Shown here: piece by piece, positions 1-64,000 of the stretch
How positions within the stretch are numbered: the first letter of the stretch is position 1
Layout of the letters: each line of letters begins with the position of its first letter
NCBI RefSeq assembly: GCF_014836875.1
Contig: NZ_JACSQC010000001.1
Coordinates: 572,704 to 636,703, forward strand
Length of the DNA stretch: 64,000 nt
Direction: 5' to 3'
DNA from: Arthrobacter pullicola
GTDB taxonomy: Bacteria > Actinomycetota > Actinomycetes > Actinomycetales > Micrococcaceae
Notes under the pieces: model-generated
What the model was told of the DNA's origin: nothing
The model's database searches: none
What the model saw: the letters and a program-made list of their open reading frames with translations, nothing else
Position numbers and translations under genes: made by a program

Positions 1-19
1 GCCGGGAACCTTCCCCGGC
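1..19 (-). terminator. possible stem downstream of the PadR-linked membrane gene
   Basis: An imperfect inverted repeat (GCCGGGAA and TTCCCCGGC around a 2-base loop) lies about 40 bases beyond the stop of the first minus-strand gene. No T tract follows within the window, so a terminator role is only a guess. Confidence 0.25.
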
Positions 20-60
20 CGGCGCCGCCGTCGTCTGCCTTGACTGGTTCAGAACTGTGC

Positions 61-1041
61 CTACCTCAGCGCCTGCTGCGCCGGAACCGGCCGGCTGGCC
101 TTCCAGGCCTTTCGGAATCCGTCACCGATATCCCAGAGCCCGATGACCAGAACCGCGGCGGCCGTGATTCCCGCGATCCAGCCGGAGGCATCGGCACCCC
201 AGTCCACATTGGCCAGGAATGCCCAGTCAAACACCTGGTCCGTGGCCAGCAGCCAGAGCACCGGCACCATAAACAGCAGCGCCAGCACCGTATTCACGGC
301 CGCGAAGGTGTAGGTCCAGCGGCCGGCCAGGTACAGCACGACGGCGAACCCGGCTTCGATGACCAGCAGTGCAATCACGTAGGGAAGCCAGAAACTCCAG
401 AGAGCCTCCTGCAGCACCAGTACCGGTTCGCCGTCCAGGTACATCAGCGATCCGATCCGCTGCCAGAGCAGCAGTCCGATGAAGAAGGCTATGAGGACCA
501 CCGTGGCGATGGTGTCGCCCAGGGAGACCTGCGCCTTCCGCGGCAGGGCAGGAAGCATGGCGGGGGTCCAGGCTCCCAGTCCGAGGTCCTTCCGCCGGGT
601 TCCGTTGTACTGGATGATCCCGAACGTCAGGGTCACCCAGAAGCCCAGGTGCACCAGGGCGTTGACGGCGGTGCCGATCGCGGCACCGAAGGCACCGGCC
701 GGTTCCCCGGGGTCTATCGCCATCCGGACCACGATGCTGCCCACAAAAGCGAGCGGGACCACGATCAGCAGCAGCGTTTTCAGTAGCCGCCACCAGTCCA
801 GGAACAGGTCCGGGCCAATGAGGTAGAGGGGCCTGCCGGTGTAGCGCGCGGCCAGCCGGGCCGGATCACCGAGCTCGGTGAGCACATCAGTCTCGGCTTC
901 GGCCGGAGGCTGTCCGCCCTCCACCCGGGCCTCGACGTCGTCGGTAATGGAGCCGCGCAGTTCGCGTTCGATATCGCCACGCTGTGCTTCGGGGATCGAC
1001 CTCAGGGCTGCGAAGACATAGCGGTCGGTAAGAGTACTCAT
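61..1041 (-). CDS. PadR-associated multi-pass membrane protein with HAAS/permease-prefix N-terminus
   Basis: This 326-residue protein begins with a soluble helical region (about residues 1-70, with IPEAQRGDIERELR and VLTELGDPARLAARY) of the HAAS or DUF1700/permease-prefix type. About six to seven hydrophobic membrane segments follow, from residue 85 to the C-terminus. Its start overlaps the stop of the upstream PadR gene by 4 bases, so the two are translationally coupled. Such PadR-HAAS pairs are common in Gram-positive bacteria and usually respond to membrane or cell-envelope conditions; the ligand here cannot be read from sequence. No catalytic motif is visible. The family call is good, the precise role unknown. 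Confidence 0.8.
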   Translation of the reverse strand: MSTLTDRYVFAALRSIPEAQRGDIERELRGSITDDVEARVEGGQPPAEAETDVLTELGDPARLAARYTGRPLYLIGPDLFLDWWRLLKTLLLIVVPLAFVGSIVVRMAIDPGEPAGAFGAAIGTAVNALVHLGFWVTLTFGIIQYNGTRRKDLGLGAWTPAMLPALPRKAQVSLGDTIATVVLIAFFIGLLLWQRIGSLMYLDGEPVLVLQEALWSFWLPYVIALLVIEAGFAVVLYLAGRWTYTFAAVNTVLALLFMVPVLWLLATDQVFDWAFLANVDWGADASGWIAGITAAAVLVIGLWDIGDGFRKAWKASRPVPAQQALR

Positions 1042-1376
1042 GATTGTCTTCCTTCGTTGAGCTGGCGAATGGAGCCGTGCAGGCTGTCCCAGTCGCGCAG
1101 CAGCGCTTCGAGCAGTTCCCTGCCTTGTTCAGAGGTGGTGTAGAACTTCCGCGGCCGTGCTTCCCCGGTGTCCCAGGAGCTGGTCAGCAGGCCCTGTTTT
1201 TCCAGGCGGCGCAGCAGTGGGTAAAGCGTGTTGGCCTCGACGGCGAAACCCGCCTTATCCAGTGCCTCCAGCAGGCCGTAGCCGTAGCCGGGCCGCTTGA
1301 GGATGGAGAGGCAAGCCAGCACCACGGTTCCGCGGCGCAGTTCCTGCAGGTGTCCGCCGAGCAGTTCATCGTCCAT
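1038..1376 (-). CDS. PadR family transcriptional regulator
   Basis: A 112-residue winged-helix repressor. The PadR core is clear: LACLSILKRPGYGYGLLEAL, then ANTLYPLLRRLEKQGLL (recognition helix and wing), then the aromatic FYTTSEQGRELLEAL segment and a short C-terminal helix typical of small PadR-s2 proteins. It is the first gene of a two-gene minus-strand operon with the HAAS membrane protein. Two overlapping palindromes lie just upstream of the ATG, so autorepression is likely. The inducer is unknown. Confidence 0.92.
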   Translation of the reverse strand: MDDELLGGHLQELRRGTVVLACLSILKRPGYGYGLLEALDKAGFAVEANTLYPLLRRLEKQGLLTSSWDTGEARPRKFYTTSEQGRELLEALLRDWDSLHGSIRQLNEGRQS

Positions 1377-1380
1377 GACT

Positions 1381-1403
1381 CACACTATGGTGTGTCAGAC
1401 ACA
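1381..1403. promoter_or_regulatory. candidate PadR operator
   Basis: Two overlapping palindromes sit 5-27 bases upstream of the padR start: CACAC-TATG-GTGTG (1381-1394) and TGTGTC-A-GACACA (1391-1403). A -10-like TATTGT on the minus strand is adjacent. The position fits an autoregulatory operator, but binding is inferred only. Confidence 0.5.
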
Positions 1404-2118
1404 ATAATGCAACAGGTTGTGGGGACTTTTTTCGACAGAGTTCAAGGGGGTCATGGCTGGTGCCGTGCTGGTGCTTTGTTCGCCGTTGTGCCGGCGGGGT
1501 GCTGGCTTGTGGGCGGGCGCCATGGTGCTGCTGAGGGCATCCATCACCGTGCTGCCTCTTCGTTCGCCGCTGTGCTGCTGGGCGGCGTCCGGCATAGGAT
1601 CCGGCACGGCGCTCAGCCGGTGCCGCCTCGGAAGCCGTGGGAAAGAGACCATCGGCCGAAGCCACCCAGGTCCCCCAGAGCCGCCCAGTTTCCCACAGTG
1701 TGGTGCAGAAGTTGCCTTGGGGGAAACATCTGCCACAGAGGTAACAAGGGGTGGGAGGCTGCGCGGGAGCTGTTCGGGTTCGGGACCAAGGCGGCACGGA
1801 TTCCCACTCTATGTAACCTGCCGTGACTGGTGGGGTCACATCAGCCTCAGGAGTGAACTTAGAGTGGGAACGCGTGTCGCCCCCGGCCGAGTGTCCCGCC
1901 CGGGGACCAGGCCCACACTCGATCCGGTGCCGCCAGGGATCCAGACCGCCCCCGGCCATGCACCATGCCCATGGCTGCGAATGGGATCCGCCCCCGGCCA
2001 CGAACCAGGTCCGGGTCGAGGTCCGGGTCGGGGCCGGCCGCCCCCGGGCCGCCGCCCACCCCCAGACCCGCCGCCCACCCGGCCGCCGCCCCCGGGCCGC
2101 CGCCCGCATGCCGTCCGC
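1404..2118. other. 715-bp gene-free stretch, low complexity
   Basis: No convincing gene is seen on either strand. The left part carries diverged short repeats around TTCGTTCGCCG (near 1478 and 1558). The middle holds a perfect 11-bp inverted repeat (1801-1811 and 1860-1870). The right part (about 1875-2107) is extremely GC-rich, with recurrent CGCCCCCGGCC and CCCCCGGGCCGCCGCCC units. Open frames here encode only Pro/Gly/Arg-rich strings, as expected of GC-biased noncoding DNA. Confidence 0.6.
1801..1870. repeat. perfect 11-bp inverted repeat, 48-bp spacer
   Basis: TTCCCACTCTA at 1801-1811 is exactly mirrored by TAGAGTGGGAA at 1860-1870. The spacer contains a smaller stem, GTGAC and GTCAC. 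It could be a folded RNA, a protein-binding pair, or the ends of a decayed small mobile element. Confidence 0.6.
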
Positions 2119-2733
2119 TCAGCGGCGCCGGACTGGCTGCCGCAGGATGGTCTTCAGCTTCTCCGGCGCCGTCCGGCGCGGATCACTCAGATAAATCTCG
2201 TGGTGGTCACCGTTGAATTCCAGGCTGTTGCCGGGCATGTAGTCGTTGTGCAGGCGGGCCAGGACCGGCGCTTCGTCATCATAGGGACCGGTATGCAGGA
2301 TCTGGACGGAAAGCCCCTCCGCCAGGCTAAGCCAGCGGACCCGTTCCACCGACTCCAGGCCCTTTTTCGCCAGCACCTGCGCCACGGCGTCGTCGAGCAG
2401 GGCGGGAGTGATCCACTCCGGCTGGCTGATCAGCATGGTCCATTCCCAGGAATCCTTGTTTCCGCGCACAAAATCGGCCGGATTCTCCGCCCGCCACAGC
2501 CCTTCCAGCGGTCCGACAACGGAGTCGCGTCCGAGGGTTCGCTTGGCTGCGAACTTCAGCGTGTACGCCACTGAATACAGGGCTTCCACCGCTGCGGCGT
2601 AACCCGGGGAGGTGTTGGGGTTGCCCTGCCCGTCCATGGCGATGAAATTCTGCTCGGGAACCTCCACCAGGGTGAAGTCCGCGCCCGGGGCATAGAGCTC
2701 CGGGCGCTCCTTTTTGATGTCGAACTTGTCCAT
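2119..2733 (-). CDS. GyrI-like small-molecule-binding domain protein
   Basis: A 204-residue soluble protein of the GyrI-like/COG4832 type. It starts MDKFDIKKERPELYAP, continues with FTLVEVPEQNFIAMDGQGNPN, and has the late region LSVQILHTGPYDDEAPVLARLH that is characteristic of the family, ending in EIYLSDPRRTAPEKLKTILR. The start at 2733 is chosen because GGAAGAGG precedes this ATG; the open frame upstream lacks family similarity. The domain is related to the ligand-binding half of AraC/MerR multidrug sensors, but there is no DNA-binding domain. Substrate unknown. Transcribed alone on the minus strand. Confidence 0.82.
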   Translation of the reverse strand: MDKFDIKKERPELYAPGADFTLVEVPEQNFIAMDGQGNPNTSPGYAAAVEALYSVAYTLKFAAKRTLGRDSVVGPLEGLWRAENPADFVRGNKDSWEWTMLISQPEWITPALLDDAVAQVLAKKGLESVERVRWLSLAEGLSVQILHTGPYDDEAPVLARLHNDYMPGNSLEFNGDHHEIYLSDPRRTAPEKLKTILRQPVRRR

Positions 2734-2887
2734 GGCGGACCTCTTCCACCTGTGTTCGGTCAGGACCCCAATCCAAGTCCACGCTGCGGGCTCAGGCAAC
2801 CCCGCTGGGCCCGCCCCCTCATGTCGGGGCATGGGTTCGATACGATCCAAGCTGGAAACCGAATGAAGAGTTCACGACAGGGGCACG

Positions 2888-3601
2888 ATGACACTGGTAG
2901 GTACTGCGGCCACGGTGGTGCTGCTGCGCGACGGCACGGCAGGGTTGGAAGTTCTGCTGCTGGAACGGCCGCGTCACACGGGTACATTCGCGGGTGCCTG
3001 GGTCTTCCCGGGCGGCCGGGTGGACCCCCAGGATTATGAAGCGGCGGGGTACGCCCCACCGGCCGGTGCCGCCGGACCCCCGGACCCCAGCCGGGACCTC
3101 GCTGCTGCCCGGGTTGCCGGGGCGCGTGAGACGGCTGAGGAGACCGGGCTGCTCCTTCCCCCGGATTCCCTCACCGATCTGTCCTGCTGGATCCCGCCCC
3201 TGCAGGCACCCAAGCGGCTCAAGACCTGGTTTTTCCTGGCGGCGCATCCCGGCGGTGAGGTCCGGCTCAACCCGGGTGAACTCATCGATTCCGCCTGGCT
3301 CACTCCCGCTGCGGCCCTGGCCCGGCACCGGGAAGGCAAAATGCTTCTGGTGGCCCCGACCTTCGTCACGCTGACGCTGCTGCAGCAGGACGCCGACGTC
3401 GCGTCCGCTTTGGCACGCGCAGCAACAGGTCCGGTGGAGACATTCAGCAGCCGCCTCCTGGGGGGTTATGAGCCGGATGCCGTGATCGCCTGGCACGGCG
3501 ACCCGGAGTATCCGGACGCCGCCCTGGCGGGGCGTCCCGGCGAAGGGGCACGGCACCGGCTGACCATGCGTGGAAGCGACTGGCGGTACGAGCGAAGCTA
3601 G
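2888..3601 (+). CDS. Nudix hydrolase
   Basis: A 237-residue Nudix-fold protein. After the N-terminal strand AATVVLLRDG and the LLLERP segment, the glycine-rich turn WVFPGGRVD is separated by about 30 residues from the catalytic helix, RETAEETGLLL. The Nudix box is therefore the expanded form seen in NUDT19/NUDT7-like and other CoA-type hydrolases. The metal-binding glutamates (RETAEE) are present. The gene is preceded by an AGGGG site, and its stop overlaps the convergent MFS gene by 4 bases. Substrate, possibly a CoA ester or nucleotide derivative, is not determined. Confidence 0.85.
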   Translation: MTLVGTAATVVLLRDGTAGLEVLLLERPRHTGTFAGAWVFPGGRVDPQDYEAAGYAPPAGAAGPPDPSRDLAAARVAGARETAEETGLLLPPDSLTDLSCWIPPLQAPKRLKTWFFLAAHPGGEVRLNPGELIDSAWLTPAAALARHREGKMLLVAPTFVTLTLLQQDADVASALARAATGPVETFSSRLLGGYEPDAVIAWHGDPEYPDAALAGRPGEGARHRLTMRGSDWRYERS

Positions 3602-4830
3602 GCGCTGCGCGTCGTTCCCGTGCGGGGGCCCTCGGGAAGGACCCGGTTGCGGCCCGCCAGCAGGGCGATGCCGCAGCACACAGCCATGGCCCCGGCACTG
3701 GCGGCCAGCGGCAGGGTCCAGTCCCCGCTGAGGTCGTACAGGAAGCCGAACACCACCGGGCCCGCGGCGCCGATGCCGTAGCCCACCGACTGTGCCATGC
3801 CGGAGAGGGAGGCCGCCTGGACATGGTTGGTGGTGCGCAGGCTGAACAGGGACAGGGCCGTGACAATCAGGCTGCCCGCTCCCGCTGCGCTGATTACCAC
3901 CCAGAGCAAGGGCACTGCGGGGGCCAGCAGCAGCCCGAGGAATCCAGCCGTTGCCAGGAGGCTGCCGAAGACGGCGACCGGGCGCTGGTCGCGGAAGCGG
4001 TGCAGTAATCCGCCGGTGAGCAGGCTGGAAACCATGCCGACCAGCAGGAAAACGGAAACATGAAGCCCCGCAGTGGTTTCAGAGATGCCCTGATCGTGTT
4101 CGATGCTCGGCAGCCAGGTCATCAGGATGTAGAACGCCAGGGACTGCAGTCCCATAAAGAGTGTGACCTGCCAGCCCAGCAAGGTGGTCCAGGGGGAACG
4201 GTAGCGGACCTTAGGGGTGCGTCCGGGGCCGGAGGCGGGTGCCGGATCGCCCTTGAGGGTCGGGAGCAGCGCGGCCATGGCGATCAGCGCCAAACCTGCC
4301 CAGATGCCGAGGGCAAGCCGCCATCCGGTGCCCTGGGCGAGGGAAATCGGAACAACGACGGCGGCACCAAGCGCCGCGACTGCGCTGTGCGCCGCGATAT
4401 AGATGCCGGTCAGCTGGCTGACCCGGTCCGGAAAATCCCGCTTGATCAGTGACGGCAGGAGGACGTTCAGGAAGGCGATGGCGACGCCGATGAGAATGGT
4501 CCCGATCCAGAGCGCCGCCGGCAGGGGCATGGAGCGGAAAACGGTTCCCGTGGCCAGCAGTGCCAGGGAGAGCCACAGGGCCCGGTCCAACCCGACACGG
4601 GCGGCGAACGCCGGAGCCACTGGCGAAAACAGTGCAAAAGCAATCAGCGGCAGGCCGGTCAGGAAGCCCGCCTGGGCGCTGGTGAAATCGAGTTCCCGCC
4701 CGATGTCCGCCAGAAGCGGCCCTACGGATACGAACGCGACGCGGAGGTTTGTCCCGATCAGCAGGACGCCGGTGAGTGCGAGGCCTGCACGAACCGGCTG
4801 ATTGGTTCTGGTCCGGCCCGATACCGCCAC
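3598..4830 (-). CDS. MFS transporter, CynX/NimT type
   Basis: A 410-residue polytopic protein with about 12 hydrophobic segments and a cytoplasmic loop near residues 200-220 (GDPAPASGPGRTPKVRYRSP). The N-terminal signature LLIGTNLRVAFVSVGPLL and the internal FFD-like loops match the CynX/NimT (2-nitroimidazole/cyanate) subfamily. GTG is the start because AAGGGAG lies 5-6 bases upstream. The gene is convergent with the Nudix gene. The subfamily assignment does not fix the substrate; an exporter or uptake carrier for a small organic anion are both possible. Confidence 0.85.
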   Translation of the reverse strand: MAVSGRTRTNQPVRAGLALTGVLLIGTNLRVAFVSVGPLLADIGRELDFTSAQAGFLTGLPLIAFALFSPVAPAFAARVGLDRALWLSLALLATGTVFRSMPLPAALWIGTILIGVAIAFLNVLLPSLIKRDFPDRVSQLTGIYIAAHSAVAALGAAVVVPISLAQGTGWRLALGIWAGLALIAMAALLPTLKGDPAPASGPGRTPKVRYRSPWTTLLGWQVTLFMGLQSLAFYILMTWLPSIEHDQGISETTAGLHVSVFLLVGMVSSLLTGGLLHRFRDQRPVAVFGSLLATAGFLGLLLAPAVPLLWVVISAAGAGSLIVTALSLFSLRTTNHVQAASLSGMAQSVGYGIGAAGPVVFGFLYDLSGDWTLPLAASAGAMAVCCGIALLAGRNRVLPEGPRTGTTRSA

Positions 4831-4954
4831 GCTTCTCCCTTGCAGCCACGAATATGCTCTGCATCACGTTAGCGCGGGACTCAGCCGAAACAGCAAGGAC
4901 GCCTTATATGACGCAGCAAGTAGTTGCGGGAAGCGTGGCCGTGGCCAGTGGCGG

Positions 4955-5203
4955 TTAGCTGGCCGTGCCTTCGGTGGAGATCTGCTCGATCTCCTCGGGG
5001 GTCAGGCCGGCAACTGCTGCGATGCTTCCGGTCTCCAGGCCGTCGTTGACAGCCGTCTGCACCAGGTCGGTCAGGACCTGCTCGGCGCGGTCAACGGCCC
5101 ACTGCTGCGCTTCCAGCTGGGATGCGGCCAGAGCCAGAGTGGACAGCGAATCTTCGGTGGGAGTGGGAAGAGCGGGATCCTGCGTGGAACCTGTTGCTGT
5201 CAT
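4955..5203 (-). CDS. small hypothetical protein, 82 residues
   Basis: A short acidic soluble protein (MTATGSTQDPALPTPTEDSL) with a predicted helical middle (ALAASQLEAQQWAVDRAEQVL) and a C-terminal segment, GLTPEEIEQIS, that resembles a short helix-turn. No family is recognised. AAGGATAAAG precedes the ATG at a good distance, which supports a real gene. It lies 90 bases downstream of the MarR gene on the same strand and may be co-transcribed with it. Confidence 0.65.
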   Translation of the reverse strand: MTATGSTQDPALPTPTEDSLSTLALAASQLEAQQWAVDRAEQVLTDLVQTAVNDGLETGSIAAVAGLTPEEIEQISTEGTAS

Positions 5204-5293
5204 AGTCTTTATCCTTCGGTACGCCCCTGGATGCTAGCCAGGCAAGCTAGTTGTTAACCAGACAAGGTCTGGAGTGTTCAGCTAATGCCAATC

Positions 5294-5791
5294 TTACCGG
5301 TCGGCTTCAAGGGCCCGGGTCATCTGCTGCAGGAAGCGGGTAATGGTTGCCGCCTCCTCCGATGTCAGTGCTTCTGCGGCCTCCAGCATCTTTCGGTGCA
5401 TCGTTCCCAGCGTTTCCCGAACCTCCCGGTCCGCGCTGTCTGTGGGAATGATCTCCAGTGCACGCCTGTCTGTGGGGTGCGGGCGGCGGAGGAGATAGCC
5501 GCCCTTCTGCAGCCGGTCGATCAGGGCCGTGGTGGAAGCCGTGGAGATTTTCAGGAAGCGGGAAAGGTCCTTGGGTCCGATCGACTGCCCGGACTGCCGT
5601 GCCCGCATCACGTAGCGAATCGCCAGCAGGTCGGTTTCATTCATTCCCATGGAGTCACGGGTGCGCCGCCGCAGGGCTGCCTCAGCAGCCCGGTACGCGC
5701 GCAGTGAGTTTAGGACGTCGACGCCGCCGACGGTCTCAGGCGATTGCCGGTACCAATATCCGGCGCCTGTGGGGTTGACGGTTTCAGGCAT
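5294..5791 (-). CDS. MarR family transcriptional regulator
   Basis: A 165-residue winged-helix regulator. The MarR core is clear: MNETDLLAIRYVMRAR, IGPKDLSRFLKISTASTTAL (helix-turn-helix), IDRLQKGGYLLRRPHPTDRR (wing with the conserved D-R) and a C-terminal dimer helix. The start at 5791 has no strong ribosome binding site, so a slightly shorter product is possible. A 19-bp perfect palindrome lies 24 bases upstream, in the divergent region shared with a plus-strand gene for an acidic protein; the regulator probably controls both. Ligand unknown. Confidence 0.88.
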   Translation of the reverse strand: MPETVNPTGAGYWYRQSPETVGGVDVLNSLRAYRAAEAALRRRTRDSMGMNETDLLAIRYVMRARQSGQSIGPKDLSRFLKISTASTTALIDRLQKGGYLLRRPHPTDRRALEIIPTDSADREVRETLGTMHRKMLEAAEALTSEEAATITRFLQQMTRALEADR

Positions 5792-5814
5792 GCGGACAAG
5801 TTTAGCCCAGCGGA

Positions 5815-5833
5815 TTAGTAGGCCGCCTACTAA
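5815..5833. promoter_or_regulatory. candidate MarR operator, 19-bp palindrome
   Basis: TTAGTAGGCCGCCTACTAA is a perfect palindrome of two 9-bp arms about one central base. It sits between the MarR gene (minus) and the acidic-protein gene (plus). Size and position fit a MarR dimer site. Confidence 0.65.
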
Positions 5834-5974
5834 ATCGGATTCTTAGGACCGGGTTACTCAGCAAACTTATCATCTAGGGTGGGTAGTCCAGCGGCCGGGA
5901 TCCGCTCCCAGCCCGCACCACTGGCTGGACCAGCCCGCCTGGCTCGAGTGCAGAAGCAGCAAAGGAGACCGCGC

Positions 5975-6232
5975 ATGGCCACACCACATGAAGGACCGGT
6001 AATTCCCGGAAGCAATGAGGAGGACACGCTGGAGCAGCAGGTCCCGGTTGATCCGGACACCGTGGAGGACGAGAGCGCCGAGGATCCCGTCCGGCCGCAC
6101 GGAGATCCGCTGCTGCCGGGTGGGTCAGAGGCAGACCGGCTGGAGCAGGCCAGGGACAGCGGCGGCCCGGACGGCGAGGAAGACTATCCCCGCGACGTGG
6201 GAGCTGAGTATCCGGAAGACAGTGCCGGCTAG
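5975..6232 (+). CDS. small acidic hypothetical protein, 85 residues
   Basis: A very acidic, Pro/Gly-rich and probably disordered protein (MATPHEGPVIPGSNEEDTL, then repeated D/E blocks such as DPDTVEDESAEDP and GGPDGEEDYPRD). PVIPGSNEEDTLEQ and PLLPGGSEADRLEQ look like two copies of one motif. The start at 5975 is set by AAAGGAGA 6-9 bases upstream. No family is recognised. It is divergent from the MarR gene, may be regulated by it, and converges with the Fes-type esterase gene. Confidence 0.65.
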   Translation: MATPHEGPVIPGSNEEDTLEQQVPVDPDTVEDESAEDPVRPHGDPLLPGGSEADRLEQARDSGGPDGEEDYPRDVGAEYPEDSAG

Positions 6233-6254
6233 CCAGGTTTGACTGCCGGAACGG

Positions 6255-7619
6255 TCACTGCCCGCTGAACAGGTCTGAGAGTCCGCGGATCAGCCAGGGA
6301 TGCCACCAGGCCCAGTCATGGCCCCCGGTGATGGAACGGAAAGCGGTATCGACTCCGCTGCCGGCCAGCACGGTGTTGAGCCGCCCGGCGGGCTCGTGGA
6401 TGCTCGGCTCATAGCGGCCTGCCTGGATCCGGACGCGGAGTGGTTCCTGAACCGCCAGGAGAGGTTCCGCCAGGTCATAGCGCCACAGGGACGGCGACTG
6501 TGCCAGGGCTGTACCGGCCGCCTGCGGGTATCTGGCCAGCTGCCACAGCGCAGCCAGTCCGCCATAGCTGGCGCCGGAGACCACCGTCTGCAGCGGATCC
6601 TGCGTGACCGGAAGCGCCTGACGCAGTTCCGGCAGCAGGTCCCGTGCCACGAAGTCCACGCCCCCTTTCGGGCCGGACAACTCCCGCGAACGGGTGGGAA
6701 CATCCACTGAATCGATCATGGCCACGTGAATCGGCGGGAGCACGCCGTCGGCAATAGCCCGGTCCAGGGTGGCCGGCAGGTTCTGGTACTTCGCCCAGAC
6801 CTGGCCGTCGTGCAGCAGGACCAGTGGTGTCCGGCGGCCGCCGGACACGCGGGGCCGGTACAGCCAGAGCGTGCGCAGCTGGCCCGACTGCCGGTCCCGG
6901 ACCTGCCGCAGTTCCAGCCCCCGCACAAAGTTGCCAAGCACCTGCCGCGGCGCAGTGGGAACCCCGGGAACCCCCGCGTTCCTGCGGCCGGACAGCCGGG
7001 GCCGGGCCGGTTCACCCATGATGCTTGCTCCGGATTCTGCGGCCGGCGTGGGGGTGGCGAGCCACCCGGTGGAGGGCGCGTCGGGCAGCCGAAGCACCGA
7101 CGTCGGCGCCCCCGCCATGCCTGTGCCCAAGGCAGGATTCCGCGGGTCCGGACCGCCGGCGTCGGCCGCCAAGCGCACAGCCCGCCGGTCGTCCGCGGAC
7201 TGCCAGGGCGCGGGCGGCGCACCAGTATGTACGGTAATCCGGTAGCTGCTTTCCCAATCCGCCGGCATCCGCCAGGTCAGGGCCCACAACCCGTCCGGCA
7301 GCGCTTCGAATTCACAGGCGCTGACCGTGTCCGGATGCACCATGGCGTTCGCGGAGAGGATGACTGCCGTGGCCAGCGGATTCCGGTACAGGAAGGTGAC
7401 GGCCCGGACCGCCGGATCGCCCTGCGGGTCCTCTTCAATGAGCGGCAGTTCGCGGGTGTCCCAGCCGGCAAGCAGCTGCGCCCGTTCGGGTACGGAGAGC
7501 GTTTGCCAGTGCGCGCGGAAGTGTCCCGGAAGCGTGGAGAGCGCGGGGGCGGGCTGCGGTACGGGATCCCGCGGCAGGGGAAAGCTTCCTTCCGCGGCGG
7601 CCGGGATCCTAGTGGTCAT
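6255..7619 (-). CDS. fes: enterochelin esterase-like (Fes) hydrolase
   Basis: A 454-residue cytoplasmic esterase of the Fes/IroD type. An N-terminal Ig-like Fes domain (about residues 60-160, with VTFLYRNPLATAV and LPDGLWALTWRMPADW) precedes the alpha/beta-hydrolase esterase-D domain. The nucleophile is in GASYGGLAALW and the catalytic His in GGHDWAWWHPW. Family members hydrolyse tri-ester catecholate siderophores after import to release iron. The start at 7619 is internal to the longest frame and overlaps the upstream reductase gene by 11 bases, implying translational coupling. It is the last gene of the siderophore operon. Confidence 0.88.
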   Translation of the reverse strand: MTTRIPAAAEGSFPLPRDPVPQPAPALSTLPGHFRAHWQTLSVPERAQLLAGWDTRELPLIEEDPQGDPAVRAVTFLYRNPLATAVILSANAMVHPDTVSACEFEALPDGLWALTWRMPADWESSYRITVHTGAPPAPWQSADDRRAVRLAADAGGPDPRNPALGTGMAGAPTSVLRLPDAPSTGWLATPTPAAESGASIMGEPARPRLSGRRNAGVPGVPTAPRQVLGNFVRGLELRQVRDRQSGQLRTLWLYRPRVSGGRRTPLVLLHDGQVWAKYQNLPATLDRAIADGVLPPIHVAMIDSVDVPTRSRELSGPKGGVDFVARDLLPELRQALPVTQDPLQTVVSGASYGGLAALWQLARYPQAAGTALAQSPSLWRYDLAEPLLAVQEPLRVRIQAGRYEPSIHEPAGRLNTVLAGSGVDTAFRSITGGHDWAWWHPWLIRGLSDLFSGQ

Positions 7620-8481
7620 GGGCGTACCGGGGCGATCCGTGGTGGTGGTCTTCTTCCTGGCCGGGCAGGATGGTCTCCAGTTCACCCTCCACCCGGTCGT
7701 GGTCCGTGGCCCGGCCATAACTGACTTCGTCGACGCCGCGGTTCCAGTAGCCGATGATCAGCTGCTGTTTCCGCGGGAAGCCCAGCGACTTGAGCCAGCT
7801 CCGCGCAAAGCGGACGACGGCGGACTCCGCTGACACCCAGACCTGGACTTCACCGGCGGCCAGCTCGGCGGCGGGGAACCTGGCTGCGGCCAGCGCTTCC
7901 TGCAGGAGCATGGTGGAGCCGGGCTGTGCACCGTTGCGGTGCAGCCAGCGGACTTCCACGCCGGCGGGAGCATGGAGTTCCTGCTCTTCCGCCGGGCCGG
8001 CGACCTCGATCAGGGCCAGTCCGCGCTGCTGCGGGCCAAAGCGTTCAATCGTGCCGCCAATGGCAGGCAGGGCCGTCTCATCACCAGCCAGCAGTACCCA
8101 GGCGGCCTCGCCCACCACCACACCGCCGCCGGCCAGGGCAGCGATCTCGTCGCCGCGGACCGCGTTCTCGGCCCAGGACGCAGCCACGGATGTCCCGGCA
8201 TGCCGGACGAAGTCCACACTCAGCGAGGAAGCATCCGCCGCCAGGGAGCGGACGGTGTAGGTGCGCACGCGTTCGCGCTGACCCGGCTTCCATTCCCAGC
8301 CGCGCTCACCGCGTCCGGGCAGGTCCAGGGGCTCGTCCGGGACCGGGAAATAGAGCTTGACGTTGGGGATGTGGGCGCCAGCGTTTACGTAGCCGGCAAC
8401 CCCGGGGCCGCCGAAGTGGACCCGCCGCATCAGCGGGGTTACGTCTTCGACCCGTTCGACGGTGAGGATGTGGCCGCTCAT
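7609..8481 (-). CDS. siderophore-interacting protein (FAD ferric-siderophore reductase)
   Basis: A 290-residue flavoprotein of the SIP/ViuB family. The FAD-binding strand is RVRTYTVRSL, the central domain boundary is VVVGEAAWVLLAGDETALPAI, and the C-terminal NAD(P)H-domain motif is IIGYWNRGVDEVSYG. It should reduce Fe(III)-siderophore in the cytoplasm to release Fe(II). The tail is His-rich (EEDHHHGSPRYAHDH). Its ATG overlaps the ATPase stop by 4 bases and its stop overlaps the esterase start. Reductive and hydrolytic iron release are therefore both encoded in one operon. Confidence 0.92.
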   Translation of the reverse strand: MSGHILTVERVEDVTPLMRRVHFGGPGVAGYVNAGAHIPNVKLYFPVPDEPLDLPGRGERGWEWKPGQRERVRTYTVRSLAADASSLSVDFVRHAGTSVAASWAENAVRGDEIAALAGGGVVVGEAAWVLLAGDETALPAIGGTIERFGPQQRGLALIEVAGPAEEQELHAPAGVEVRWLHRNGAQPGSTMLLQEALAAARFPAAELAAGEVQVWVSAESAVVRFARSWLKSLGFPRKQQLIIGYWNRGVDEVSYGRATDHDRVEGELETILPGQEEDHHHGSPRYAHDH

Positions 8482-9407
8482 GCGCGTGCTCCTTCGGTAA
8501 GCGGCGCCGGAGTGCCGGGCTGTCGGGAAATGCCGGTGGGATCAGTGGCGGTGCCGGGAAGGCCGTGCGGATGAACTTCGGTTCGACCGGCCCTGCCGGT
8601 TCCAGGCAAACCTGAGGAAGGGTCCTCCGGTTCCAGGGGGACTACCAACGGCCCGCCGGTGGCCGGATCGGGGATGACGAGTGCCTCGATCCCATAGATT
8701 TCCTTCATCAGTTCCGGGGTGGCGATCTCTGCCGGCGTCCCCTGCGCCACGATCCGGCCGTCCTTCATGGCGATCACATGGTCAGCGAAGCGGAAGGCCA
8801 TTCCCAGTTCGTGCAGCACGGTCACCAGTGTGTAGTTGCCGGTGCGGTGCAGGCCCCGGCACAGCCGCAGCACCTCCAGCTGGTGCGCGATGTCCAGGAA
8901 CGTGGTGGGCTCATCCAGCAGCAGCACCGGGGTGTCCTGGGCCAGGACCAGGGCCAGCCAGACCCGCTGGCGCTGCCCGCCGGAGAGTTCCCCGACGGTG
9001 CGGTCGGCGAGGTCCTGCACTCCGGTGGCGGCCAGGGCCGCGTCCACGGCCTGCTGGTCCGCCTCGGACCACTGGCGCAGCAGCGACTGGTGCGGGAACC
9101 GGCCCCGGGCCACCAGGTCCGCCACGGTGATGCCGTCCGGCGCCGTCGACGTCTGCGGCAGCAGCGCCAGCTGCCGCGCCACCTCGCGGGTGGGGTAGGA
9201 ATCGATGTCCCTGCCCTGCAGGAAAACCTGCCCGGACGCCGGCTTCAGCAGCCGCGAGAGGGCACGCAGCAGGGTGGACTTGCCGCAGGCATTCGGGCCG
9301 ATGATGGCCGTGAAGGAGCCCGGCGGGATCCGCACGTCCAGGTGCTCGGAGACCGTACGGCCCTCGTAGCCGATTCTCAGGCCGCGGCCGGAGAGGACAT
9401 CTTCCAT
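8478..9407 (-). CDS. ferric-siderophore ABC transporter ATPase (FepC/FecE type)
   Basis: A 309-residue ABC ATPase. It has Walker A GPNACGKST, Q-loop LLPQTS, signature LSGGQRQR, Walker B VLLLDEPTTFLD and the H-loop VLHELGMAF. The start at 9407 is preferred because AAGGAGAACCCC lies directly upstream; two further in-frame ATGs lie at 9443 and 9425. The C-terminus carries an extra Pro/Gly-rich tail of about 50 residues beyond the usual family end. It forms the importer with the two upstream permeases and the lipoprotein. Confidence 0.93.
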   Translation of the reverse strand: MEDVLSGRGLRIGYEGRTVSEHLDVRIPPGSFTAIIGPNACGKSTLLRALSRLLKPASGQVFLQGRDIDSYPTREVARQLALLPQTSTAPDGITVADLVARGRFPHQSLLRQWSEADQQAVDAALAATGVQDLADRTVGELSGGQRQRVWLALVLAQDTPVLLLDEPTTFLDIAHQLEVLRLCRGLHRTGNYTLVTVLHELGMAFRFADHVIAMKDGRIVAQGTPAEIATPELMKEIYGIEALVIPDPATGGPLVVPLEPEDPSSGLPGTGRAGRTEVHPHGLPGTATDPTGISRQPGTPAPLTEGARA

Positions 9408-9446
9408 GGGGTTCTCCTTGCTGGGCATGGGTTTATGCGGCATGGG

Positions 9447-10508
9447 TCAGACCTGCTTGCTGCGGGTCAGGAGCCAGAGCAGGTACACGCCGCCGACCAG
9501 CCCCGTCATCAGGCCGATCGGAATGGCCGCCTGGATGGGCAGCCGCTGCGAGAGCAGGTCTGAACCGGCCACCAGCACAGCGCCCATCAGAGCTCCGGTG
9601 CCGATGTGGACGCCGGGGGAGCGGGTGAGCCGGGAGGCGAGCTGGGGTGCGGCGAGGGCAACGAAAACGATCGGTCCGGCAGCCGCAGTCGCCACGGCCG
9701 TGAGGCCAACTGCCGCGGCCATGGCGATGATCCGGGTGCGTTCGGTCCGGATGCCCAGGGCCCGGGCGGCGTCGTCGCCCATTTCCATCTGGTTCAGGCT
9801 CCGGGACAGTCCCAGCAGCACCGGCAGCAGGAGCGCGACGGCGATCAGCACCGGTACGGCGTGACCCCAGTTCCGCGCGGCCAGGGAACCGGAGAGCCAG
9901 AGGTGCGCCTCCGCGGCCAGATCGGAATCCCCCTTGGCCAGCAGGATGGTGTTCACGGCGGCGAGCATGGCACCGACACCGATGCCGATCAGCACCAACC
10001 GGTAGCCGCCGGTCACTCCGCCGCTGAGCGAAAGCAGGTAGACGACGCCGGCAGCCAGCAGTCCGCCCGCTACCGCGGCGAGGGCGGTGGCTCCTGGCCC
10101 GGCGTCGAACAGGACGATCTGCGCCACGGCTCCGGTGGCGGCACCGGTGGTGAAGCCGATGATGTCCGGCGACCCCAGTGCGTTGCGGGAAATCGATTGG
10201 AAGGTGGCTCCGGCCGCGCCGAGGCAGGCACCAACGCCCAGGGCAGTGACGGTGCGCGGCAGCCGGATCTTCTGCACGACCTTCAGGGTTTTGTTCTCCC
10301 CCTGGCCGAAGACCGCACCCAGCACGTCGCCGAACGCCAGGGCGATGGTGCCGGTCTGCATCCCGGCAATGCCCAGCACGACGGCGGCGGCGGCCAGGAT
10401 GGCGCCGGTCACCAGGGTCCGGCGGCGGTAGCGCAGCCGCATCGGGCCCAGTTTGAGGGTGCGGGTGCCGCTGCGGGTCCCGGCCTGCCGGATCTTGAGG
10501 GTGCTCAC
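9447..10508 (-). CDS. ferric-siderophore ABC permease (FecCD family, second subunit)
   Basis: A 353-residue integral membrane protein of the FecCD/BtuC family with about nine to ten membrane segments. Hallmarks are RLPRTVTALGVGACLGAAGATFQ, here near residues 80-105, and the cytoplasmic coupling helix region around LGIRTERTR followed by AAAGPIVFVALAAPQLA. The start is GTG in a GTGA overlap with the upstream permease. An N-terminal basic extension (residues 1-30) precedes the first membrane helix. Works as a heterodimer with the adjacent permease. Confidence 0.92.
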   Translation of the reverse strand: MSTLKIRQAGTRSGTRTLKLGPMRLRYRRRTLVTGAILAAAAVVLGIAGMQTGTIALAFGDVLGAVFGQGENKTLKVVQKIRLPRTVTALGVGACLGAAGATFQSISRNALGSPDIIGFTTGAATGAVAQIVLFDAGPGATALAAVAGGLLAAGVVYLLSLSGGVTGGYRLVLIGIGVGAMLAAVNTILLAKGDSDLAAEAHLWLSGSLAARNWGHAVPVLIAVALLLPVLLGLSRSLNQMEMGDDAARALGIRTERTRIIAMAAAVGLTAVATAAAGPIVFVALAAPQLASRLTRSPGVHIGTGALMGAVLVAGSDLLSQRLPIQAAIPIGLMTGLVGGVYLLWLLTRSKQV

Positions 10509-11524
10509 AGCTTTGCCAGCTTCCGCCGTCGGGCCAGGGCAATGAAGAAGGGAGCGCCAACCAGGGCGCTCATCACGCCGGCGCCGATTTCGGCGGGTGC
10601 TGCAACAACCCGGCCAACCACGTCGGCGAAGAGGAGCAGCAGCGCCCCGAGGAGCATGGACAGCGGCAGCAGCCGGCGGTGGGCCGGGCCGGTGATCATC
10701 CGGGCGATGTGCGGAGCGGCCAGGCCGAGGAAGGCGATGGGGCCGGCGGCGGCGGTGGCTGCACCGGCCAGCACGAGGATGGCGAGGGCGCCGAGGATCC
10801 AGGTGGTGCGGATGCGCACGCCCAGGGTCCGGCCCAGGTCAGCGCCGAGTGACATGGAGTCCAGGCTCCGGGACAGCGGCAGCGCTGTGAGGGCGGCGAG
10901 CAGGCAGGCGCCGAGGACCCAGGGCAGCACATCGTAGCCGCGGCCCTGCAGGGACCCAGAGGCCCAGGCGGCATAGGCGGTGATGGTTTCGTCCGGACCT
11001 CCGATCAGAATGATCTTGGTGCCCGCGCCGAGCATCACGGACAACCCGGCACCGGCCAGGACCAGGCGCACCGGATTGGTGCCGGCGTCGTGCGCCCGTC
11101 CCAGGAGATAGACCAGCACGGAGGTGGCGGCCGCCCCCGCAAAACCCAGCCACATGTATTGGTACGGGGACCTCATATTGAAGAAGCCCAGGCCGATGGC
11201 GACGGCGAAGGCTGCTCCGGCGTTAACGCCCAGCAGGCCTGGTTCGGCCAGCGGGTTGCGGGTCAGCGCCTGCATCAAAGCACCGGCCAGGCCCAGGGCG
11301 GCGCCGACCGTGATGGCCAGGAAGGTGCGCGGCAGGCGCAGTTCCCGGACGAGCAGGTGGGTGTCCTGGGACGGGTCGAAGGCGGTCAGGGCGGCCCAGG
11401 TGTCGGCCAGCGGGATGGTGCGGGAGCCGGAGGCGAAGCTGGCGAACGCCAGCAGCACCAGCAGGGCCAGGCCGAGGGCCCAGGCACTTGCCTGCCGGTG
11501 CTGCGTGCGCGGTGTTTGGAACAC
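10505..11524 (-). CDS. ferric-siderophore ABC permease (FecCD family, first subunit)
   Basis: A 339-residue permease. The family motif LRLPRTFLAITVGAALGLAG and the cytoplasmic segment LGADLGRTLGVRIRTTW are visible, followed by AAAGPIAFLGLAAPHIAR. About ten hydrophobic segments fit the BtuC fold. The start is GTG 23 bases after the lipoprotein stop. It belongs to the six-gene siderophore uptake operon and pairs with the downstream permease. Confidence 0.92.
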   Translation of the reverse strand: MFQTPRTQHRQASAWALGLALLVLLAFASFASGSRTIPLADTWAALTAFDPSQDTHLLVRELRLPRTFLAITVGAALGLAGALMQALTRNPLAEPGLLGVNAGAAFAVAIGLGFFNMRSPYQYMWLGFAGAAATSVLVYLLGRAHDAGTNPVRLVLAGAGLSVMLGAGTKIILIGGPDETITAYAAWASGSLQGRGYDVLPWVLGACLLAALTALPLSRSLDSMSLGADLGRTLGVRIRTTWILGALAILVLAGAATAAAGPIAFLGLAAPHIARMITGPAHRRLLPLSMLLGALLLLFADVVGRVVAAPAEIGAGVMSALVGAPFFIALARRRKLAKL

Positions 11525-11547
11525 GGTGTTCTACTGCGTAACTGGAG

Positions 11548-12555
11548 CTATTTCGCGGCGAAGGAGGTGTTGAACCAGTCGATGATGTCACTGGCACTGA
11601 AGTAGTCCAGGCGGAAGGACTCCGGACCCATCGAGTAGACCTGACCGGCCTGCACGGAAGGCAGGTTGGCGAGCGTCGGATCGCCGGTGAAAGCCTCCAC
11701 GGTGGCTTCGGTGGAGCTGATCAGGAAGGTGTAGTCACCGGTCACGGAAGCGGACAGGCCCTCGTAGGAGGTGAAGGCGAAGTCCTCGCGCTTCTGGGTG
11801 GAGGTGTCGAACTGCTCGTCCGGATCAACGACGGTGAAGCCCAGCGCGGTGAGCAGCTGGGAATGCGGGCCGGTGCTCTTGCCGACCGGGGAAACGTCTC
11901 CGGCGTTGAAGCTGACGATCGAGGCGGTGGTGCCTTCCTCGATGGCCAAAGCTTCGGCGGTCTTGGCGGCTGAAGCGTCGAACTCCTCGACTACGGAGGC
12001 TGCCTTCTCTTCGAGGCCGGTGGCCTCGCCGAGTTCCACGGCCAGGTCCTGCCAGGTCTGGTCGCCGTAGTTGACCACGATGGTCGGGGCGATTTCGCTC
12101 AAGGCGTCGTACTGGTCCAGCACGGAGTCGGCGCCGGAGGTGGAGACGACAATCAGGTCCGGATCCTCGGCGATGACGGCTTCGAGGTCCAGCTCACCGA
12201 TCGTGTAGAGGGGTTCGACGCCGCGTTCCACGGCTACGTCTGCCCACTGACTGAAGAAACCGTTCTCATCCGCGGTGCCGCTGCGGGCGGTGCTGACAGA
12301 GGTGGACGTGACCGGTGCGTCGATGGCCAGCAGTGTCCCGGTGACCGAAAGGGAGGTGGAGACGATGTTCTCCGGCTTGGCGTCGAGGACGGTCTCGCCT
12401 GCCTCGTGCACGATGATGCGGGGCCATTCGGCGCTGGCGGCCGCGCTTTCGGTGGATTCAGCTTCTGCGGCACCGTCGCTGCAGGCTCCGAGGGTGAGGG
12501 CCATGATCGCGGTGGCGGTGAGTGCCAGGGCCTTTTTGGGCAGGGGAAGACGCAA
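11548..12555 (-). CDS. iron-siderophore substrate-binding lipoprotein (FepB/FecB type)
   Basis: A 335-residue secreted lipoprotein. The signal peptide MRLPLPKKALALTATAIMAL ends in the lipobox LGAC (Cys25), followed by an acidic linker. The mature part is a type III periplasmic-binding fold with EDPDLIVVS and the family ending DIIDWFNTSF. It captures the ferric siderophore outside the membrane and docks on the two FecCD permeases. It is the first gene of the operon, about 80 bases downstream of an IdeR-type iron box, so it should be expressed under iron limitation. Confidence 0.93.
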   Translation of the reverse strand: MRLPLPKKALALTATAIMALTLGACSDGAAEAESTESAAASAEWPRIIVHEAGETVLDAKPENIVSTSLSVTGTLLAIDAPVTSTSVSTARSGTADENGFFSQWADVAVERGVEPLYTIGELDLEAVIAEDPDLIVVSTSGADSVLDQYDALSEIAPTIVVNYGDQTWQDLAVELGEATGLEEKAASVVEEFDASAAKTAEALAIEEGTTASIVSFNAGDVSPVGKSTGPHSQLLTALGFTVVDPDEQFDTSTQKREDFAFTSYEGLSASVTGDYTFLISSTEATVEAFTGDPTLANLPSVQAGQVYSMGPESFRLDYFSASDIIDWFNTSFAAK

Positions 12556-12635
12556 GACGTGCTCCTAGGGAATGCACGCCGCCACGGACGCGGACGGCGG
12601 TGAGTTGACAGCGCTGACAGCATCGGCGCTGCAGC

Positions 12636-12654
12636 ACTGGTTAGCCTAACCTAA
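12636..12654. promoter_or_regulatory. IdeR/DtxR iron box
   Basis: ACTGGTTAGCCTAACCTAA matches the known consensus TTAGGTTAGSCTAACCTAA at 16 of 19 positions, with the right half perfect. It lies about 80 bases upstream of the siderophore-binding lipoprotein. Iron-loaded IdeR/DtxR should repress the operon here. Confidence 0.85.
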
Positions 12655-12884
12655 GTCACTTGGAATTACGCAACGTTACTGTGGGCTAATCGTACTGGCT
12701 GGGGAAATTCGCACTATGAGGGCCTAACGGGAACGCCGGCGACCGGGAAACGCCTCGGTTTGGGCGGAATCATCCGGTTTGGGACTTCGCTGCCGCCGCG
12801 GATCGGAGCGAATGACACAAACCGGAGCGTGGCCGTGGGTTCGGCCTATTGTGCTGGCCGACGGTTCGGCCCAGAATGGTTCGC

Positions 12885-13826
12885 ATGCGAAATATCGACG
12901 CAGTCCCAGCGGCTGTCCCAGCAGTTCAGTCGGAGCGGGTGCGCATTGGGGTGCGGGCGGGGACCATCGGCGGGACACTGCGCATCCCCGGCTCAGAGAG
13001 CTCGGTCCCAGACAGCTCCGCCCCGCGGCCGCCCCGCGCGGCAGTCACCATCCACCCCGCCACGGCCGTTCCGGAGCGGCTCTACAACGGCTTCGCGGAA
13101 TATCTGGCAGGCGAAGGGTTCGCCGTCCTGACCTACGACTACCGGGGAACCGGCGCCTCCGGTGGAGCGAAGGACAACCGCAGGCTCCGCATGCGGGACT
13201 GGATGGACGACGACGTCCCGGCCACCGCGGAATGGATGCGGGAACGCTTCGCCCACCTGCCTCAGGTCGCCGTCGGGCACAGTCTTGGCGGACATGCCCT
13301 GGCGCTGAACAACGGGACCGAAGGGCTCCGGGGCTTTATGACCGTCGCCTCCCACGCCGGAGTCAGCGCGGCCATCCCGAACCGGACAGAACGGGCCCGG
13401 GTGGAACTCATCCTGCGGGTCCTGGGCCCCGGGGCGGCGCGCCTGCTGGGATATGTGCCGGGCCGGAAACTCGGACTGGGGGAGGACATGCCAGCCGCCG
13501 CCATGCTGGAATGGAGCAAATGGTCCCGGACTCCGGGTTACTTCTTTGATGATCCGACCATGCATGCCAGGGAGCGGACGGCGCGCGTGCGGACCAATGT
13601 CCTGTGCGTTGGTTTGGACGACGATCCGTGGGCGACCCCGGAGCAAATCGGAGTGATTGCCCGCCAGCTGGTAAATGCCAAGGTGCAGACCCGGACCTAC
13701 GCCCCGGCGGACGCCGGCGTGACCGCGATCGGGCACATGGGATATTTCCGGCGGGGCCCGGGAGCGGTGCTCTGGCCGGAGGCCGCGGCCTGGCTCGCCG
13801 CCACGGCAGGGGTTGCCGAAAAGTGA
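12885..13826 (+). CDS. alpha/beta-hydrolase family protein
   Basis: A 313-residue serine hydrolase fold. The strand AVTIHPATAVPERLYNGFAE leads to LTYDYRGTGASGG, the nucleophile elbow is VGHSLGGHAL, a cap region follows, and the late acid/His elements are CVGLDDDPWATPE and IGHMGYFRRG. This matches the COG4757-like predicted hydrolases. The start is uncertain (12876 or 12885) because no clear ribosome binding site is seen. The stop overlaps the GTG of the MarR-type gene by 4 bases, so hydrolase and regulator form a coupled pair. Substrate unknown. Confidence 0.8.
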   Translation: MRNIDAVPAAVPAVQSERVRIGVRAGTIGGTLRIPGSESSVPDSSAPRPPRAAVTIHPATAVPERLYNGFAEYLAGEGFAVLTYDYRGTGASGGAKDNRRLRMRDWMDDDVPATAEWMRERFAHLPQVAVGHSLGGHALALNNGTEGLRGFMTVASHAGVSAAIPNRTERARVELILRVLGPGAARLLGYVPGRKLGLGEDMPAAAMLEWSKWSRTPGYFFDDPTMHARERTARVRTNVLCVGLDDDPWATPEQIGVIARQLVNAKVQTRTYAPADAGVTAIGHMGYFRRGPGAVLWPEAAAWLAATAGVAEK

Positions 13827-14254
13827 GACCGGACCAGGAAAAACCTCCCCGCCTGGTGTTCCTCCTGATGGAAGCCGAACGCCGTCTGGGCCGCTGGATC
13901 AGCCGGCGGGGCAGCAGCCGCGGGATCAGCGCCGCAGCTGCCGGAGTCCTTTTTTATGTGGCAGGCAATCCTGCGGCAACCACCGGGCAGGTGGCCGAAG
14001 CCCTGCACGGCTCGGCCGCCGGGACCAGCGGGCTGCTGGCCCGGATGGAGTCAGCCGGGCTGATCCAGCGCACTTTGGATCCGGAGGACCGGCGCAGCAT
14101 CCGGATTTCACTGGCACCGGCAGGGGAGGACGCGATGAAGGACGTCCGGACAGCCGTCTCCGACCTCAACGGCTTGGTGACAGACGGGTTCAGTGCCCAG
14201 GAACTGGAGACAGTGGCCCGCTGGCTGGCGCACGTCTCCAAATCGGTGGGCTGA
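13823..14254 (+). CDS. MarR family transcriptional regulator
   Basis: A 143-residue winged-helix protein starting at a GTG that overlaps the hydrolase stop (GTGA). The core reads FLLMEAERRLGRWI, then TTGQVAEALHGSAAGTSGLL (helix-turn-helix), MESAGLIQRTLDPEDRRS (wing with D-R) and a C-terminal dimer helix. It ends directly beside the convergent small winged-helix gene. Coupling to the hydrolase suggests that it senses the hydrolase substrate or product. Confidence 0.85.
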   Translation: MRPDQEKPPRLVFLLMEAERRLGRWISRRGSSRGISAAAAGVLFYVAGNPAATTGQVAEALHGSAAGTSGLLARMESAGLIQRTLDPEDRRSIRISLAPAGEDAMKDVRTAVSDLNGLVTDGFSAQELETVARWLAHVSKSVG

Positions 14255-14485
14255 TTAGATGCTGCAGGTGCCGGTGAACGGATCACACAGCGACTGGCCG
14301 CCGTTCGGCACAGCGTAGACACCATCGCCGCCTTCGATCAGCCGGAGTGCACCCATTTCCTCCAGCTCGGTGAGCACCCTGAGGGTCTGCACTCCGCCGA
14401 GGTCGAACTCCTCCGCTACTTCCTGCGGCTGCACACGTCCGTAGCGCCGGACGAAGTCAATGACGTTCTGGTTGAGCGTCAGCAT
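14255..14485 (-). CDS. small winged-helix protein with C-terminal CX6C
   Basis: A 76-residue protein with a compact winged-helix domain: VIDFVRRYGRVQPQEVAEEF, then VQTLRVLTELEEMGALRLI, then a wing, GDGVYAVP. It ends with two cysteines in SLCDPFTGTCSI. The layout resembles small FeoC-like or SMC-accessory winged-helix proteins, but no family is certain. AGGAAGG precedes the ATG. The gene is convergent with the MarR gene with no gap and divergent from the GNAT gene. Confidence 0.72.
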   Translation of the reverse strand: MLTLNQNVIDFVRRYGRVQPQEVAEEFDLGGVQTLRVLTELEEMGALRLIEGGDGVYAVPNGGQSLCDPFTGTCSI

Positions 14486-14590
14486 GGCACCTTCCTGTCC
14501 TGTTCTGTCCGCGGCCAGGATCGCCGGCCGCGGCCAACACCAGCGTAACGGCAGGGGACCCGCCCACATTCCCGGGCCTAGACTGGCCGG

Positions 14591-15136
14591 ATGCAGACCC
14601 TGGCCATGGAACGCCTCCTTCTCCGCCCCTGGAAAACCGGGGACGCTGACTTCGTGTACGACATGTACTCGCGCTGGGAGGTGCAGCGCTACCTGGGCCG
14701 GGTGCCGCGGGTTATGCCGGACCTGGCCGAGGCCCTGGCCATGATTGAACGGTGGAGAAACCTGGACGATCCCGTGCACGGCATCTGGGCCATCGAACGC
14801 AGGGGTACGGACGGCACCGGGGACGGCCAGCTGGTCGGAACGCTCCTGCTCAAGTCCATCCCGGCCTCCGGCGAGGTGCCGCTGCAGCCCTCCGGTGACA
14901 CCGAGATCGGCTGGCATCTCCACCCGGATTTCTGGGGGCACGGCTACGCCACGGAGGCTGCGTCCGCCGTCCTGCAGCTGGCGCTTGCCTCCGGACTGGA
15001 GAAAGTTGTGGCCGTCACCAACCCGGCCAACACTGCCTCCCAATCGGTCTGCCGGCGGATCGGCCTGGAACACGCCGGACAGACCGAGAAGTACTACAAC
15101 ACCACCTGCGAACTGTTCGTCAGCCGGCCCGGTTAG
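14591..15136 (+). CDS. GNAT N-acetyltransferase (RimJ/RimL type)
   Basis: A 181-residue acetyltransferase. It opens with TLAMERLLLRPWKTGDADFVY, has the beta-strand EIGWHLHPDFWGHGYATEA that binds acetyl-CoA (motif A with the HGYATEA variant of Q/RxxGxG/A), and ends with VCRRIGLEHAGQTEKYY, the classic RimJ/RimL tail. An insertion with QLVGTLLLKSIPASGEVP sits before motif A. The acceptor may be a protein N-terminus or a small amine. Confidence 0.88.
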   Translation: MQTLAMERLLLRPWKTGDADFVYDMYSRWEVQRYLGRVPRVMPDLAEALAMIERWRNLDDPVHGIWAIERRGTDGTGDGQLVGTLLLKSIPASGEVPLQPSGDTEIGWHLHPDFWGHGYATEAASAVLQLALASGLEKVVAVTNPANTASQSVCRRIGLEHAGQTEKYYNTTCELFVSRPG

Positions 15137-15143
15137 GCGGGCT

Positions 15144-15845
15144 TTAGGCCACGGACGCCGGGAGGGTCAGCTTGCCGTCGCGCATCCGGGCCACCGAATC
15201 CATCAGCGGGAGGAACTCGACGTCGTGGGTCACCAGCACCGTGGCCAGATCAAACTCCTGGGTGACCTGCCGCAGCAGCTTCATGATGGAGGCCGACCGT
15301 TCATGGTCCAGGGCCGCCGTCGGCTCATCCACCAGCAGCAGGGACGGGTGCCCCATCAGGGCCCGGGCAATGTTCACGCGCTGACGCTGGCCGCCGGAGA
15401 GCTGGTGCGGGCGCTTCGCCAGCTGGCCGGACAGCCCGACGACGTCGAGCAGCTCCGCGGCCCGCGCTTCCGCCGGCCGGGTGCTTTCCCCGCGCAGATG
15501 CGCCACGGCCACCAGCTGTTCCTGGGCGGTCAGCGCGGGAAGGAGGTTCGGCTGCTGGAAGACGATGCCGATCTCTTCCCGCCGCAGCCGGGACCGTTCA
15601 GCGTCCGTCATGCCGGCGACGTCGGACCCGTTCACCAGCACCGTCCCGGAGGTGGCTGGGATGAGGGTGGCTGCCACGGCCAGCAGGCTGGATTTGCCCG
15701 ACCCTGAGGGGCCGGCCAGGCCGGTGACCGTGCCGCGTTCCGCCGCCAGGCTAACGTGGTCCAGGGCCTTGATGGTGTTGTCCTGGCCGTCCGGGTATTC
15801 CAGGGTGACGTTCTCGAGGAGCAGGGGAGTGGTTGAGTTGGTCAT
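15144..15845 (-). CDS. ABC transporter ATPase (LolD/MacB type)
   Basis: A 233-residue ABC ATPase: Walker A GPSGSGKSS, Q-loop VFQQPNLLPALT, signature LSGGQRQRVNIARAL, Walker B LLLVDEPTAALD and H-loop VLVTHDVEFL. It follows its permease by 50 bases on the minus strand. The start at 15845 is internal to the longest frame and is chosen from family length and the AGGAT site. Members drive FtsX-type permeases that export or extract lipids, antimicrobial peptides or lipoproteins. The divergent two-component system probably regulates it. Confidence 0.92.
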   Translation of the reverse strand: MTNSTTPLLLENVTLEYPDGQDNTIKALDHVSLAAERGTVTGLAGPSGSGKSSLLAVAATLIPATSGTVLVNGSDVAGMTDAERSRLRREEIGIVFQQPNLLPALTAQEQLVAVAHLRGESTRPAEARAAELLDVVGLSGQLAKRPHQLSGGQRQRVNIARALMGHPSLLLVDEPTAALDHERSASIMKLLRQVTQEFDLATVLVTHDVEFLPLMDSVARMRDGKLTLPASVA

Positions 15846-15895
15846 GGTGATCCTGTCAGTCGCTTGAATCGTGTGGGGTGGGATTGGCAGGCGGT

Positions 15896-16975
15896 CTAAT
15901 TTCCGCCAAGAGCCAGCAGCGGGTCCACCCGGGTCACGCGGCGTACGGCAATCGCTGCACCGGCCAGACCGAGCAGGAAGACACCGGCCACCGGCAGCAC
16001 CGTTGTGGCGGCGGTCGCGGCGAAGGGAGCTACCTGGGCGGCCAGGGCGCCGGCACCGGCACCGAGCAGTCCGCCGGCAATGGTTCCGCCGGCCAGAATG
16101 ACGGCGGCCTGCACCAGGGCGTCGCGCAGGACGTAGGACTTGGTTCCGCCCAGAGCCCGCAGCACGGCAATGTCCCGGGTGCGCTGCAGCGTCCAGACAG
16201 TCAGGAACGCCACGATCACCAGGGCGGAAATGCCGTAGAGGAACGCCTGCATCATCAGCAGGGAACCGTTCTCCGAGGAGTAGGCCGGCAGGGCGGACAA
16301 GCTGGCGGAGCGGGTCAGGCTGGTGGTCCCGGCAGCGGCGTTGGCGGCGTCTAGCCCGGCATCGTCCCGGCTCCCGCCGTCGTAGTTCACGGCCACGACC
16401 GTCCCGGCCACACCGGGCTCGACGTGCGCGAACTGCTTCCAGTCCACAATCGAGGCCCAAAGGACCGGGGTGTGGCTGTACCACTGGTCTTCGATGACTC
16501 CGGCGACGGTCAGGGACTCTCCGTTGACGGTGGCAGCGGTTCCGGGCAACAGGTCCAGGTCATCGGCGAGCTGCTGGCTCACCACGATCTTTCCGGTGGC
16601 CACGCCGTCCGGAGCCAGGCCGCCGTCCGGGACCGCACCGAACAGCGCCGCGGAAGCTGTTCCGCCGGATTGGATCCGGCCCTGGGCGATGCCCAGCGGC
16701 TCGGCACCGCTCACACCGGAAGCCTGCTGCCAAGTCTCCAGCTGTTCCGGACTGACCTGGGATTCGGTGAAGGACGCCTTGGGTTCGGTTCCCGCCGGCG
16801 CACCGAACACCACCTCGTCAGCGTGCAGGTCCTTGATGCTGGACGTGGACTGATCGGCGAGTCCGGCGGTGAGGCCGGAGAGCATAACCAGCAGGAAGCT
16901 GATAAGCGCGACGACCGTTCCCATCAGGGCGAAACGGCCTTTCGCGAAGCGGATCTCCCGCAGGGCCAGATACAT
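15896..16975 (-). CDS. ABC transporter permease, FtsX/MacB-like
   Basis: A 359-residue permease of the FtsX superfamily. One membrane helix near the N-terminus (RFALMGTVVALISFLLVMLSG) is followed by a large extracytoplasmic domain of about 190 residues, then three C-terminal helices, including IVAFLTVWTLQRTRDIAVLRALGG. The R-D-I-A-V-L-R-A-L-G coupling motif is typical. AAGGAAAC precedes the start at 16975; the longer frame adds a polar, atypical N-terminus. It acts with the downstream ATPase and most likely functions as a homodimeric exporter. Confidence 0.9.
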   Translation of the reverse strand: MYLALREIRFAKGRFALMGTVVALISFLLVMLSGLTAGLADQSTSSIKDLHADEVVFGAPAGTEPKASFTESQVSPEQLETWQQASGVSGAEPLGIAQGRIQSGGTASAALFGAVPDGGLAPDGVATGKIVVSQQLADDLDLLPGTAATVNGESLTVAGVIEDQWYSHTPVLWASIVDWKQFAHVEPGVAGTVVAVNYDGGSRDDAGLDAANAAAGTTSLTRSASLSALPAYSSENGSLLMMQAFLYGISALVIVAFLTVWTLQRTRDIAVLRALGGTKSYVLRDALVQAAVILAGGTIAGGLLGAGAGALAAQVAPFAATAATTVLPVAGVFLLGLAGAAIAVRRVTRVDPLLALGGN

Positions 16976-17083
16976 GGGCTGTTTCCTTCGTTGTGCTGTT
17001 GTTTCTTCGTCAGATGCAGACTGGGCTGTTCCCTCCCTTTCCACTCTCCTGTCCGCCGCGTCCTGCGGCATCGGCTGGGCGGG

Positions 17084-17132
17084 CGGTTCCCCGGAACCGT
17101 CCGGTTGAAGAGCCGGTCAACCAAACGGTTGA
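17084..17132. promoter_or_regulatory. cluster of inverted repeats in the ABC/two-component divergent promoter
   Basis: Between the ABC permease (minus) and the sensor kinase (plus) lie CGGTTCC-CC-GGAACCG (17084-17099) and three half-sites, GGTTGA (17103-17108), TCAACC (17117-17122) and GGTTGA (17127-17132). NarL-type regulators bind such spaced half-sites. Binding by the adjacent response regulator is inferred. Confidence 0.5.
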
Positions 17133-17167
17133 TGCGGCGCCTGAGTACGGTGGCTAGGCTGGCGGAT

Positions 17168-18502
17168 ATGTCCGCCGAGTTCGGCCGGTCGCAGGCCGGC
17201 GAGCGCATCCTGCAAGTCCTCCGTCTGGCCCTCCATGTGGGATTTGCACTGCTGCTCGCCGTAGCCGTGGCGCGGCTGTTGCTGATGGCGCCCGTGTCCT
17301 GGACCACCTACGCTGCGCTCTTCCTCTCAGCGGTCCTTGCCGCGGTGTACGTGACCGGCACCGTGGCGGAGAAACGGACCTCGGAGGGCAGCCGGCGGAC
17401 CGGCAGATTCGACCCCGAGCGGCACGGTCTGGCCTGGCTGGCCGTAGTCGCCGGGCTGTGGGGAGCGCTGATGGTGCTCAGTCCGGACTTCTCCTGGCTG
17501 GCCTTTCCGCTGTTTTTCCTGGAGCTGCGGCTGCTGTCCGTCCGGTCCGCGGTCCTCGCCGTCTGCGTGACGACGGCGGCAGTGGTCGCCGCGCAATGGG
17601 CGCATGCCGGCACCTTCCACGCAGCCATGCTGCTGGGCCCGGCGATCGGCGCCGGATTCGCGGTCATCATGGGCATGGCCTACCAGGCCCTCTACGCCGA
17701 AGTCACCAACCAGCGCCGGGCGCTGGATGAACTGCACCGCACCCGCGCGGAGCTGGCCCGCAGCCAGCGGGAGCAGGGTGTCCTGGCTGAACGGGAGCGG
17801 CTGGCCCGGGAAATCCACGACACCCTGGCCCAGGGGCTGGCGAGCATTGTGCTGGTCAGCCGCTCGGCCGGTGATTCCCTCGGGGACGGGGACCTGGCAG
17901 CCGTGCGTGAGCGGCTGCGGACAGTCGAGGCCACAGCTGCGGAGAACCTCACCGAAGCCCGGCGCTTTGTCCGGGACCTGCAGGCCCCCCAGAGTGAGAC
18001 CGGGTCCCTCCCGGACCGCCTGCTGCGGGTCTGCGCAGCGGTACAGGACCAGGCCGCGGCCCAGGGGCAGGCGCTGGAATGCCGGTTCAGGCTGGAGGGA
18101 GATCCGGTTCAGCTGCCGGCCCCGTATGAGGTGGCGATCCTCCGGGCGGTGCAGTCCGCGCTGGCCAACGTGCTCCAGCACGCCGGGGCCTCCACCGCCG
18201 TCGTTACCCTGGGCTTTGTGGGACAGGACGTGACCCTGGATATTTTCGACGACGGCCGCGGCTTCGATCCGTCCGCCGTTCCGGCACGCCAACAGCCGCG
18301 GGCGGATGGATCCGGGTACGGGCTGATTTCCCTCCGGGACCGGGTCACGGCACTCGGGGGGAACATGGACATGGAATCGGCTCCCGGAGAGGGAACGGTG
18401 CTGGGCATCCGGCTCCCGCTGCGCGCGGAAGCCGGCACCGAAGCAGCCGGCGAGGCGCTCCCGGGCGCAGGACCCACAACAAGGGGACGAAATCATGAGT
18501 GA
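17168..18502 (+). CDS. NarL-type sensor histidine kinase (HisKA_3)
   Basis: A 444-residue membrane histidine kinase. Four or more hydrophobic segments fill residues 17-170, with no obvious large external sensor domain. A coiled linker (about 175-205) leads to the HisKA_3 dimer helix REIHDTLAQGL with phospho-acceptor His217. The HATPase shows NVLQHAG (N-box) and DDGRGFD plus GYGLISLRDRV (G-boxes). The start at 17168 is the first ATG that gives the family length. Its stop overlaps the response regulator by 8 bases. An envelope-sensing (DesK/LiaS-like) role fits the divergent ABC exporter. Confidence 0.9.
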   Translation: MSAEFGRSQAGERILQVLRLALHVGFALLLAVAVARLLLMAPVSWTTYAALFLSAVLAAVYVTGTVAEKRTSEGSRRTGRFDPERHGLAWLAVVAGLWGALMVLSPDFSWLAFPLFFLELRLLSVRSAVLAVCVTTAAVVAAQWAHAGTFHAAMLLGPAIGAGFAVIMGMAYQALYAEVTNQRRALDELHRTRAELARSQREQGVLAERERLAREIHDTLAQGLASIVLVSRSAGDSLGDGDLAAVRERLRTVEATAAENLTEARRFVRDLQAPQSETGSLPDRLLRVCAAVQDQAAAQGQALECRFRLEGDPVQLPAPYEVAILRAVQSALANVLQHAGASTAVVTLGFVGQDVTLDIFDDGRGFDPSAVPARQQPRADGSGYGLISLRDRVTALGGNMDMESAPGEGTVLGIRLPLRAEAGTEAAGEALPGAGPTTRGRNHE

Positions 18503-19139
18503 ACTGCGGGTGCTGCTGGTGGATGACCATCCGGTGGTGCGGTCCGGGCTCCGCGCCATGCTCTCGGGTTTTGACGGTGTCTCCGTCGCAGCCGAGGCAG
18601 GCGACGGCGATGAAGCCCTGCGGATGCTGGCGAAGGAGAAAGCGCTCGGCCAGCCGGTGGACCTGGTGCTGATGGACCTACAGATGGGACCGGGCATGGA
18701 CGGGGTCACCGCCACCCGGCGGATCAAGGAAACAGACCCCGGGCTTCCGGTGCTGGTGCTGACCACCTATGACACCGACGCCGATATCCTGGCGGCTGTG
18801 GAGGCCGGCGCCAGCGGATACATGCTCAAGGACGCGCCGCCGGAGCAGATCCGGGACGCCGTCCGATCGGCCGCCGCCGGACAGACCGCACTGGCCCCGG
18901 AGGTCGCGGCCCGTCTGATGGGAAGGCTGCGGAACCCCGAGCCTTCCCTCAGCAGCCGGGAAATAGAGCTCGTGGAGCTGCTGGCCACCGGGATGTCCAA
19001 CCGTGCCATTGCCCGGACCATGTTCATCAGCGAGGCCACGGTCAAGACCCATCTGGTGCACATCTACGAAAAGCTTGGGGTGGATAACCGCACCGCAGCT
19101 ATATCGGTCGCGCGGGAACGGCGGATCATCCGCGGTTAA
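18495..19139 (+). CDS. NarL/FixJ family response regulator
   Basis: A 214-residue response regulator. The receiver domain (about 4-125) has the acidic pocket DDHPVVRSG and phospho-acceptor Asp61 in LVLMDLQMG, plus the conserved K in MLKDAPPEQ. A LuxR-type helix-turn-helix follows (SSREIELVELLATGMSNRAI and FISEATVKTHLVHIYEKL). AAGGGGA lies 8 bases upstream of the ATG. It should activate or derepress the divergent ABC exporter. Confidence 0.93.
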   Translation: MSELRVLLVDDHPVVRSGLRAMLSGFDGVSVAAEAGDGDEALRMLAKEKALGQPVDLVLMDLQMGPGMDGVTATRRIKETDPGLPVLVLTTYDTDADILAAVEAGASGYMLKDAPPEQIRDAVRSAAAGQTALAPEVAARLMGRLRNPEPSLSSREIELVELLATGMSNRAIARTMFISEATVKTHLVHIYEKLGVDNRTAAISVARERRIIRG

Positions 19140-19295
19140 GCCGGAGATACCCCGGCAGCGGGCACGGAGTTCTGATCAACGGCACTAAAAACGGGATTAC
19201 TACTAGCCGACAGCCACCGGGGTCCATAGTGTCGGTGCTCGCTGGTGCTCACCATCGGCGTGATTCCACCGTGCCTAGCGTATTGAGGGTCCCAT

Positions 19296-19595
19296 ATGAG
19301 TGCCGACCAGTCTCCTGATTCTGCTGCGCGTCAGCCTCCACACCGCAGCAGGGTGCGGGCAGCCACCCTGCTGGGGCTGCTGGTCTCCCTGCTGCTGCTG
19401 GGTCTCCCGCTGGCCGGGCCGGCCCACGCGGAGCTGGGAAGTGAAGCCCCGGTTGATGACCCGCAGTACACCGCGGACACGGACATCGTGATCACGTCCA
19501 CCGGCGAAGGCCAGGCAGTGCAGGGCGCCCTGCCCCGCCAGGGCAAACCTGGCGAATCGACACTTATCCCACCAGCATTCCGCCGGGCTACGTGA
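19296..19595 (+). CDS. 5' part of a frameshifted thioester-domain adhesin (signal peptide)
   Basis: The first 89 codons or so encode the N-terminus of a cell-wall adhesin. There is a basic region, then the hydrophobic core LLGLLVSLLLLGLPLAGP and a signal cleavage site after AHA (about residue 45), then ELGSEAPVDDPQY. The reading frame stays sensible to PGEST (about 19562), then runs out of frame to a TGA at 19593-19595. The true continuation is in the next frame (TYPTSIPPGYVTDN). One missing base around TCGACACTTATCCC (19557-19570) explains the break. Confidence 0.7.
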   Translation: MSADQSPDSAARQPPHRSRVRAATLLGLLVSLLLLGLPLAGPAHAELGSEAPVDDPQYTADTDIVITSTGEGQAVQGALPRQGKPGESTLIPPAFRRAT

Positions 19596-21097
19596 CTGAC
19601 AACGCCAGCTTTGCGGGGATCATCAACACCACGGACATCCTCGGAACCAACACTGCGCAGATGTACTGCATCGACCTGCGCACGGAGACCCGGGTAGGCC
19701 TCGGATATGTGAACGGAACCTGGGACGAGGGCAATGTGCCCAACATCGGCCACGTGAACCGCATCCTGAACACGTACTACCCGGAAACCGACCTTCCCAC
19801 GGGGCTGACGGATAACCAGAAGGCAGCAGCGGTCCAGACAGCCATCTGGTTCTTCACCGATGGGTACGTCATCAATCCGGCGGATCCCCTGGCAACGGCG
19901 GTGACGGCAATCGTCAACGGCACCATCACGGCAGGGCCCCTGACCGAGCCCGATGCACCGGACATCTCCATCACGCCGGCGCTCGCCGAAGCGCCGATCG
20001 GCGGGGTGGCAGGGCCCTTCACCGCAACAGCCGAGGACGCCGCGGAAATCACCCTGACCGCCGACGCCGGCTACACGGTGTACTCGGACGCGGGAGGAAC
20101 CGTCCCGGTAACCAACCCGGTGGCCAGCGGGAGCCAGTTCTGGGTCCGCAGTGATTCCGGCGGAACCGGTCCGGGCGGTATTTCTGCACGCGCCGTCGTC
20201 ACCGTGCAGACGGGAAATGTGTATCTCTATGACGGTGCCACTCCCGAGACGACTGCCGCCCAGAAACTCATTCTGGCGGCCACCCGGGACCTAACCGCCA
20301 ATGCGGACGCCGCAGTGTCCTTCTACGCGGTGGGCGCCCTGGCCGTCACCAAGGCAATCGCGGGCCCGGCAGCCGGAAGCCAGGGAGACGTTTTGATCAG
20401 CATCGACTGCGGCCCCGGTTTCCAATTCGCGTTCAACGTCCCGGCCGGGACCACCGGCAGCGTCTCGGAGACCTTCACAGGCATCCGCGCCGGGTCCACC
20501 TGCACCATCACCGAACCAACCAATGGAGCGACGCAAAGCGTCCTGGTGACCACTGTGCTGCCGGACCCGGTTGAAATCGCGGCGAATGCCACCGCCGCAG
20601 CGGCGGTCACGGACAGCTACAGCTTCGCGCCTGGAACCCTGCTGGTCAGCAAGGCCATCACCGGCGCAGCGGCCGGAGCACAGGAGGAGATCCGGATCGC
20701 CGTCCTCTGCACGGCCGCCGGTGGCACTGTCCTTGAGGAAACGATTCTCATTCCTGCCGGCGCGGTCGAATCTGTGGCCACTGAGTTTCCTGACCTGCCG
20801 GCAGGCTCGAACTGCAGCATCACCGAAACAGCGAATGGTTCCACCGCCAGCGTTCTGGTCAGCGTCACCGGGGGCGGAAACGTGACCATTCCGGCGGGCG
20901 CGGCCGTGGAGACGGCACTGACCAATACCTACGAGTTCTCCAAGATTAAGCGGGCGCACTTCGACTATGGGAAGCGCCAGCTGCCAAATACCGGAAGTGA
21001 CGACGTCGGCGGGCTGCTCCTCCTGGGTGCAGGACTGCTGCTTTCCGGCGGACTCGGCGTCACCGCAGCCAGCCGCCTCCGGCGGACCCAGCGCTAA
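19592..21097 (+). CDS. thioester-domain (TQXA) adhesin body with LPNTG cell-wall anchor, frameshifted from its signal peptide
   Basis: This frame holds the body of a surface adhesin; family similarity begins upstream, at about 19562. The thioester domain has the Cys in MYCIDLRTETRVGLGYV and the Gln in VQTAIWFFTDGYVI, which would form an internal Cys-Gln thioester for covalent attachment to a surface target. Then come two DUF5979-like repeats (GALAVTKAIAGPAAGSQ and GTLLVSKAITGAAAGAQ, each with a Cys pair). The C-terminus has LPNTG (residues 464-468), a hydrophobic segment and RLRRTQR, a class of sortase signal. The annotated GTG is not a plausible true start. No sortase gene is in the window. 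Confidence 0.8.
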   Translation: MTDNASFAGIINTTDILGTNTAQMYCIDLRTETRVGLGYVNGTWDEGNVPNIGHVNRILNTYYPETDLPTGLTDNQKAAAVQTAIWFFTDGYVINPADPLATAVTAIVNGTITAGPLTEPDAPDISITPALAEAPIGGVAGPFTATAEDAAEITLTADAGYTVYSDAGGTVPVTNPVASGSQFWVRSDSGGTGPGGISARAVVTVQTGNVYLYDGATPETTAAQKLILAATRDLTANADAAVSFYAVGALAVTKAIAGPAAGSQGDVLISIDCGPGFQFAFNVPAGTTGSVSETFTGIRAGSTCTITEPTNGATQSVLVTTVLPDPVEIAANATAAAAVTDSYSFAPGTLLVSKAITGAAAGAQEEIRIAVLCTAAGGTVLEETILIPAGAVESVATEFPDLPAGSNCSITETANGSTASVLVSVTGGGNVTIPAGAAVETALTNTYEFSKIKRAHFDYGKRQLPNTGSDDVGGLLLLGAGLLLSGGLGVTAASRLRRTQR

Positions 21098-21102
21098 GCC
21101 GG

Positions 21103-21137
21103 CGTCCCCTCATCTCCGCCCGTGGGGTGAGGGGACG
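21103..21137. terminator. bidirectional hairpin after the adhesin gene
   Basis: CGTCCCCTCA (21103-21112) and TGAGGGGACG (21128-21137) are perfect 10-bp arms around a 15-base loop. It lies between the convergent adhesin and small membrane protein genes. No T tract is present. Confidence 0.6.
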
Positions 21138-21159
21138 CAGGACCTTGCCGGACCGCCGC

Positions 21160-21489
21160 CTAGCGCGGAGCGGTCCCGCGCGGATCTTCCGGATCTTTGT
21201 CCTCGGCCCCGGGAACCGCACCGAACCGGCGGTTCACCCCGGAGCCGCGGCCCAAGGACTCCGGGTTGGGTTTCGCGGCCATGATCATCAGCAGGAAGGT
21301 CAGCAGGCAGACGATGAAAGCGATGCAGCCGGCGGCCAGTCCCAGCTCCCAGCGGAAGGTGTTCGTGGCCCCGCCCGTGGAGACCACCGCCGTCGTAACC
21401 GCCACAAATCCGGCGATGACCCCTGAGGCGATGACTGGAACGTTTCCGTAGTTTGGTCCGGAACCGGGTGTCCGCTGGGTTGCAGCCAT
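21160..21489 (-). CDS. small two-helix membrane protein
   Basis: A 109-residue protein with two hydrophobic segments (VIASGVIAGFVAVTTAVV and AAGCIAFIVCLLTFLLMIMAA) separated by a polar loop, ending in a charged tail with NRRFGAVPGAEDKDPEDP. No family recognised; small actinobacterial integral membrane proteins of this shape are common and uncharacterised. The start at 21489 follows AGGAG at 11 bases. It lies 75 bases beyond the hairpin terminator that follows the upstream DUF427 gene. Confidence 0.65.
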   Translation of the reverse strand: MAATQRTPGSGPNYGNVPVIASGVIAGFVAVTTAVVSTGGATNTFRWELGLAAGCIAFIVCLLTFLLMIMAAKPNPESLGRGSGVNRRFGAVPGAEDKDPEDPRGTAPR

Positions 21490-21559
21490 GTTCGTCAGCT
21501 CCTGCACATCATGCCGTGTCCGCCGTCCTGCGTCGATTCTTCCACCGTCACCGGGGAGC

Positions 21560-21595
21560 AAAAAAGGGCTGCAGGCTAATTTGCCTGCAGCCCTT
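21560..21595 (-). terminator. rho-independent terminator of the DUF427 gene
   Basis: AAGGGCTGCAGGC (21564-21576) and GCCTGCAGCCCTT (21583-21595) form a perfect 13-bp stem with a 6-base loop. A run of A on the plus strand (21560-21565) gives the T tract on the minus strand. This is a textbook intrinsic terminator for the gene ending at 21622. Confidence 0.88.
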
Positions 21596-21621
21596 CGGCT
21601 TAGTCTCGTTGGACCGAAGAA

Positions 21622-22428
21622 TCAGAATCGGAAGAGCGACGCGACGTCCCGTTTCTGGCCGTCCACAAATACCTCGGTGCGCTCGTCGTAAAAAGACACC
21701 CGGTCCTTCAACTGGGCCGAGTCTGGCAGCACGGTTTCGTAGGACCAGGCAAGGTCCCTGCCCTCCGGCTGCCCGGCCACCGACCAGTAAGTTGCGGACC
21801 CCTTGTACGGGCAGACGCTGTGGTGGGCCGAGGGTTCCAAAAGGTCCCAGTCCACATCCCCGCGCGGATAGTAGGTGCGCACCGGCACCATGGTTTCGTA
21901 AACGAACAGGGGATGGGCGGTTTCGGCCAGCAGCATTCCGTCCAGCTGCACCCGGGAGGTCCGGGAGGACTCGCGGGCGTCTACCCGGTGGAACGGGTCC
22001 CGGGGATGCCCTTTGATTTCCTGGTCCTCTTCCAGCCAACGGTCGAAGGCGCTGAAATCCAGCAGAAGGTGCCCGCCGAGGTCCGGGTCATCCGGCAGGA
22101 AGGCCGCCCCGGGGAGGGACCTGGAGGACGCCACCACGTCAAAGGCGGTGCCGTCCGTGGTGTGCACGGAGAAGGGGAAGCGCGGGTCCATGACCGGTGC
22201 CGGCTCCGGATTGTTTCCGGGCGGAGCCGCCGGTACAAGGTCCGCAGCCAGGTCTTGTGCCGGTACGGCAAAAACGGGTGTCACACGCCGGGGTTCGTAG
22301 ACCAGCAGGGCATCCGTTGTGTCGAGTACCGTATCGGTGCCTAACTCTGCGCGGACCCGCCGGGGAGTGGGCTCAAATCTCATCTGTGGCATCAACTGCC
22401 ACCAGGCCGGGCTTAACTGCAGTGCCAT
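21622..22428 (-). CDS. DUF427 domain protein (two domains)
   Basis: A 268-residue soluble protein with two DUF427-type beta-rich domains. The first runs from FEPTPRRVRAELGTDTVLDT and the second from VDARESSRTSRVQLDGMLLAET. The family signature VRTYYPRGDVDWDLLEPS...VCPYKGSATYW is present in the second copy, and the first copy is more diverged. The protein ends SFYDERTEVFVDGQKRD. Function of the family is unknown; a role in small-molecule or sugar binding has been suggested. The start at 22428 gives the family-like MALQ N-terminus, without a clear ribosome binding site. Confidence 0.85.
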   Translation of the reverse strand: MALQLSPAWWQLMPQMRFEPTPRRVRAELGTDTVLDTTDALLVYEPRRVTPVFAVPAQDLAADLVPAAPPGNNPEPAPVMDPRFPFSVHTTDGTAFDVVASSRSLPGAAFLPDDPDLGGHLLLDFSAFDRWLEEDQEIKGHPRDPFHRVDARESSRTSRVQLDGMLLAETAHPLFVYETMVPVRTYYPRGDVDWDLLEPSAHHSVCPYKGSATYWSVAGQPEGRDLAWSYETVLPDSAQLKDRVSFYDERTEVFVDGQKRDVASLFRF

Positions 22429-22513
22429 GATTCGATGGTCTACCTGCTCGCCGCTGCCGGCAAGGTCCTCCGGAAACCCCGCCGAACGTGCGGCGCCCGG
22501 TTGGGATCCGGCG

Positions 22514-22672
22514 TTAGGCCGTGGTGGCCGATTCGGCGATGGCCGGAGCGGATTCGAAGTTCATCTCAACAGCGGAGACACCGCCGGCAACAAGGGCCGA
22601 AGCGATGGCAATGCCCGTGAGGAGGGCTGTTGTCCGGTTGTTGGTTCCGTGAGTGGACCGTGACTGGAACAT
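22514..22672 (-). CDS. 52-residue peptide with one hydrophobic segment
   Basis: A short gene with a near-perfect ribosome binding site (AAGGAGG, 3 bases before the ATG). The product starts MFQSRSTHGTNNRTTALL, has one hydrophobic stretch of about 20 residues (ALLTGIAIASALVAGGVSA) and ends with VEMNFESAPAIAESATTA. It looks like a signal-anchored or secreted small protein, possibly cleaved after VSA. No family recognised. The very strong translation signal is the main reason to accept it as real. Confidence 0.65.
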   Translation of the reverse strand: MFQSRSTHGTNNRTTALLTGIAIASALVAGGVSAVEMNFESAPAIAESATTA

Positions 22673-23056
22673 GGTCCTCCTTTCTATGGTGGGGGTTGCG
22701 GGGAACTAATGGGCCGGCCGGAACGCCAGCCGTTGTCCCCACTTAAAAATGCTAGGGAGTTTGGCAGTCGGCTTGCATAACGTGCCTCACAATTACGGGA
22801 TCCAGAGCAGTGGTGTTGCCCACGTGCCTGTGTGGTGTTCGCCAAATCCCTGCCCACCGTGCGTGCTGTTACCGGCCTTTCCGGCTGGTGCTCGGCCATG
22901 GCGGCCGCGGAAGGGGCGCACCCGCGCTGCCGGGAGAGCTCATCGCGGCCAACGCCGCCCGCCGGTTCCGTGAGGATGGTTTCACCCTGGAACGCACGCC
23001 GGAGTTCGGGAATGTGATCGCCGGGACGGACTGCGGCAGCGGGGCGGCGCCGCAGG
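22673..23056. other. 384-bp interval without an intact gene
   Basis: Between the 52-residue peptide gene and the DoxX gene I see only the peptide's promoter region (AT-richer around 22740-22800) and a possible gene remnant at 22933-23040. No intact frame with family similarity is present on either strand. Confidence 0.6.
22933..23040 (+). pseudogene. possible remnant of a MetE-like (cobalamin-independent methionine synthase II) gene
   Basis: One frame reads GELIAANAARRFREDGF and then VIAGTDCGSG. The segment V-I-A-G-T-D-C-G closely matches the zinc-site region of the MetE-like/epoxyalkane-CoM transferase family, which has RVIAGTDCGFG. There is no start codon with a ribosome binding site and no rest of the gene. 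It may be a decayed fragment or chance. Confidence 0.3.
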
Positions 23057-23527
23057 TTACCGGCTGGCGCTCCGCGTACGGACCGCAGCCCGCAGTGCCT
23101 GCCACGCGCCGGTGGACCAGAGCGCCCAGATCACCAGCAGGGGCTGGAAAAACAGTCGGATCAACCTTGCCTGGTCCGAGTCCAGCCCAAAAGCATCCGT
23201 GCCGGTGACGTACTGCGAGATGTTGCCCGGGAAAATGGCGATGAAAAACGCAGCAGCAGCCAGGCCCGCCGGAACCCGCCGGCTGGGCAGCGCGGCCAGG
23301 GCACCGCCGAGGCCGATCTCGGCGATGCCGGAAAGCAGCACCACGGTGTCCTCATTCAACGGAACCCAGTCCGGGACCTGCGCCTGGAACTCCTCCCGGG
23401 CGAAGCTGAGGTGGCTGGTTCCCGCAAAGACCAGGAACAGGCCCAGGACGACGGCGGCCGCCCGGCGCGGACGGGTGGTCTGCGGGGCGCGCTCGGCGAG
23501 TGCTCTCAATACAGGAGTTGAAGACAT
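23057..23527 (-). CDS. DoxX family membrane protein
   Basis: A 156-residue protein with four hydrophobic segments. The DoxX features are VVLGLFLVFAGTSHLSFAREEF at the first helix, VVLLSGIAEIGLGGALA in the second, and the C-terminal RLIRLFFQPLLVIWALW. Members are small quinol-oxidase-related or general redox membrane proteins; this clade is uncharacterised. The ribosome binding site is weak. Monocistronic on the minus strand, next to the aldo/keto reductase gene. Confidence 0.85.
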   Translation of the reverse strand: MSSTPVLRALAERAPQTTRPRRAAAVVLGLFLVFAGTSHLSFAREEFQAQVPDWVPLNEDTVVLLSGIAEIGLGGALAALPSRRVPAGLAAAAFFIAIFPGNISQYVTGTDAFGLDSDQARLIRLFFQPLLVIWALWSTGAWQALRAAVRTRSASR

Positions 23528-23591
23528 TTCCCGACGCTAACAGGGACATTGCGGTGGGGAAACCCCACCGGCGTGCCCGCAGCCGCCAAAA

Positions 23592-24425
23592 CTAGTGCCC
23601 GAAGGAATCCGAATCCAGGATGCCAGCGTCCCCGGTATCCAGGGCCGAAAGGCCCGCAACCTCGCCCGCTTCCAGGGAGAAGTCGAAGACGGCCAGGTTT
23701 TCCTCCAGATGTGCACGCGAGGAGGCCTTGGGGATCGGCACCAGGCCCTGCTGCACGTGCCAGCGCAGCACGATCTGCCCCGGCGTGCGGCCGTATTTCT
23801 CCGCCAGGGCGGTGACCACGGGATCCTGCAGCAGGCCGCCGTCCCGTCCGAGAGGACTCCAGGACTCGGTGACGATTCCCAGCCGGGTGTTGGCCTGACG
23901 CGAGGCTTCGCGGATGTGCCGTGGGTCCACCTGGATCTGGTTCAGGTCCGGAATGAGACCGGCATCGGCGAGCCGCTCCAGGTGGGCAGGCTTGAAGTTG
24001 GAGACGCCGATGCCGCGCACCAGGCCTTCCGCCAGCAGATCGGCGATGCCCTGCACCGCCTCGACGAACCGGTCCTGGTCCGGGTTGGGCCAGTGCACCA
24101 GCAGCAGGTCGATGTATTCGGTGCCGAGCTTTGCCGCCGACGCGGAGAACGCCTCCCGAACCCCTTCGCGGCTGTGCCAGCGCTTGTTGAACTTGGTGGT
24201 GATGACAACGTCGGAGCGGGCAATGCCGATGCGCCGCAGGCCTTCGCCCACGCCGGTCTCATTCTCGTAGTTCTCCGCGGTATCAAAAAGGCGGTAGCCA
24301 ACGTCGACGGCGGTTGCAACGGCACTGGCCGTCTGGGCATTATCCATGGGCCACGTGCCCATCCCGATGGCCGGAAGCTCAAGGCCGTTGCGGAGCGTAA
24401 TCGTGGGGACGGAGGCGTTGGGCAT
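23592..24425 (-). CDS. aldo/keto reductase
   Basis: A 277-residue NADPH-dependent oxidoreductase with a TIM-barrel fold. The catalytic tetrad is visible: Asp and Tyr in FDTAENYENE, Lys in ITTKFNKRW and His in LLVHWPNPD. The cofactor site includes GVSNFKPAHL, ESWSPLGRDGG and IPKASSRAHLEEN. The start at 24425 is chosen because AAAGGA lies 9 bases upstream. It follows the alpha-glucosidase stop by 42 bases and is probably co-transcribed. Substrate likely an aldehyde or keto sugar, not determined. Confidence 0.93.
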   Translation of the reverse strand: MPNASVPTITLRNGLELPAIGMGTWPMDNAQTASAVATAVDVGYRLFDTAENYENETGVGEGLRRIGIARSDVVITTKFNKRWHSREGVREAFSASAAKLGTEYIDLLLVHWPNPDQDRFVEAVQGIADLLAEGLVRGIGVSNFKPAHLERLADAGLIPDLNQIQVDPRHIREASRQANTRLGIVTESWSPLGRDGGLLQDPVVTALAEKYGRTPGQIVLRWHVQQGLVPIPKASSRAHLEENLAVFDFSLEAGEVAGLSALDTGDAGILDSDSFGH

Positions 24426-24467
24426 GGTGCGTCCTTTCACTGCAGGATTCCTGACGATGCTGCAACC

Positions 24468-26186
24468 CTAACCAACCCCGCCTGCCGCGGCAGAAATGTC
24501 CAGGATCCTGGCTTCCCAGGGCCGCAGCACATCCGGGTCCCCGGGCTCAGCGTAGTTGCCCAGAATCAGTTCCCCGGAGACACAGAGATCGGGTGGAAGC
24601 TCCAGGTTCCCGCGGGAAACATTGGCCAATACCAACCACTCGGTGTCGCCCAGCATCCGGCGGAAGGCAAAGAGATGCGGATGATTGGGGTCCTCCAGAT
24701 GGAAGCCACCCAGGACCACAACATCCTGGGTGTGCCGCAGCCGGATCAGGTCCTGGTAGTACCGGAAGACAGACTTCTCCGCCGTCAGATCGGCGTCGGC
24801 GTTAATCTCCGAATGATTGGGATTGACCTGGAGCCACGGCTCGCCGGCGGTAAAGCCGGCGTTGGGGCCGGCAGTCCACTGCATGGGCGTGCGCGCGTTG
24901 TCCCGGCTCATGGCCCGCAGCGCCTCCAAGGCTTCCTCGGGCTGCATCCCCTGCGCAGTGGCCTCGGCGTAGAAGTTCAGCGATTCCACATCCTGGTACT
25001 GGTCGATCGAGGTAAAGCCGGCGTTGGTCATGCCGATTTCCTCGCCCTGGTACACGTACGGTGTGCCCCGCTGCAGGTGCAGCAGCGTGGCCCACAGGGT
25101 GGCGGATTCATAGCGGAACGCGCCGTCGTCGCCGAACCGGGAGAGATGCCGGGGCTGGTCATGGTTGCTGAGATACAGGCTGTTCCACCCGCGGTCGGCC
25201 AGGCCACGCTGCCAGCGGTTCCAGGACGTCTTCAGGTCCGGGAGGCTGAGCGGGCGGTAGTTCCATTTCCGGCCGCCAATCTGGTCGACGTTCACATGCT
25301 CGAATTGGAAGACCATGTCCAGTTCCGCCCGGTAGGGGTCGGTGTACAGCAGGGCCTGCTCCACGGTGGCTCCGGGGGTTTCACCGACGGTGAGGAAATC
25401 GCCGCTGCGCCCGCCGAAGACCTCCCGCCGCATTTCCTGCAGGAACTCGTGGATCCGCGGACCGTTGGTGAAGTACGGTGCGCCGTCGCCCCAGACACTG
25501 CCCGGTTCCACCAGCCCGTCCGGCAGGGCAAGGTCTTTGGAGATGAAGTTGATGACATCCATCCGGAATCCGTCGACTCCGCGGTCCAGCCACCAGCGCA
25601 TGGTTTCATAAACCTCGTTCCGGACGTGCGGGTTCTCCCAGTTCAGGTCCGGCTGGTGCGGGGTGAACAGGTGCAGGTAGTACTGGCCGGTTTCCGGTTC
25701 GAAGGTCCAGGCCGGGCCGCCGAAATGCGAGCCCCAGTTGTTCGGTTCGGCGCTGGGCTCACCCGGCTCGAAGCCGGGCCGCGCGTCCCGCCACCAGAAG
25801 TAGTCCCGGTAGGGGTTGTCGCGGGACTGCCGCGCCTGGGCGAAGACCGGGTGCTCGCTGGAGGTGTGGTTCACCACCAGATCCATCACCAGCTTCAGGC
25901 CCCGGACGTGCATCGCCCCCAGCAGCTCGTCGAAGTCCGCTTCGGTGCCAAACAGCCGGTCGATCCGCCGGTAGTTGGAAATGTCGTAGCCGTTGTCCCG
26001 CTGCGGGGACTCATGGACCGGTGAGAGCCAGATGACGTCCACTCCCAGCTCCTGCAGGTAATCCAGGTGCGCGAGGATGCCTTTGAGGTCTCCGACTCCG
26101 TCGCCGGAACCATCTGCGAAACTCCGCGGATAGATCTGATAGACGACGGCGCTGGTCCACCACGCGGGCTCGTGCGGATCGATCAT
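24468..26186 (-). CDS. GH13 alpha-glucosidase (oligo-1,6-glucosidase/maltase type)
   Basis: A 572-residue cytoplasmic glycoside hydrolase. The GH13 regions are present: DLVVNHTSSEHP (region I), DGFRMDVI (region II, nucleophile Asp), TVGETPG (region III, acid/base Glu) and LSNHDQPR (region IV). Region II has Val after the nucleophile (MDVI), which in this subfamily is linked with alpha-1,6/sucrose-type rather than maltose-type preference. GAGGAG precedes the ATG. It sits just downstream of the amidase genes but has no visible functional link to them. Confidence 0.92.
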   Translation of the reverse strand: MIDPHEPAWWTSAVVYQIYPRSFADGSGDGVGDLKGILAHLDYLQELGVDVIWLSPVHESPQRDNGYDISNYRRIDRLFGTEADFDELLGAMHVRGLKLVMDLVVNHTSSEHPVFAQARQSRDNPYRDYFWWRDARPGFEPGEPSAEPNNWGSHFGGPAWTFEPETGQYYLHLFTPHQPDLNWENPHVRNEVYETMRWWLDRGVDGFRMDVINFISKDLALPDGLVEPGSVWGDGAPYFTNGPRIHEFLQEMRREVFGGRSGDFLTVGETPGATVEQALLYTDPYRAELDMVFQFEHVNVDQIGGRKWNYRPLSLPDLKTSWNRWQRGLADRGWNSLYLSNHDQPRHLSRFGDDGAFRYESATLWATLLHLQRGTPYVYQGEEIGMTNAGFTSIDQYQDVESLNFYAEATAQGMQPEEALEALRAMSRDNARTPMQWTAGPNAGFTAGEPWLQVNPNHSEINADADLTAEKSVFRYYQDLIRLRHTQDVVVLGGFHLEDPNHPHLFAFRRMLGDTEWLVLANVSRGNLELPPDLCVSGELILGNYAEPGDPDVLRPWEARILDISAAAGGVG

Positions 26187-26253
26187 GGCTGGCTCCTCTC
26201 ACAGGCAGTGCGTGGGAGTCTACGCCGGGGCCCCGGGCGGCGGCAGATGAGGG

Positions 26254-27504
26254 CTAGTCCTCCACAGCGTCACCGCGCACCAGCCGGCGGGTGACCTCGG
26301 TAAGGAGCTCGACGCCGCGCACGGCGTCCTCGTCCCGGGTGAACTCCGCTTCATTGTGCGAGATGCCGTCCACGCTGGGAACAAAGAGCATCACCGTGGG
26401 CACGTGGTCCTTGAGGTTGGTGGAGTCGTGCCCGGCCACGGTCATGATGTCCATGTGGCTGAAGCCGAGTGCCTCGGCTGCCGCCCGGCCCAGCCGTACG
26501 CCGGCCGGTGAGTAGGGGTTCAGCCCCCACTGGTGGGTCAGGGCCAGGGACACCTCGGTCCGCGAGCGGGCCTCCGCCTCGGCAATGCGCTTGCCCAACA
26601 GGTCCATGGCGCGTGCCAGCACGGATTCGTCGGGGGAGCGCAGGTCCAGGTTCATGACCGTCTGGCGCGCGATGGTCACCGGCGAGTTCGGCAGGACCTG
26701 CAGCTGCGAAACGGAGCTGTGCAGCTGGCCGGGCTCAAACTCCTCAGTCAGTTCCCGCGCGGCCGCGATCACCAGCGCCGCACCGTACAGTGCGTCGCGG
26801 CGGTCCGGCATCCGGGTGGAGCCGGTGTGCGACTGGTCCCCGTCCACGGTCACCAGGTACTTGGCCGCGGCCCAGGTGCGGTCCACGAGTCCGACCTGGA
26901 TGTTCTGCTCCTCCAGGATTTTTCCCTGCTCAATGTGGATTTCCGCGTAGCGGGCAATGCTGCCAAGCCAGGGTGCGGAGTCCGACGCCGGAGAGCCGGC
27001 GGCCAGGGCTTCAGCCACTGTGGCTCCGGCCAGGTCCTGTGTGGCCAGCGCGGTCTCCAGGGGGAGCTTGCCGGTGAAGACACCGCTGCCCATCATGCTG
27101 GGCGTGAACCGGCTGCCTTCCTCGTTGAACCAGTTCACGACGGCAAGGTTGAACACCGGAGTGAACTCGCCGGCCTCCGCGGCGGCCGCGGCCCGCACGA
27201 CGGCGTGGGCGGCAGCCAGCACCCCGTACGCGCCGTCGTACCGGCCGGCCAGCGGCTGGGAATCCAGGTGGGATCCGAGCAGGACCCACGGCGCGCCGGG
27301 CACCAGTTCAGCCAGGCCAAACTGGTTACCGGCCGCGTCCACGGCTTCGCGCAGTCGGTGCCCGGCGAGCCAGGTGCTGAACCAGGAGCGCGTGGCGTGG
27401 TCCTCCGGGGTGCCGGCCTGGCGGTCCACTCCGCCGCCCGGCGTCGCTCCAAAGCTGGACATCACGGTGAAATCGGCGAGGAAGCCGGTGTTCGAGGTGC
27501 TCAT
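26254..27504 (-). CDS. M20 family Zn-dependent amidase (allantoate amidohydrolase / N-carbamoyl amino-acid hydrolase type)
   Basis: A 416-residue metallohydrolase. Metal and substrate motifs are all present: GSHLDSQPLAGRYDGAYGV (His and Asp ligands), NWFNEEGSRFTPSMMGSGVF (Glu pair), EIHIEQGKILEE (His) and SHNEAEF near the C-terminus (His). The dimerisation lid contains DGDQSHTGSTRMPDRRDA, where the usual HAGTTPM is altered. The start at 27504 follows AAGGAAA and overlaps the upstream amidohydrolase stop by 4 bases. Likely hydrolyses an N-carbamoyl, ureido or amide bond in a pathway with the upstream gene. Confidence 0.9.
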   Translation of the reverse strand: MSTSNTGFLADFTVMSSFGATPGGGVDRQAGTPEDHATRSWFSTWLAGHRLREAVDAAGNQFGLAELVPGAPWVLLGSHLDSQPLAGRYDGAYGVLAAAHAVVRAAAAAEAGEFTPVFNLAVVNWFNEEGSRFTPSMMGSGVFTGKLPLETALATQDLAGATVAEALAAGSPASDSAPWLGSIARYAEIHIEQGKILEEQNIQVGLVDRTWAAAKYLVTVDGDQSHTGSTRMPDRRDALYGAALVIAAARELTEEFEPGQLHSSVSQLQVLPNSPVTIARQTVMNLDLRSPDESVLARAMDLLGKRIAEAEARSRTEVSLALTHQWGLNPYSPAGVRLGRAAAEALGFSHMDIMTVAGHDSTNLKDHVPTVMLFVPSVDGISHNEAEFTRDEDAVRGVELLTEVTRRLVRGDAVED

Positions 27505-29162
27505 GGGGTTTCCTTCGCGCTGTGGGTGGGGTGGAAATCTGGATGCCGGTAGCGTAGCTCTCCGCCCACCATGGTGCCCAGCACCATGGTTGCGCTGATG
27601 CGGCCGGGGGCGACGGCGGTGGGATCCTGGTCCAGGAACACCAGGTCCGCGAGCATCCCGGGGGAGAGCCGTCCCTTTTCCGCGTCCGTGCCGGTGGCTG
27701 CGGCGGATCCGGTGGTGTATGCGGCGAGCGCCTGGCCGGCGGTCAGCCGCTCGCCCGGGCCGTAGACAGTTCCCGAGGGCGTGAGCCGTTCGACGAAGGA
27801 CTGCATCACGTCCAGCGGGCGGCCGTTGGAAACCGGCCGGTCCGAGCTGCCGGGGAGCACGGCTCCGCGGTTGAGGACGCTGGCAGCCGGATAGGACCAC
27901 GCGGTGCGCTCCGGTCCGAGCAGCTCCGCCATACCGTCGCCGAACTCGGTGATGAAGTGCGGCTGCGGGACCAGCACGATTCCGGCGTCGGCAATGCGGT
28001 CCAGCTGCTCGGGCCGGACCACACCGCCGTGCTCAATCCGGTTGGGGAAGCAGTTGGCGCCATAGGTCTCCTGCGCCTCGGTGATGATTGAAATCGCGTG
28101 GTCCACTGCGGCGTCCCCGATCGCGTGCATGGCGATCGGCCAGCCGGCCCGGTAGGCGGCCAGCGCCGAACTCCTCAGCTGCGCCGCGTCCATCTGCAGG
28201 TAGCCGTGATTGTGCGTGCAGCCGACGTAGTCCTCGGACATGTAGGCGGTGCTGCCCAGCAGGGAACCGTCGCTGAAAATCTTGACCGGTCCAAGGCGCA
28301 GCCATTCGTCGCCGAGTCCGGAGCGGATCCCGGTGTCCAGACCCAGGCCGTCGGGATCGTCGGCGTGGCCGGGAAGCTGGCGCAGGGCGTCCAGGACCAG
28401 CATGGGCTGCATCCGGACTTTGAGCAGGCCCTTGTCCCGGGCCGACTGGTAAGCGGCGAATTCGCGGGGTGAATGACCGATCCAGCCGCCGGCGATTCCG
28501 GCGTCGGTCACGCTGGTAATGCCCTCGGTGAGGTAGTGGCTGGTGGCCAGCTCGAGGGCACGCTCGATGGTCTCGAGCGGGTAGGGGAGCATCAGGTCCT
28601 GGACCAGGCGCATGGCGTTTTCCTCCAGCAGCCCGGTGGGCAGGCCCGCCGGGTCCCTGACCACCACACCGCCGTCGACCGCCGCGTCCAGATCCGCGGA
28701 CCGGGAAACCAGTGCCAGGGCCGCACCGTTGAGCGTGCAGGCGTGGCCGGAGGAGTGCTTGATCCAGACCGGACGGCCGCCGGAGGCCTCGTCCAGCCGG
28801 TCCCTGTCCGGCTGGGCGCCGCCGAGCAGGAGGGGGCTGAAGCCGGAGGCGATGACCCACTGATCGGGCTCCAGGTCCGCGGCTGCCAGGCCGACGGCGG
28901 CGTACACCTCCTCGAGGGACCGGACGGCTCCCAGCGCGGTTTCCATCAGGCCCAAGCCGAACCACACGCTGTGGCTGTGCACGTCATTGAACCCGGGCAC
29001 CACCGTCAGGCCGCCGGCATCCAGGACCGCCCGGGCCGGGATCTCCAGATCGGGATCGACGGCGAGGATCCGGCCGCCGTGAATCACCAGGGTGTGTGCT
29101 GTGGGCCGGTGCGGATCCTGCGTCAGGACGCGGGCATTGGTGATCATCAGGTCGGCGAGCAT
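27501..29162 (-). CDS. YtcJ-type amidohydrolase (Amidohydro_3)
   Basis: A 553-residue metal-dependent amidohydrolase of the YtcJ/NfdA type. The metal site HxH is VVPGFNDVHSHSVWFG; later ligands lie in KIFSDGSLLGSTAYMSEDY, AMHAIGDAAVD and PGSSDRPVSNG. The C-terminal beta-sandwich carries GRLSPGMLADLVFLDQDP. Relatives include N-substituted formamide deformylases. It is the first gene of the minus-strand unit, translationally coupled to the M20 amidase and divergent from the PucR regulator. Confidence 0.9.
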   Translation of the reverse strand: MLADLMITNARVLTQDPHRPTAHTLVIHGGRILAVDPDLEIPARAVLDAGGLTVVPGFNDVHSHSVWFGLGLMETALGAVRSLEEVYAAVGLAAADLEPDQWVIASGFSPLLLGGAQPDRDRLDEASGGRPVWIKHSSGHACTLNGAALALVSRSADLDAAVDGGVVVRDPAGLPTGLLEENAMRLVQDLMLPYPLETIERALELATSHYLTEGITSVTDAGIAGGWIGHSPREFAAYQSARDKGLLKVRMQPMLVLDALRQLPGHADDPDGLGLDTGIRSGLGDEWLRLGPVKIFSDGSLLGSTAYMSEDYVGCTHNHGYLQMDAAQLRSSALAAYRAGWPIAMHAIGDAAVDHAISIITEAQETYGANCFPNRIEHGGVVRPEQLDRIADAGIVLVPQPHFITEFGDGMAELLGPERTAWSYPAASVLNRGAVLPGSSDRPVSNGRPLDVMQSFVERLTPSGTVYGPGERLTAGQALAAYTTGSAAATGTDAEKGRLSPGMLADLVFLDQDPTAVAPGRISATMVLGTMVGGELRYRHPDFHPTHSAKETP

Positions 29163-29244
29163 GAATTCCTAGCAGTTGATGCCGCCCCCGGCGAGGGAGC
29201 GGGTAAAGAGGCAGCGCAGTTCGAGCCAAAACCATTCAACTATG

Positions 29245-29275
29245 GCTAAATGTCTCACTCAATGGACATTAGCCG
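29245..29275. promoter_or_regulatory. imperfect inverted repeat in the amidohydrolase/PucR divergent promoter
   Basis: GGCTAAATGTC (29245-29255) and GACATTAGCC (29266-29275) are inverted apart from one extra A. The spacer is 10 bases. It lies midway between the two divergent genes and is a candidate PucR site. Confidence 0.5.
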
Positions 29276-29318
29276 CCAAAATTGGGGATTGGATTATGCA
29301 TTTTCATAAAGTGACTGC

Positions 29319-30503
29319 ATGACTGAAACTCCCGGATCGGCCTTCGTTCCGTCTACCCGCAGCCTCCCGCGTGAGCCTTCCGGCGGCCAGCAGTGGGAGG
29401 ACCTCATCCAGCGGCTCTGGGTCCAGCGGGATACCCTGGTGAGCGATTTCCTCAGCCGGTTCGAGGCAGTCTCCTACGACGACGCCCGGGTTCCGCCGGA
29501 GGATGTCTACCAAACCGCCGTGGACACCATGGACATGTTCCTGTACCAGATGGCGGGCTTTGAACTCCCCTCGGATCTGCGGAACCTGCCGCGTGAGGTT
29601 GCTGCCCGGCGGGCGGCCCAGGGAGTGCCCCTGCACTCCTTCCTCGAGGCGGTCCGCAACGATTTCCGTGTGCTGTGGAAAGGCCTGGAACGCGTGGCAG
29701 ACGGGGACGGTGTGACGGTGCTGGTCTCCAACATGGACCGGGTGATGGATGTGGTGGAAGGCTATGTCTCCAGCATTCAGCAGTCCTTTGTTGAGGCCGA
29801 GGCACTCCTGGCACGGGACAAACAGCTTTACCGCCAGCGGCTGATCTCCCGCCTGTTTACCGGGGAACCGAAATCCGGCAAGGATATCGAGGACATCTGC
29901 GCCGGCGTGGGAGTCAAACCCCTCGACGTCTTCGAAGTGATAGCCGTAATTGGGGACGCCGTTCCGGCGGCCCAGCGGGCGTTCCTGAATGACCGCCGGT
30001 GCCACTCCTATGACCGTGCGGGCGTTCTCTATGTGTTCAGGGTCCAGCGCCGGGGCCATGCCTGGCTTGACGAACCGCCGCCGTTCCCTGCCGGATACGT
30101 GCAGGACGTCGCCGGGCTGACGGCGGTTCCCGGAGCCGCGGCCTCGGCCCTCGTGCTGGCGCGGAGCGGTGCTTCCGGCCTGCAGACCATGGACGAGGCC
30201 TGGATGCGCATCGCCGCGGATCTCCTGGAACAGACCCTTCCCGGGTTCTGTGCCGCGGTGCATGAGGCGATGGCCCGCTGCACCGAACATGAACGCCAGC
30301 GCCTGCTGCAGGTGGCGGAAAGCTATGCCCGGACCGGTTCCATCAAGGAGACCGCAGAGGAACTGTACTGCCACCGCAATACCGTGGTGAACCGGCTGCA
30401 TTCACTTCAGCAGGTCATCGGTCTGGACCTGGCGGTCCCGGGTCAGGCGGCGAAGGCCCTGATAGCGCTCAGCTCTCTCCCGGAATTTCCCCACACTGTT
30501 TAA
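29319..30503 (+). CDS. PucR family transcriptional regulator
   Basis: A 394-residue regulator. The N-terminal two thirds form a helical sensor region (RsbR/GGDEF-like part of CdaR/PucR proteins, with PLHSFLEAVRNDFRVLWKGL). The C-terminal HTH_30 domain is clear: LLQVAESYARTGSIKETAEEL, then CHRNTVVNRLHSLQQVIGLDL. Such proteins usually activate adjacent purine, ureide or amine catabolic genes. It is divergent from the amidohydrolase and upstream of an MHS-type carrier. Confidence 0.9.
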   Translation: MTETPGSAFVPSTRSLPREPSGGQQWEDLIQRLWVQRDTLVSDFLSRFEAVSYDDARVPPEDVYQTAVDTMDMFLYQMAGFELPSDLRNLPREVAARRAAQGVPLHSFLEAVRNDFRVLWKGLERVADGDGVTVLVSNMDRVMDVVEGYVSSIQQSFVEAEALLARDKQLYRQRLISRLFTGEPKSGKDIEDICAGVGVKPLDVFEVIAVIGDAVPAAQRAFLNDRRCHSYDRAGVLYVFRVQRRGHAWLDEPPPFPAGYVQDVAGLTAVPGAAASALVLARSGASGLQTMDEAWMRIAADLLEQTLPGFCAAVHEAMARCTEHERQRLLQVAESYARTGSIKETAEELYCHRNTVVNRLHSLQQVIGLDLAVPGQAAKALIALSSLPEFPHTV

Positions 30504-30654
30504 ATGCCCAAACTTTGGGTGAAAGGTGGGTGAAATTTGTCATTGTTTGTGGAAATGCCGCCTGACTACGCTCAGGGAGAGACCTCCCACAGCCGGCCCA
30601 GCAGCCAGTTCCATTCCTTGACTGCGGCAGCGGCCACCTTGAAAGGCACCACTC

Positions 30655-31986
30655 GTGACTGAAACCAACACTAAACCGGGGGAACGCGGCGCGCCCGTGA
30701 CCATCTCCGGAAAGGACGCGGGCACCATTGCCCGGGCGTCCTTCGTCGGCACCGCCCTGGAATGGTACGACTACTACCTCTTTGGCACTGCTGCGGCGCT
30801 GGTTTTCAACCGGCTCTTCTTCACCACCATGGACCCCACGGCTGCGCTGCTGGCCTCCTTCGCCACTTTCGGTGTTGGTTTCGCTGCCCGGCCCATCGGC
30901 GCGGTCCTCTTCGGGTACATCGGTGACCGCTATGGCCGCCGGCCCGCCCTGCTGGCAACCATCGTTATGATCGGCATCGCCACCGGCCTCATCGGCTTCC
31001 TGCCGGACTTCGGCACCATCGGTCTTGCCGCTCCGATTCTGCTGGCCGTCCTGCGCCTGGTGCAGGGCCTCGCCGTCGGCGGCGAATGGGGCGGCGCCGT
31101 GACCATGGCGATCGAACACGCGCCGGTGGAGAAGCGCGGACGCTTCGCTGCACTGGTCCAGGTTGGTTCCCCCGTTGGCACCCTGCTTTCAGCCGGAGCG
31201 TTCTCGCTGGTGCTCCTGTTCCCCTCCGAGACCTTTGATGCCTGGGGCTGGCGCATTCCCTTCCTGATGGCCTTCCCGCTGCTGCTGGTTGCCCTTTGGA
31301 TCCGCGTGAGGGTTGAGGAATCCCCGATCTTCAAGGACCTGCTGGCGCAGGAAGAAACGGTCAAGGTTCCGGCCCTGGATGTGTTCCGCAACGCCGGCGG
31401 CCGCCTGGTCGTCGCTGTGATGGCTGCACTGCTCGGTGTGGGCGGCTTCTACATGATCACCACCTTCATCGTCAGCTACGGCTCCAACACCCTGGGCGTT
31501 GACCGCCAGGTGATGGTCAACGCCACGCTGATTGCGGCCGTTGCCCAGATCTTCGTAACCGTTGCAATGGGCCGGCTGGCCGAAAAGATCGGTCCGGGCA
31601 AGGTCACCATGTGGGGCGGCATCCTCACCGCCGCGGCCTCGTTCCCGATCTTCGCGATGGTGGACACCAAGTCCCCCCTGATGATCACGCTGGCGATCAC
31701 GCTGGGCATTGTTCTGATCGCAGTGGCGTACGCGGTCAACGGAGCGCTGCTGACTGAACTGTTCCCGCCGAAGCTGCGGTACTCCGGTGTGGCCCTGGGC
31801 TACAACATCGCAGGCGCCACCAGCGGGTTTATGCCGCTGCTGGCAACCGCCATGCTTGGCTTCTCCGGCAACCAGTCCTGGGGTGCGGCGCTGATCCTTG
31901 TGCTCATTGCACTGATCACCGCGGTGGGCGGTTTCCTGGGCGAACGCCTCCGGGTGCAGGACAAGCGGATCGTTGCCGCTGACTAG
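30655..31986 (+). CDS. MFS transporter, metabolite/H+ symporter (MHS) family
   Basis: A 443-residue carrier with 12 membrane segments. The MHS signature ARASFVGTALEWYDYYLFG is near residues 25-43, and the loop GYIGDRYGRRPALL contains the MFS motif A. A further conserved section is GGEWGGAVTMAIEHAPVEKRG. The start is GTG, with GAAAGG about 10 bases upstream. It is 151 bases downstream of the PucR gene and likely imports the substrate of the divergent amidases. Family members carry carboxylates, betaines or shikimate. Confidence 0.9.
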   Translation: MTETNTKPGERGAPVTISGKDAGTIARASFVGTALEWYDYYLFGTAAALVFNRLFFTTMDPTAALLASFATFGVGFAARPIGAVLFGYIGDRYGRRPALLATIVMIGIATGLIGFLPDFGTIGLAAPILLAVLRLVQGLAVGGEWGGAVTMAIEHAPVEKRGRFAALVQVGSPVGTLLSAGAFSLVLLFPSETFDAWGWRIPFLMAFPLLLVALWIRVRVEESPIFKDLLAQEETVKVPALDVFRNAGGRLVVAVMAALLGVGGFYMITTFIVSYGSNTLGVDRQVMVNATLIAAVAQIFVTVAMGRLAEKIGPGKVTMWGGILTAAASFPIFAMVDTKSPLMITLAITLGIVLIAVAYAVNGALLTELFPPKLRYSGVALGYNIAGATSGFMPLLATAMLGFSGNQSWGAALILVLIALITAVGGFLGERLRVQDKRIVAAD

Positions 31987-32136
31987 AACCAGCTGAACCG
32001 GCGCCGGGAAGCGCTCAAGATCCGGCCGGCAGGAACTGTCCCCCCATGCTGTTCCTGCCGGCCTTTCCCATGCCCGGCCGGTGGGCCACCGGTCCGGCTA
32101 GCATGAACAAGATTGTCCACGTTGGGAGGTATCCGG

Positions 32137-32745
32137 ATGTCTGGAGCTCAGAACGCCCCAGGTGCGCCCGCGGGTTCCGGGGCGGATGACCGCAAGCGCG
32201 CCGACGCGCGCCGGAACATCGAGGCCATCGTCGAGGCGGCAACCCGCCTGCTGGCCGTCGACCCGGATGCCAGCGTGAGCGAGATAGCGAAGGTGGCCGG
32301 GGTTGGCCGGGTGACGCTGTACGGCCACTTCGCCACCCGGACAACCCTTCTCCGCGAGGTGGTTGACCGCGCCATCGACCAGACAGATAGAACTCTGGCC
32401 GGCGTGGACTTCGACGGCGCTCCCCGCGAGGCGCTGGGACGGCTGCTGGAAATGAGCTGGCAGTTGACCCATCGGTTCGGGGCCCTGGTGGTCGCGGCTT
32501 CGGGCACGCTCCCGCCTGAAGAGATCAGAAGGGCACATGACCAGCCAGCCGAACGGGTCCGGCTGCTGCTCGAACGCGGACGCACCGACGGCAGTTTCCG
32601 TGCTGACATGCCCATCGAATGGCAGATCAGCGTGATCCAGGCTGTCCTGCATGGCGCCTCCGCCGCTGTGCACCGCGGGGAGATTACGGCGGACGAGGCG
32701 CCGGAGCTGGTGCGCAGCACGGTCCTGGCCGCACTCGCCGGCTAA
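32137..32745 (+). CDS. TetR family transcriptional regulator
   Basis: A 202-residue repressor. The N-terminal DNA-binding domain is ARRNIEAIVEAATRLLAV, then VSEIAKVAGVGRVTLYGHF, the canonical TetR helix-turn-helix. The C-terminal ligand domain ends with AVHRGEITADEAPELVRS. The start at 32137 follows GGGAGG at 8 bases. It lies just upstream of and parallel to the DHA2 exporter gene and probably regulates it. Confidence 0.9.
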   Translation: MSGAQNAPGAPAGSGADDRKRADARRNIEAIVEAATRLLAVDPDASVSEIAKVAGVGRVTLYGHFATRTTLLREVVDRAIDQTDRTLAGVDFDGAPREALGRLLEMSWQLTHRFGALVVAASGTLPPEEIRRAHDQPAERVRLLLERGRTDGSFRADMPIEWQISVIQAVLHGASAAVHRGEITADEAPELVRSTVLAALAG

Positions 32746-32831
32746 CCCGGACTGCCGGAACAGGCCGGCCACCTCAGTCTTCCGGAATCTCTTGTTGAAC
32801 ACCCCTGTTCGAGTTACGTTGGGTCCGGCAT

Positions 32832-32845
32832 CACATTCCAATGTG
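32832..32845. promoter_or_regulatory. candidate TetR operator upstream of the DHA2 exporter
   Basis: CACATTCCAATGTG is a palindrome with 6-bp arms, 18 bases before the exporter start. A weaker repeat, GAACA-CCCC-TGTTC, lies about 35 bases further upstream. Either could bind the adjacent TetR protein. Confidence 0.5.
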
Positions 32846-32862
32846 CTGAGAGGGTGTTTGAG

Positions 32863-34299
32863 ATGCAGTCTTTCGACAATTCAGAGCGAAATACTGAGCC
32901 CGGAGCAGGAGCTGATCCAGCCACCGCTGCAGAGCCGGCAGCGGCTGGCTCTCCCCACCGCTGGCGTGCTTTGTGGCTGCTGGGTGTGGCCCAGCTGATG
33001 CTGATCGTGGATGTCACTGTCGTGGCGGTGGCACTGCCGGCCATGCAGGCCGATCTCGGCCTTGACCGGGCCGGACTGGCGTGGGTGGCGAGTATCTACG
33101 CGCTGGTGTTCGGCGGGCTGATGCTGCTGGGCGGAAAGGCCGCGGACATCCTGGGCCCCCGCCGGGTGGTGCTGGCGGGACTTGCCCTATTCACGGCGGC
33201 GTCGATGCTCGCCGGCCTGGCGGCAGGACCTGAAGTCCTGCTGATTGCGCGGACGCTGCAGGGGATAGGAGCCGCTGCGATGTCCCCGGCAGCACTGTCG
33301 GTGATCGCCCGGACCTTCACCGGCAGCGAACTCTCACGCGCCCTGGGTGTCTGGTCCGCCCTCGGCGGAGCGGGCGCGGCCCTGGGCGTGCTCCTTGGCG
33401 GTGTGCTGACGGCGGGGCCGGGCTGGCCGTGGGTGTTTTACGTCAATGTGCCCGTGGGGCTGGTCCTGCTGGTGTGCCTGGCGCGGTGGATCAGGCCGCT
33501 GCCGGGTTCCGGTGGACGCCTCGACGCCGCCGGGGCAGCCCTGGTGACCGCAGCCACCGCCGCGGTGGTTTACGGGCTGGTCTCCGCCGGTGACTTTGGC
33601 TGGGTCAGCGCGCAGACCCTTCTCCCGGTGGCCGCCGGCCTGATCGGCTATCTGCTGTTCTGGCAGCGGATCCGGCGGGCAGTCACACCGTTGGTCGACC
33701 CCGCGATGCTTCGGCGGCGGCCGGTGCTCCGTGGCCTCGGCCTGATCTTCGTAGCCACGGCCCTGATGATCTCGGTGTTCTTCCTGGGCTCCTTCGTCCT
33801 GCAGAACCTGCACGGATTCACCGCACTGGAGACTGGACTGTCCTTCCTTCCCGTGGCGCTCGGGACGATTCTCGGCTCCAACCTTGCCGGCCGTGTGCTG
33901 CCCAGCTGGGGGATCCGCACCGTCTCTGTAACCGGACTGCTGATCGCGGGCGCCGGACTGGCAGCGGCTGCAGGAATCTTCTCCATGACAGTGCTCATTG
34001 CAGCCACCAGCGTTGCCGGGTTCGGCATCGGCGCCGTGTTCGTCGCCGCCGCGGGCAGTTTGTTCTCGGTGGTGCAGCCGCAGGAGGCGGGGGTTGCCTC
34101 CGGGGTGCTGAGCACCTTCCACGAGTTCGGTGCTGCCGCCGGAGTCTCCGCGGTCTCTTCCATCGCGGCCGGACTGTTGATCCCGCAGTTTGAGGTCTTC
34201 GCCGCAGGCTATTGGTTCGCCGCGGCCGTTGCTGCGGGGGCTTGCCTCGCGGCTCTGGCCTGGCCGCGGGAGAAGGCTGCCGGGGCAGTGTCCGGGTAA
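32863..34299 (+). CDS. MFS drug exporter, DHA2 (14-TMS, EmrB/QacA type)
   Basis: A 478-residue transporter with about 14 hydrophobic segments. DHA2 motifs are LMLIVDVTVVAVALPAMQADL in the first helix, GGKAADILGPRRVVL (motif A) and the antiporter motif C-like LGGAGAALGVLLGGVLT. The start at 32863 follows GAGAGGG at 8 bases, with GTG at 32854 an alternative. Likely effluxes antibiotics or other toxic compounds under control of the TetR gene just upstream. Confidence 0.9.
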   Translation: MQSFDNSERNTEPGAGADPATAAEPAAAGSPHRWRALWLLGVAQLMLIVDVTVVAVALPAMQADLGLDRAGLAWVASIYALVFGGLMLLGGKAADILGPRRVVLAGLALFTAASMLAGLAAGPEVLLIARTLQGIGAAAMSPAALSVIARTFTGSELSRALGVWSALGGAGAALGVLLGGVLTAGPGWPWVFYVNVPVGLVLLVCLARWIRPLPGSGGRLDAAGAALVTAATAAVVYGLVSAGDFGWVSAQTLLPVAAGLIGYLLFWQRIRRAVTPLVDPAMLRRRPVLRGLGLIFVATALMISVFFLGSFVLQNLHGFTALETGLSFLPVALGTILGSNLAGRVLPSWGIRTVSVTGLLIAGAGLAAAAGIFSMTVLIAATSVAGFGIGAVFVAAAGSLFSVVQPQEAGVASGVLSTFHEFGAAAGVSAVSSIAAGLLIPQFEVFAAGYWFAAAVAAGACLAALAWPREKAAGAVSG

Positions 34300-34360
34300 C
34301 GACGCCGGTTGGCAGCACGGTCGGCCAGCGGCGCTGGCTGCGCGGGTCAGGTTTCGCAGG

Positions 34361-34942
34361 TCAGATATTTAGGTCCAGCCGCATCAGGACGCGGGGGAAC
34401 CCGTTCAGGGCGGACGATGTCTGCGCAGCCTTGGTGAACCCGGCCGCTTCGAAGAGGCTGCGGGTGCCCACGTAGGCCATGGTGAGATCGACCTTTGCGC
34501 CGCGGTTGTCCACCGGATAGGCTTCCACAGCCGGCGCCCCGGCGGCGCGGGCAAAGTCCACGGCACCGGCCACGAGGGCATGGGAAATGCCTTGGCCGCG
34601 GTGTCCGGGACGGACCCGGAGGCACCACAGGGACCACACCGCGGCCTCGTCCAGATGCGGGATCTTCCGGCTCTTCGCAAAGGAGGTGTCTGCCCGCGGA
34701 TGGATGGCCGCCCAGCCCACCGGTTCGGCGCCGTCGTACGCCAGGACTCCCGGCGGCGGATCTTCCCGGACCAGCCCGCGGACCCGTTCGCCCCGCGCTG
34801 TGCGCACCAGCGACTGGTTCTCCTTCGACGTCAGCCGATAGCTCAGGCACCAGCAGACGTTGGCGTCCGGAGACCTGGGGCCCAGGACGGCAGCAGTGTC
34901 CTCGAAGCCGGTGGCCGGGCGGACCTCAATAACCATGCGCAT
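34361..34942 (-). CDS. GNAT family N-acetyltransferase
   Basis: A 193-residue acetyltransferase. The acetyl-CoA motif is LWCLRVRPGHRGQGISHALV (R-x-x-G-x-G-x-S), preceded by PVGWAAIHPRADTSF and followed by EAYPVDNRGAKVDLTMAYVG and LFEAAGFTKAA. The N-terminus holds the less usual CWCLSYRLTSKENQSLV segment, typical of a clade of actinobacterial GNATs of unknown substrate. Monocistronic on the minus strand. Confidence 0.87.
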   Translation of the reverse strand: MRMVIEVRPATGFEDTAAVLGPRSPDANVCWCLSYRLTSKENQSLVRTARGERVRGLVREDPPPGVLAYDGAEPVGWAAIHPRADTSFAKSRKIPHLDEAAVWSLWCLRVRPGHRGQGISHALVAGAVDFARAAGAPAVEAYPVDNRGAKVDLTMAYVGTRSLFEAAGFTKAAQTSSALNGFPRVLMRLDLNI

Positions 34943-34988
34943 ACCTTACTCCCGGAACGGGAGCCAAGCTGAGAAACCCTGCGGAACG

Positions 34989-35001
34989 GGCTAGACTAGC
35001 C
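34989..35001. promoter_or_regulatory. 13-bp palindrome overlapping a -10-like box
   Basis: GGCTAGACTAGCC is perfectly palindromic about one base and includes TAGACT, a plausible actinobacterial -10 element for the downstream plus-strand gene. It is a candidate operator. Confidence 0.45.
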
Positions 35002-35062
35002 GGTTCACCGTGGCGGACGGACTGCCCGGTGCCGATGCAGCAGCCAAAGAAAAGAGAAACCC

Positions 35063-35524
35063 ATGTTTGCCGCTGGAGCGTCCATTACCGAGATTGAGCA
35101 GGACGTCGAGGAAATGATCGTGGGGCTGGTTCACCGGCTTGGGGACCTGGCCGATGCGGATCCGGATCCGGTTGGTGCCCAGGAGCGGGCCTACATCAAG
35201 GCTTTCTCTGATGTCCGGGCCAACAGCTCAATGGACCAGGCAGCCCTGCTGGCCACCGCCGTCGGGCGTCCCAACCTGGCGGAATCCCTGCTGTACCTCA
35301 ACCGCCGGCTGGACGAGGCGAACCTCGGCCCGCGGGACCCGGCCGGGATCATCGGCGTCGTCATCCGGCTGGCCATGGACGGACTCTGGGTCAGCGACAT
35401 CCTGGACTCCAGCCGCTTTACCCGGGCCGAGCGGGACCGGATCACCAACCTGCTCACCGCCCTGTCCCGGCTCAGCGACGAGCGGATGGCGGAGCTCCTC
35501 CCGGAGTGCGTCGACGCCCGCTAG
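35063..35524 (+). CDS. TetR C-terminal-like domain protein without DNA-binding domain
   Basis: A 153-residue helical protein. The region SVHRL-like GLVHRLGDLADADPDP, AYIKAFSDV, LLATAVGRPNLAESLLYLNR and VVIRLAMDGLWVSDIL looks like the TetR_C ligand-binding domain. There is no helix-turn-helix in the protein, and only about 120 bases separate it from the next gene, with no in-frame upstream coding for one. The ATG has a purine-rich AAAGAGA site. It may be a stand-alone ligand-binding or heterodimerising partner, or a truncated regulator. Confidence 0.6.
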   Translation: MFAAGASITEIEQDVEEMIVGLVHRLGDLADADPDPVGAQERAYIKAFSDVRANSSMDQAALLATAVGRPNLAESLLYLNRRLDEANLGPRDPAGIIGVVIRLAMDGLWVSDILDSSRFTRAERDRITNLLTALSRLSDERMAELLPECVDAR

Positions 35525-35527
35525 CGC

Positions 35528-36331
35528 CTACTTCTTGTCGTCGCCGTTGAGGCGCTGGGAGAGATAGACCGGAATCATCGAGCAGACAATCAGCACGGCG
35601 GCGATCACATTGACCACCGGCGCCTGGTTGGGCCGGGCCATGTTGTTGAAAATCCAGATCGGCAGGGTTTCGGTGCCCGGGGGAGCGGTGAAGGTGGTGA
35701 CCACCACCTCGTCGAAGCTGAGGGCGAAGGCGAGCAGGCCGCCGGCCACGAACGCGGAGCGGAAGCCCGGGAAGGTCACGCCGAAGAAGGTCTTCACCAC
35801 GTTGGCGCCCATGTCCATGGCCGCTTCCTCCAAGCCGCGGTTCATCCGGCCCAGCCGGGCCTGGACGTTGTTGAAGACCATCACGATGCAGAACGTCGCA
35901 TGGCCCACGATCACCGAGAACAGCCCCAGCCCGATCCCCAGCGGTTCCAGCACCGTCTTGAACGTGTTGTTCAGGGCGACGCCGGTGACGATGCCGGGCA
36001 GTGCGATGGGCAGCACCACCAGCAGGTTGATCGTGTTTTTGCCGAAAAAGTCATAGCGGGACAGGGCGAACGCGACCATGGTGCCCAGGAGCAGGGCGAT
36101 CACCGTGGCAACGGACGCCACCTTCAGCGAGGTCCACAGCGCCTCGCGGACGCCGTCGTTATGCCAGGCGGCGACCCACCAGCGGGTGGTGAACTCCTTG
36201 ATCGGAAACGCTCCGGAGGTGGTCGCGTTGAACGAGTTGGCGATGACCAGCAGCAGCGGCAGGTAGATCGCGGCCATCACCAGTCCGGCGAAAATACGGA
36301 GGGTGATCTTGGCGGAAGCGGAAAGCCTCAT
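35528..36331 (-). CDS. polyamine-type ABC permease (PotC-like)
   Basis: A 267-residue inner-membrane permease with six hydrophobic segments. The binding-protein-dependent motif region is EEAAMDMGANVVKTFFGVTFP (EAA loop). The N-terminal LVIANSFNATTSGAFPIKEFT is typical of PotC. AGGAG lies upstream of the ATG, and it starts 9 bases after the PotB-like stop. It is the last gene of the ABC operon. Confidence 0.92.
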   Translation of the reverse strand: MRLSASAKITLRIFAGLVMAAIYLPLLLVIANSFNATTSGAFPIKEFTTRWWVAAWHNDGVREALWTSLKVASVATVIALLLGTMVAFALSRYDFFGKNTINLLVVLPIALPGIVTGVALNNTFKTVLEPLGIGLGLFSVIVGHATFCIVMVFNNVQARLGRMNRGLEEAAMDMGANVVKTFFGVTFPGFRSAFVAGGLLAFALSFDEVVVTTFTAPPGTETLPIWIFNNMARPNQAPVVNVIAAVLIVCSMIPVYLSQRLNGDDKK

Positions 36332-36340
36332 GGCAGTCTC

Positions 36341-37261
36341 CTACAGTTGCTTCAGGGCGCCGGACTTGCGGGCCAGGAACAGGTAAAGCACGACGACGAT
36401 GATCGGCACGGTGCCGAAGGCTGCGGCGAGCGGCGGGTTGAGGTTGATGTTGGAGGCGATCACGGTGCCGATGACCTGGGTCTTGCCGCCCACGAACTGC
36501 GCGGCGATGTAGTCGCCGAGGCTCAGCGAGAACGTGAAGATGGACCCCGCCACGAAAGCCGGTTTCAGCAGCGGCACGGCCACGGTCCAGACCGTGGACC
36601 AGGCTTTGGCCCCCAGGTCAGCGGAGGCATCGAAGAGGCTGTCCGGGATCTGCCGGAACGCGTTGTAGACCGGGACGGCCATGTACGGGAACCAGAGGTA
36701 GGCCAGGGTGATGATCAGCGCGGCGGTGCCGTAGCCCGGACCGGACATCCCCAGCGGGGCCAGCAGCCAGTCCAGCGGCCCGCCGGAGGAAAACGTGATC
36801 CGCCAGGAGAAGACCTTGACCAGGTACCCGGCCCACAGCGGCAGGGTGATGCCGATGGCGAAAACGGCGCGCATCCGAGGGGAGGCGACCTTGGCCATAT
36901 AGAGCCCCAGCGGCAGCGCGAGCGCGGCACAGAGCACGGTCACGGCCAGGGCAATCCCGATGGTCCGCAGGGCGGTCTGCTGGTAGGCGGGGACGGTGAG
37001 GATCTCAATGAAGTTTTCGAGCGTAAATGCGGGGATGACCTTCGAGGTGAAGCTGTCCGTGGTCCAGAACGCGGTGATGAACAGCAGGATCAGTGACCCG
37101 ATGTAAAGCACACCCAGCCAGGTCAGCGGCAGCAGGAGCAGCCCGGTCAGCCGGGTCCTGGGCCGGGCGTAGAGCATGCGGGAGACGCGGTCGCCCAGGC
37201 TGTTCCGGGGCTGCTCCGGGGGCGCGGCGGATGTGGGTGGGGTTCGTTCGGTTACTGCCAT
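36341..37261 (-). CDS. polyamine-type ABC permease (PotB-like)
   Basis: A 306-residue permease, partner of the PotC-like protein. It has six membrane segments and the EAA loop DASADLGAKAWSTVWTVAVPL. A long polar N-terminus (about 40 residues) precedes the first helix. It lies 144 bases after the binding-protein gene, beyond two tandem hairpins that may trim transcript levels. Confidence 0.91.
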   Translation of the reverse strand: MAVTERTPPTSAAPPEQPRNSLGDRVSRMLYARPRTRLTGLLLLPLTWLGVLYIGSLILLFITAFWTTDSFTSKVIPAFTLENFIEILTVPAYQQTALRTIGIALAVTVLCAALALPLGLYMAKVASPRMRAVFAIGITLPLWAGYLVKVFSWRITFSSGGPLDWLLAPLGMSGPGYGTAALIITLAYLWFPYMAVPVYNAFRQIPDSLFDASADLGAKAWSTVWTVAVPLLKPAFVAGSIFTFSLSLGDYIAAQFVGGKTQVIGTVIASNINLNPPLAAAFGTVPIIVVVLYLFLARKSGALKQL

Positions 37262-37359
37262 GGCGCTTTCCGGCGGATGCTCCGCCGATTCTCCTCTGTG
37301 GCCGGATCTGTGGGACGGTTGGCCGCGTGCGCGGCTGTGAGGTTCTGGCCGGTGGGCCG

Positions 37360-37404
37360 CGGCGGTTGTGACCGCCGACCACCGGTACTCAGGGCTTCGG
37401 TGGT
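37360..37404 (-). terminator. two tandem hairpins between binding-protein and permease genes
   Basis: CGGCGGT-TGTG-ACCGCCG (37360-37377) is followed directly by ACCACCG and CGGTGGT arms (37378-37384 and 37398-37404). No T tract is obvious, so RNA stabilisation or partial termination, giving more binding protein than permease, is the likely role. Confidence 0.55.
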
Positions 37405-37405
37405 G

Positions 37406-38605
37406 CTAGCCCTTGATCTCGGTCCAGGCCTTGGTCCAGTCCTGGTAGTTGGTGCAGGTGACGTCCGTGCGGCCGTCAACACACTGCTCCACCGGAGTGG
37501 TCCACATCCAAACCTGCTTGTAGTACTCCTCGTCCGTGGCGAAGAAGGTCTCGCAGTGTGCCGCGTTGGCCTCGGATCCTTCACAGGCCAGCGAGTTGGC
37601 CGGAGCCATGCCGAAGTTCTGCGAGATCTGGGCGTTCACCTCGGCGGAGGACGCGTAGTCCATCCACTTGTAGGCACAGTTCGGGTTCTTCGCCTCAGCG
37701 GCGATCATCCAGGTGTCGGACCAGCCGGTGGCGCCTTCCTTGGGCAGAACGGATTCGACGGTGGCGCCGTCTCCCTGCGCCAGGTTCACGATCACCTGCC
37801 AGCCGGTACCCATGTGCGCGGTGCCGGAGGAGATGGAGCTGACCGCCTTGAGCGCGTCGTTCCAGTACTCGCCCACCATGCCGTTCTGGGTCTTGAGCAG
37901 TTCGACGGCGGCTGCGAGCTGGTCGGCGTCCAGCGCGTACGGGTTGGTGATGCCCAGGTCCGGCTGCGTGGCCATCAGGTACACGGCGGCGTCGGCAATG
38001 TAGATCGGGGAATCGTAGGCCATGGTCTTGCCGGCGTACTCGCTGTCCTCTTCCCACAGCGGAGCCCAGGAATCCGGGGCCTGCGCAACGTGCTCGGTGT
38101 TGTACATCAGCACGTTGGCGCCGCGGCCGATCGGGACGCCGTAGCTCTGGCCGTTCAGCGTGTCATAAACCTGGCCCTTGAGCCCCTCGACGATGTTGCC
38201 GAAGTTCGGAATCAGTTCGGTGTTGATCGGGGCAACGTCGCCGCCGGCGATCAGGCGGAGCGAGGCGTCACCCGAGGCGGAGACCAGGTCGTATTCGCCG
38301 CTGCGCATCAGCTGGACCATCTCATCGGAAGTGGCGCCCACCTTGCGGTTGACCTGGCACTTGGTCTCTTCCTCGAAGGCGCTGACCCAGTCGGCGTCGG
38401 GGTTGGTGGAACCGTCCTCAACGAAGCCGGCCCAGGCGATGATGTTGACCTGTCCTTCGCCCTCGCCGACCTCGCTGGCCATGGGCAGGTCCGGAACCTG
38501 GATGCCGGTGGAGGACGAATCGGAGGCGTTGCCGCCGCCGCAGGCTGCCAGGACCAGTGAGAGCGAGGCGAGCGCTGCCAGCGGCAGTGCCTTAGTGATC
38601 TTCAT
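37406..38605 (-). CDS. polyamine-type substrate-binding lipoprotein (PotD-like)
   Basis: A 399-residue extracellular binding protein. The signal peptide MKITKALPLAALASLSLVLA ends with the lipobox AAC (Cys22), followed by GGGNASDSS. The mature part has the type II binding fold: VNIIAWAGFVEDGSTNPDAD, CQVNRKVGATSDEMVQLM and a QLAYSNA-like region (YKWMDYASSAEVNAQ). AAAGG lies 9 bases upstream of the start at 38605. Family similarity is to spermidine/putrescine binders; a related cationic substrate is possible. Confidence 0.9.
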   Translation of the reverse strand: MKITKALPLAALASLSLVLAACGGGNASDSSSTGIQVPDLPMASEVGEGEGQVNIIAWAGFVEDGSTNPDADWVSAFEEETKCQVNRKVGATSDEMVQLMRSGEYDLVSASGDASLRLIAGGDVAPINTELIPNFGNIVEGLKGQVYDTLNGQSYGVPIGRGANVLMYNTEHVAQAPDSWAPLWEEDSEYAGKTMAYDSPIYIADAAVYLMATQPDLGITNPYALDADQLAAAVELLKTQNGMVGEYWNDALKAVSSISSGTAHMGTGWQVIVNLAQGDGATVESVLPKEGATGWSDTWMIAAEAKNPNCAYKWMDYASSAEVNAQISQNFGMAPANSLACEGSEANAAHCETFFATDEEYYKQVWMWTTPVEQCVDGRTDVTCTNYQDWTKAWTEIKG

Positions 38606-38690
38606 GGGAGAACCTTTCATAGTGGGTGCGGTGAAACGGTGACGGGGAGAGCCGGTAATGACTGGCCCGGTCTCCGGGGGGTTGGGGTCA

Positions 38691-39755
38691 CTAACTGACG
38701 GTGAAGTTAAACCGGGAGGGCCACTGGAGTTCGACGGCGTCGCCGCGGCCGCAGGCGGTGGCCCGGGAATCGTTCTGTTCCTGGACGATCAGCCGGTCCC
38801 CGGTGTCCGTGGCGGCCACGTACCGGGTGGTGGGGCCGGTGTAAACGATTTCCTCGATCCGGGCCGCAACAGCGGAGAAGCCTTCCGGAGCCGGAGTGCC
38901 GGGAGCTGCGATGTGGATGCGTTCCGGCCGGATGCTCACCAGGCCGTCCACGCCGGTGAGCCGTTTGGCGAGTGCACCTTCAACCAGATTGGTGCTGCCC
39001 AGGAAGGTGGCAACGAAACGGGTGGCCGGGCGCTCGTACAGGTCCTCCGGGGTGCCGACCTGCTCGATGCCGCCGTCGTTAAACACGGCGACGCGGTCTG
39101 AGAGGGTCAGTGCCTCCTCCTGGTCGTGGGTGACGAAGACGAAGGTGATGCCCACCTCGCGCTGGATCTGCTTGAGCTCGATCTGCATCTGTTCACGCAG
39201 CTGCTTGTCCAGGGCGCCAAGCGGTTCATCCAGCAGCAGGACCTGCGGGCGCAGGATCAAGGCCCGGGCCAGGGCGATGCGCTGGCGCTGGCCGCCGGAC
39301 AGCTGGGACGGCAGCCGGTCCGCGACCTGCGGCAGCCGGACCATTTCCAGCGCCTCAGCGACGCGGCGCAGGCGTTCCGCCCGGGGAGTCTTACGCAGCT
39401 TCAGCCCGTAGCCCACGTTCTGGGCAACGGTCAGGTGCGGGAACAGCGCGTAATCCTGGAACACGGTGTTCACATCACGCTCGAAGGGCGCCTTGCCGGT
39501 GACATCGGAGCCGTGGAGGTAGATATGGCCGCTGGTCACTGGTTCAAAGCCGGCCACCATACGCAGGACGGTGGTCTTGCCGGAGCCGGAGGGCCCCAGC
39601 AGGGAGAAGAACTCACCCGATCGGATGTCCAGGTCCAAGTCCTTGACCGCGGAGAAATCGCCGAAGCTCTTGGTCACCCGCGACAGGCTGATGGCGTGGG
39701 CTGAGGACGCCAGGGCCTCGGCGGTGGGGGAGATGGGTGCTGTGCTGGCTGGCAC
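38691..39755 (-). CDS. potA: polyamine-type ABC transporter ATPase (PotA-like)
   Basis: A 354-residue importer ATPase. It has Walker A GPSGSGKTT, Q-loop VFQDYALFPHLT, signature LSGGQRQRIALARALI, Walker B LLLDEPLGALD and H-loop VTHDQEEA. A C-terminal TOBE domain (about 275-350, from LVSIRPERIHI) is the regulatory domain of PotA proteins. GTG at 39755 is chosen because AAAGGA lies 9 bases upstream. It is the first gene of the operon and is divergent from the GntR gene. Confidence 0.93.
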   Translation of the reverse strand: MPASTAPISPTAEALASSAHAISLSRVTKSFGDFSAVKDLDLDIRSGEFFSLLGPSGSGKTTVLRMVAGFEPVTSGHIYLHGSDVTGKAPFERDVNTVFQDYALFPHLTVAQNVGYGLKLRKTPRAERLRRVAEALEMVRLPQVADRLPSQLSGGQRQRIALARALILRPQVLLLDEPLGALDKQLREQMQIELKQIQREVGITFVFVTHDQEEALTLSDRVAVFNDGGIEQVGTPEDLYERPATRFVATFLGSTNLVEGALAKRLTGVDGLVSIRPERIHIAAPGTPAPEGFSAVAARIEEIVYTGPTTRYVAATDTGDRLIVQEQNDSRATACGRGDAVELQWPSRFNFTVS

Positions 39756-39818
39756 GGTAAGTCCTTTCACTTCAGCAGGAAGCGCGGAAGCGCAACAAGT
39801 CGTAAAGCTATGAAACCA

Positions 39819-39840
39819 GATGTTATATGTAATTCACATC
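39819..39840. promoter_or_regulatory. candidate GntR operator between the ABC operon and gntR
   Basis: GATGT (39819-39823) and ACATC (39836-39840) flank an AT-rich 12-base core, TATATGTAATTC. This is the AT-richest part of the divergent promoter. Spacing resembles FadR-type GntR sites. Inferred only. Confidence 0.4.
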
Positions 39841-39922
39841 ACTTCAGGTAAATTTCTTGTTACGGATGCGCGGCCAGGGCTTTTGGCGCTTCCCGGTCCG
39901 CCAAGCTGGAAAGATCGTGAAC

Positions 39923-40711
39923 ATGCCCCAGAATTCCGCTCCGCAAAAACGCCTCCTCACCGCCGTCTTCGCGCCACTCGGCGACGCCGGGAAAGCCAGC
40001 CGTGTCGAGGAACGCATCATTCAGGGGATTTCCGCCGGGGCACTGCTCGACGGCGACCGGCTCCCGACCGAGATGGAAATGGCCGCATCGATGGGCGTGG
40101 CCACCGTAACGGCACGTGAAGCGCTGGCCGGACTCCGGACGCGCGGCCTGGTGGAAACCCGGCGGGGACGCGACGGCGGCACCTTCGTTACGCTGCCCTC
40201 CGGCGACCGGATGGAACTGGTCCGCCGCCGGCTTGCGGCCATGAGCCGGGTGGAGCTGCGCGACCTGGCGATCCACTACGCCGCAATAGCCGCCACCGCC
40301 GCGGAGCTGGCGGCCGACGCAGCGGACACGGAAGATGTTGAGGCCCTCGCACACCTGCTGGAAGCGCCGGGCCGCGGCAACCGGGCTGTGGGAGACTTCC
40401 TGCTGGAGCTCGCTGCGCTGAGCCAGTCCGCGCGGCTGACCAGGGAATATGTCCGGCTGCATACGGACTACGGATCACTGCTCGGGCTGGCCCACGCCGA
40501 CGCAGCCTATGATGCCGCCATGGTGAGTCTGTGCCGCCGCATCTGCGCCGCCGTGGCGGACGCGGATGCCTCCGCGTCCCGCGCCCTGGTCCGCGAATAC
40601 GTCCAGGCCTCCGTGGCCTGGCTCATTGATGAACACACCCGCCTTTCCACCTCCGCCGACCTCACTACGGCAGAGAAATCACCCCCCGCACCCGCCTGGA
40701 GGAAAGCATGA
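39923..40711 (+). CDS. GntR family regulator (FadR/FCD-like)
   Basis: A 262-residue regulator. The winged-helix domain is GKASRVEERIIQGISAGALL, then RLPTEMEMAASMGVATVTAREAL and the wing LVETRRGRDGGTFV. The C-terminal all-helical FCD-like domain contains LRDLAIHYAAIAATAAE and SRALVREYVQASVAW. The start at 39923 is chosen by family length. It is divergent from the PotABCD-type operon and overlaps the Cache protein by 4 bases. Likely regulates uptake in response to the transported compound. Confidence 0.88.
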   Translation: MPQNSAPQKRLLTAVFAPLGDAGKASRVEERIIQGISAGALLDGDRLPTEMEMAASMGVATVTAREALAGLRTRGLVETRRGRDGGTFVTLPSGDRMELVRRRLAAMSRVELRDLAIHYAAIAATAAELAADAADTEDVEALAHLLEAPGRGNRAVGDFLLELAALSQSARLTREYVRLHTDYGSLLGLAHADAAYDAAMVSLCRRICAAVADADASASRALVREYVQASVAWLIDEHTRLSTSADLTTAEKSPPAPAWRKA

Positions 40712-41472
40712 GCATTTCCCGCAGTGAATCCCCGATCTCCCTGGCCGCCGCTCCCGCCGCTGCCCTGGGCAGCTTCTTCGAAGAGGTCCTGGACCTCCTC
40801 GAAGCCTGGAAGCCCCTGATCGAAGCCCTGTTTGCCGATCCCGCAGTTCCGCCGGTGCGGCGGGAGGTGGACGGCGTCGTCGAACCTCTGGCTGCCGCGC
40901 TTCTGGGAGGCATCCGCTATCCCTTGGCCGGTGGCGGGTTCGTTGCCGCGCACGGGGCGGTCGGCGACGCAGCCTGGCATATGGCCTGGTGGCAGGGGCG
41001 AAGCAAGGAGGTCCAGATGTTGACCTCGATCGAATCGATGGGGGAGGCGTACTCGCGCCGCGAGTGGTTCACCGTTCCGGTGGAAACCGGCCTCAGCCAC
41101 ATCACCGGACCCTATGTGGACTTTATTTGCACCGACGAGTACACCGTCACCCTGACGTCTCCGGTCAGCGTGGGAGGGAAGGTGGTTGGCGTGGTGGGAG
41201 CGGATGTCTTTGTGGAATCCCTCGAAGAGGTCCTGCTTCCTGGCCTGCGCCAGCTGCACGGGAAAGCGTCACTGGTGAACCGGGTGGGACGCGTGGTTGT
41301 GTCGGCGGACCCGCAGCTGGCAGCCGGCCGCCTGCTCGTCGGCGACTGGCGGCATGCGCCGGATCCACTGCAGATGGAACTGCGGGGGGCTGAATTTGCC
41401 GGACAGCGGGCGGCAGTGCATGCCTGCGGGCAGCTGCCACTGGCGGTGGCGATCCCGCATTCCCTGGGCTAG
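40708..41472 (+). CDS. soluble Cache-domain sensor protein
   Basis: A 254-residue protein with a PDC/Cache ligand-binding domain in the middle: YSRREWFTVPVETGLSHITG, DFICTDEYTVTLTSPV and GKVVGVVGADVFVESLEEVLL. There is no signal peptide, membrane helix or output domain, so it should be cytoplasmic, unlike most Cache sensors. It starts in a 4-base overlap with the GntR gene. The most likely role is a ligand-sensing partner of GntR in control of the adjacent ABC operon. Confidence 0.85.
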   Translation: MSISRSESPISLAAAPAAALGSFFEEVLDLLEAWKPLIEALFADPAVPPVRREVDGVVEPLAAALLGGIRYPLAGGGFVAAHGAVGDAAWHMAWWQGRSKEVQMLTSIESMGEAYSRREWFTVPVETGLSHITGPYVDFICTDEYTVTLTSPVSVGGKVVGVVGADVFVESLEEVLLPGLRQLHGKASLVNRVGRVVVSADPQLAAGRLLVGDWRHAPDPLQMELRGAEFAGQRAAVHACGQLPLAVAIPHSLG

Positions 41473-41483
41473 CCGGCGACCCC

Positions 41484-41590
41484 GAGCGCAGGCCGGCCCC
41501 GCCCGTGACCGGGAGCGCAGGCCTGCCCCGCCCGTGACCGGGCGGGGCTCCTCCGGCCCGGCACTACCCGCCGGTGACCGGGCGGGGATC
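41484..41590. repeat. 29-bp tandem repeat with GC-rich hairpins
   Basis: Two near-identical units begin at 41484 and 41513 (GAGCGCAGGCC, then GCCCCGCCCGTGACCGG), differing by one base, and a partial third copy (GGTGACCGGGCGGGGATCC) overlaps the 3' end of yczE at 41570-41590. The C-terminal codons of YczE therefore come from the repeat. Confidence 0.7.
41525..41548. terminator. bidirectional hairpin between Cache and yczE genes
   Basis: GCCCCGCCCG (41525-41534) and CGGGCGGGGC (41539-41548) are perfect 10-bp arms with a TGAC loop. It lies between two convergent genes. A strong stem without a T tract. Confidence 0.65.
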
Positions 41591-42226
41591 CGGTTCTGCG
41601 TCAGTTGAGGGGGTGGCACCGGCAGACCCGGCGGCCGATACCTCCGGCATATGGAAGAAAGGCAGGGTCCGGCTCACCAGCGGGCCAATCAGCAGCGCGA
41701 ACGCCACCGTACCCAGGCCCACTGATCCGCCAAGGGCCCAGCCGGTGGCCAGGACGGCAACTTCGATTCCGCTGCGGACGGCCCACAGCGGCCAGCCGAA
41801 CCGGGCGTGGATGCCGGTCATCAGTCCGTCCCGCGGCCCCGGTCCCATCCGGGCGCCGATGTAGAGGCCCGTGGCCACGGCCAGCAGGACGAGTCCGCCG
41901 GCGAACAGGAGCGCCTGGGCCCAAAACGCCGAGGGTGCCGTCACTACCGCCAGGCCCACCTCAGCGCTTGGCCCGATGAGCACGACGTTCAGCACAGTTC
42001 CCACGCCGGGCTTCTGCCGGATCGGAATCCACAGCAGCAGCACCGCCAGGCCAATCAGGTTGGTCACCCAGCCAAAGGAGATCCCTGACTGGATGCTGGT
42101 GCCCTGACCCAGGACATCCCAGGGCGAGACGCCGATCCCCGCGCGGACCATCATGCCAATGGCAAAACCGTAAAGAAAAAGGCCAATCAGCAACTGCGCC
42201 ATGCGGCGGACAAAATTCCAAGACAT
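41564..42226 (-). CDS. yczE: YczE/YyaS/YitT family membrane protein
   Basis: A 220-residue protein with five to six hydrophobic segments. The YczE signature includes GFAIGMMVRAGIGVSPWDVL, then GARMGPGPRDGLMTGIHARF, matching the family. The start at 42226 follows GCAGG; a longer product with a TTG start is possible. Function unknown, but the family is repeatedly found divergent from MocR regulators of the YczR group. The C-terminal tail (TDAEPDPRPVTGG) derives from the 29-bp repeat. Confidence 0.9.
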   Translation of the reverse strand: MSWNFVRRMAQLLIGLFLYGFAIGMMVRAGIGVSPWDVLGQGTSIQSGISFGWVTNLIGLAVLLLWIPIRQKPGVGTVLNVVLIGPSAEVGLAVVTAPSAFWAQALLFAGGLVLLAVATGLYIGARMGPGPRDGLMTGIHARFGWPLWAVRSGIEVAVLATGWALGGSVGLGTVAFALLIGPLVSRTLPFFHMPEVSAAGSAGATPSTDAEPDPRPVTGG

Positions 42227-42244
42227 CCTGCAAGCCAATCGCTG

Positions 42245-42276
42245 AATTGGTCTTATTTCAAGATGCCAATTGGTCT
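42245..42276. promoter_or_regulatory. two direct repeats, candidate MocR operator
   Basis: AATTGGTCT occurs at 42245-42253 and 42268-42276, 23 bases (about two helical turns) apart, between yczE and mocR. Both copies continue to T/A-A (TTA and AA). Direct repeats spaced by whole turns are the known mode of MocR operator recognition. Confidence 0.7.
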
Positions 42277-42287
42277 AAGCTGGCCTG

Positions 42288-43697
42288 ATGTTGATCCTGG
42301 GTGCGAACCGGTTCGCGGGCATGCTCGGTACGTGGCGGGCCAACGGCCCGGCGTACGCGGACCTGGCGGAGCGCATCCGGCTGCTGGTCCTGGACGGCCG
42401 GCTCCCCATCGGTGCCAGGGTGCCGGCAGAACGTGAACTCTCCGGACGCCTGCAGCTTTCCCGCACGACGGTTAGTGCTGCCTACGCCAGGCTGCGGGAA
42501 TCCGGCTACCTGGAAAGCCTGCGGGGCTCCGGCAGTGTGGTGCGGATTCCGGGGACCCCGGCCCCCTCCGCGGCGCTGGCCGGACCCGATACCTTGGACC
42601 TCAGCAAAGCGGCCCTGCCGGCCGCGCCCCAGCTGGCCGACGCCGCTGCAGCGGCACTCGGGCAGCTTCCGGGAATGCTCACGGAACCCGGCTACGATCC
42701 TGTCGGCTTGCCCGCGCTGCGGGAAGCCATCGCGGAACGCTATGCCTTCCGCGGCCTGCCCACTGAGCCCGGGCAGATCATGGTGACCATCGGCGCCCAG
42801 CACGCGGTGGCACTGCTCTCCCGGGTGCTGCTTCAGCGGGGAGACACTGCCCTGGTGGAATCCCCGACCTACCCGCACGGTGCGGAAGCCGTCCGGGCCG
42901 CCGGCGGACGGATCGTCCCGGTTGCCGTCACACCCCGCGACGGCTGGGACGCCGAAGGCCTGGCCCAGGCCTTCCGCCGGGCACGGCCGGCCATGGCCTA
43001 TGTGATGCCCGACTTCCACAACCCCACCGGCGCCGTGATGGCACCGCCGGAGCGCACCGCCCTGCTGGAGAGCGCAGCCCGTACGGGAACGGTAGTGGTT
43101 GCGGATGAGACCATGGCCGAGCTGTCCATCGATTCCGCCGGACCGGTGGCCCCGCTGGCGATCCATGGTCCGGCCGTGCTGGTGGGATCCCTGGGCAAAA
43201 CCGTGTGGGGCGGGCTGCGGATCGGCTGGATCCGGGCCGAACCGGACCTGATCAGCCGGCTGGTGCAGGCCCGGTTTGCCAATGACCTGGGCACCCCGGT
43301 CCTGGAGCAGCTGGTGGCGGTGCAGGCACTGGCCAAGTATGAGGAGATCCTGGCCGGGCGGCGGGAGCTGCTGCGGGCCGGCCGGGACCGGCTCGAGGCG
43401 CTGCTGGCAGCCGCGCTGCCGGAGTGGGACGTTCCCCGGGTGTCCGGGGGACTGAGCACCTGGGTGAATATTGGCCGTCCGGTCAGCTCCCAGCTCACCC
43501 TCGCGGCACGCTCCCGCGGACTCCTGCTGGCCGCCGGCCCGGTCTTTGGCAGTGACGGTGTTTTTGAACGCTTCCTCCGCCTGCCAATCAGCTACGGAGC
43601 GCCGGAAACCACCCGGGCCGTGGAAGTGCTGGCGGACGCCTGGTCCGGGCTGGGCGAAAGCCCGGCGCCGCCGTCGTACCAGCCTGCCGTGGTGTGA
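42288..43697 (+). CDS. MocR family regulator (GntR domain fused to PLP aminotransferase domain)
   Basis: A 469-residue MocR protein. The N-terminal GntR winged helix (about 20-85) has YADLAERIRLLVLDGRLPIG, RELSGRLQLSRTTVSAAYARL and the wing. The C-terminal fold-type I aminotransferase domain keeps the PLP lysine (Lys304 in VGSLGKTVWGGL), an aspartate in VVVADETMAEL and the PDFHNPTGA loop. It is divergent from yczE with a 61-bp gap, the typical YczR arrangement. Confidence 0.93.
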   Translation: MLILGANRFAGMLGTWRANGPAYADLAERIRLLVLDGRLPIGARVPAERELSGRLQLSRTTVSAAYARLRESGYLESLRGSGSVVRIPGTPAPSAALAGPDTLDLSKAALPAAPQLADAAAAALGQLPGMLTEPGYDPVGLPALREAIAERYAFRGLPTEPGQIMVTIGAQHAVALLSRVLLQRGDTALVESPTYPHGAEAVRAAGGRIVPVAVTPRDGWDAEGLAQAFRRARPAMAYVMPDFHNPTGAVMAPPERTALLESAARTGTVVVADETMAELSIDSAGPVAPLAIHGPAVLVGSLGKTVWGGLRIGWIRAEPDLISRLVQARFANDLGTPVLEQLVAVQALAKYEEILAGRRELLRAGRDRLEALLAAALPEWDVPRVSGGLSTWVNIGRPVSSQLTLAARSRGLLLAAGPVFGSDGVFERFLRLPISYGAPETTRAVEVLADAWSGLGESPAPPSYQPAVV

Positions 43698-43726
43698 CCG
43701 GCCGCAGGGTATCCGGAATCCGTGAG

Positions 43727-44365
43727 CTACGGGATCAGCTTCAGCACGGCGTCAGCCGTGTGGGCGCGGGCCGCCACCAGGTCCGCGTTCACCTGGTCGC
43801 TTCCCTGCGCCCAGCGCCGGGCCTCTTCCGGGGATTTCCCGAAAGCCGCGTGCCGCGCAGCAAGCCGTTGCATCCGGACAGGTTCCGCCAGCGAGAGGTA
43901 CCAGGCGGCGTCGAGCTGTTTTCGCGCTTCCGGCCAGGAACCGCTGTCCTGGAGCAGGTAGTTCCCCTCCGTAATCACCAGCGGTACGTCCGGCCGCACA
44001 GGCACCGCCGAGCCGATCGGCTCCTCCAGGGTGCGGTCGAATTCCGGCGCGTAGATCACGGGATCTCCGGGTTCCTGCCGCTTCAGGCGGCACAGCAGAG
44101 CCGCGTAGCCGCCGTCGTCGAACGTGTCGATGGCGCCTTTGCGCGTTTGCCGGCCAAGCTGGCCCAGAATTCGGTTCGCCAGGTGGAAACCGTCCATGGG
44201 CACGACGACGGCGAGTTCCGGTCCCAGCGCCTCGGCCAGGGCCGCCGCGAGGGTGGATTTCCCTGCGCCGGGCGGACCGGTGATGCCGAGGATACGCCGG
44301 CGGCCGGCGGCGAGGGCGCGGGCTTCCGCGGTGAGCTGGCCCAGGGTGCGGTCGAGAATCTGCAT
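43727..44365 (-). CDS. P-loop kinase (uridine kinase/phosphoribulokinase-like)
   Basis: A 212-residue P-loop NTPase. Walker A is ITGPPGAGKST and a PMDGFHLANRIL motif follows, as in the pantothenate kinase/uridine kinase (FrcK-like) superfamily. YAPEFDRTLEEPIGSA and VITEGNYLLQD complete the fold; VRMQRLAARHAAFGKSPEEA is the lid region. The start at 44365 is 7 bases after the LacI stop. Likely phosphorylates a sugar or nucleoside; a role in the rhamnose unit is possible from context only. Confidence 0.85.
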   Translation of the reverse strand: MQILDRTLGQLTAEARALAAGRRRILGITGPPGAGKSTLAAALAEALGPELAVVVPMDGFHLANRILGQLGRQTRKGAIDTFDDGGYAALLCRLKRQEPGDPVIYAPEFDRTLEEPIGSAVPVRPDVPLVITEGNYLLQDSGSWPEARKQLDAAWYLSLAEPVRMQRLAARHAAFGKSPEEARRWAQGSDQVNADLVAARAHTADAVLKLIP

Positions 44366-44372
44366 GCAGGCC

Positions 44373-45386
44373 CTAAATGGCGTCCGTCGAGTCCCGCACG
44401 ACCAGCTCCGGCTGGAAGGTGACGTGGCGGTGGTGGTGGTCCTCGGACAGCTCATCTTCCAGCAGTTCCACCGCGGTCCGCCCGATCAGCCGCGCCGGCT
44501 GCCGGATGGAAGACAGCGGAACGACGGCGGAGGGCGCAAAATCGATGTCGTCATAGCCGATCAGGGCAATGTCTTCCGGCACCCGGAGCCGGTGGTCGAA
44601 GACGAATGCCTGCAGCAGTCCGATCGCAAGCAGGTCATTGGCCGCGAACACGCCTGAGGGGCGTTCGGCCGCCGGCCTGTGGAGCAGTTCCTCACCCACG
44701 CGCCGGCCCTCCAGCACGGTCAAGGCCGCGGTGCCAACGACGTCCAGCGTGGCACCGGGCACGGCGTCGACGGCGGCCCGGGCGCCGGCCCGCCGGTCCG
44801 CCACCTGGTGCAGGCCCGCCGGGCCGCCCACGAAGGTGATGTTCCGGGCTCCGCCGGCCAGCAGGTGTGCCACTGCCATCCGGCCGCCTTCGACGTCGTC
44901 GACGGCCAGGGAGCAGTACTGGGAAGCGGGAGCCCGCTCGTCCACCAGCACCACCGGGGTGCCGCGGGAGCGCAGCCGCTCCACCCGCCGGAGGTCGTCA
45001 GACTGTGGGGTGATGAGCACCCCGCGCACCCGTTGTTCCTCGAACAGATCCAGGTAGACCTGTTCCCGGCTGCGGGAGAGCCCGGAGTTGCCAACGATCA
45101 CGGCCTGGCCGTGATCGTCCGCGGCAGCTTCGGCTCCGCGGGCGATTTCGTTGTAGAAGGGGTTGCCGGTGTCCTGCACCACCAGTCCGATGGTCCGGGA
45201 GCGGCCGGCCTTGAGCTGCCGGGCGACGTCGTTGCGGACGTATCCCAGCTGGTCGATGGCCTTCAGGACCCGGCGGCGGCGGTCCTCGGAGACCACCTCG
45301 GGGCGGTTGATCACGTTGGAGACGGTGCCGATCGATACCTGGGCTTCCCGGGCGACGTCTTTGATGCTCACCGGGAATCTGGCCAT
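44373..45386 (-). CDS. LacI family transcriptional regulator (probable rhamnose repressor)
   Basis: A 337-residue repressor. The N-terminal LacI helix-turn-helix is VSIKDVAREAQVSIGTVSNVI with hinge LKAGRSRTIGLVV, then the sugar-binding domain (GNPFYNEIARGAEAAAD, ALIGYDDIDFAPSAVVPLSS). AAGAGAG lies upstream of the ATG at 45386. It lies at the 3' side of the rhamnose genes, and LacI-type operators occur in the rhaI/mutarotase divergent promoter. It is therefore the probable rhamnose-responsive repressor. Confidence 0.9.
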   Translation of the reverse strand: MARFPVSIKDVAREAQVSIGTVSNVINRPEVVSEDRRRRVLKAIDQLGYVRNDVARQLKAGRSRTIGLVVQDTGNPFYNEIARGAEAAADDHGQAVIVGNSGLSRSREQVYLDLFEEQRVRGVLITPQSDDLRRVERLRSRGTPVVLVDERAPASQYCSLAVDDVEGGRMAVAHLLAGGARNITFVGGPAGLHQVADRRAGARAAVDAVPGATLDVVGTAALTVLEGRRVGEELLHRPAAERPSGVFAANDLLAIGLLQAFVFDHRLRVPEDIALIGYDDIDFAPSAVVPLSSIRQPARLIGRTAVELLEDELSEDHHHRHVTFQPELVVRDSTDAI

Positions 45387-45507
45387 GCTCTCTTCACTTC
45401 CGTCCGGACGGGTCCACTGCTCTGGGGGCGCAGCCACCGGAGCGCCGGGCCCGCGGGCAGGGTCTTATTGTAAGCAGAATGTCCTTTTCGCTGACCCGGC
45501 CAGCGCC

Positions 45508-45541
45508 GGCGGCTACGGAACCCCGGCGGCTACGGAACCCC
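45508..45541. repeat. 17-bp tandem duplication at the rhaB stop
   Basis: GGCGGCTACGGAACCCC occurs twice in a row (45508-45524 and 45525-45541), followed by a partial third copy. The rhaB stop codon (45530-45532) is inside the second copy and is duplicated in the first. A strand-slippage event is likely. Confidence 0.8.
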
Positions 45542-47008
45542 GGCGGCGACCCGCGGCTCGTAGCGGACCGGTTCGAACGTTTGGGCCACCAGGCGGCGCA
45601 GCTCCTCCAGTCCTCCCGAGACCAGGCCGGCGGCCCGGGCCTGGATGAGCACGTTGCCAATGGCGGTGGCCTCCACCGGCCCGGCGAACACCGTGCGGCC
45701 GGTCCGGTCGGCGGTGAGCTGGCAGAGCAGGGTGTTCTGCGATCCGCCGCCCACCACGTGCACGGTGCGGATACTGCGCCCGGTGAGCCGCTCAATCTGC
45801 TCGATGACATCCGCGTACGCGGCCGCCAGGGACTCCAGGATGGACCGGACCGTCTCGGCCCGCCCGCGCGGCGGCTGCAGCCCCCGTTCCTCACACCACG
45901 CGGCGATCCGCGCCGGCATGTCGCCGGGCGCCGTGAAGCGCTCGTCCTGCACATCAAACACCGGCACAGGCGCGGTGACGGCCGCCGCCTGGCTGATCAG
46001 CCCGGCGAGGTTGCTGGTGTGCTGGGCGTCGGTGGCCCCGGGTCCGTCCCACGTGCGGATGGACTCGGAGAGCAGCCATAGTCCGGACACGTTCTTCAGG
46101 TATCGGATCCGTCCGTCCACGCCGCCTTCATTGGTGAAGTTGGCGGCCTGGCTTTCGGCAGTGAGCACCGGGCTGGGCAGCTCGACGCCAACCAGGGACC
46201 AGGTGCCGGAGGAAATGAATGCTGCGTCCTCATCCGCGAAGGGCACGGCGACGACGGCGGAGGCGGTGTCGTGCGAGCCCACGGCCGTGACCGGCAGGCC
46301 TGCCGGGACACCCAGCTCCGCCGCCACTGCGGGCAGCAGGCCGCCGATCCGCTCACCCGGGGCGATCAGCGGGGCGAACAGATCGCCCGCCAGCCCGAGC
46401 CGGGCCATCAGCTCCGTGTCCCACTGCCGGGTGCGTGCATCCAGCAGCCCGGTGGTCGCAGCGTTGGTCTCCTCGGTCACCTCCCGGCCGGTGAGCCAGT
46501 AAGCGATGAGGTCCGGGACCAGCAGTGCCCGGTCCGCCATGTCCAGGTCGCCGCGCTCCCGGTCCACAGCCAGCTGGAACACCGTGTTGAAGGGGAGGTG
46601 CTGCAGCCCGCTGCGGGAGTAGAGCTCTTCCGGGGGCAGGGCCGCGTGGACGGCCTGCACCCCGGCTGCGGTGCGTTCGTCCCGGTAGTGGTAGGGCAGG
46701 CCCAGCAGCTTCCCGCCGCGCAGCAGCCCGTAGTCCACGGCCCAGGAGTCGACGCCGATGGAACGGACACCGGGTTCCTCCCGGAACGCCTGGGCGAGCC
46801 CGGCGGACAGGGACCTGTAGAGCTCGGTGATGTTCCAGTGCAGCCCGGGCCCGTTCCCCTCATGCAGCCGGACCGGCTGATTGGGGAAGCGGGCCACGTG
46901 CCGCATCCGGATCCGGCCGCCGGACACCCCGCCGAGGATGACGCGGCCGCTGGTCGCCCCAAGATCGACGGCTGCCACCGCTGCCGCTGCCGCTGTTGCT
47001 GTCGCCAC
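45530..47008 (-). CDS. rhaB: rhamnulokinase
   Basis: A 492-residue FGGY-type sugar kinase that phosphorylates L-rhamnulose. The N-terminal phosphate loop is VAAVDLGATSGRVILG; RMRHVARFPNQPVRLHEG, GVDSWAVDYGLL and HVVGGGSQNTLLCQLTA (ATP-binding adenosine motif) identify the RhaB clade. GTG at 47008 is used because GAAAGGAC precedes it; the longer frame is not supported. It follows the aldolase/dehydrogenase fusion by 31 bases. Confidence 0.92.
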   Translation of the reverse strand: MATATAAAAAVAAVDLGATSGRVILGGVSGGRIRMRHVARFPNQPVRLHEGNGPGLHWNITELYRSLSAGLAQAFREEPGVRSIGVDSWAVDYGLLRGGKLLGLPYHYRDERTAAGVQAVHAALPPEELYSRSGLQHLPFNTVFQLAVDRERGDLDMADRALLVPDLIAYWLTGREVTEETNAATTGLLDARTRQWDTELMARLGLAGDLFAPLIAPGERIGGLLPAVAAELGVPAGLPVTAVGSHDTASAVVAVPFADEDAAFISSGTWSLVGVELPSPVLTAESQAANFTNEGGVDGRIRYLKNVSGLWLLSESIRTWDGPGATDAQHTSNLAGLISQAAAVTAPVPVFDVQDERFTAPGDMPARIAAWCEERGLQPPRGRAETVRSILESLAAAYADVIEQIERLTGRSIRTVHVVGGGSQNTLLCQLTADRTGRTVFAGPVEATAIGNVLIQARAAGLVSGGLEELRRLVAQTFEPVRYEPRVAAGVP

Positions 47009-47039
47009 GTGTTTGTCCTTTCGCTGCCCGCCGCGCCGC

Positions 47040-49106
47040 TTAGCGCAGGAACGCTGCAGCGACGCCGGCGTCAACCGGGATGTGCAGGCCGGTGGTGTGG
47101 GAAAGATCGGAGCTGGTCAGGACCGCGGCGGCGTTGGCCACGTTCTCCGGCAGCACCTCGCGCTTGAGCAGGGTGCGCTGGGCGTAGAACTTGCCCAGCT
47201 CGTCCTCGGGCACGCCGTAGACCGCGGCGCGCTTGGCACCCCAGCCGCCGGCGAAGATGCCGGAGCCGCGGACCACACCGTCGGGGTTGATGCCGTTGAC
47301 CTTGATGCCGTGCTCACCCAGTTCCGCGGCCAGCAGGCGCACCTGGTGGGCCTGGTCGGCCTTGACGGCGGAGTAGGCAATGTTGTTGGGTCCGGCGAAG
47401 ACGGAGTTCTTCGAGGAGATGTACAGGATATCCCCGCCCATTTCCTGGGCGATCATGGCCTTGGCAGCGGCCTTAGCGACCAGGAAGGAGCCCTTGGCCA
47501 TCACGTCGTGCTGCAGGTCCCAGTCCTTTTCAGTGGTTTCCAGCAGCGGCTTGGAGATGGACAGGCCGGCGTTGTTCACCACCAGGTCAATGCCGCCGAA
47601 GGCCAGCACGGTGGATTCGATGGCAGCGGCGACCTGCCCGGCGTCGGTCACGTCGGCGCGGACGCCGATGGCCACGTCGGAGCCGCCCAGCTCGGCGGCC
47701 ACCTGTTCGGCGGCTTCCAGGTTGAGGTCGGCGATCACCACGCAGGCGCCTTCTGCTGCGAGGCGGGTGGCAATGGCCTTGCCGATGCCCGACGCCGCGC
47801 CCGTTACCAGTGCGATCCGGGTGGCGTGGCTGCGGGGCTTGGGCATGCGGGCCAGCTTGGCCTCTTCCAGTGCCCAGTATTCGATCCGGAATTTCTCCGA
47901 CTCGTCGATCGGGGCGTAGCTGGAGATGCCTTCGGCCCCGCGCATGACGTTGATGGCGTTGAGGTAGAACTCGCCGGCCACGCGTGCGGTCTGCTTGTCC
48001 TTGCCCCAGGAGAACATACCGACGCCGGGCACCAGCACAATTGCCGGATCAGCGCCGCGCATGGCCGGGGAACCGGCGTCGGCGTGCCGGTCGTAGTAGG
48101 CCTGGTAGTCGGCGCGGTACGCCTCGTGCAGCTCCTTCAGGCGGGCGGTGCAGTCTTCGACGGGCGCGTCGGCCGGCAGGTCCAGGACCAGCGGCTTGAC
48201 CTTGGTGCGCAGGAAGTGGTCCGGGCAGGAGGTGCCCAGGGCAGCCAGCCGGGGGTGCTCAGCGGATGCAAGGAACTCCAGGACCCGCGGATCGTCCATG
48301 TAGTGGCCAACCTGCGGGCGGTCGTGCGAGGCGAGGCCGCGGATCACCGGGGCCAGGGCGGCTGCCTTGGCGTGCCGCTCGGCCTCGGGCAGCGCCGCAT
48401 ATCCCGCGAGAGCGGGGCCGAAGGGCTCGGCCTTGGAATGTTCGGAGATGTAGGCCTCGGCCGTGTCGATGATCCAACGGGAGTTCGCCTCGGCTTCGCC
48501 GCTGCTGGCGCCCCAGGCGGTGATGCCGTGCCCGCCCAGGATGGTGCCGACCGCGGCGGGGTTGGCTTCCTTGATGGCGGCGATGTCCAGGCCCAGCTGG
48601 AAGCCGGGGCGGCGCCAGGGCACCCACACCACCTTGTCGCCGAAGATCTTCGCGGTAAGTTCCTCACCGTCGGCCGCCGTTGCGACGGCGATGCCCGAAT
48701 CCGGGTGCAGGTGATCCACGTGCGCGGCGTCGACCAGCCCGTGCATGGCGGTGTCGATCGACGGCGCCGCACCGCCCTTGCCGTGCAGGCAGTAATCGAA
48801 GGCCGCGACCATCTCGTCCTCGTGCTCCACGCCGCGGTAGACGCCCTTCAGCGCCCGCACCCGGTCCATCCGCAGCACGGCCAGGCCCTGCTCGGTGAGG
48901 GTGCCGAGGTCCCCGCCGGAGCCCTTGACCCACAGCAGCTCGACGTCTTCACCGGTCACCGGATCCGCCGCGGTGCCCTTGGCGGAAGTGTTGCCGCCGG
49001 CGTAGTTGGTGTTCTTCGGGTCCGAGCCAAGCCGGTTGGAGCGGGCGATGAGGTCGGCTACGACGGTCTGCTGGCCGGTCGTCGGGGTGCTGGCGGGGGC
49101 GTTCAT
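47040..49106 (-). CDS. bifunctional rhamnulose-1-phosphate aldolase / lactaldehyde dehydrogenase
   Basis: A 688-residue fusion (RhaEW/YuxG type). The N-terminal class II aldolase domain (about 15-420) has the metal His cluster in VDHLHPDSGIAV, then ILGGHGITAWG. The C-terminal SDR domain (about 430-688) has the cofactor motif VTGAASGIGKA, VNNAG, and the Tyr/Lys pair in AYSAVKAD. It cleaves rhamnulose-1-phosphate to DHAP and L-lactaldehyde and oxidises the latter. GAGGAG precedes the ATG. It is the second gene of the rha operon. Confidence 0.93.
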   Translation of the reverse strand: MNAPASTPTTGQQTVVADLIARSNRLGSDPKNTNYAGGNTSAKGTAADPVTGEDVELLWVKGSGGDLGTLTEQGLAVLRMDRVRALKGVYRGVEHEDEMVAAFDYCLHGKGGAAPSIDTAMHGLVDAAHVDHLHPDSGIAVATAADGEELTAKIFGDKVVWVPWRRPGFQLGLDIAAIKEANPAAVGTILGGHGITAWGASSGEAEANSRWIIDTAEAYISEHSKAEPFGPALAGYAALPEAERHAKAAALAPVIRGLASHDRPQVGHYMDDPRVLEFLASAEHPRLAALGTSCPDHFLRTKVKPLVLDLPADAPVEDCTARLKELHEAYRADYQAYYDRHADAGSPAMRGADPAIVLVPGVGMFSWGKDKQTARVAGEFYLNAINVMRGAEGISSYAPIDESEKFRIEYWALEEAKLARMPKPRSHATRIALVTGAASGIGKAIATRLAAEGACVVIADLNLEAAEQVAAELGGSDVAIGVRADVTDAGQVAAAIESTVLAFGGIDLVVNNAGLSISKPLLETTEKDWDLQHDVMAKGSFLVAKAAAKAMIAQEMGGDILYISSKNSVFAGPNNIAYSAVKADQAHQVRLLAAELGEHGIKVNGINPDGVVRGSGIFAGGWGAKRAAVYGVPEDELGKFYAQRTLLKREVLPENVANAAAVLTSSDLSHTTGLHIPVDAGVAAAFLR

Positions 49107-49171
49107 GCGGAGGTCTCCTCGGGGAGTGGACGGAATCTGTGGGTCAGGGGGCAGGCGCAGGGCGGGCGGAC

Positions 49172-50338
49172 TCAGGAACCCCAGGAAGCCTGGGTGCCGC
49201 CGACGCGTTCTTCATTGATGCGCTGCTGGTATCCGGAGGCGGCGTAGGCGGCCATCGGGTCGCCCGGCAGTCCGCGGGATTCGCGCCAGGCCGCCAGCTG
49301 CGGGCGGACATCGGTGTAGAAGGCGTCCATCAGGACCTGGTGGGCACCGAGCACGTCACCGGCGGCCTGGGCTGCGGCCAGGGCTTCGCCGTCGATCAGC
49401 AGGGCGCGGGCCGTCATTTCCTGAACGTTGAGCACCGAGCGGATCTGGCCGGGGATCTTCTCTTCGATGTTGTGGCACTGGTCGAGCATGAACGCCACGC
49501 CGGTTTCGGGGTCCAGTCCGCCGCCGCGCACCACCTCAACCATGATGCGGAAAAGCTGGAAGGGATCCGCTGCACCGACGATCAGGTCGTCGTCGGCGTA
49601 GTTGCGGGAGTTGAAATCGAAGGAACCGAGCTTGCCCAGGCGCAGCAGCTGCATCACGATGAACTCGATGTTGGTCCCCGGTGCGTGGTGTCCGGTGTCG
49701 AGGCAGACCATGGCTTTCTCGCCGAGGGCGGCAACCTGGGTGTAGGCCGTGCCCCAGTCCGGCACGTCGGTGTGATAGAACGCCGGCTCGAAGAACTTGT
49801 ACTCGAGCACCAGCCGCTGCTCGGCGCCCAGTTGGGCGTAGATCTCGGCCAGCGACTCGGCGAGCCGGTCCTGGCGTCCGCGCATGTCCTGCTGGCCGGC
49901 GTAGTTGGTGCCGTCCGCGAGCCAGATCTTCAGGTCCCGGGACCCGGTGGCGTTCATGATCTCCAGGCACTCCAGGTGGTGGTCGATCGCCTTGCGGCGC
50001 ACCCCCGGATCGGTGTGGGTCAGCGAGCCGAACTTGTACTCCTCGTCCTGGAAGGTGTTGGAGTTGACGGTGCCGAGGGACACGCCATGGTCTGCGGCGT
50101 AGCGGGCGAGGGCGGTGTAGTCCTCCACCTTGTCCCAGGGGATGTGAAGCGCGACGGCGGGAGCCAGTCCGGTGAAGCGGTGGACCTGGGCGGCGTCGGC
50201 AATCTTTTCCTCCACCGTGCGCGGCGTTCCCGGCGTGGAGAAAACCTTGAAGCGGGTTCCGGAGTTCCCGAAGGCCCAGGACGGAAGCTCAATGGCCTGG
50301 GCGGCCAGCTGGGAGGCGATGTCGTCGAATACAGGCAT
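49172..50338 (-). CDS. rhaI: L-rhamnose isomerase
   Basis: A 388-residue TIM-barrel isomerase of the Pseudomonas stutzeri RhaI/AraA-like type. It includes VLEYKFFEPAFYHTDVPDWG, VCLDTGHHAPGTNIEFIV and SFDFNSRNYADDDL, which carry the metal-binding Glu/Asp/His residues. It interconverts L-rhamnose and L-rhamnulose, the first step of the pathway. The start at 50338 follows AGAGAAG; the longer frame adds an atypical basic stretch. It is first in the operon, under the divergent LacI-type promoter. Confidence 0.92.
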   Translation of the reverse strand: MPVFDDIASQLAAQAIELPSWAFGNSGTRFKVFSTPGTPRTVEEKIADAAQVHRFTGLAPAVALHIPWDKVEDYTALARYAADHGVSLGTVNSNTFQDEEYKFGSLTHTDPGVRRKAIDHHLECLEIMNATGSRDLKIWLADGTNYAGQQDMRGRQDRLAESLAEIYAQLGAEQRLVLEYKFFEPAFYHTDVPDWGTAYTQVAALGEKAMVCLDTGHHAPGTNIEFIVMQLLRLGKLGSFDFNSRNYADDDLIVGAADPFQLFRIMVEVVRGGGLDPETGVAFMLDQCHNIEEKIPGQIRSVLNVQEMTARALLIDGEALAAAQAAGDVLGAHQVLMDAFYTDVRPQLAAWRESRGLPGDPMAAYAASGYQQRINEERVGGTQASWGS

Positions 50339-50398
50339 GTGCGTCACTTCTCTGTGGGTAGCCGGCGGGCGGCGCCGGTTAAACCTGGACACCGCTTT

Positions 50399-50410
50399 TG
50401 AATCGTTTCA
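50399..50410. promoter_or_regulatory. LacI-type operator near rhaI
   Basis: TGAATCGTTTCA is a near-perfect palindrome of the LacI-family type (consensus with TGAAACG half-sites), 61 bases upstream of the rhaI start. Probably bound by the rhamnose LacI-type repressor. Confidence 0.65.
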
Positions 50411-50485
50411 CTAAACTAAGCCGGAAAGTCGTATGCGGTCAAACCTGCCTTCCGCAGCTGCATGGAATATCCGCCCCCAATCGAC

Positions 50486-50499
50486 TTGAAACGTCTCAA
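50486..50499. promoter_or_regulatory. LacI-type operator near the mutarotase gene
   Basis: TTGAAACGTCTCAA is a second near-palindrome with the same half-site as the operator at 50399. Placed 142 bases before the mutarotase start. The pair supports repression of both divergent promoters. Confidence 0.65.
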
Positions 50500-50640
50500 A
50501 TTTTGGGTACGATAAGTCCGGCACTGGATGAGATCCCCCTCACAGGCCGGTCCTCACGGTTTCTCTGCGGGCGGCCGTCCCTGCTGCCGCCACAGGTGCG
50601 AAGGTCCTCCCGGACCCGCCACATTACGAAGGAGTGATGA

Positions 50641-51009
50641 ATGGGCTCTTCCCCACCCATGGGTGAGCTGCAGGAGCTGGTCCGGCTTCCCACGGAGACC
50701 ACCCGCACCCGCCGGTGCTTCCTGCTGCACATCCGTCCGGAGCGGCTGGCCGAGTACGTCGAGGTCCACCAGCGGGTCTGGCCGGAAATGCTGGATGCGC
50801 TGCGGGAAACCGGCTGGCGGAACTACTCGCTGTTCCTCCGCCCGCAGGACGGCCTGGTTGTGGGCTATTACGAGGCGGCAGACGCCGCAGCCACCCAGCA
50901 GCTGATGGACGCCCATCCGGTCAACGCGCGGTGGCAGTCCGAGATGGCCCAGTACTTCGTCGAGGGCACCTCGGCGCAGACGCTGACGCAGTACTTCCAT
51001 CTCTCCTGA
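50641..51009 (+). CDS. rhaM: L-rhamnose mutarotase
   Basis: A 122-residue protein of the RhaM/RhaU family, which interconverts the anomers of L-rhamnose. The family core RRCFLLHIRPERLAEYVEVH, then VWPEMLDALRETGWRNYSLFL and LVVGYYEAADA, ends in MAQYFVEG. An ordinary N-terminus of about 20 residues is not part of the fold. AAGGAGTG precedes the ATG. It is the first gene of the plus-strand rhamnose unit. Confidence 0.92.
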   Translation: MGSSPPMGELQELVRLPTETTRTRRCFLLHIRPERLAEYVEVHQRVWPEMLDALRETGWRNYSLFLRPQDGLVVGYYEAADAAATQQLMDAHPVNARWQSEMAQYFVEGTSAQTLTQYFHLS

Positions 51010-51078
51010 ACCGTTTTATCCCGGGCACAGCCGTGCCCGATTCTCAGCACCTTCTTCACCGTTGCAGAAAGGCTCGCC

Positions 51079-52377
51079 ATGAGCACCACCAAGCTCGGCG
51101 GATGGAAAGCCACCATCGCCGTGTCCATGTCCAACTACATCGAGGCCGGCTCCATCATCGCCCTGGCCACCAGCCTCACCCTCTGGCAGGAATACTTCGG
51201 GTTCACCAACCTCGTCGTCGGACTGGTCGCGGCGCTGAGTGCCAACGCGTTCGGCGCAGCCGTGGGCGCCCTCATCGGCGGTCCGCTGGGTGACCGGTAC
51301 GGGCGCAAGTTCATCTATACCTATGACCTGATCCTGTACATGTTCGGAACCCTGCTGGTCATCTTCGCCGTGGCACCCTGGATGCTGATCGCCGGCGTGA
51401 TCCTGACCGGCATCGCCGTCGGCGCCGGCGTTCCGGTCGCCTGGACCTACATCGCGGAGGAAGCCCCCGCGGAACACCGCGCCAAGCATGTGGGCACCGC
51501 CCAGCTCGCCTGGTCGCTGGGCCCGGCCCTGGTATTCCTGTTCGCCACGCTAGTGGTTCCGCTGGGCCTGACCGGCAGCCGGATCATCTTCGCGCACCTG
51601 TTCGTCGTCGCCCTGGTTACCTGGTGGATCCGCCGCGGCCTGTCCGAGTCGGCTACCTGGAAGAAGTCCGACGAAGAGCGCCGCACCGCCGAGGCCGGCG
51701 GAGTGAAGCGCCGCAACTACCGTGAACTGCTGACCAGCGCCACCAACCTCAAAGCCCTGCTGTTCCTGACCGGCGTCTACGCGCTCTGGAACCTGGTGGC
51801 CGGGCAGATGGGCATCTTCATGCCGCGCGTCTACGAGACCGCCGGCGTCGAATCCGCAACGCAGCAGAACCTGCTGCAGGTGCTGCTGTGGACCCTGACC
51901 GTGGCAGCCACCTACTTCGGCTTTATGAAGTACGGCGACCGGGTGGACCGCCGGCTGCTTTACGGCATCGGCGCCGTGCTCGGCATCATTGCCTGGCTGC
52001 TGCTGGTCTTCGCCCACGTCACCATGCCGGTGCTGATCGTGTTTGCCGCCCTCTGGGGTATCTCAGCCGGCATCGGCGCCCAGGCCTTCTATGCCCTGTG
52101 GGCCGCGGAGATGTTCCCGACCCGCCTCCGGGCCAGCGCCCAGGGTGTGCTGTTCTTCGTGGCGCGCATCGTCGTCGGCCTGCTCAGCTACTGGTTCCCG
52201 ACGCTGCTGGCCGAACGCGGTGTGCCGTTCGTCGGCATGATCATGATCGGAGCCCTCGTGGCCGCCATGCTCATCGGTGTCCTCTGGGCCCCGAATACCC
52301 GGGGCAAGAGCCTGGAGGACATTGAAACCGAGCGCTACGGACGGGCTCCGGAAGCGGTCAAGCAGGACGCAGTCTAG
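51079..52377 (+). CDS. MFS sugar transporter (probable rhamnose carrier)
   Basis: A 432-residue transporter with 12 membrane segments. The motif GGPLGDRYGRKFIYTYDLI (motif A) and the R-G-L-S-E region WWIRRGLSESATWKKSD are of the sugar/metabolite porter type. It follows rhaM by 69 bases, ends at a strong terminator, and is co-directional. The unit has no RhaT or ABC transporter, so it is the probable L-rhamnose importer. Substrate from context only. Confidence 0.85.
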   Translation: MSTTKLGGWKATIAVSMSNYIEAGSIIALATSLTLWQEYFGFTNLVVGLVAALSANAFGAAVGALIGGPLGDRYGRKFIYTYDLILYMFGTLLVIFAVAPWMLIAGVILTGIAVGAGVPVAWTYIAEEAPAEHRAKHVGTAQLAWSLGPALVFLFATLVVPLGLTGSRIIFAHLFVVALVTWWIRRGLSESATWKKSDEERRTAEAGGVKRRNYRELLTSATNLKALLFLTGVYALWNLVAGQMGIFMPRVYETAGVESATQQNLLQVLLWTLTVAATYFGFMKYGDRVDRRLLYGIGAVLGIIAWLLLVFAHVTMPVLIVFAALWGISAGIGAQAFYALWAAEMFPTRLRASAQGVLFFVARIVVGLLSYWFPTLLAERGVPFVGMIMIGALVAAMLIGVLWAPNTRGKSLEDIETERYGRAPEAVKQDAV

Positions 52378-52426
52378 GCTCAGAATTCCGGAGGCTCAGC
52401 GCTGCGCAAAACACATCAGATCGGTG

Positions 52427-52480
52427 AAGGCCTCCGGCCCGGTCCGGGTTGCAGACCCGGACCGGATACCGGGGCCTTTT
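52427..52480 (+). terminator. rho-independent terminator of the rhamnose carrier unit
   Basis: A long GC-rich stem: AAGGCCTCCGG (52427-52437) pairs with CCGGGGCCTT (52469-52478), and inside it CGGTCCGGGT pairs with ACCCGGACCG around TGCAG. A T run (52477-52480) follows. Confidence 0.85.
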
Positions 52481-52523
52481 CCGTGTGGGCTGCCGCTGCA
52501 GGGCGGACTGCAACAATGGGCGC

Positions 52524-53249
52524 ATGACCCTGCACCGGTATCCGGTCCGCCGTTTGGAGGAGGACCCCGCGCACCCGTTGGACCGCGGTCTCTGGCCGGC
52601 GGTGCTGCCGGCCGTCGCGCAGGTCCTGGACCGGGGGCTGGACCTGGGTCCGGCGACCATCCTTGTGGGCGAGAACGGATCGGGGAAATCAACCCTCGTG
52701 GAGGCGGCCGCGCTTGCCTACGGATTGTCCGCCGAGGGCGGATCGACCGGCGCGCGGCATACCACCCGGTCCACGGAATCCATCCTGGCCGATCATCTGA
52801 AACTGGTCAGGAACGCGGGGGCCACCCGCCGCGGATACTTTCTGCGGGCCGAGACGATGCACGGCTTCTTTACCTATCTGGAGGAGAACCCGAGGACCGT
52901 CGGACCGCCCGATCTCGGCTTCCATGACATGTCTCACGGAGAGTCGTTTTTGGCGCTCACCGCAGACAGGTTCCGGGGCCGCGGGCTGTGGGTGCTGGAT
53001 GAACCGGAGTCGGCACTGTCCTTTTCGGGGTGCCTCAGCCTGCTCTCAGTACTTAAAGGACTGCTGGCGGACGGTAGATCACAGGTCATCATGTCCACCC
53101 ACTCGCCGCTGCTCGCCGCGCTGCCCAATGCGGAGATCCTGGAGCTGGGATCCTGGGGACTGCGGCACCGGGACTGGGAGGACCTTGACCTCGTGAGCAA
53201 CTGGCGCTCTTTCCTCGGCTCCCCGCAGCGGTATCTGCGGCACCTCTGA
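52524..53249 (+). CDS. AAA/ABC-like ATPase, stand-alone (COG3910 type)
   Basis: A 241-residue soluble ATPase. Walker A is VGENGSGKST, a signature-like MSHGES precedes Walker B LWVLDEPESALS, and the switch histidine is in IMSTHSPLLAALP. The fold is that of the SMC/ABC-type predicted ATPases (COG3910) found alone. No transporter or nuclease is adjacent; it may act in DNA handling or defence, but nothing in the sequence fixes this. The start at 52524 is the second in-frame ATG, since the first would sit inside the terminator. Confidence 0.8.
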   Translation: MTLHRYPVRRLEEDPAHPLDRGLWPAVLPAVAQVLDRGLDLGPATILVGENGSGKSTLVEAAALAYGLSAEGGSTGARHTTRSTESILADHLKLVRNAGATRRGYFLRAETMHGFFTYLEENPRTVGPPDLGFHDMSHGESFLALTADRFRGRGLWVLDEPESALSFSGCLSLLSVLKGLLADGRSQVIMSTHSPLLAALPNAEILELGSWGLRHRDWEDLDLVSNWRSFLGSPQRYLRHL

Positions 53250-53352
53250 TGCCGCAAACCGTGACTTCCCTGCCGCAGGGTAGTTGGATGTGCAGGAACG
53301 GCTGTTGCTCAGGGGCGCACCCGCACCCTGCGGCCGGTGATGAGGAGGGTCC

Positions 53353-54186
53353 ATGGGACGGGTCAGCGGCAAAACAGCAGTGGTCAGCGGGGGAGCCCGG
53401 GGAATCGGGGCGGCGGTGGTCCGCCGTCTCACGGATGAGGGCGCTCAGGTGGTCATCGGGGACCTGCTCGACGACGGCGGCCGGGCCCTGGCGGAGAGCA
53501 TCGGGGCAGCCGCGGCTTACGTTCATCTGGACGTCACCCGCCCCGAGGACTGGGCCGCTGCCATCCGGGAAGCCGAGGAGCGGTTTGGCGGCGTGGATGT
53601 GCTGGTGAACAATGCCGGGATCGCGGACTTTGGCAGCATTGAGGATTACACGCTGGAGCAGTGGAACACCATCATCGCGGTGAACCTCACCGGGGTCTTT
53701 CTGGGCATCAAGGCTGCCGTCGAACCGATGAAACGCTCACGCGGTGCCTCCATCGTTAACATTTCCTCCACAGCGGGCCTGCAGGGCTACCAGAATCTCC
53801 CCGGCTACACAGCCGCGAAGTACGGCGTGCGCGGGCTCACGAAGTCTGTTGCGATTGACCTGGGTCCGTACAACATCCGGGTTAACTCGGTGCACCCGGG
53901 CGCCGTCCGGACCCCCATGACCGGGGGACTGGAATTAGGCCAGGAGCATGTGGCGCTGCACCGGATGGGCGAGCCGGAGGAGATTGCGGACCTGGTTCTG
54001 TTCCTGGCCAGCGATGAATCCAGCTTTTCCACCGGCGCCGAATTTGTGGCCGACGGCGGAGAAACCGCCGGACTGGCCCACTACGGCGTGGCGGAGCTGA
54101 GTTCCGAACCCGGCCGGGCCCCCTCCGCCCCGGCTGCGCCGTCAGCTCCGGTGGCGCCGCCGGACCTTCCGGAACCGCAGATGTGA
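53353..54186 (+). CDS. short-chain dehydrogenase/reductase
   Basis: A 277-residue SDR. The NAD-binding motif is SGGARGIGAAVV, VNNAG follows, and the active site is NISSTAGLQGYQNLPGYTAAK (Ser, Tyr, Lys). It resembles 3-alpha/20-beta-hydroxysteroid-type dehydrogenases. The last 28 residues are a Pro/Ala-rich tail (PAAPSAPVAPPDLPEPQ) beyond the catalytic domain, which is unusual for the family. GAGGAGG precedes the ATG. Substrate unknown. Confidence 0.9.
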   Translation: MGRVSGKTAVVSGGARGIGAAVVRRLTDEGAQVVIGDLLDDGGRALAESIGAAAAYVHLDVTRPEDWAAAIREAEERFGGVDVLVNNAGIADFGSIEDYTLEQWNTIIAVNLTGVFLGIKAAVEPMKRSRGASIVNISSTAGLQGYQNLPGYTAAKYGVRGLTKSVAIDLGPYNIRVNSVHPGAVRTPMTGGLELGQEHVALHRMGEPEEIADLVLFLASDESSFSTGAEFVADGGETAGLAHYGVAELSSEPGRAPSAPAAPSAPVAPPDLPEPQM

Positions 54187-54258
54187 CTGCGGCGTCCGGG
54201 AGTTCCCCCGCGTCCCGGTCACGCCCGGAGAGCTGACCCGCATCTCGCCGCGAATGCC

Positions 54259-54738
54259 CTAGGCATCCTGCTGCTGGAGGTCATCAGGCTGGCGGTCCTC
54301 GGAACGCTGTTCCTTCGGCTCCGTGAACACGACGTAGCGGTAGGCGAAATAGCGGAACACATTGCCGATCAGCACACCGATGACGTTGCCGGAAACGTTG
54401 TCAGCGAATTGGCTGTCGAAGCCGAGGAGGTAGTGGGAGACGTACAGGCAGCCCGTGGCGATGGCCAGGCCCACCAGGTTGGTGAGCGCGAAAAGGAAGG
54501 TCTCGGCTTTAACGCTCCGGCCCCGGGTGCGCCGGAAGGTCAGATAACGGCTGCCCAGCCAGGAGATGGTGGTGGCGACAGTTACTGAGACAACCTTCGC
54601 GGTGATCGGACTGTCCTGCAGCACGGTTGCCGACAGGAGGTTGAACAGGCCAATGTCCACCAGGAAGGCGACGGTGCCAACCAGGGAAAACGACCCCAGT
54701 CTCCGGAGGACTTTCCGGGAAGTCGAAATGCCGTTCAT
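54259..54738 (-). CDS. GtrA family membrane protein
   Basis: A 159-residue protein with four hydrophobic segments, typical of GtrA/PST proteins that flip lipid-linked sugars for wall or O-antigen modification. The signature is FSLVGTVAFLVDIGLFNLL in the first helix and FRYFAYRYVVFTEP near the C-terminus. The start at 54738 is used because the longer frame carries a non-membrane stretch. No partner glycosyltransferase is adjacent. A charged Gln/Asp-rich tail ends the protein. Confidence 0.88.
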   Translation of the reverse strand: MNGISTSRKVLRRLGSFSLVGTVAFLVDIGLFNLLSATVLQDSPITAKVVSVTVATTISWLGSRYLTFRRTRGRSVKAETFLFALTNLVGLAIATGCLYVSHYLLGFDSQFADNVSGNVIGVLIGNVFRYFAYRYVVFTEPKEQRSEDRQPDDLQQQDA

Positions 54739-54839
54739 TCTGCTACCAGTTCTATTCCCAGGACAAGCCGCAAAGGGCTGCGCCATGACGGGCCGCAGTC
54801 CTCACTGCACGCCGCGGAACCACACAACGGGGTTCATAG

Positions 54840-54857
54840 TGGATGTTTTCACATCCA
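54840..54857. other. 18-bp inverted repeat between gtrA and the sensor kinase
   Basis: TGGATGT and ACATCCA are perfect 7-bp arms around TTTC. It lies in a 175-bp gap just downstream of the minus-strand kinase gene and upstream of gtrA. It could be an operator for gtrA or a short stem-loop. Confidence 0.4.
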
Positions 54858-54913
54858 TACAGGGTGGACAAAATCGGGCTCCGCGGGCGCCGTTGCACAC
54901 AGCTGCTGCGGGC

Positions 54914-56509
54914 TCAGCCCGCCGCCGGCAGGCGAACCGTGAACACCGTTCCCCGGCCCACTTCACTGTTGAGCGTAATGGTTCCCTGATGGCCCTCGAC
55001 GATGTTCTTGGTGATGACCAATCCCAGCCCGACACCTGGAATTGCTGCCTTGCGGCTGGTCCCTGAGCGGAAGAACTTGGTGAAGACCTCGGTCTGTTCG
55101 GCCGCGGTCATGCCGATTCCGGTATCGGCTACCTGGAAGTGCACGCTGTCCCCGGTGGACCACGCGCTGACAGTTACCCGGCCGCCGTCGGGCGAGTATT
55201 TCACCGCGTTGGAAAGCAGGTTATCGATCACCTGGCCAATGCGCTGGGGGTCAACGAAGGCCGGCAGCTGTGCGGGGAAGTCGGAGACCAGCTTGACCCT
55301 GTTGATTTCCGCCCGGGGAGCAGCTGAGGTCATGGCGCTGCGGAGCAGGTCGGCTAGATCCGAGCTTTGCTGCTTAATGCTGCTGGGGCCGGCTGCAGCG
55401 GAGAGCAGGTCAGAAACCAGTTCGAGCAGCTTCTCGGAGTTGCGCAGGGCGATCTTCAACGAGGTCGCCACGTGCGCCGGGATCTCCTCTTCCTCCTCCA
55501 GTGCCAGATCGAGGTAGCCCATGATTGAGGTCAGCGGGGTGCGGAGCTCATGTGAAACGTTGGCCACGAAGTCTTCCTTCGCGGCGACGGCGTTCACCAG
55601 TCCGGTGACATCGCTAAAGGCGATCACAGAGCCCTGGAAACCACCCTGCCGCTGCACGGACCGTGCGGTGACGCTGAAGGCCCGCTGCTGATCGCCGGTT
55701 CCAAACCAGACAAGCTGGTCGGAAAACGACTGCCCCTGCACAGTGCGGCGCACCGGGCGCAGCTCCGGTGGCAGCGGCGTAACGCGGTCTGGGCCGAAGA
55801 TCAGAAGTTCGCATTCGTTGGCCTGCGTGCTTCCGGGCGGCAGGGCGCGCCGCTGGATAAACCGCTGCCGTGAGTTGGTGAGGATGACATTGCCTTCCTC
55901 ATCCACCACGGAAACACCGACCTCCACCGTGTCCAGCACGGTTTGGAGCAGCGACTCCTTGCGCCGGCTTTCCGCCAGGCTTTCCTGCAGGATCCTGTCC
56001 TTTTCCCGCAGCGCGGCCTGCTTCTCGAGCACATCGGCTTCCGCGCTGGCACGTGCTGCTTCGGCCTTCTCGGCAGCCCGCAGGGCTCTGACCAAATCCC
56101 GCTCATACAGCCGGCGGGCATGGGCGTTGAAGACCACCACCCGGTCCAGGGCCGGGCGGGTTCCCTCCGCCGGCTGCCGCGTGGCAGAGATCAGCGCGGG
56201 AAGGCGGGTGCCGTCGGCGTCGAGAAAATCAACCGCCAATTCCGCGAAGGAGCGGCCCACGCTGAGCTGGGGCAGGGCGTGCGTCGAATAGACGATGCGG
56301 TCCCCTACGGGGAGAAGCGCCAACAGGCTGGAACCGATCAGATCTTCGCGGGCACGGCCGATCCAGTTCGCGAATGTCGTATTGACCTCGGCAATAGTTC
56401 CGTCTTCGAGAGTGACGATGTATCCCGACGGCGACCCGTTGAACAGATCCCGGTAGTCCAGTTCAACGGCCGGGCTGGGTGGTTCCGCTTTCCGGGATAC
56501 TGCCGTCAC
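54914..56509 (-). CDS. PAS-PAS sensor histidine kinase coupled to an RsbQ-type hydrolase
   Basis: A 531-residue soluble kinase with no membrane helix. PAS 1 (about 18-130) contains YRDLFNGSPSGYIVTLEDGT and LLPVGDRIVYSTHALP, closely resembling the PAS domain of RsbP-like PP2C phosphatases. A coiled coil (135-190), PAS 2 (190-305), HisKA with VSHELRTPLTSIMGYLD (His320), and HATPase with NLLSNAVKYSPDGG and GLGLVITKNIVEGH follow. The start overlaps the RsbQ-type hydrolase stop by 4 bases. No response regulator is adjacent, so its output partner is unknown. Confidence 0.9.
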   Translation of the reverse strand: MTAVSRKAEPPSPAVELDYRDLFNGSPSGYIVTLEDGTIAEVNTTFANWIGRAREDLIGSSLLALLPVGDRIVYSTHALPQLSVGRSFAELAVDFLDADGTRLPALISATRQPAEGTRPALDRVVVFNAHARRLYERDLVRALRAAEKAEAARASAEADVLEKQAALREKDRILQESLAESRRKESLLQTVLDTVEVGVSVVDEEGNVILTNSRQRFIQRRALPPGSTQANECELLIFGPDRVTPLPPELRPVRRTVQGQSFSDQLVWFGTGDQQRAFSVTARSVQRQGGFQGSVIAFSDVTGLVNAVAAKEDFVANVSHELRTPLTSIMGYLDLALEEEEEIPAHVATSLKIALRNSEKLLELVSDLLSAAAGPSSIKQQSSDLADLLRSAMTSAAPRAEINRVKLVSDFPAQLPAFVDPQRIGQVIDNLLSNAVKYSPDGGRVTVSAWSTGDSVHFQVADTGIGMTAAEQTEVFTKFFRSGTSRKAAIPGVGLGLVITKNIVEGHQGTITLNSEVGRGTVFTVRLPAAG

Positions 56510-57327
56510 GCCGCCGGTACCCGGGCGAGGTAGGAGAGGATTGCCTCCGCTGTTTCTATGGGGGCGCTGACATGCGGCAGATGGCCCGTCGCCTTCAGCT
56601 GCACCAGGGTGCTGCCGGGGATGCGTTCCTGGGTGTAGGTGCCGATGTGTGTGGGGGCGAGCAGGTCATCCGAGCATTGGAGAATCAATGTGGGTACTTT
56701 TACCTCCGGAAGCAGGGCCCGCACGTCCGAGCGGAACGAGACGCGTGCAAAGTCGCGTGCGATCGCCGGATCCAGCTGGCAGAAGCTGCCCGCCAGCTCA
56801 TCTTGCAGCTCCGGCTTTTCCGGATTGCCCATGATCACCGGAGCCATTTCGGTAGCCCACACGATGTAGTTGGTGTCCAGGGAGGTCAGCAGGTCATCGA
56901 TGTCTGCCGGGGTGAAGCCGCCGGTGTAGCCGTCCAGGGGATGGTCCATGTAACTGGGAGATGAGGCCAGCAGAACCATGTTCGAGAAATGCTGCGGTGC
57001 CGAAGCCGCGGCGATGACAGCCATCATTGCGCTGACGCTGTGTCCCACGAACGTTGCGTCCTGAAGGTCCAGTTCGCGGCAGATGTCCAGCAGATCGCTG
57101 ACATAACCATCCAGCGAGGAATACTTGGCCGGCGTGTACGCGGATTTATCCGACTCGCCGGAACCGACGTGGTCAAAGACGACAACCCGGTACTCGTCCG
57201 TGAACTGCGGGACTATGCGGCGCCACATCGCCTGGTCACAGCCGAAACCGTGGCCAAAGATCACCACGGGACCCGTTTCATTGCCTAGTATTCGGACGTT
57301 GTTGCGGGAGAGAACGTCAGTCGTCAT
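56506..57327 (-). CDS. rsbQ: RsbQ/KAI2-type alpha/beta hydrolase
   Basis: A 273-residue hydrolase. It opens NNVRILGNETGPVVIFGHGFG and has DHVGSGESD and the nucleophile elbow FVGHSVSAMMA (Ser97), with Asp220 (LQCSDD) and His249 (ATGHLPH) completing the triad at the positions expected from B. subtilis RsbQ (Ser96, Asp219, His247). RsbQ supplies a hydrophobic signal molecule to the PAS domain of RsbP. Here the coupled downstream gene is a PAS kinase. The start at 57327 gives exact RsbQ-like length. Confidence 0.93.
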   Translation of the reverse strand: MTTDVLSRNNVRILGNETGPVVIFGHGFGCDQAMWRRIVPQFTDEYRVVVFDHVGSGESDKSAYTPAKYSSLDGYVSDLLDICRELDLQDATFVGHSVSAMMAVIAAASAPQHFSNMVLLASSPSYMDHPLDGYTGGFTPADIDDLLTSLDTNYIVWATEMAPVIMGNPEKPELQDELAGSFCQLDPAIARDFARVSFRSDVRALLPEVKVPTLILQCSDDLLAPTHIGTYTQERIPGSTLVQLKATGHLPHVSAPIETAEAILSYLARVPAA

Positions 57328-57446
57328 AAGACGTCGCCTTTGATCGGATGTGGACGTGATATCGGTGTGAACTTTACCGCCAATGGCACGGTCCCCGGAT
57401 TCATCCGCGCGTCTCGCATCGGCCCTTGGTGCCGGGAGGCGGGTGG

Positions 57447-57983
57447 CTAGTGGGCGGCGAAGCGCAGCTCGGCTGCTCCACCGTTGAACTGCGTGGTGCC
57501 GACCAGATGCATCTTGGCCGTGGGGGTGGTCACGGGCAGCAGCCGGCGTCCGGAGCCCAGGGCCACCGGCATGTAAGTAATCCACAGTTCGTCCAGCAAG
57601 CCGGCGTCAGCGAACTGGGCGGCAGTGTTGCCTCCGCCCACGACCCAGATATTCCGGTCCTCTGCCAGTGCTGCGGCCTGTTCCAGAACGGCCCGTACGT
57701 CTCCGCGGACGAAACGGACGCCGCTGCCGGAAGGTGCTTCCAGGTCCCGGTGGGTCAGCACCAGGCAGGGCAGGGCGCCGTAGTCCCATGTGTCCGGCTG
57801 CTCAGTCCGGAGCCATGCATAGGTTTCCGCGCCCATGATGACGGCCCCGACCCCGGACATAAACCGGTCATAGTGCTCCTGGAACGGCTCAAAGCCGAAG
57901 GACAGGAGCCAGTCCAGATTGTTCTCCTCGGTGGCGATGAAGCCATCCAGCGACGAAGCGACGTAATAGATGACTTTTGCCAT
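57447..57983 (-). CDS. dihydrofolate reductase-family protein (RibD C-terminal-like)
   Basis: A 178-residue reductase. Opening MAKVIYYVASSLDGFIATEE, then GAVIMGAETYAWL, and the NADPH-site VRFVRGDVRAVLEQAAAL and IWVVGGGNTAAQFADAGL are typical of the RibD/DHFR-like family. The final strand is LVGTTQFNGGAAELRF. The start at 57983 is chosen by family length; the ribosome binding site is weak. These stand-alone enzymes are mostly uncharacterised. Monocistronic, 119 bases from the RsbQ-type gene. Confidence 0.88.
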   Translation of the reverse strand: MAKVIYYVASSLDGFIATEENNLDWLLSFGFEPFQEHYDRFMSGVGAVIMGAETYAWLRTEQPDTWDYGALPCLVLTHRDLEAPSGSGVRFVRGDVRAVLEQAAALAEDRNIWVVGGGNTAAQFADAGLLDELWITYMPVALGSGRRLLPVTTPTAKMHLVGTTQFNGGAAELRFAAH

Positions 57984-58168
57984 GGGTCGAGAATAACGGC
58001 CAGGGGCATCCACGGGTTAGACGGATGGCCGTCCGGGCAGCCGGGGGACCCAATTCGCTGCTGCCGGCAACGCGGTGGCGGGTTACTATCCAAAGCCGTT
58101 CCCGAATCCGCGCGCGGTTCCGGAGCCGGGCGCTGATTTCCCGCCACACCTTCCCTATTTAGATGCAT

Positions 58169-58178
58169 TTACATGTAA
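58169..58178. promoter_or_regulatory. 10-bp palindrome upstream of the pirin operon
   Basis: TTACATGTAA is a perfect palindrome 42 bases before the pirin start, in an AT-richer stretch with TTTAGATGCATTT beside it. It is a candidate operator for a MarR-type regulator. Confidence 0.4.
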
Positions 58179-58220
58179 TGTGGGAGGAATGGCAGGAGCA
58201 GGGAAAGGGTTGGCAGAGAT

Positions 58221-59210
58221 ATGAGCAACATCGAAACGGCTCCGGTGGAAGTGGAGTGCGCCGCCGCGCCGGCCGGTTCCGCAATCGAAATCCACCCGCC
58301 GCGCAACGTGCCGCTGGGTGGACCGCGGGCGATGCCCGTCCGCCGAACCCTCCCGCAGCGCAGCCGCAGCCTGATCGGTGCCTGGTGCTTCGTGGACCAT
58401 TACGGACCCGACGACGTCGCCCGTACCGGCGGCATGGTGGTTCCGCCCCATCCGCACACCGGGCTGCAGACGGTCAGCTGGCTCTTCACCGGCGAAATTG
58501 AGCACCGCGACAGCACCGGGGCCCACGCCATGGTGCGGCCGGGCGAACTGAACCTGATGACCGCCGGCCGCGGCATCGCGCACTCCGAGGTCTCGACCGC
58601 GGAAGTCAGTGTCCTCCACGGCGTCCAGCTCTGGCTGGCCCTGCCCGAAGCAGCGCGCAGCATGGAGCCGCGGTTCGACCACTACGTTCCGGATGCCGTC
58701 CGCGGCCCCGGATGGGAACTCCGTGTTTTCCTGGGTGCCCTCGCCGGCTATGAATCGCCGGTTCGAACGCACTCTCCGATCCTGGGTGCCGAACTGGTTT
58801 TGGAGCCCGGGGCGGTGGTGGAATTCGACGCCGATCCGCGGTTTGAGTACGGCCTGCTCGCGGACACGGGCGCACTGGAATTCCAGGGCGCCGCCGTCGC
58901 CCCCTCCGAACTGGCCTACCTGGCGCCGGGAAACGGAACGCTGCGGATCAGCGCACCAGCGGACGCGCCGGCCCGCGCGCTGCTCATCGGAGGCGAGCCC
59001 CTCGGGGAGACGATCGTGATGTGGTGGAACTTCATCGGCCGCAGCCACGAGGAAATCGTCCAGTACCGCCGCGACTGGCAGCAGCACATCGGTGCTGAAA
59101 CCCATCCCGGCGCGGCGCCCGCCAGCCGGTTCGCCGTCGTTCCCAATGATCCGCTGCCCCCGCTGCCGGCTCCCGCCCTGCCCAACGCCCGGCTCCGGCC
59201 GCGCCGCTAA
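58221..59210 (+). CDS. pirin family protein
   Basis: A 329-residue bicupin. The pirin N-terminal metal-binding motif is VVPPHPHTGLQTVSWLFTGE, and EIEHRDSTG and HSEVS complete the site (three His and one Glu). The second cupin domain is around VFLGALAGYESPVRTHS and LLADTGALEFQG. Bacterial pirins act as quercetinases or regulators. It is the first gene of a three-gene plus-strand operon with the GNAT-like and AhpD-like proteins. Confidence 0.9.
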   Translation: MSNIETAPVEVECAAAPAGSAIEIHPPRNVPLGGPRAMPVRRTLPQRSRSLIGAWCFVDHYGPDDVARTGGMVVPPHPHTGLQTVSWLFTGEIEHRDSTGAHAMVRPGELNLMTAGRGIAHSEVSTAEVSVLHGVQLWLALPEAARSMEPRFDHYVPDAVRGPGWELRVFLGALAGYESPVRTHSPILGAELVLEPGAVVEFDADPRFEYGLLADTGALEFQGAAVAPSELAYLAPGNGTLRISAPADAPARALLIGGEPLGETIVMWWNFIGRSHEEIVQYRRDWQQHIGAETHPGAAPASRFAVVPNDPLPPLPAPALPNARLRPRR

Positions 59211-59229
59211 TCCGAAAGGCCTTCAACGA

Positions 59230-59550
59230 ATGCAGATCCAGGACAATCCGGCGCAGCAGCGCTATGAAGTGCTCGACGACGGCGGAACGGTCGCCGGATT
59301 CGCCGCCTACCGTAACCGGCCCGGCCGCCGCATCTTCGTGCACACGGAGGTGGCCGAAGCCTATGCCGGCCAGGGGATTGCCGGCAGGCTGGCCCGCTAC
59401 GCCGTCGACCATGTCCGAGATGCGGGCCTGCGGCTGGTGCCGTACTGCCCCTATATTGCCGGCTGGCTGAAGCGGCACCCGGAATACGAGGGCATTGTGG
59501 ACTGGCCGGCCACGGAGTCCCCGGTGGAAGACGCGGTGGGCCAGGCATGA
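59230..59550 (+). CDS. GNAT-like acetyltransferase (YidJ/short COG2388 type)
   Basis: A 106-residue protein. It starts MQIQDNPAQQRYEVLDDGG and has the acetyl-CoA motif HTEVAEAYAGQGIAGRLARY with RLVPYCPYIAGWLKRHPEY, the short COG2388 (YidJ-like) type. The start at 59230 is chosen because the long frame upstream is not conserved. GAAAGG is 13 bases upstream. It overlaps the AhpD-like gene by 4 bases. Confidence 0.88.
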   Translation: MQIQDNPAQQRYEVLDDGGTVAGFAAYRNRPGRRIFVHTEVAEAYAGQGIAGRLARYAVDHVRDAGLRLVPYCPYIAGWLKRHPEYEGIVDWPATESPVEDAVGQA

Positions 59551-60005
59551 GCGGCAACAGAGTCTTTATCGACAAACAGAACCGGCAGATCTACCAGGCG
59601 CTGGCCGGCACGGCGGCGGCGGTTCGGGCCGCGGCCCAGGAAGCCGGCCTGGGCCGGATCGTGATGGAACTGGTCAACCTGCGCGTCTCGCAGCTCAATG
59701 GCTGCGCCTACTGCCTGGACCTGCACACCCGGCAGGCACTGGACGAAGGGGAGACACCGCAGCGCCTGTCCGTGCTGCCGGCGTGGCGGGACACGAATCT
59801 GTTCAGCGACACCGAGCGGGCGGCCCTGGGCCTGGCGGAGGCGCTGACGATTCTTCCCGACGGCGAGCAGCGCGAGGAGATTTTCGCCAAATACCAGGCG
59901 CTGCTCAGCGTGGAGCAGTTCTCCGTCCTCAGCTGGGCGGTCGTGACGATGAACGCCTTCAACCGGGTGTCCATCATCAGCGGGCATCCCGTCAAAGCGC
60001 GCTGA
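59547..60005 (+). CDS. carboxymuconolactone decarboxylase / AhpD-like protein
   Basis: A 152-residue protein of the AhpD/CMD fold. The redox motif is NLRVSQLNGCAYCLDLHTRQA (CxxC with the following His), and LGLAEALTILPDG plus FSVLSWAVVTMNAFNRVSII are typical of the peroxidase-type CMD clade. The gene is the third in the pirin operon. A thiol-dependent role in peroxide defence is likely. Confidence 0.9.
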   Translation: MSGNRVFIDKQNRQIYQALAGTAAAVRAAAQEAGLGRIVMELVNLRVSQLNGCAYCLDLHTRQALDEGETPQRLSVLPAWRDTNLFSDTERAALGLAEALTILPDGEQREEIFAKYQALLSVEQFSVLSWAVVTMNAFNRVSIISGHPVKAR

Positions 60006-60023
60006 ACCCCGCCCTCAGCCCGG

Positions 60024-60065
60024 CTGCTGCCCGATACCGGCCGTTTGGCTGGCAGCGGGCAGCAG
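60024..60065. terminator. bidirectional hairpin between AhpD-like and aldehyde dehydrogenase genes
   Basis: CTGCTGCCCG (60024-60033) and CGGGCAGCAG (60056-60065) are perfect 10-bp arms; flanking bases extend the stem imperfectly. It lies between two convergent genes. Confidence 0.6.
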
Positions 60066-60085
60066 GCTGGGCGGGGAACCGCGGC

Positions 60086-61543
60086 CTAAAACGGATAGCG
60101 CGCGATTTCGGAGCGCATTGTCAGCCACTGTGTCTCGGTGAAGGCGTCGATGTTCGCGGATGCCCCGCCGAAGCGGGACCCGGTGCCGGAGGCACCCATG
60201 CCGCCGAACGGAGAGTTGGCCTCGTCGGACACCGTCTGCTCATTGATGTGCACCTTGCCCGAGACCACGCGGTCGGCCACCTCCATTGCCATTCCCACCT
60301 CTCCCAGCACGCCCACGGAGAGCCCATACTCGGAGGCGTTAACCAGGTCGATCGCCTCGTCAACGGTGGAGAAGCCCAGGACCGGGGCCACCGGGCCGAA
60401 GATTTCCTCAGTCCAAGCGGGGTTGTCCGGTGTCAGGCCGGTGAGCACTGTGGGCTGGTAGAAAAGTCCTTCGTAGGTTCCTCCGGCCGCGATCTGGGCG
60501 CCGGCGTCCTTGGCCACCCGCACCAGCCTGTCGATGTTGTCGCGCTGGCGCCCGTCAATGATTGGTCCCAGCGCAACCCGGCCGGTGCACGGGTCCCCGA
60601 CCGGCAGCGCCCTGGCCTTGGCAGCGAGTTTGGCGACGTACTCCTCGAGCAGGGATTCGTGGACCAGATGGCGTCCGGTGGACATGCAGATTTGGCCCTG
60701 GTGCATAAACGAACCAAAGGCGCCGGCTGACGCGGCCAGATCCAGATCGGCCCCGGGCAGCACCACCAGGGCATTGTTGCCGCCGAGTTCCAGATGGGCG
60801 CGCTTGAGCAGGCGGCCCGCGGTCTCGCCGACCTTGCGGCCGGCCGCCGTCGAACCGGTGAAGGAAATGATCCGGACTTCGGGAGCCTCAACCAGCGCCT
60901 TCCCGACGTCGGCACCGCCGGGGAGCAGCTGCAGCAGGCCTGTTGGGAGGCCGGCCAGTTCAAAGACGCGCATGATCGCCACACCGCCGGAGATGCTGGT
61001 GCGGGGGTCCGGCTTCAGAAGGACGGCGTTACCGAGGGCAAGGGCCGGGGCGACGGACCGGATGGAGAGAATCAGGGGAAAGTTGAATGGGGAGATCACC
61101 GACACGACGCCGGCGGCCCGGCGCCGGGCGAAAGACCAGCGGTCCTCGTTGCTGGTCAGCACCTCACCGGCCGGATGCGCCGGAAGCGCGGAAGCCTCGA
61201 AGCACTCGTTGGCGGCTATATGGGTTTCCAGTTCGGCCTTCCCACCGATGGCGCCGGTCTCACGCATGATCCAGCCCTGGATTTCCTTGGCATGGTCCTC
61301 GAACAGCGATCCGGCGCGCCGCAGTACGGCGGCGCGCTCCTCCGGCCTGGTTTGGGCCCAGGATCGCTGGGCGGCAGCCGCCCGCGTTGCTGCGGCGAGG
61401 GCGTCGGAGCGGTCCGCAGCACCGACGGACCCCAGGACGTGCCCGGTAGCGGGTTCGACGACGTCGAGGACGCCGGCAGATCCGGCGGTCCAGGAACCGG
61501 TGTGGATTTTGCCGTGCCAGGCGGAGGTGGCGAGGAGGGTCAT
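60086..61543 (-). CDS. aldehyde dehydrogenase (benzaldehyde/vanillin-type)
   Basis: A 485-residue NAD(P)-dependent enzyme. The cofactor site is VVSVISPFNFPLIL and SFTGSTAAGRKVGETAG; the catalytic Glu is in LELGGNNAL and the catalytic Cys in MHQGQICMSTGR. The C-terminal SPFGGMGASGTGSRFGG is typical of benzaldehyde dehydrogenase-like members. The start at 61543 is chosen because AGGAG lies 7 bases upstream. It follows the ABC permease by 110 bases on the same strand. Substrate not determined. Confidence 0.92.
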   Translation of the reverse strand: MTLLATSAWHGKIHTGSWTAGSAGVLDVVEPATGHVLGSVGAADRSDALAAATRAAAAQRSWAQTRPEERAAVLRRAGSLFEDHAKEIQGWIMRETGAIGGKAELETHIAANECFEASALPAHPAGEVLTSNEDRWSFARRRAAGVVSVISPFNFPLILSIRSVAPALALGNAVLLKPDPRTSISGGVAIMRVFELAGLPTGLLQLLPGGADVGKALVEAPEVRIISFTGSTAAGRKVGETAGRLLKRAHLELGGNNALVVLPGADLDLAASAGAFGSFMHQGQICMSTGRHLVHESLLEEYVAKLAAKARALPVGDPCTGRVALGPIIDGRQRDNIDRLVRVAKDAGAQIAAGGTYEGLFYQPTVLTGLTPDNPAWTEEIFGPVAPVLGFSTVDEAIDLVNASEYGLSVGVLGEVGMAMEVADRVVSGKVHINEQTVSDEANSPFGGMGASGTGSRFGGASANIDAFTETQWLTMRSEIARYPF

Positions 61544-61653
61544 GGCTGCTCCTAAATGCAGATGCGGTATGTAATCAAGGGGACGTTGCGGTGGATGGGG
61601 TGTGCCGGGCAGGAGGGCGGCGGTTTCGGAAACGGTCCTGGCTGCGTCATCAG

Positions 61654-62712
61654 CTAGGCGGGCGCGGAAGCGTCCTGCCCGCGGCCGCCTGCGGCACCCG
61701 GACCGGGTGGGGTACCCGCCGGGTCCCTCTCGGGCGCCGGGGGTGCCGGGCGCACCACCCGCTTTTTGCGGCGCTGGACCAGGGTGGCCGCGGAGACCGC
61801 AATCAGCAGGGCCACACCGTTGAAGACGTTGGTTACCCAGGTTTTGGCCCCCAGGATCACCAATCCGTTGGCGCCGACAGCGAGCAGATACACACCGGTC
61901 ACGGTGCCCCACACATTGAAGTAGCCGGCCCGGATGGCGGTGGCGCCCAGAAACGCCGCGGCGTAGGCCGGCAGCAGGAATTCCGGACCCAGGTCCGGCG
62001 TCGCATTTCCCGCACGCGAGGCCTGCAGCGTGCCGGCCAGTCCGCCGAGCAGCCCCGCGCCGATGAAGGCGGCGGCCAGGTAGCGCTTGGTCCGCACGCC
62101 GGAGAGTTCAGCGGCGTCGCGTCCCATGCCGGTGGCCCGCAGGTACCGTCCAAACGGGGTGCGTTCCAGGACGAACCACAGCGCCAGTGCCGCGGCCAGG
62201 AAGTAGAACACCACAACCTGCAGGCCGCCGGGCAGGCGGATGCCGGTCAGGGCGGAGAACCCGTCGGAGGAGTGGGTGATGAGGGTGGAGTTGGTGAGCA
62301 GCAGGTTGAAACCGGCCAGGATGGTGGCCATGCCCAGGGTTGCGATGAAAGCGTTGACTCCGACGACGATGGTCATAAACGCGTTGACCGCGCCGATCAG
62401 CATCCCGAGGGCGAGTGTGGCAAGCAGGACCAGCGGAAGCGGCAGGCCGGCTCCGGCCAGGACGATGCCGGTGATGGTGCAGATGCCGAGGTTCGCGCCG
62501 ACGGAAAGGTCGAATTCGCCGGCGGCCAGCGGCAGAAGCACTGCCAGGGCAAGGATGCCGGGCACCGCCTGGTCGGCAAGGATTTGCCGGAAGTTGCCTG
62601 AGGTCGCGAAGGTGTCCGGCATCAGCATCGAGAAGACGGTGATCATCAGGACCAGGAAGACCACGATTCCGTAGTTCTTCATCAGGGCGCCGGGGTTGAA
62701 TCGGAGGTTCAC
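61654..62712 (-). CDS. ribose-type ABC transporter permease (RbsC family)
   Basis: A 352-residue permease with about ten hydrophobic segments. The EAA-like loop LERTPFGRYLRATGMGRDAA and the motif FDLSVGANLGICTITGIV are diagnostic. The C-terminal tail (about 35 residues, PGPGAAGGRGQDASAPA) is low-complexity and polar. It lies 57 bases downstream of the ATPase. The binding protein must lie beyond the right edge or elsewhere. Substrate could be ribose, another sugar or autoinducer-2. Confidence 0.9.
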   Translation of the reverse strand: MNLRFNPGALMKNYGIVVFLVLMITVFSMLMPDTFATSGNFRQILADQAVPGILALAVLLPLAAGEFDLSVGANLGICTITGIVLAGAGLPLPLVLLATLALGMLIGAVNAFMTIVVGVNAFIATLGMATILAGFNLLLTNSTLITHSSDGFSALTGIRLPGGLQVVVFYFLAAALALWFVLERTPFGRYLRATGMGRDAAELSGVRTKRYLAAAFIGAGLLGGLAGTLQASRAGNATPDLGPEFLLPAYAAAFLGATAIRAGYFNVWGTVTGVYLLAVGANGLVILGAKTWVTNVFNGVALLIAVSAATLVQRRKKRVVRPAPPAPERDPAGTPPGPGAAGGRGQDASAPA

Positions 62713-62769
62713 TGTAGGGGCTCCTAGGTGGGATGTGGAGTGGTGGGGCGCGGGCTAGACGGGCTGGGG

Positions 62770-64000
62770 CTAGGCGGGGGCGCCGGTCTGGCAGGCCAGG
62801 GCGATACCGTCTTCGGTGATCTCCGGGCCGGAGAGTTCGGCGGCGATCCGGCCGCGGTCCAGGACCAGGACCCTGTCGGCCAGGCCAACGAAGTCGTCGT
62901 AGTCGGTGCTGGCGACCAGGATGGCCACGCCGTCGTCGGCGAGTTCCTTGAGCAGCCGGCTGATTTCCTGCCTGGCCAGCGCATCCACTCCCTGGGAGGG
63001 CTCGTCCAGCAGCAGCATGAGCGGGGAGCCGCTCGCTGCGCGGGCCACCACCACCTTCTGCTGGTTGCCGCCGGAGAGGCTGCGGACGGGAGCGGCCAGG
63101 GACGCGGCCTTGACCAGGTAGCGGCGGGAAAGGTCGGCCGCAGCTGCCTTTTCCGCGGCGCGGTTGAGCACCGGCCCGCGGGTGTAACGGCTCAGGCGCC
63201 CGAGGGTCAGGTTCTCGCCGACCCCGAGGTCCAGGACTACGCCGTCGCGCCGCCGGTTCTGCGGAACACAGGCCACTCCGGCGGTAATGGCGTCCGCGGC
63301 CGACCCCGGGGTGTACGGCTTGCCGGCCAGGACCATGGTTCCGGCCGCTGGCTGCTGGGCGCCGGCGATGAGCCGGACCAGTTCGCTGCGGCCGCAGCCG
63401 AGCAGCCCGGTGATGCCGACGATCTCCCCGGCGCGGACTGCCAGATCGATGCGGTCCAGACGGGGGCCGCTGAGGCCGCGGGCCTCCAGCAGCACCGCCC
63501 CTTCCCGTTCCTCGGCGGGACGGATGGCTGGTGCTTCCAGCTCCCGGCCAATGACCAGCGAGACCACCGCGGCGGCGTCGCGCTCTCCCAGCGGTTCGTC
63601 CGCGACGAGCCGGCCGTCGCGCAGCACAGCCACGTTGTCCGCGATGCGCCGGACCTCTTCGATCCGGTGGCTGACGTAGACCGCGGTCCCGCCGTGGCTG
63701 CGCAGCATGTCGATCAGGGCCAGTACCCGGTCCGCTTCGTGGGCGGGCAGCGAAGCGGTGGGCTCGTCCAGGATGAGGATATTGCGGCGGAGGGAATCTA
63801 CATCGGCAGTGGTGCTGTCGTTGAGGCTGCCGGCGCCGCCTCCGCTGCCGGAACGGTGCTGGAAGGCTCGGGCAATGCCCACCATGGTACGGGTGGAGGG
63901 GGAGAGGTCCCCGACCAGGCGGCCGGGGTTTTCATTGATCCCCAGCAGTTCCAGGGTGGCTGCGACGTTGGCGTGCTCTTTGCGGAGCCGGACCGGGGAG
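62770..64000 (-). CDS. ribose-type ABC transporter ATPase (RbsA family), 5' end beyond the window
   Basis: The gene runs off the right edge; about 410 residues are present. The first ABC domain shows the degenerate signature LSPSTRTMVGIARAF and Walker B ILILDEPTASLPAHE, with H-loop VYVSHRIEEV. The second domain has Walker A-like TGLLGCGRSELVRL, signature LSGGNQQKVVVARA and Walker B LLLDEPSQGVDA. Between signature and Walker B of the first domain is an insertion of about 22 residues rich in Gly and Ser (SGSGGGAGSLNDST). The frame stays open to the window end, so no start is seen. Confidence 0.9.
   Translation of the reverse strand, partial: SPVRLRKEHANVAATLELLGINENPGRLVGDLSPSTRTMVGIARAFQHRSGSGGGAGSLNDSTTADVDSLRRNILILDEPTASLPAHEADRVLALIDMLRSHGGTAVYVSHRIEEVRRIADNVAVLRDGRLVADEPLGERDAAAVVSLVIGRELEAPAIRPAEEREGAVLLEARGLSGPRLDRIDLAVRAGEIVGITGLLGCGRSELVRLIAGAQQPAAGTMVLAGKPYTPGSAADAITAGVACVPQNRRRDGVVLDLGVGENLTLGRLSRYTRGPVLNRAAEKAAAADLSRRYLVKAASLAAPVRSLSGGNQQKVVVARAASGSPLMLLLDEPSQGVDALARQEISRLLKELADDGVAILVASTDYDDFVGLADRVLVLDRGRIAAELSGPEITEDGIALACQTGAPA

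Follow-up and report, generated by a model that had tools for sequence, protein, structure and literature searches.

The RsbQ-PAS module was described with phosphatase, histidine-kinase and diguanylate-cyclase outputs by Nadezhdin, Brody and Price in 2011 (PMC3183031). In that paper, the histidine-kinase outputs are from Gram-negatives only, a non-RsbP extra PAS domain occurs in 5 of 45 proteins, and 36 of the 45 are predicted to contain a coiled coil 21 residues long or longer. For B. subtilis, contact between RsbQ and RsbP is reported there by two-hybrid and pull-down. The authors stated that a cofactor had yet to be found with RsbP and noted that energy-status sensing by the module lacked experimental support even in B. 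subtilis; as of 2011, the signal of RsbQ was unknown and the target of the module was known in B. subtilis alone (PMC3183031). A later model of RsbP with RsbQ is described in eLife 2025 (PMC12143880).

We analysed a stretch of 64,000 nucleotides from Arthrobacter pullicola (hereafter the window), in which an RsbQ-type hydrolase gene is paired with a PAS histidine kinase gene. As a type, RsbQ-PAS with a histidine-kinase output is already published (PMC3183031); what is new at the window is the kinase output of RsbQ-PAS in Actinomycetota. With the kinase-output modules described in the 2011 paper the pair shares an RsbQ gene directly upstream, an RsbP-type PAS in the most N-terminal position, the histidine-kinase output, the lack of a DIT motif, a helical linker and an extra non-RsbP PAS. 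It differs in that theirs are Gram-negative, in changed residues at class positions C10 and F55, and in a kinase core of apparently different, local origin. Compared with B. subtilis RsbQ-RsbP, the RsbQ similarity, the PAS type and the gene order are shared, whereas the window pair lacks a PPM phosphatase, the genome has no SigB-class sigma factor over cut-off and the first PAS domain (PAS1) is just 23% identical to a Bacillus RsbP-PAS. We regard the pair as very probably a member of the RsbQ-PAS bipartite sensing modules.

The gene pair and its conservation

The features of the locus are as follows.

56506..57327, minus strand: RsbQ-type alpha/beta hydrolase, 273 aa, ATG start (PDB match, Pfam Abhydrolase_1, triad positions)
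54914..56509, minus strand: sensor kinase, PAS-helix-PAS-HisKA-HATPase, 531 aa, GTG start (Pfam and ORF call)
56123..56458, minus strand: PAS1, assigned to the RsbP type, kinase residues about 18-129 (RsbP-PAS profile, Bacillus query, AlphaFold2)
55928..56125, minus strand: predicted linker helix 3' of PAS1, kinase residues 129-194 (AlphaFold2)
55580..55927, minus strand: probable PAS2, weak and PAS_4-like, kinase residues about 195-310 (Pfam PAS_4 below cut-off)
54920..55582, minus strand: HisKA (H-box HELRTPL) and HATPase_c core, kinase residues 310-530 (Pfam, alignment)

Re-checking the open reading frames reproduced the coordinates of the first-pass annotation, including the 4-bp overlap between the kinase start and the stop of the hydrolase gene directly upstream. 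Against PDB sequences the hydrolase matched RsbQ (1wom) best, at 272 bits, with the runner-up at 231.4 bits, and the RsbQ triad claimed for it (Ser97, Asp220 and His249) is present at exactly these positions. Pfam and NCBIfam gave general names or sub-cut-off matches only (Abhydrolase_1 in Pfam). Plant KAI2 and D14 are homologous hydrolases with a Ser-Asp-His triad, and KAI2/D14-type chains among the PDB matches listed score 160.7-193.6 bits. Their output is F-box/SMXL, whereas the window hydrolase pairs with a histidine kinase. B. subtilis RsbQ reportedly perceives butenolides, according to the title of one paper, and with this as the pointer the suggested karrikin-like sensor is plausible at most.

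In the kinase, the N-terminal Pfam PAS matches span residues 18-111 in total (PF00989 18-72, PAS_9 27-111), and HisKA (310-370) and HATPase_c (420-529) occupy the C-terminus, where Pfam finds no PPM phosphatase domain. The probable PAS2 scores 22.4 bits with Pfam PAS_4, against a cut-off of 23.1, and the same stretch in the paralogue L237, a membrane kinase of the host genome, scores 30.4 bits. It reaches 0.1 bits to the RsbP-PAS profile described below, and so would represent another PAS class.

The pairing of hydrolase and kinase genes pointed out in the first-pass annotation held up in a survey of the neighbourhood. Of 29 genus genomes, 28 encode RsbQ, at 44 places, and a PAS-kinase adjoins it in 39 of the 40 loci that were fetched. 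All 23 RsbQ1 regions have the same flanks, with a DHFR-like gene on the upstream side and a GtrA-like gene on the downstream side. Over three surveys, an RsbP-type PAS gene with any output stands beside RsbQ in 144 of 161 loci and is absent in 17; the figures are 71/80 for the named set, which includes the training rows of the RsbP-PAS profile itself, 50/56 for the family and 23/25 for the phylum. The named set takes the 80 loci most like Bacillus RsbQ out of at least 587 confirmed, and is thus no even sample; the partners at these loci join RsbP-PAS to PPM in 22 loci, to GGDEF in 33 (two with EAL) and to HATPase in 15, with no output found in one, and the script found no RsbP-PAS in nine. Partner calls used thresholds of 35 bits for RsbP-PAS and 25 bits for outputs, with output profiles of seven sequences each. 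Part of the genome searches scored only some first-look candidates per genome, and matches may be missed.

PAS1 class and the linker helix

The asserted likeness of PAS1 to the RsbP PAS was borne out when RsbP-type and generic PAS profiles were compared. PAS1 scores 75.7 bits to an RsbP-type profile built without actinobacteria, from 42 PAS domains each adjacent to RsbQ, against at most 27.8 bits for 30 generic PAS domains, which were picked among the best PF00989 matches, and are hence canonical PAS, whatever their neighbouring genes. Scores of 62.0-114.4 bits were obtained for 51 other RsbQ-paired actinobacterial PAS domains tested, 12.0 and 6.3 bits for two other PAS domains of the host genome, and 2.2 and 0.1 bits for two PAS2 domains. 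With a generic-PAS profile PAS1 scores 30.4 bits; this profile was trained on the 30 sequences it scored, so its scores are fair only outside that set. A Bacillus RsbP-PAS query had a single match in the whole host genome, PAS1 (E 1.3e-9), although identity to a Bacillus RsbP-PAS is just 23%. Judged by its sequence, PAS1 is an RsbP-type PAS domain. Of the two outcomes that the first-pass annotation named as refuting it, a PAS1 no closer to RsbP than to generic PAS kinases and a hydrolase-kinase neighbourhood lost in relatives, neither was observed.

In an AlphaFold2 model of kinase residues 1-195, PAS1 has a PAS fold (mean pLDDT 94.7). The best 50 of 628 Foldseek matches to this model (E <= 0.001) are mostly PAS/LOV domains of many kinds, and the name RsbP is absent among these 50; when PAS1 was searched as a profile against the PDB, all matches were weak (best E 0.0067).

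The class residues, as the 2011 paper defines them, are C10, L13, L48, Q53, F55, C56, Y59, E72 and P86 (PMC3183031), with P62 considered in addition. Positions L48, Q53, C56, Y59, P62, E72 and P86 correspond to L66, R71, Y74, H77, P80, E90 and P104 in PAS1, each the commonest or second commonest residue in 70 named relatives. At L13 PAS1 has Ile, as do 7 of the 70. Position C10 is Ser28, a residue seen there in none of the 70, and is Ser or Ala in 37 of 39 aligned genus PAS1 domains. Position F55, whose alanine mutant in B. subtilis is null and loses RsbQ binding, is Val73 in PAS1; Val is outside the six commonest residues in the 70 relatives, and all 39 aligned genus domains have Val or Leu. 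The departures at C10 and F55, like the low identity to a Bacillus RsbP-PAS, count against the module reading. The DIT motif is missing at the end of PAS1, which reads FNA instead, in VVVFNAHARRLYERDL.

The coiled coil announced after PAS1 survives as a helix. AlphaFold2 on residues 1-195 places an unbroken helix at 129-194 (block mean pLDDT 93-98), and in a model from the single kinase sequence (mean pLDDT 38.5) the linker helix is the sole long confident stretch. A heptad-repeat test on it gave no significant signal (shuffle p of 0.29 and 0.14), so a helix is supported, whereas a coiled coil is only a suggestion. In the R-x-x-Y-E motif that opens the helix, R is present in 143 of 144 rows and E in 142, close to invariance; R-x-x-x-E is also carried by generic PAS linkers, and the motif is therefore not used as evidence.

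Origin of the kinase core and the candidate regulator

The window kinase is 50% identical to L237 over 353 aa, PAS2 included, and the next own kinase, L235, reaches 40% over 233 aa of HisKA/HATPase. Around the H-box, L237 shares 24 of 32 residues with it, L235 20 and L236 17. L237-type membrane kinases of the host family form one clade with the window kinase, and they have a hydrophobic, membrane-type N-terminus (by eye), an adjacent regulator and no RsbQ, whereas the window kinase has the RsbP-PAS N-terminus. A tree of 51 kinase cores brings the family's membrane kinases together with its RsbQ-linked ones in a single group of 36 rows, supported at 94/99, just below the starred threshold of the tool (95 and 80). 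Nine RsbQ kinases from other phyla and five further kinases of the host genome fall outside this group. The outgroup includes several long branches. Sampled in the tree were 9 of the 15 named RsbQ kinases, 17 of 39 from the genus (among them that of the window) and, of 30 membrane kinases, the 18 that the script extracted. Two further actinobacterial RsbQ kinases are L312, on the longest branch of the tree, and L310, which was left out of it. The kinase core was apparently drawn from a local membrane-kinase family of the host's bacterial family, and a kinase output on RsbQ-PAS was apparently recruited independently there.

In other genera of the host family, RsbQ-PAS genes carry GGDEF or GGDEF-EAL (L101, L102, L104, L105, L107-L110, L112, L114), so that the same module has a cyclase-type output rather than the kinase of the window. 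The hydrolases of L104, L105, L110, L112 and L114 share the clade of the window RsbQ (100/99). The first-pass annotation had the PP2C phosphatase replaced by a second PAS, HisKA and HATPase. Those domains are there, PAS2 being the weak one, but replacement is not the history that the trees point to: they put the kinase core in the local membrane-kinase family, and related RsbQs in other genera of the family carry GGDEF.

As had been noted, no response regulator is adjacent to the pair, and none lies beside RsbQ and its partner in 56 RsbQ regions of 4.0-6.4 kb each, searched with the genome's own 18 regulators (18 of 22 first-look candidates at E <= 0.001). By position, 17 of the 18 have a kinase next to them; the remaining one, L051, is a PdtaR-like ANTAR regulator, for which a PdtaS-like kinase, L240 (named by eye), is present. 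With these two matched, no unpaired regulator is left in the genome at the Pfam threshold. An L053-like OmpR-type regulator adjoins 25 of 30 membrane kinases and is present in 29 of 29 genus genomes.

C8:252516-253301, own genome: L053, OmpR-type response regulator in the partner position of L237

That the kinase core groups with a family mostly found beside one OmpR-type regulator suggests which regulator the kinase controls, and we tentatively name L053 as the best candidate, at not quite an even chance. The same module may instead signal to another already-paired regulator (e.g., L055, the partner of L236) or to several, which we find somewhat unlikely. Residues H+7, H+11 and H+12, which we take to be kinase specificity positions, are T/G/Y in the window kinase, L237, L235 and L236, and so do not single out L053; this and the missing regulator beside the pair suit such wider signalling, but L237 is the closest own kinase by overall and H-box identity.

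Proposed signalling and alternative readings

We consider it reasonably probable that the locus as a whole is best explained as an RsbQ-PAS module with a histidine-kinase output, a core from the local family and L053 as its target in trans. Extrapolating mainly from B. subtilis, RsbQ would bind, and probably hydrolyse, a small molecule, possibly lactone- or butenolide-like. Its state would pass to PAS1 by direct contact, and the long helix would relay this signal on to PAS2 and to the dimeric kinase, setting its activity. The core, apparently derived from the host family's membrane kinases, would most likely act in trans on L053. As L053 belongs with the membrane-kinase family, a membrane-bound sensor and an RsbQ-gated sensor would then converge on one regulator. 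The phosphorelay proposed at first is unsupported, a plain two-component step being simpler, and so is energy-stress sensing, which by the account of the 2011 authors had yet to be backed by experiment, B. subtilis included (PMC3183031).

A bolder version, which we think unlikely in its entirety, has RsbQ-PAS transplanted onto the local membrane-kinase core. Its KAI2/D14-like hydrolase, which might sense butenolides of plant or microbial origin, and a membrane kinase would then converge on one OmpR regulator travelling with a conserved histidine-less Hpt-like protein, with the RsbQ-PAS contact rebuilt around Val/Leu in place of Bacillus Phe55.

That RsbQ acts through PAS1 is likely. With a probability of perhaps one in four, RsbQ could be a mere enzyme making or clearing a ligand of PAS1, the real sensor, with no lasting contact between them; this resembles Model 1 of the 2011 study, in which, however, the hydrolase still delivers its product by contact (PMC3183031). 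The Val/Leu at the F55 contact position throughout the aligned genus domains would fit, as would the fold of PAS1, which is like that of, for example, heme-type and LOV-type sensor PAS domains. Tight gene pairing and the conserved E72, P62 and P86 positions argue for contact instead, as do the two-hybrid and pull-down results and the lack of a cofactor found with RsbP in B. subtilis (PMC3183031). Chance neighbourhood of an ordinary metabolic alpha/beta hydrolase and an unrelated PAS kinase is very improbable and was rejected: such hydrolases are common and their family-level names here are general, but the RsbQ (1wom) match, the RsbP-type score of PAS1, its being the single match of the Bacillus query and the pairing counts in the genus and over the surveys stand against it. 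Equally improbable is that the pair signals into partner switching of the Bacillus sigma-B type, a reading that homology to RsbQ-RsbP and nothing else favours. It was rejected, as the partner has no PPM domain (Pfam), the sole SpoIIE-profile match in the genome looks like a PstP-like PP2C (named by eye) and the sigma factors all stay below the SigB/F/G cut-off (TIGR02980 best 128.3 vs 234.35 bits).

For the RsbQ-PAS module with a kinase output, autophosphorylation would offer a direct biochemical readout instead of a sigma-factor cascade, and L053 is a named candidate regulator open to testing. If butenolides are the ligand, actinobacteria of the host family would read plant-type signals via a two-component system. 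Across the surveyed loci of a single phylum, the same receptor module is joined to a phosphatase in some cases and to a cyclase or a kinase in others.

The gene pair and its RsbP-type PAS domain

The hydrolase and the kinase are encoded by two overlapping genes:

56506-57327, minus strand, RsbQ-like hydrolase
54914-56509, minus strand, kinase of 531 amino acids, overlapping the hydrolase gene by 4 bases

Both genes, their coordinates and the overlap are as described in the first-pass annotation, and the RsbQ triad that it claimed (Ser97, Asp220, His249) is present. Among the sequences of solved proteins, the best match of the hydrolase is B. subtilis RsbQ (272 bits), followed by Olei00960 (231.4 bits) and then by KAI2- and D14-type receptors. 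The kinase has PAS matches over residues 18-111 (PAS1), a second PAS domain (PAS2) that is a weak match, HisKA and HATPase_c.

PAS1 is an RsbP-type PAS domain. We built a profile from 42 N-terminal PAS domains of genes downstream of RsbQ, with actinobacteria left out and near copies removed; the source was 80 named RsbQ loci, the best 80, by likeness to Bacillus RsbQ, of at least 587 confirmed. PAS1 was noted at first pass to resemble the PAS domain of RsbP, and it scores 75.7 bits with this profile, whereas 30 generic PAS domains from the same phylum reach at most 27.8 bits (one has no score). The scores are 62.0-114.4 bits for 51 other RsbQ-paired actinobacterial PAS domains, 12.0 and 6.3 bits for two further A. 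pullicola PAS domains, and 2.2 and 0.1 bits for two PAS2 domains. When the whole genome was searched without a profile, PAS1 was the sole match of Bacillus RsbP residues 1-109 (E 1.3e-9). An AlphaFold2 model of kinase residues 1-195, made with 36 relatives (mean pLDDT 94.7), shows a PAS fold in which a long helix (68-85) occupies the F-alpha place, and a single helix at 129-194.

Ten signature positions were taken from the 2011 paper that defined the RsbQ-PAS module (PMC3183031), nine tested there plus P62. Seven of the ten are class-typical in PAS1, the L13 position is Ile, and two depart from the signature (C10 is Ser28 and F55 is Val73). The latter departure matters because, in that paper, F55A abolished signalling and inhibited RsbQ binding in B. 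subtilis. All 39 aligned PAS1 domains of the genus have Val or Leu in place of F55, so that the predicted contact surface has drifted as a whole.

PMC3183031 also describes contact between RsbQ and the PAS domain of RsbP in B. subtilis, and offers two models, in which the hydrolase either delivers a product to the PAS domain or is itself the sensor. In the kinase studied here a 66-residue helix continues directly from PAS1, and given this geometry RsbQ would be expected, by analogy, to control the kinase by way of PAS1 and this helix. A 2024 study reportedly describes butenolide perception by B. subtilis RsbQ, which makes a lactone ligand plausible, but no more than that, for the hydrolase in the window.

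Outputs among relatives and the origin of the kinase core

RsbQ occurs in 28 of 29 genus genomes, at 44 places (E <= 1e-40), and neighbours were read at 40 of these. The first-pass annotation proposed that the hydrolase-kinase neighbourhood be checked in relatives, and it is conserved: a histidine kinase with an RsbP-type PAS is the next gene at 39 of the 40 places, and no partner was found at the lone exception, L089. RsbQ1 pairs account for 23 places, every one preceded by a DHFR-like gene and followed by a GtrA-like one. The paralogous RsbQ2-PAS-kinase pairs (16 of 40; L090-L099, L116-L121) lie at other genomic sites in other species; the A. pullicola genome has a single RsbQ at E <= 1e-40, and no RsbQ2 pair was seen there. 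Eleven of the 23 RsbQ1 regions (L074, L076, L077, L079-L083, L085, L087, L088) also carry what by eye is a thiamine-pyrophosphate-type enzyme gene. It lies on the upstream side of the DHFR-like gene, is transcribed divergently from the RsbQ1 operon, and was not found in the eight RsbQ1 regions nearest that of the window (L066-L073).

Across the family, RsbQ was found in at least 31 of 245 genomes searched, at least 14 of them outside the genus (E <= 1e-50), and the 16 loci outside the genus have GGDEF-EAL (6), GGDEF (4), a kinase (1) or no partner found (5). Across the phylum it was found in at least 23 of 396 genomes, that of A. pullicola included (E <= 1e-55), and the 25 loci besides that of the window have PPM (20), a kinase (2), GGDEF (1) or no partner found (2). 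Thus kinase outputs occur in several actinobacterial lineages, yet they are a minority outside this genus. With the named best-80, family and phylum surveys pooled, an RsbP-type PAS gene adjoins RsbQ in 144 of 161 loci and does not in 17. RsbQ genes for which no PAS partner was found in other family genomes include L100, L103, L106 and L111. Just after the L100 hydrolase, a short stretch resembles the start of an RsbP-type PAS (QAPCGCLITD...), which suggests that its PAS partner has decayed.

A maximum-likelihood tree built from 51 kinase cores places the RsbQ1 and RsbQ2 kinases, the RsbQ-linked family kinase L115 and the membrane kinases in a single group of 36 rows (94/99). Nine RsbQ kinases of Bacteroidota, Pseudomonadota, Cyanobacteriota and Chloroflexota and five other A. 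pullicola kinases fall outside this group, and long branches were flagged among these two sets. In the hydrolase tree, the RsbQ of the window falls in a family clade (24 rows, 100/99) with five GGDEF-linked RsbQs. The simplest history would be that one RsbQ-PAS module switched output within the family when it fused with a local kinase core, an event separate from those in other phyla.

An RsbQ-PAS module with kinase output had been published in 2011 (PMC3183031), and no report of an actinobacterial one was found among open-licence PubMed Central papers. What is new is the actinobacterial kinase version with its two signature departures and a candidate regulator and, apparently, the independent origin of kinase output in this family.

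A candidate partner regulator

The A. pullicola genome encodes 18 receiver-domain regulators and has 22 HATPase_c matches, two of which read by eye as GyrB/ParE. Seventeen regulators adjoin a kinase by position, and the eighteenth, the ANTAR regulator L051, can be matched with L240, which by eye resembles its PdtaS-type kinase; hence, at the Pfam threshold applied, none of the 18 was left over as an unpaired candidate for the window kinase.

Within the same genome the window kinase is most like L237 (50% identity across 353 residues spanning PAS2, HisKA and HATPase), which by eye has a membrane-type N-terminus and is divergent to the OmpR-type regulator L053; the next, L235, has 40% identity in the catalytic part only. 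An L053-like regulator adjoins 25 of 30 L237 relatives, and every one of the 29 genus genomes has a relative of L053, even the genome that lacks RsbQ. We infer that L053 is a candidate partner regulator of the window kinase. The kinase specificity positions H+7, +11 and +12 do not single it out, their residues being identical in the window kinase and L237 and also in L235 and L236.

L235 (C14:67871-68221) is a second sensor kinase without an adjacent regulator, and its H-box segment is like that of the window kinase at 20 of 32 residues.

A conserved Hpt-like protein of 124 amino acids adjoins L053 (L314:4559-4933, plus strand, on contig C8). It scores 18.4 bits with Pfam Hpt, below the cut-off of 24.6. 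In a working Hpt the canonical motif carries the phospho-histidine; the motif here is VLS[IL]K[IT]SSxMxGA or close, without it, and no Hpt-like protein found by tblastn has His at that place. By tblastn the protein is present in 16 of 30 membrane-kinase loci (1.5 kb flanks) and in all four larger regions, three of them overlapping loci of the first count.

The window also holds, at 16424-19139 on the plus strand, what looks like an ordinary two-component pair, in which a kinase precedes a regulator of 214 amino acids whose end is of LuxR type (types judged by eye).
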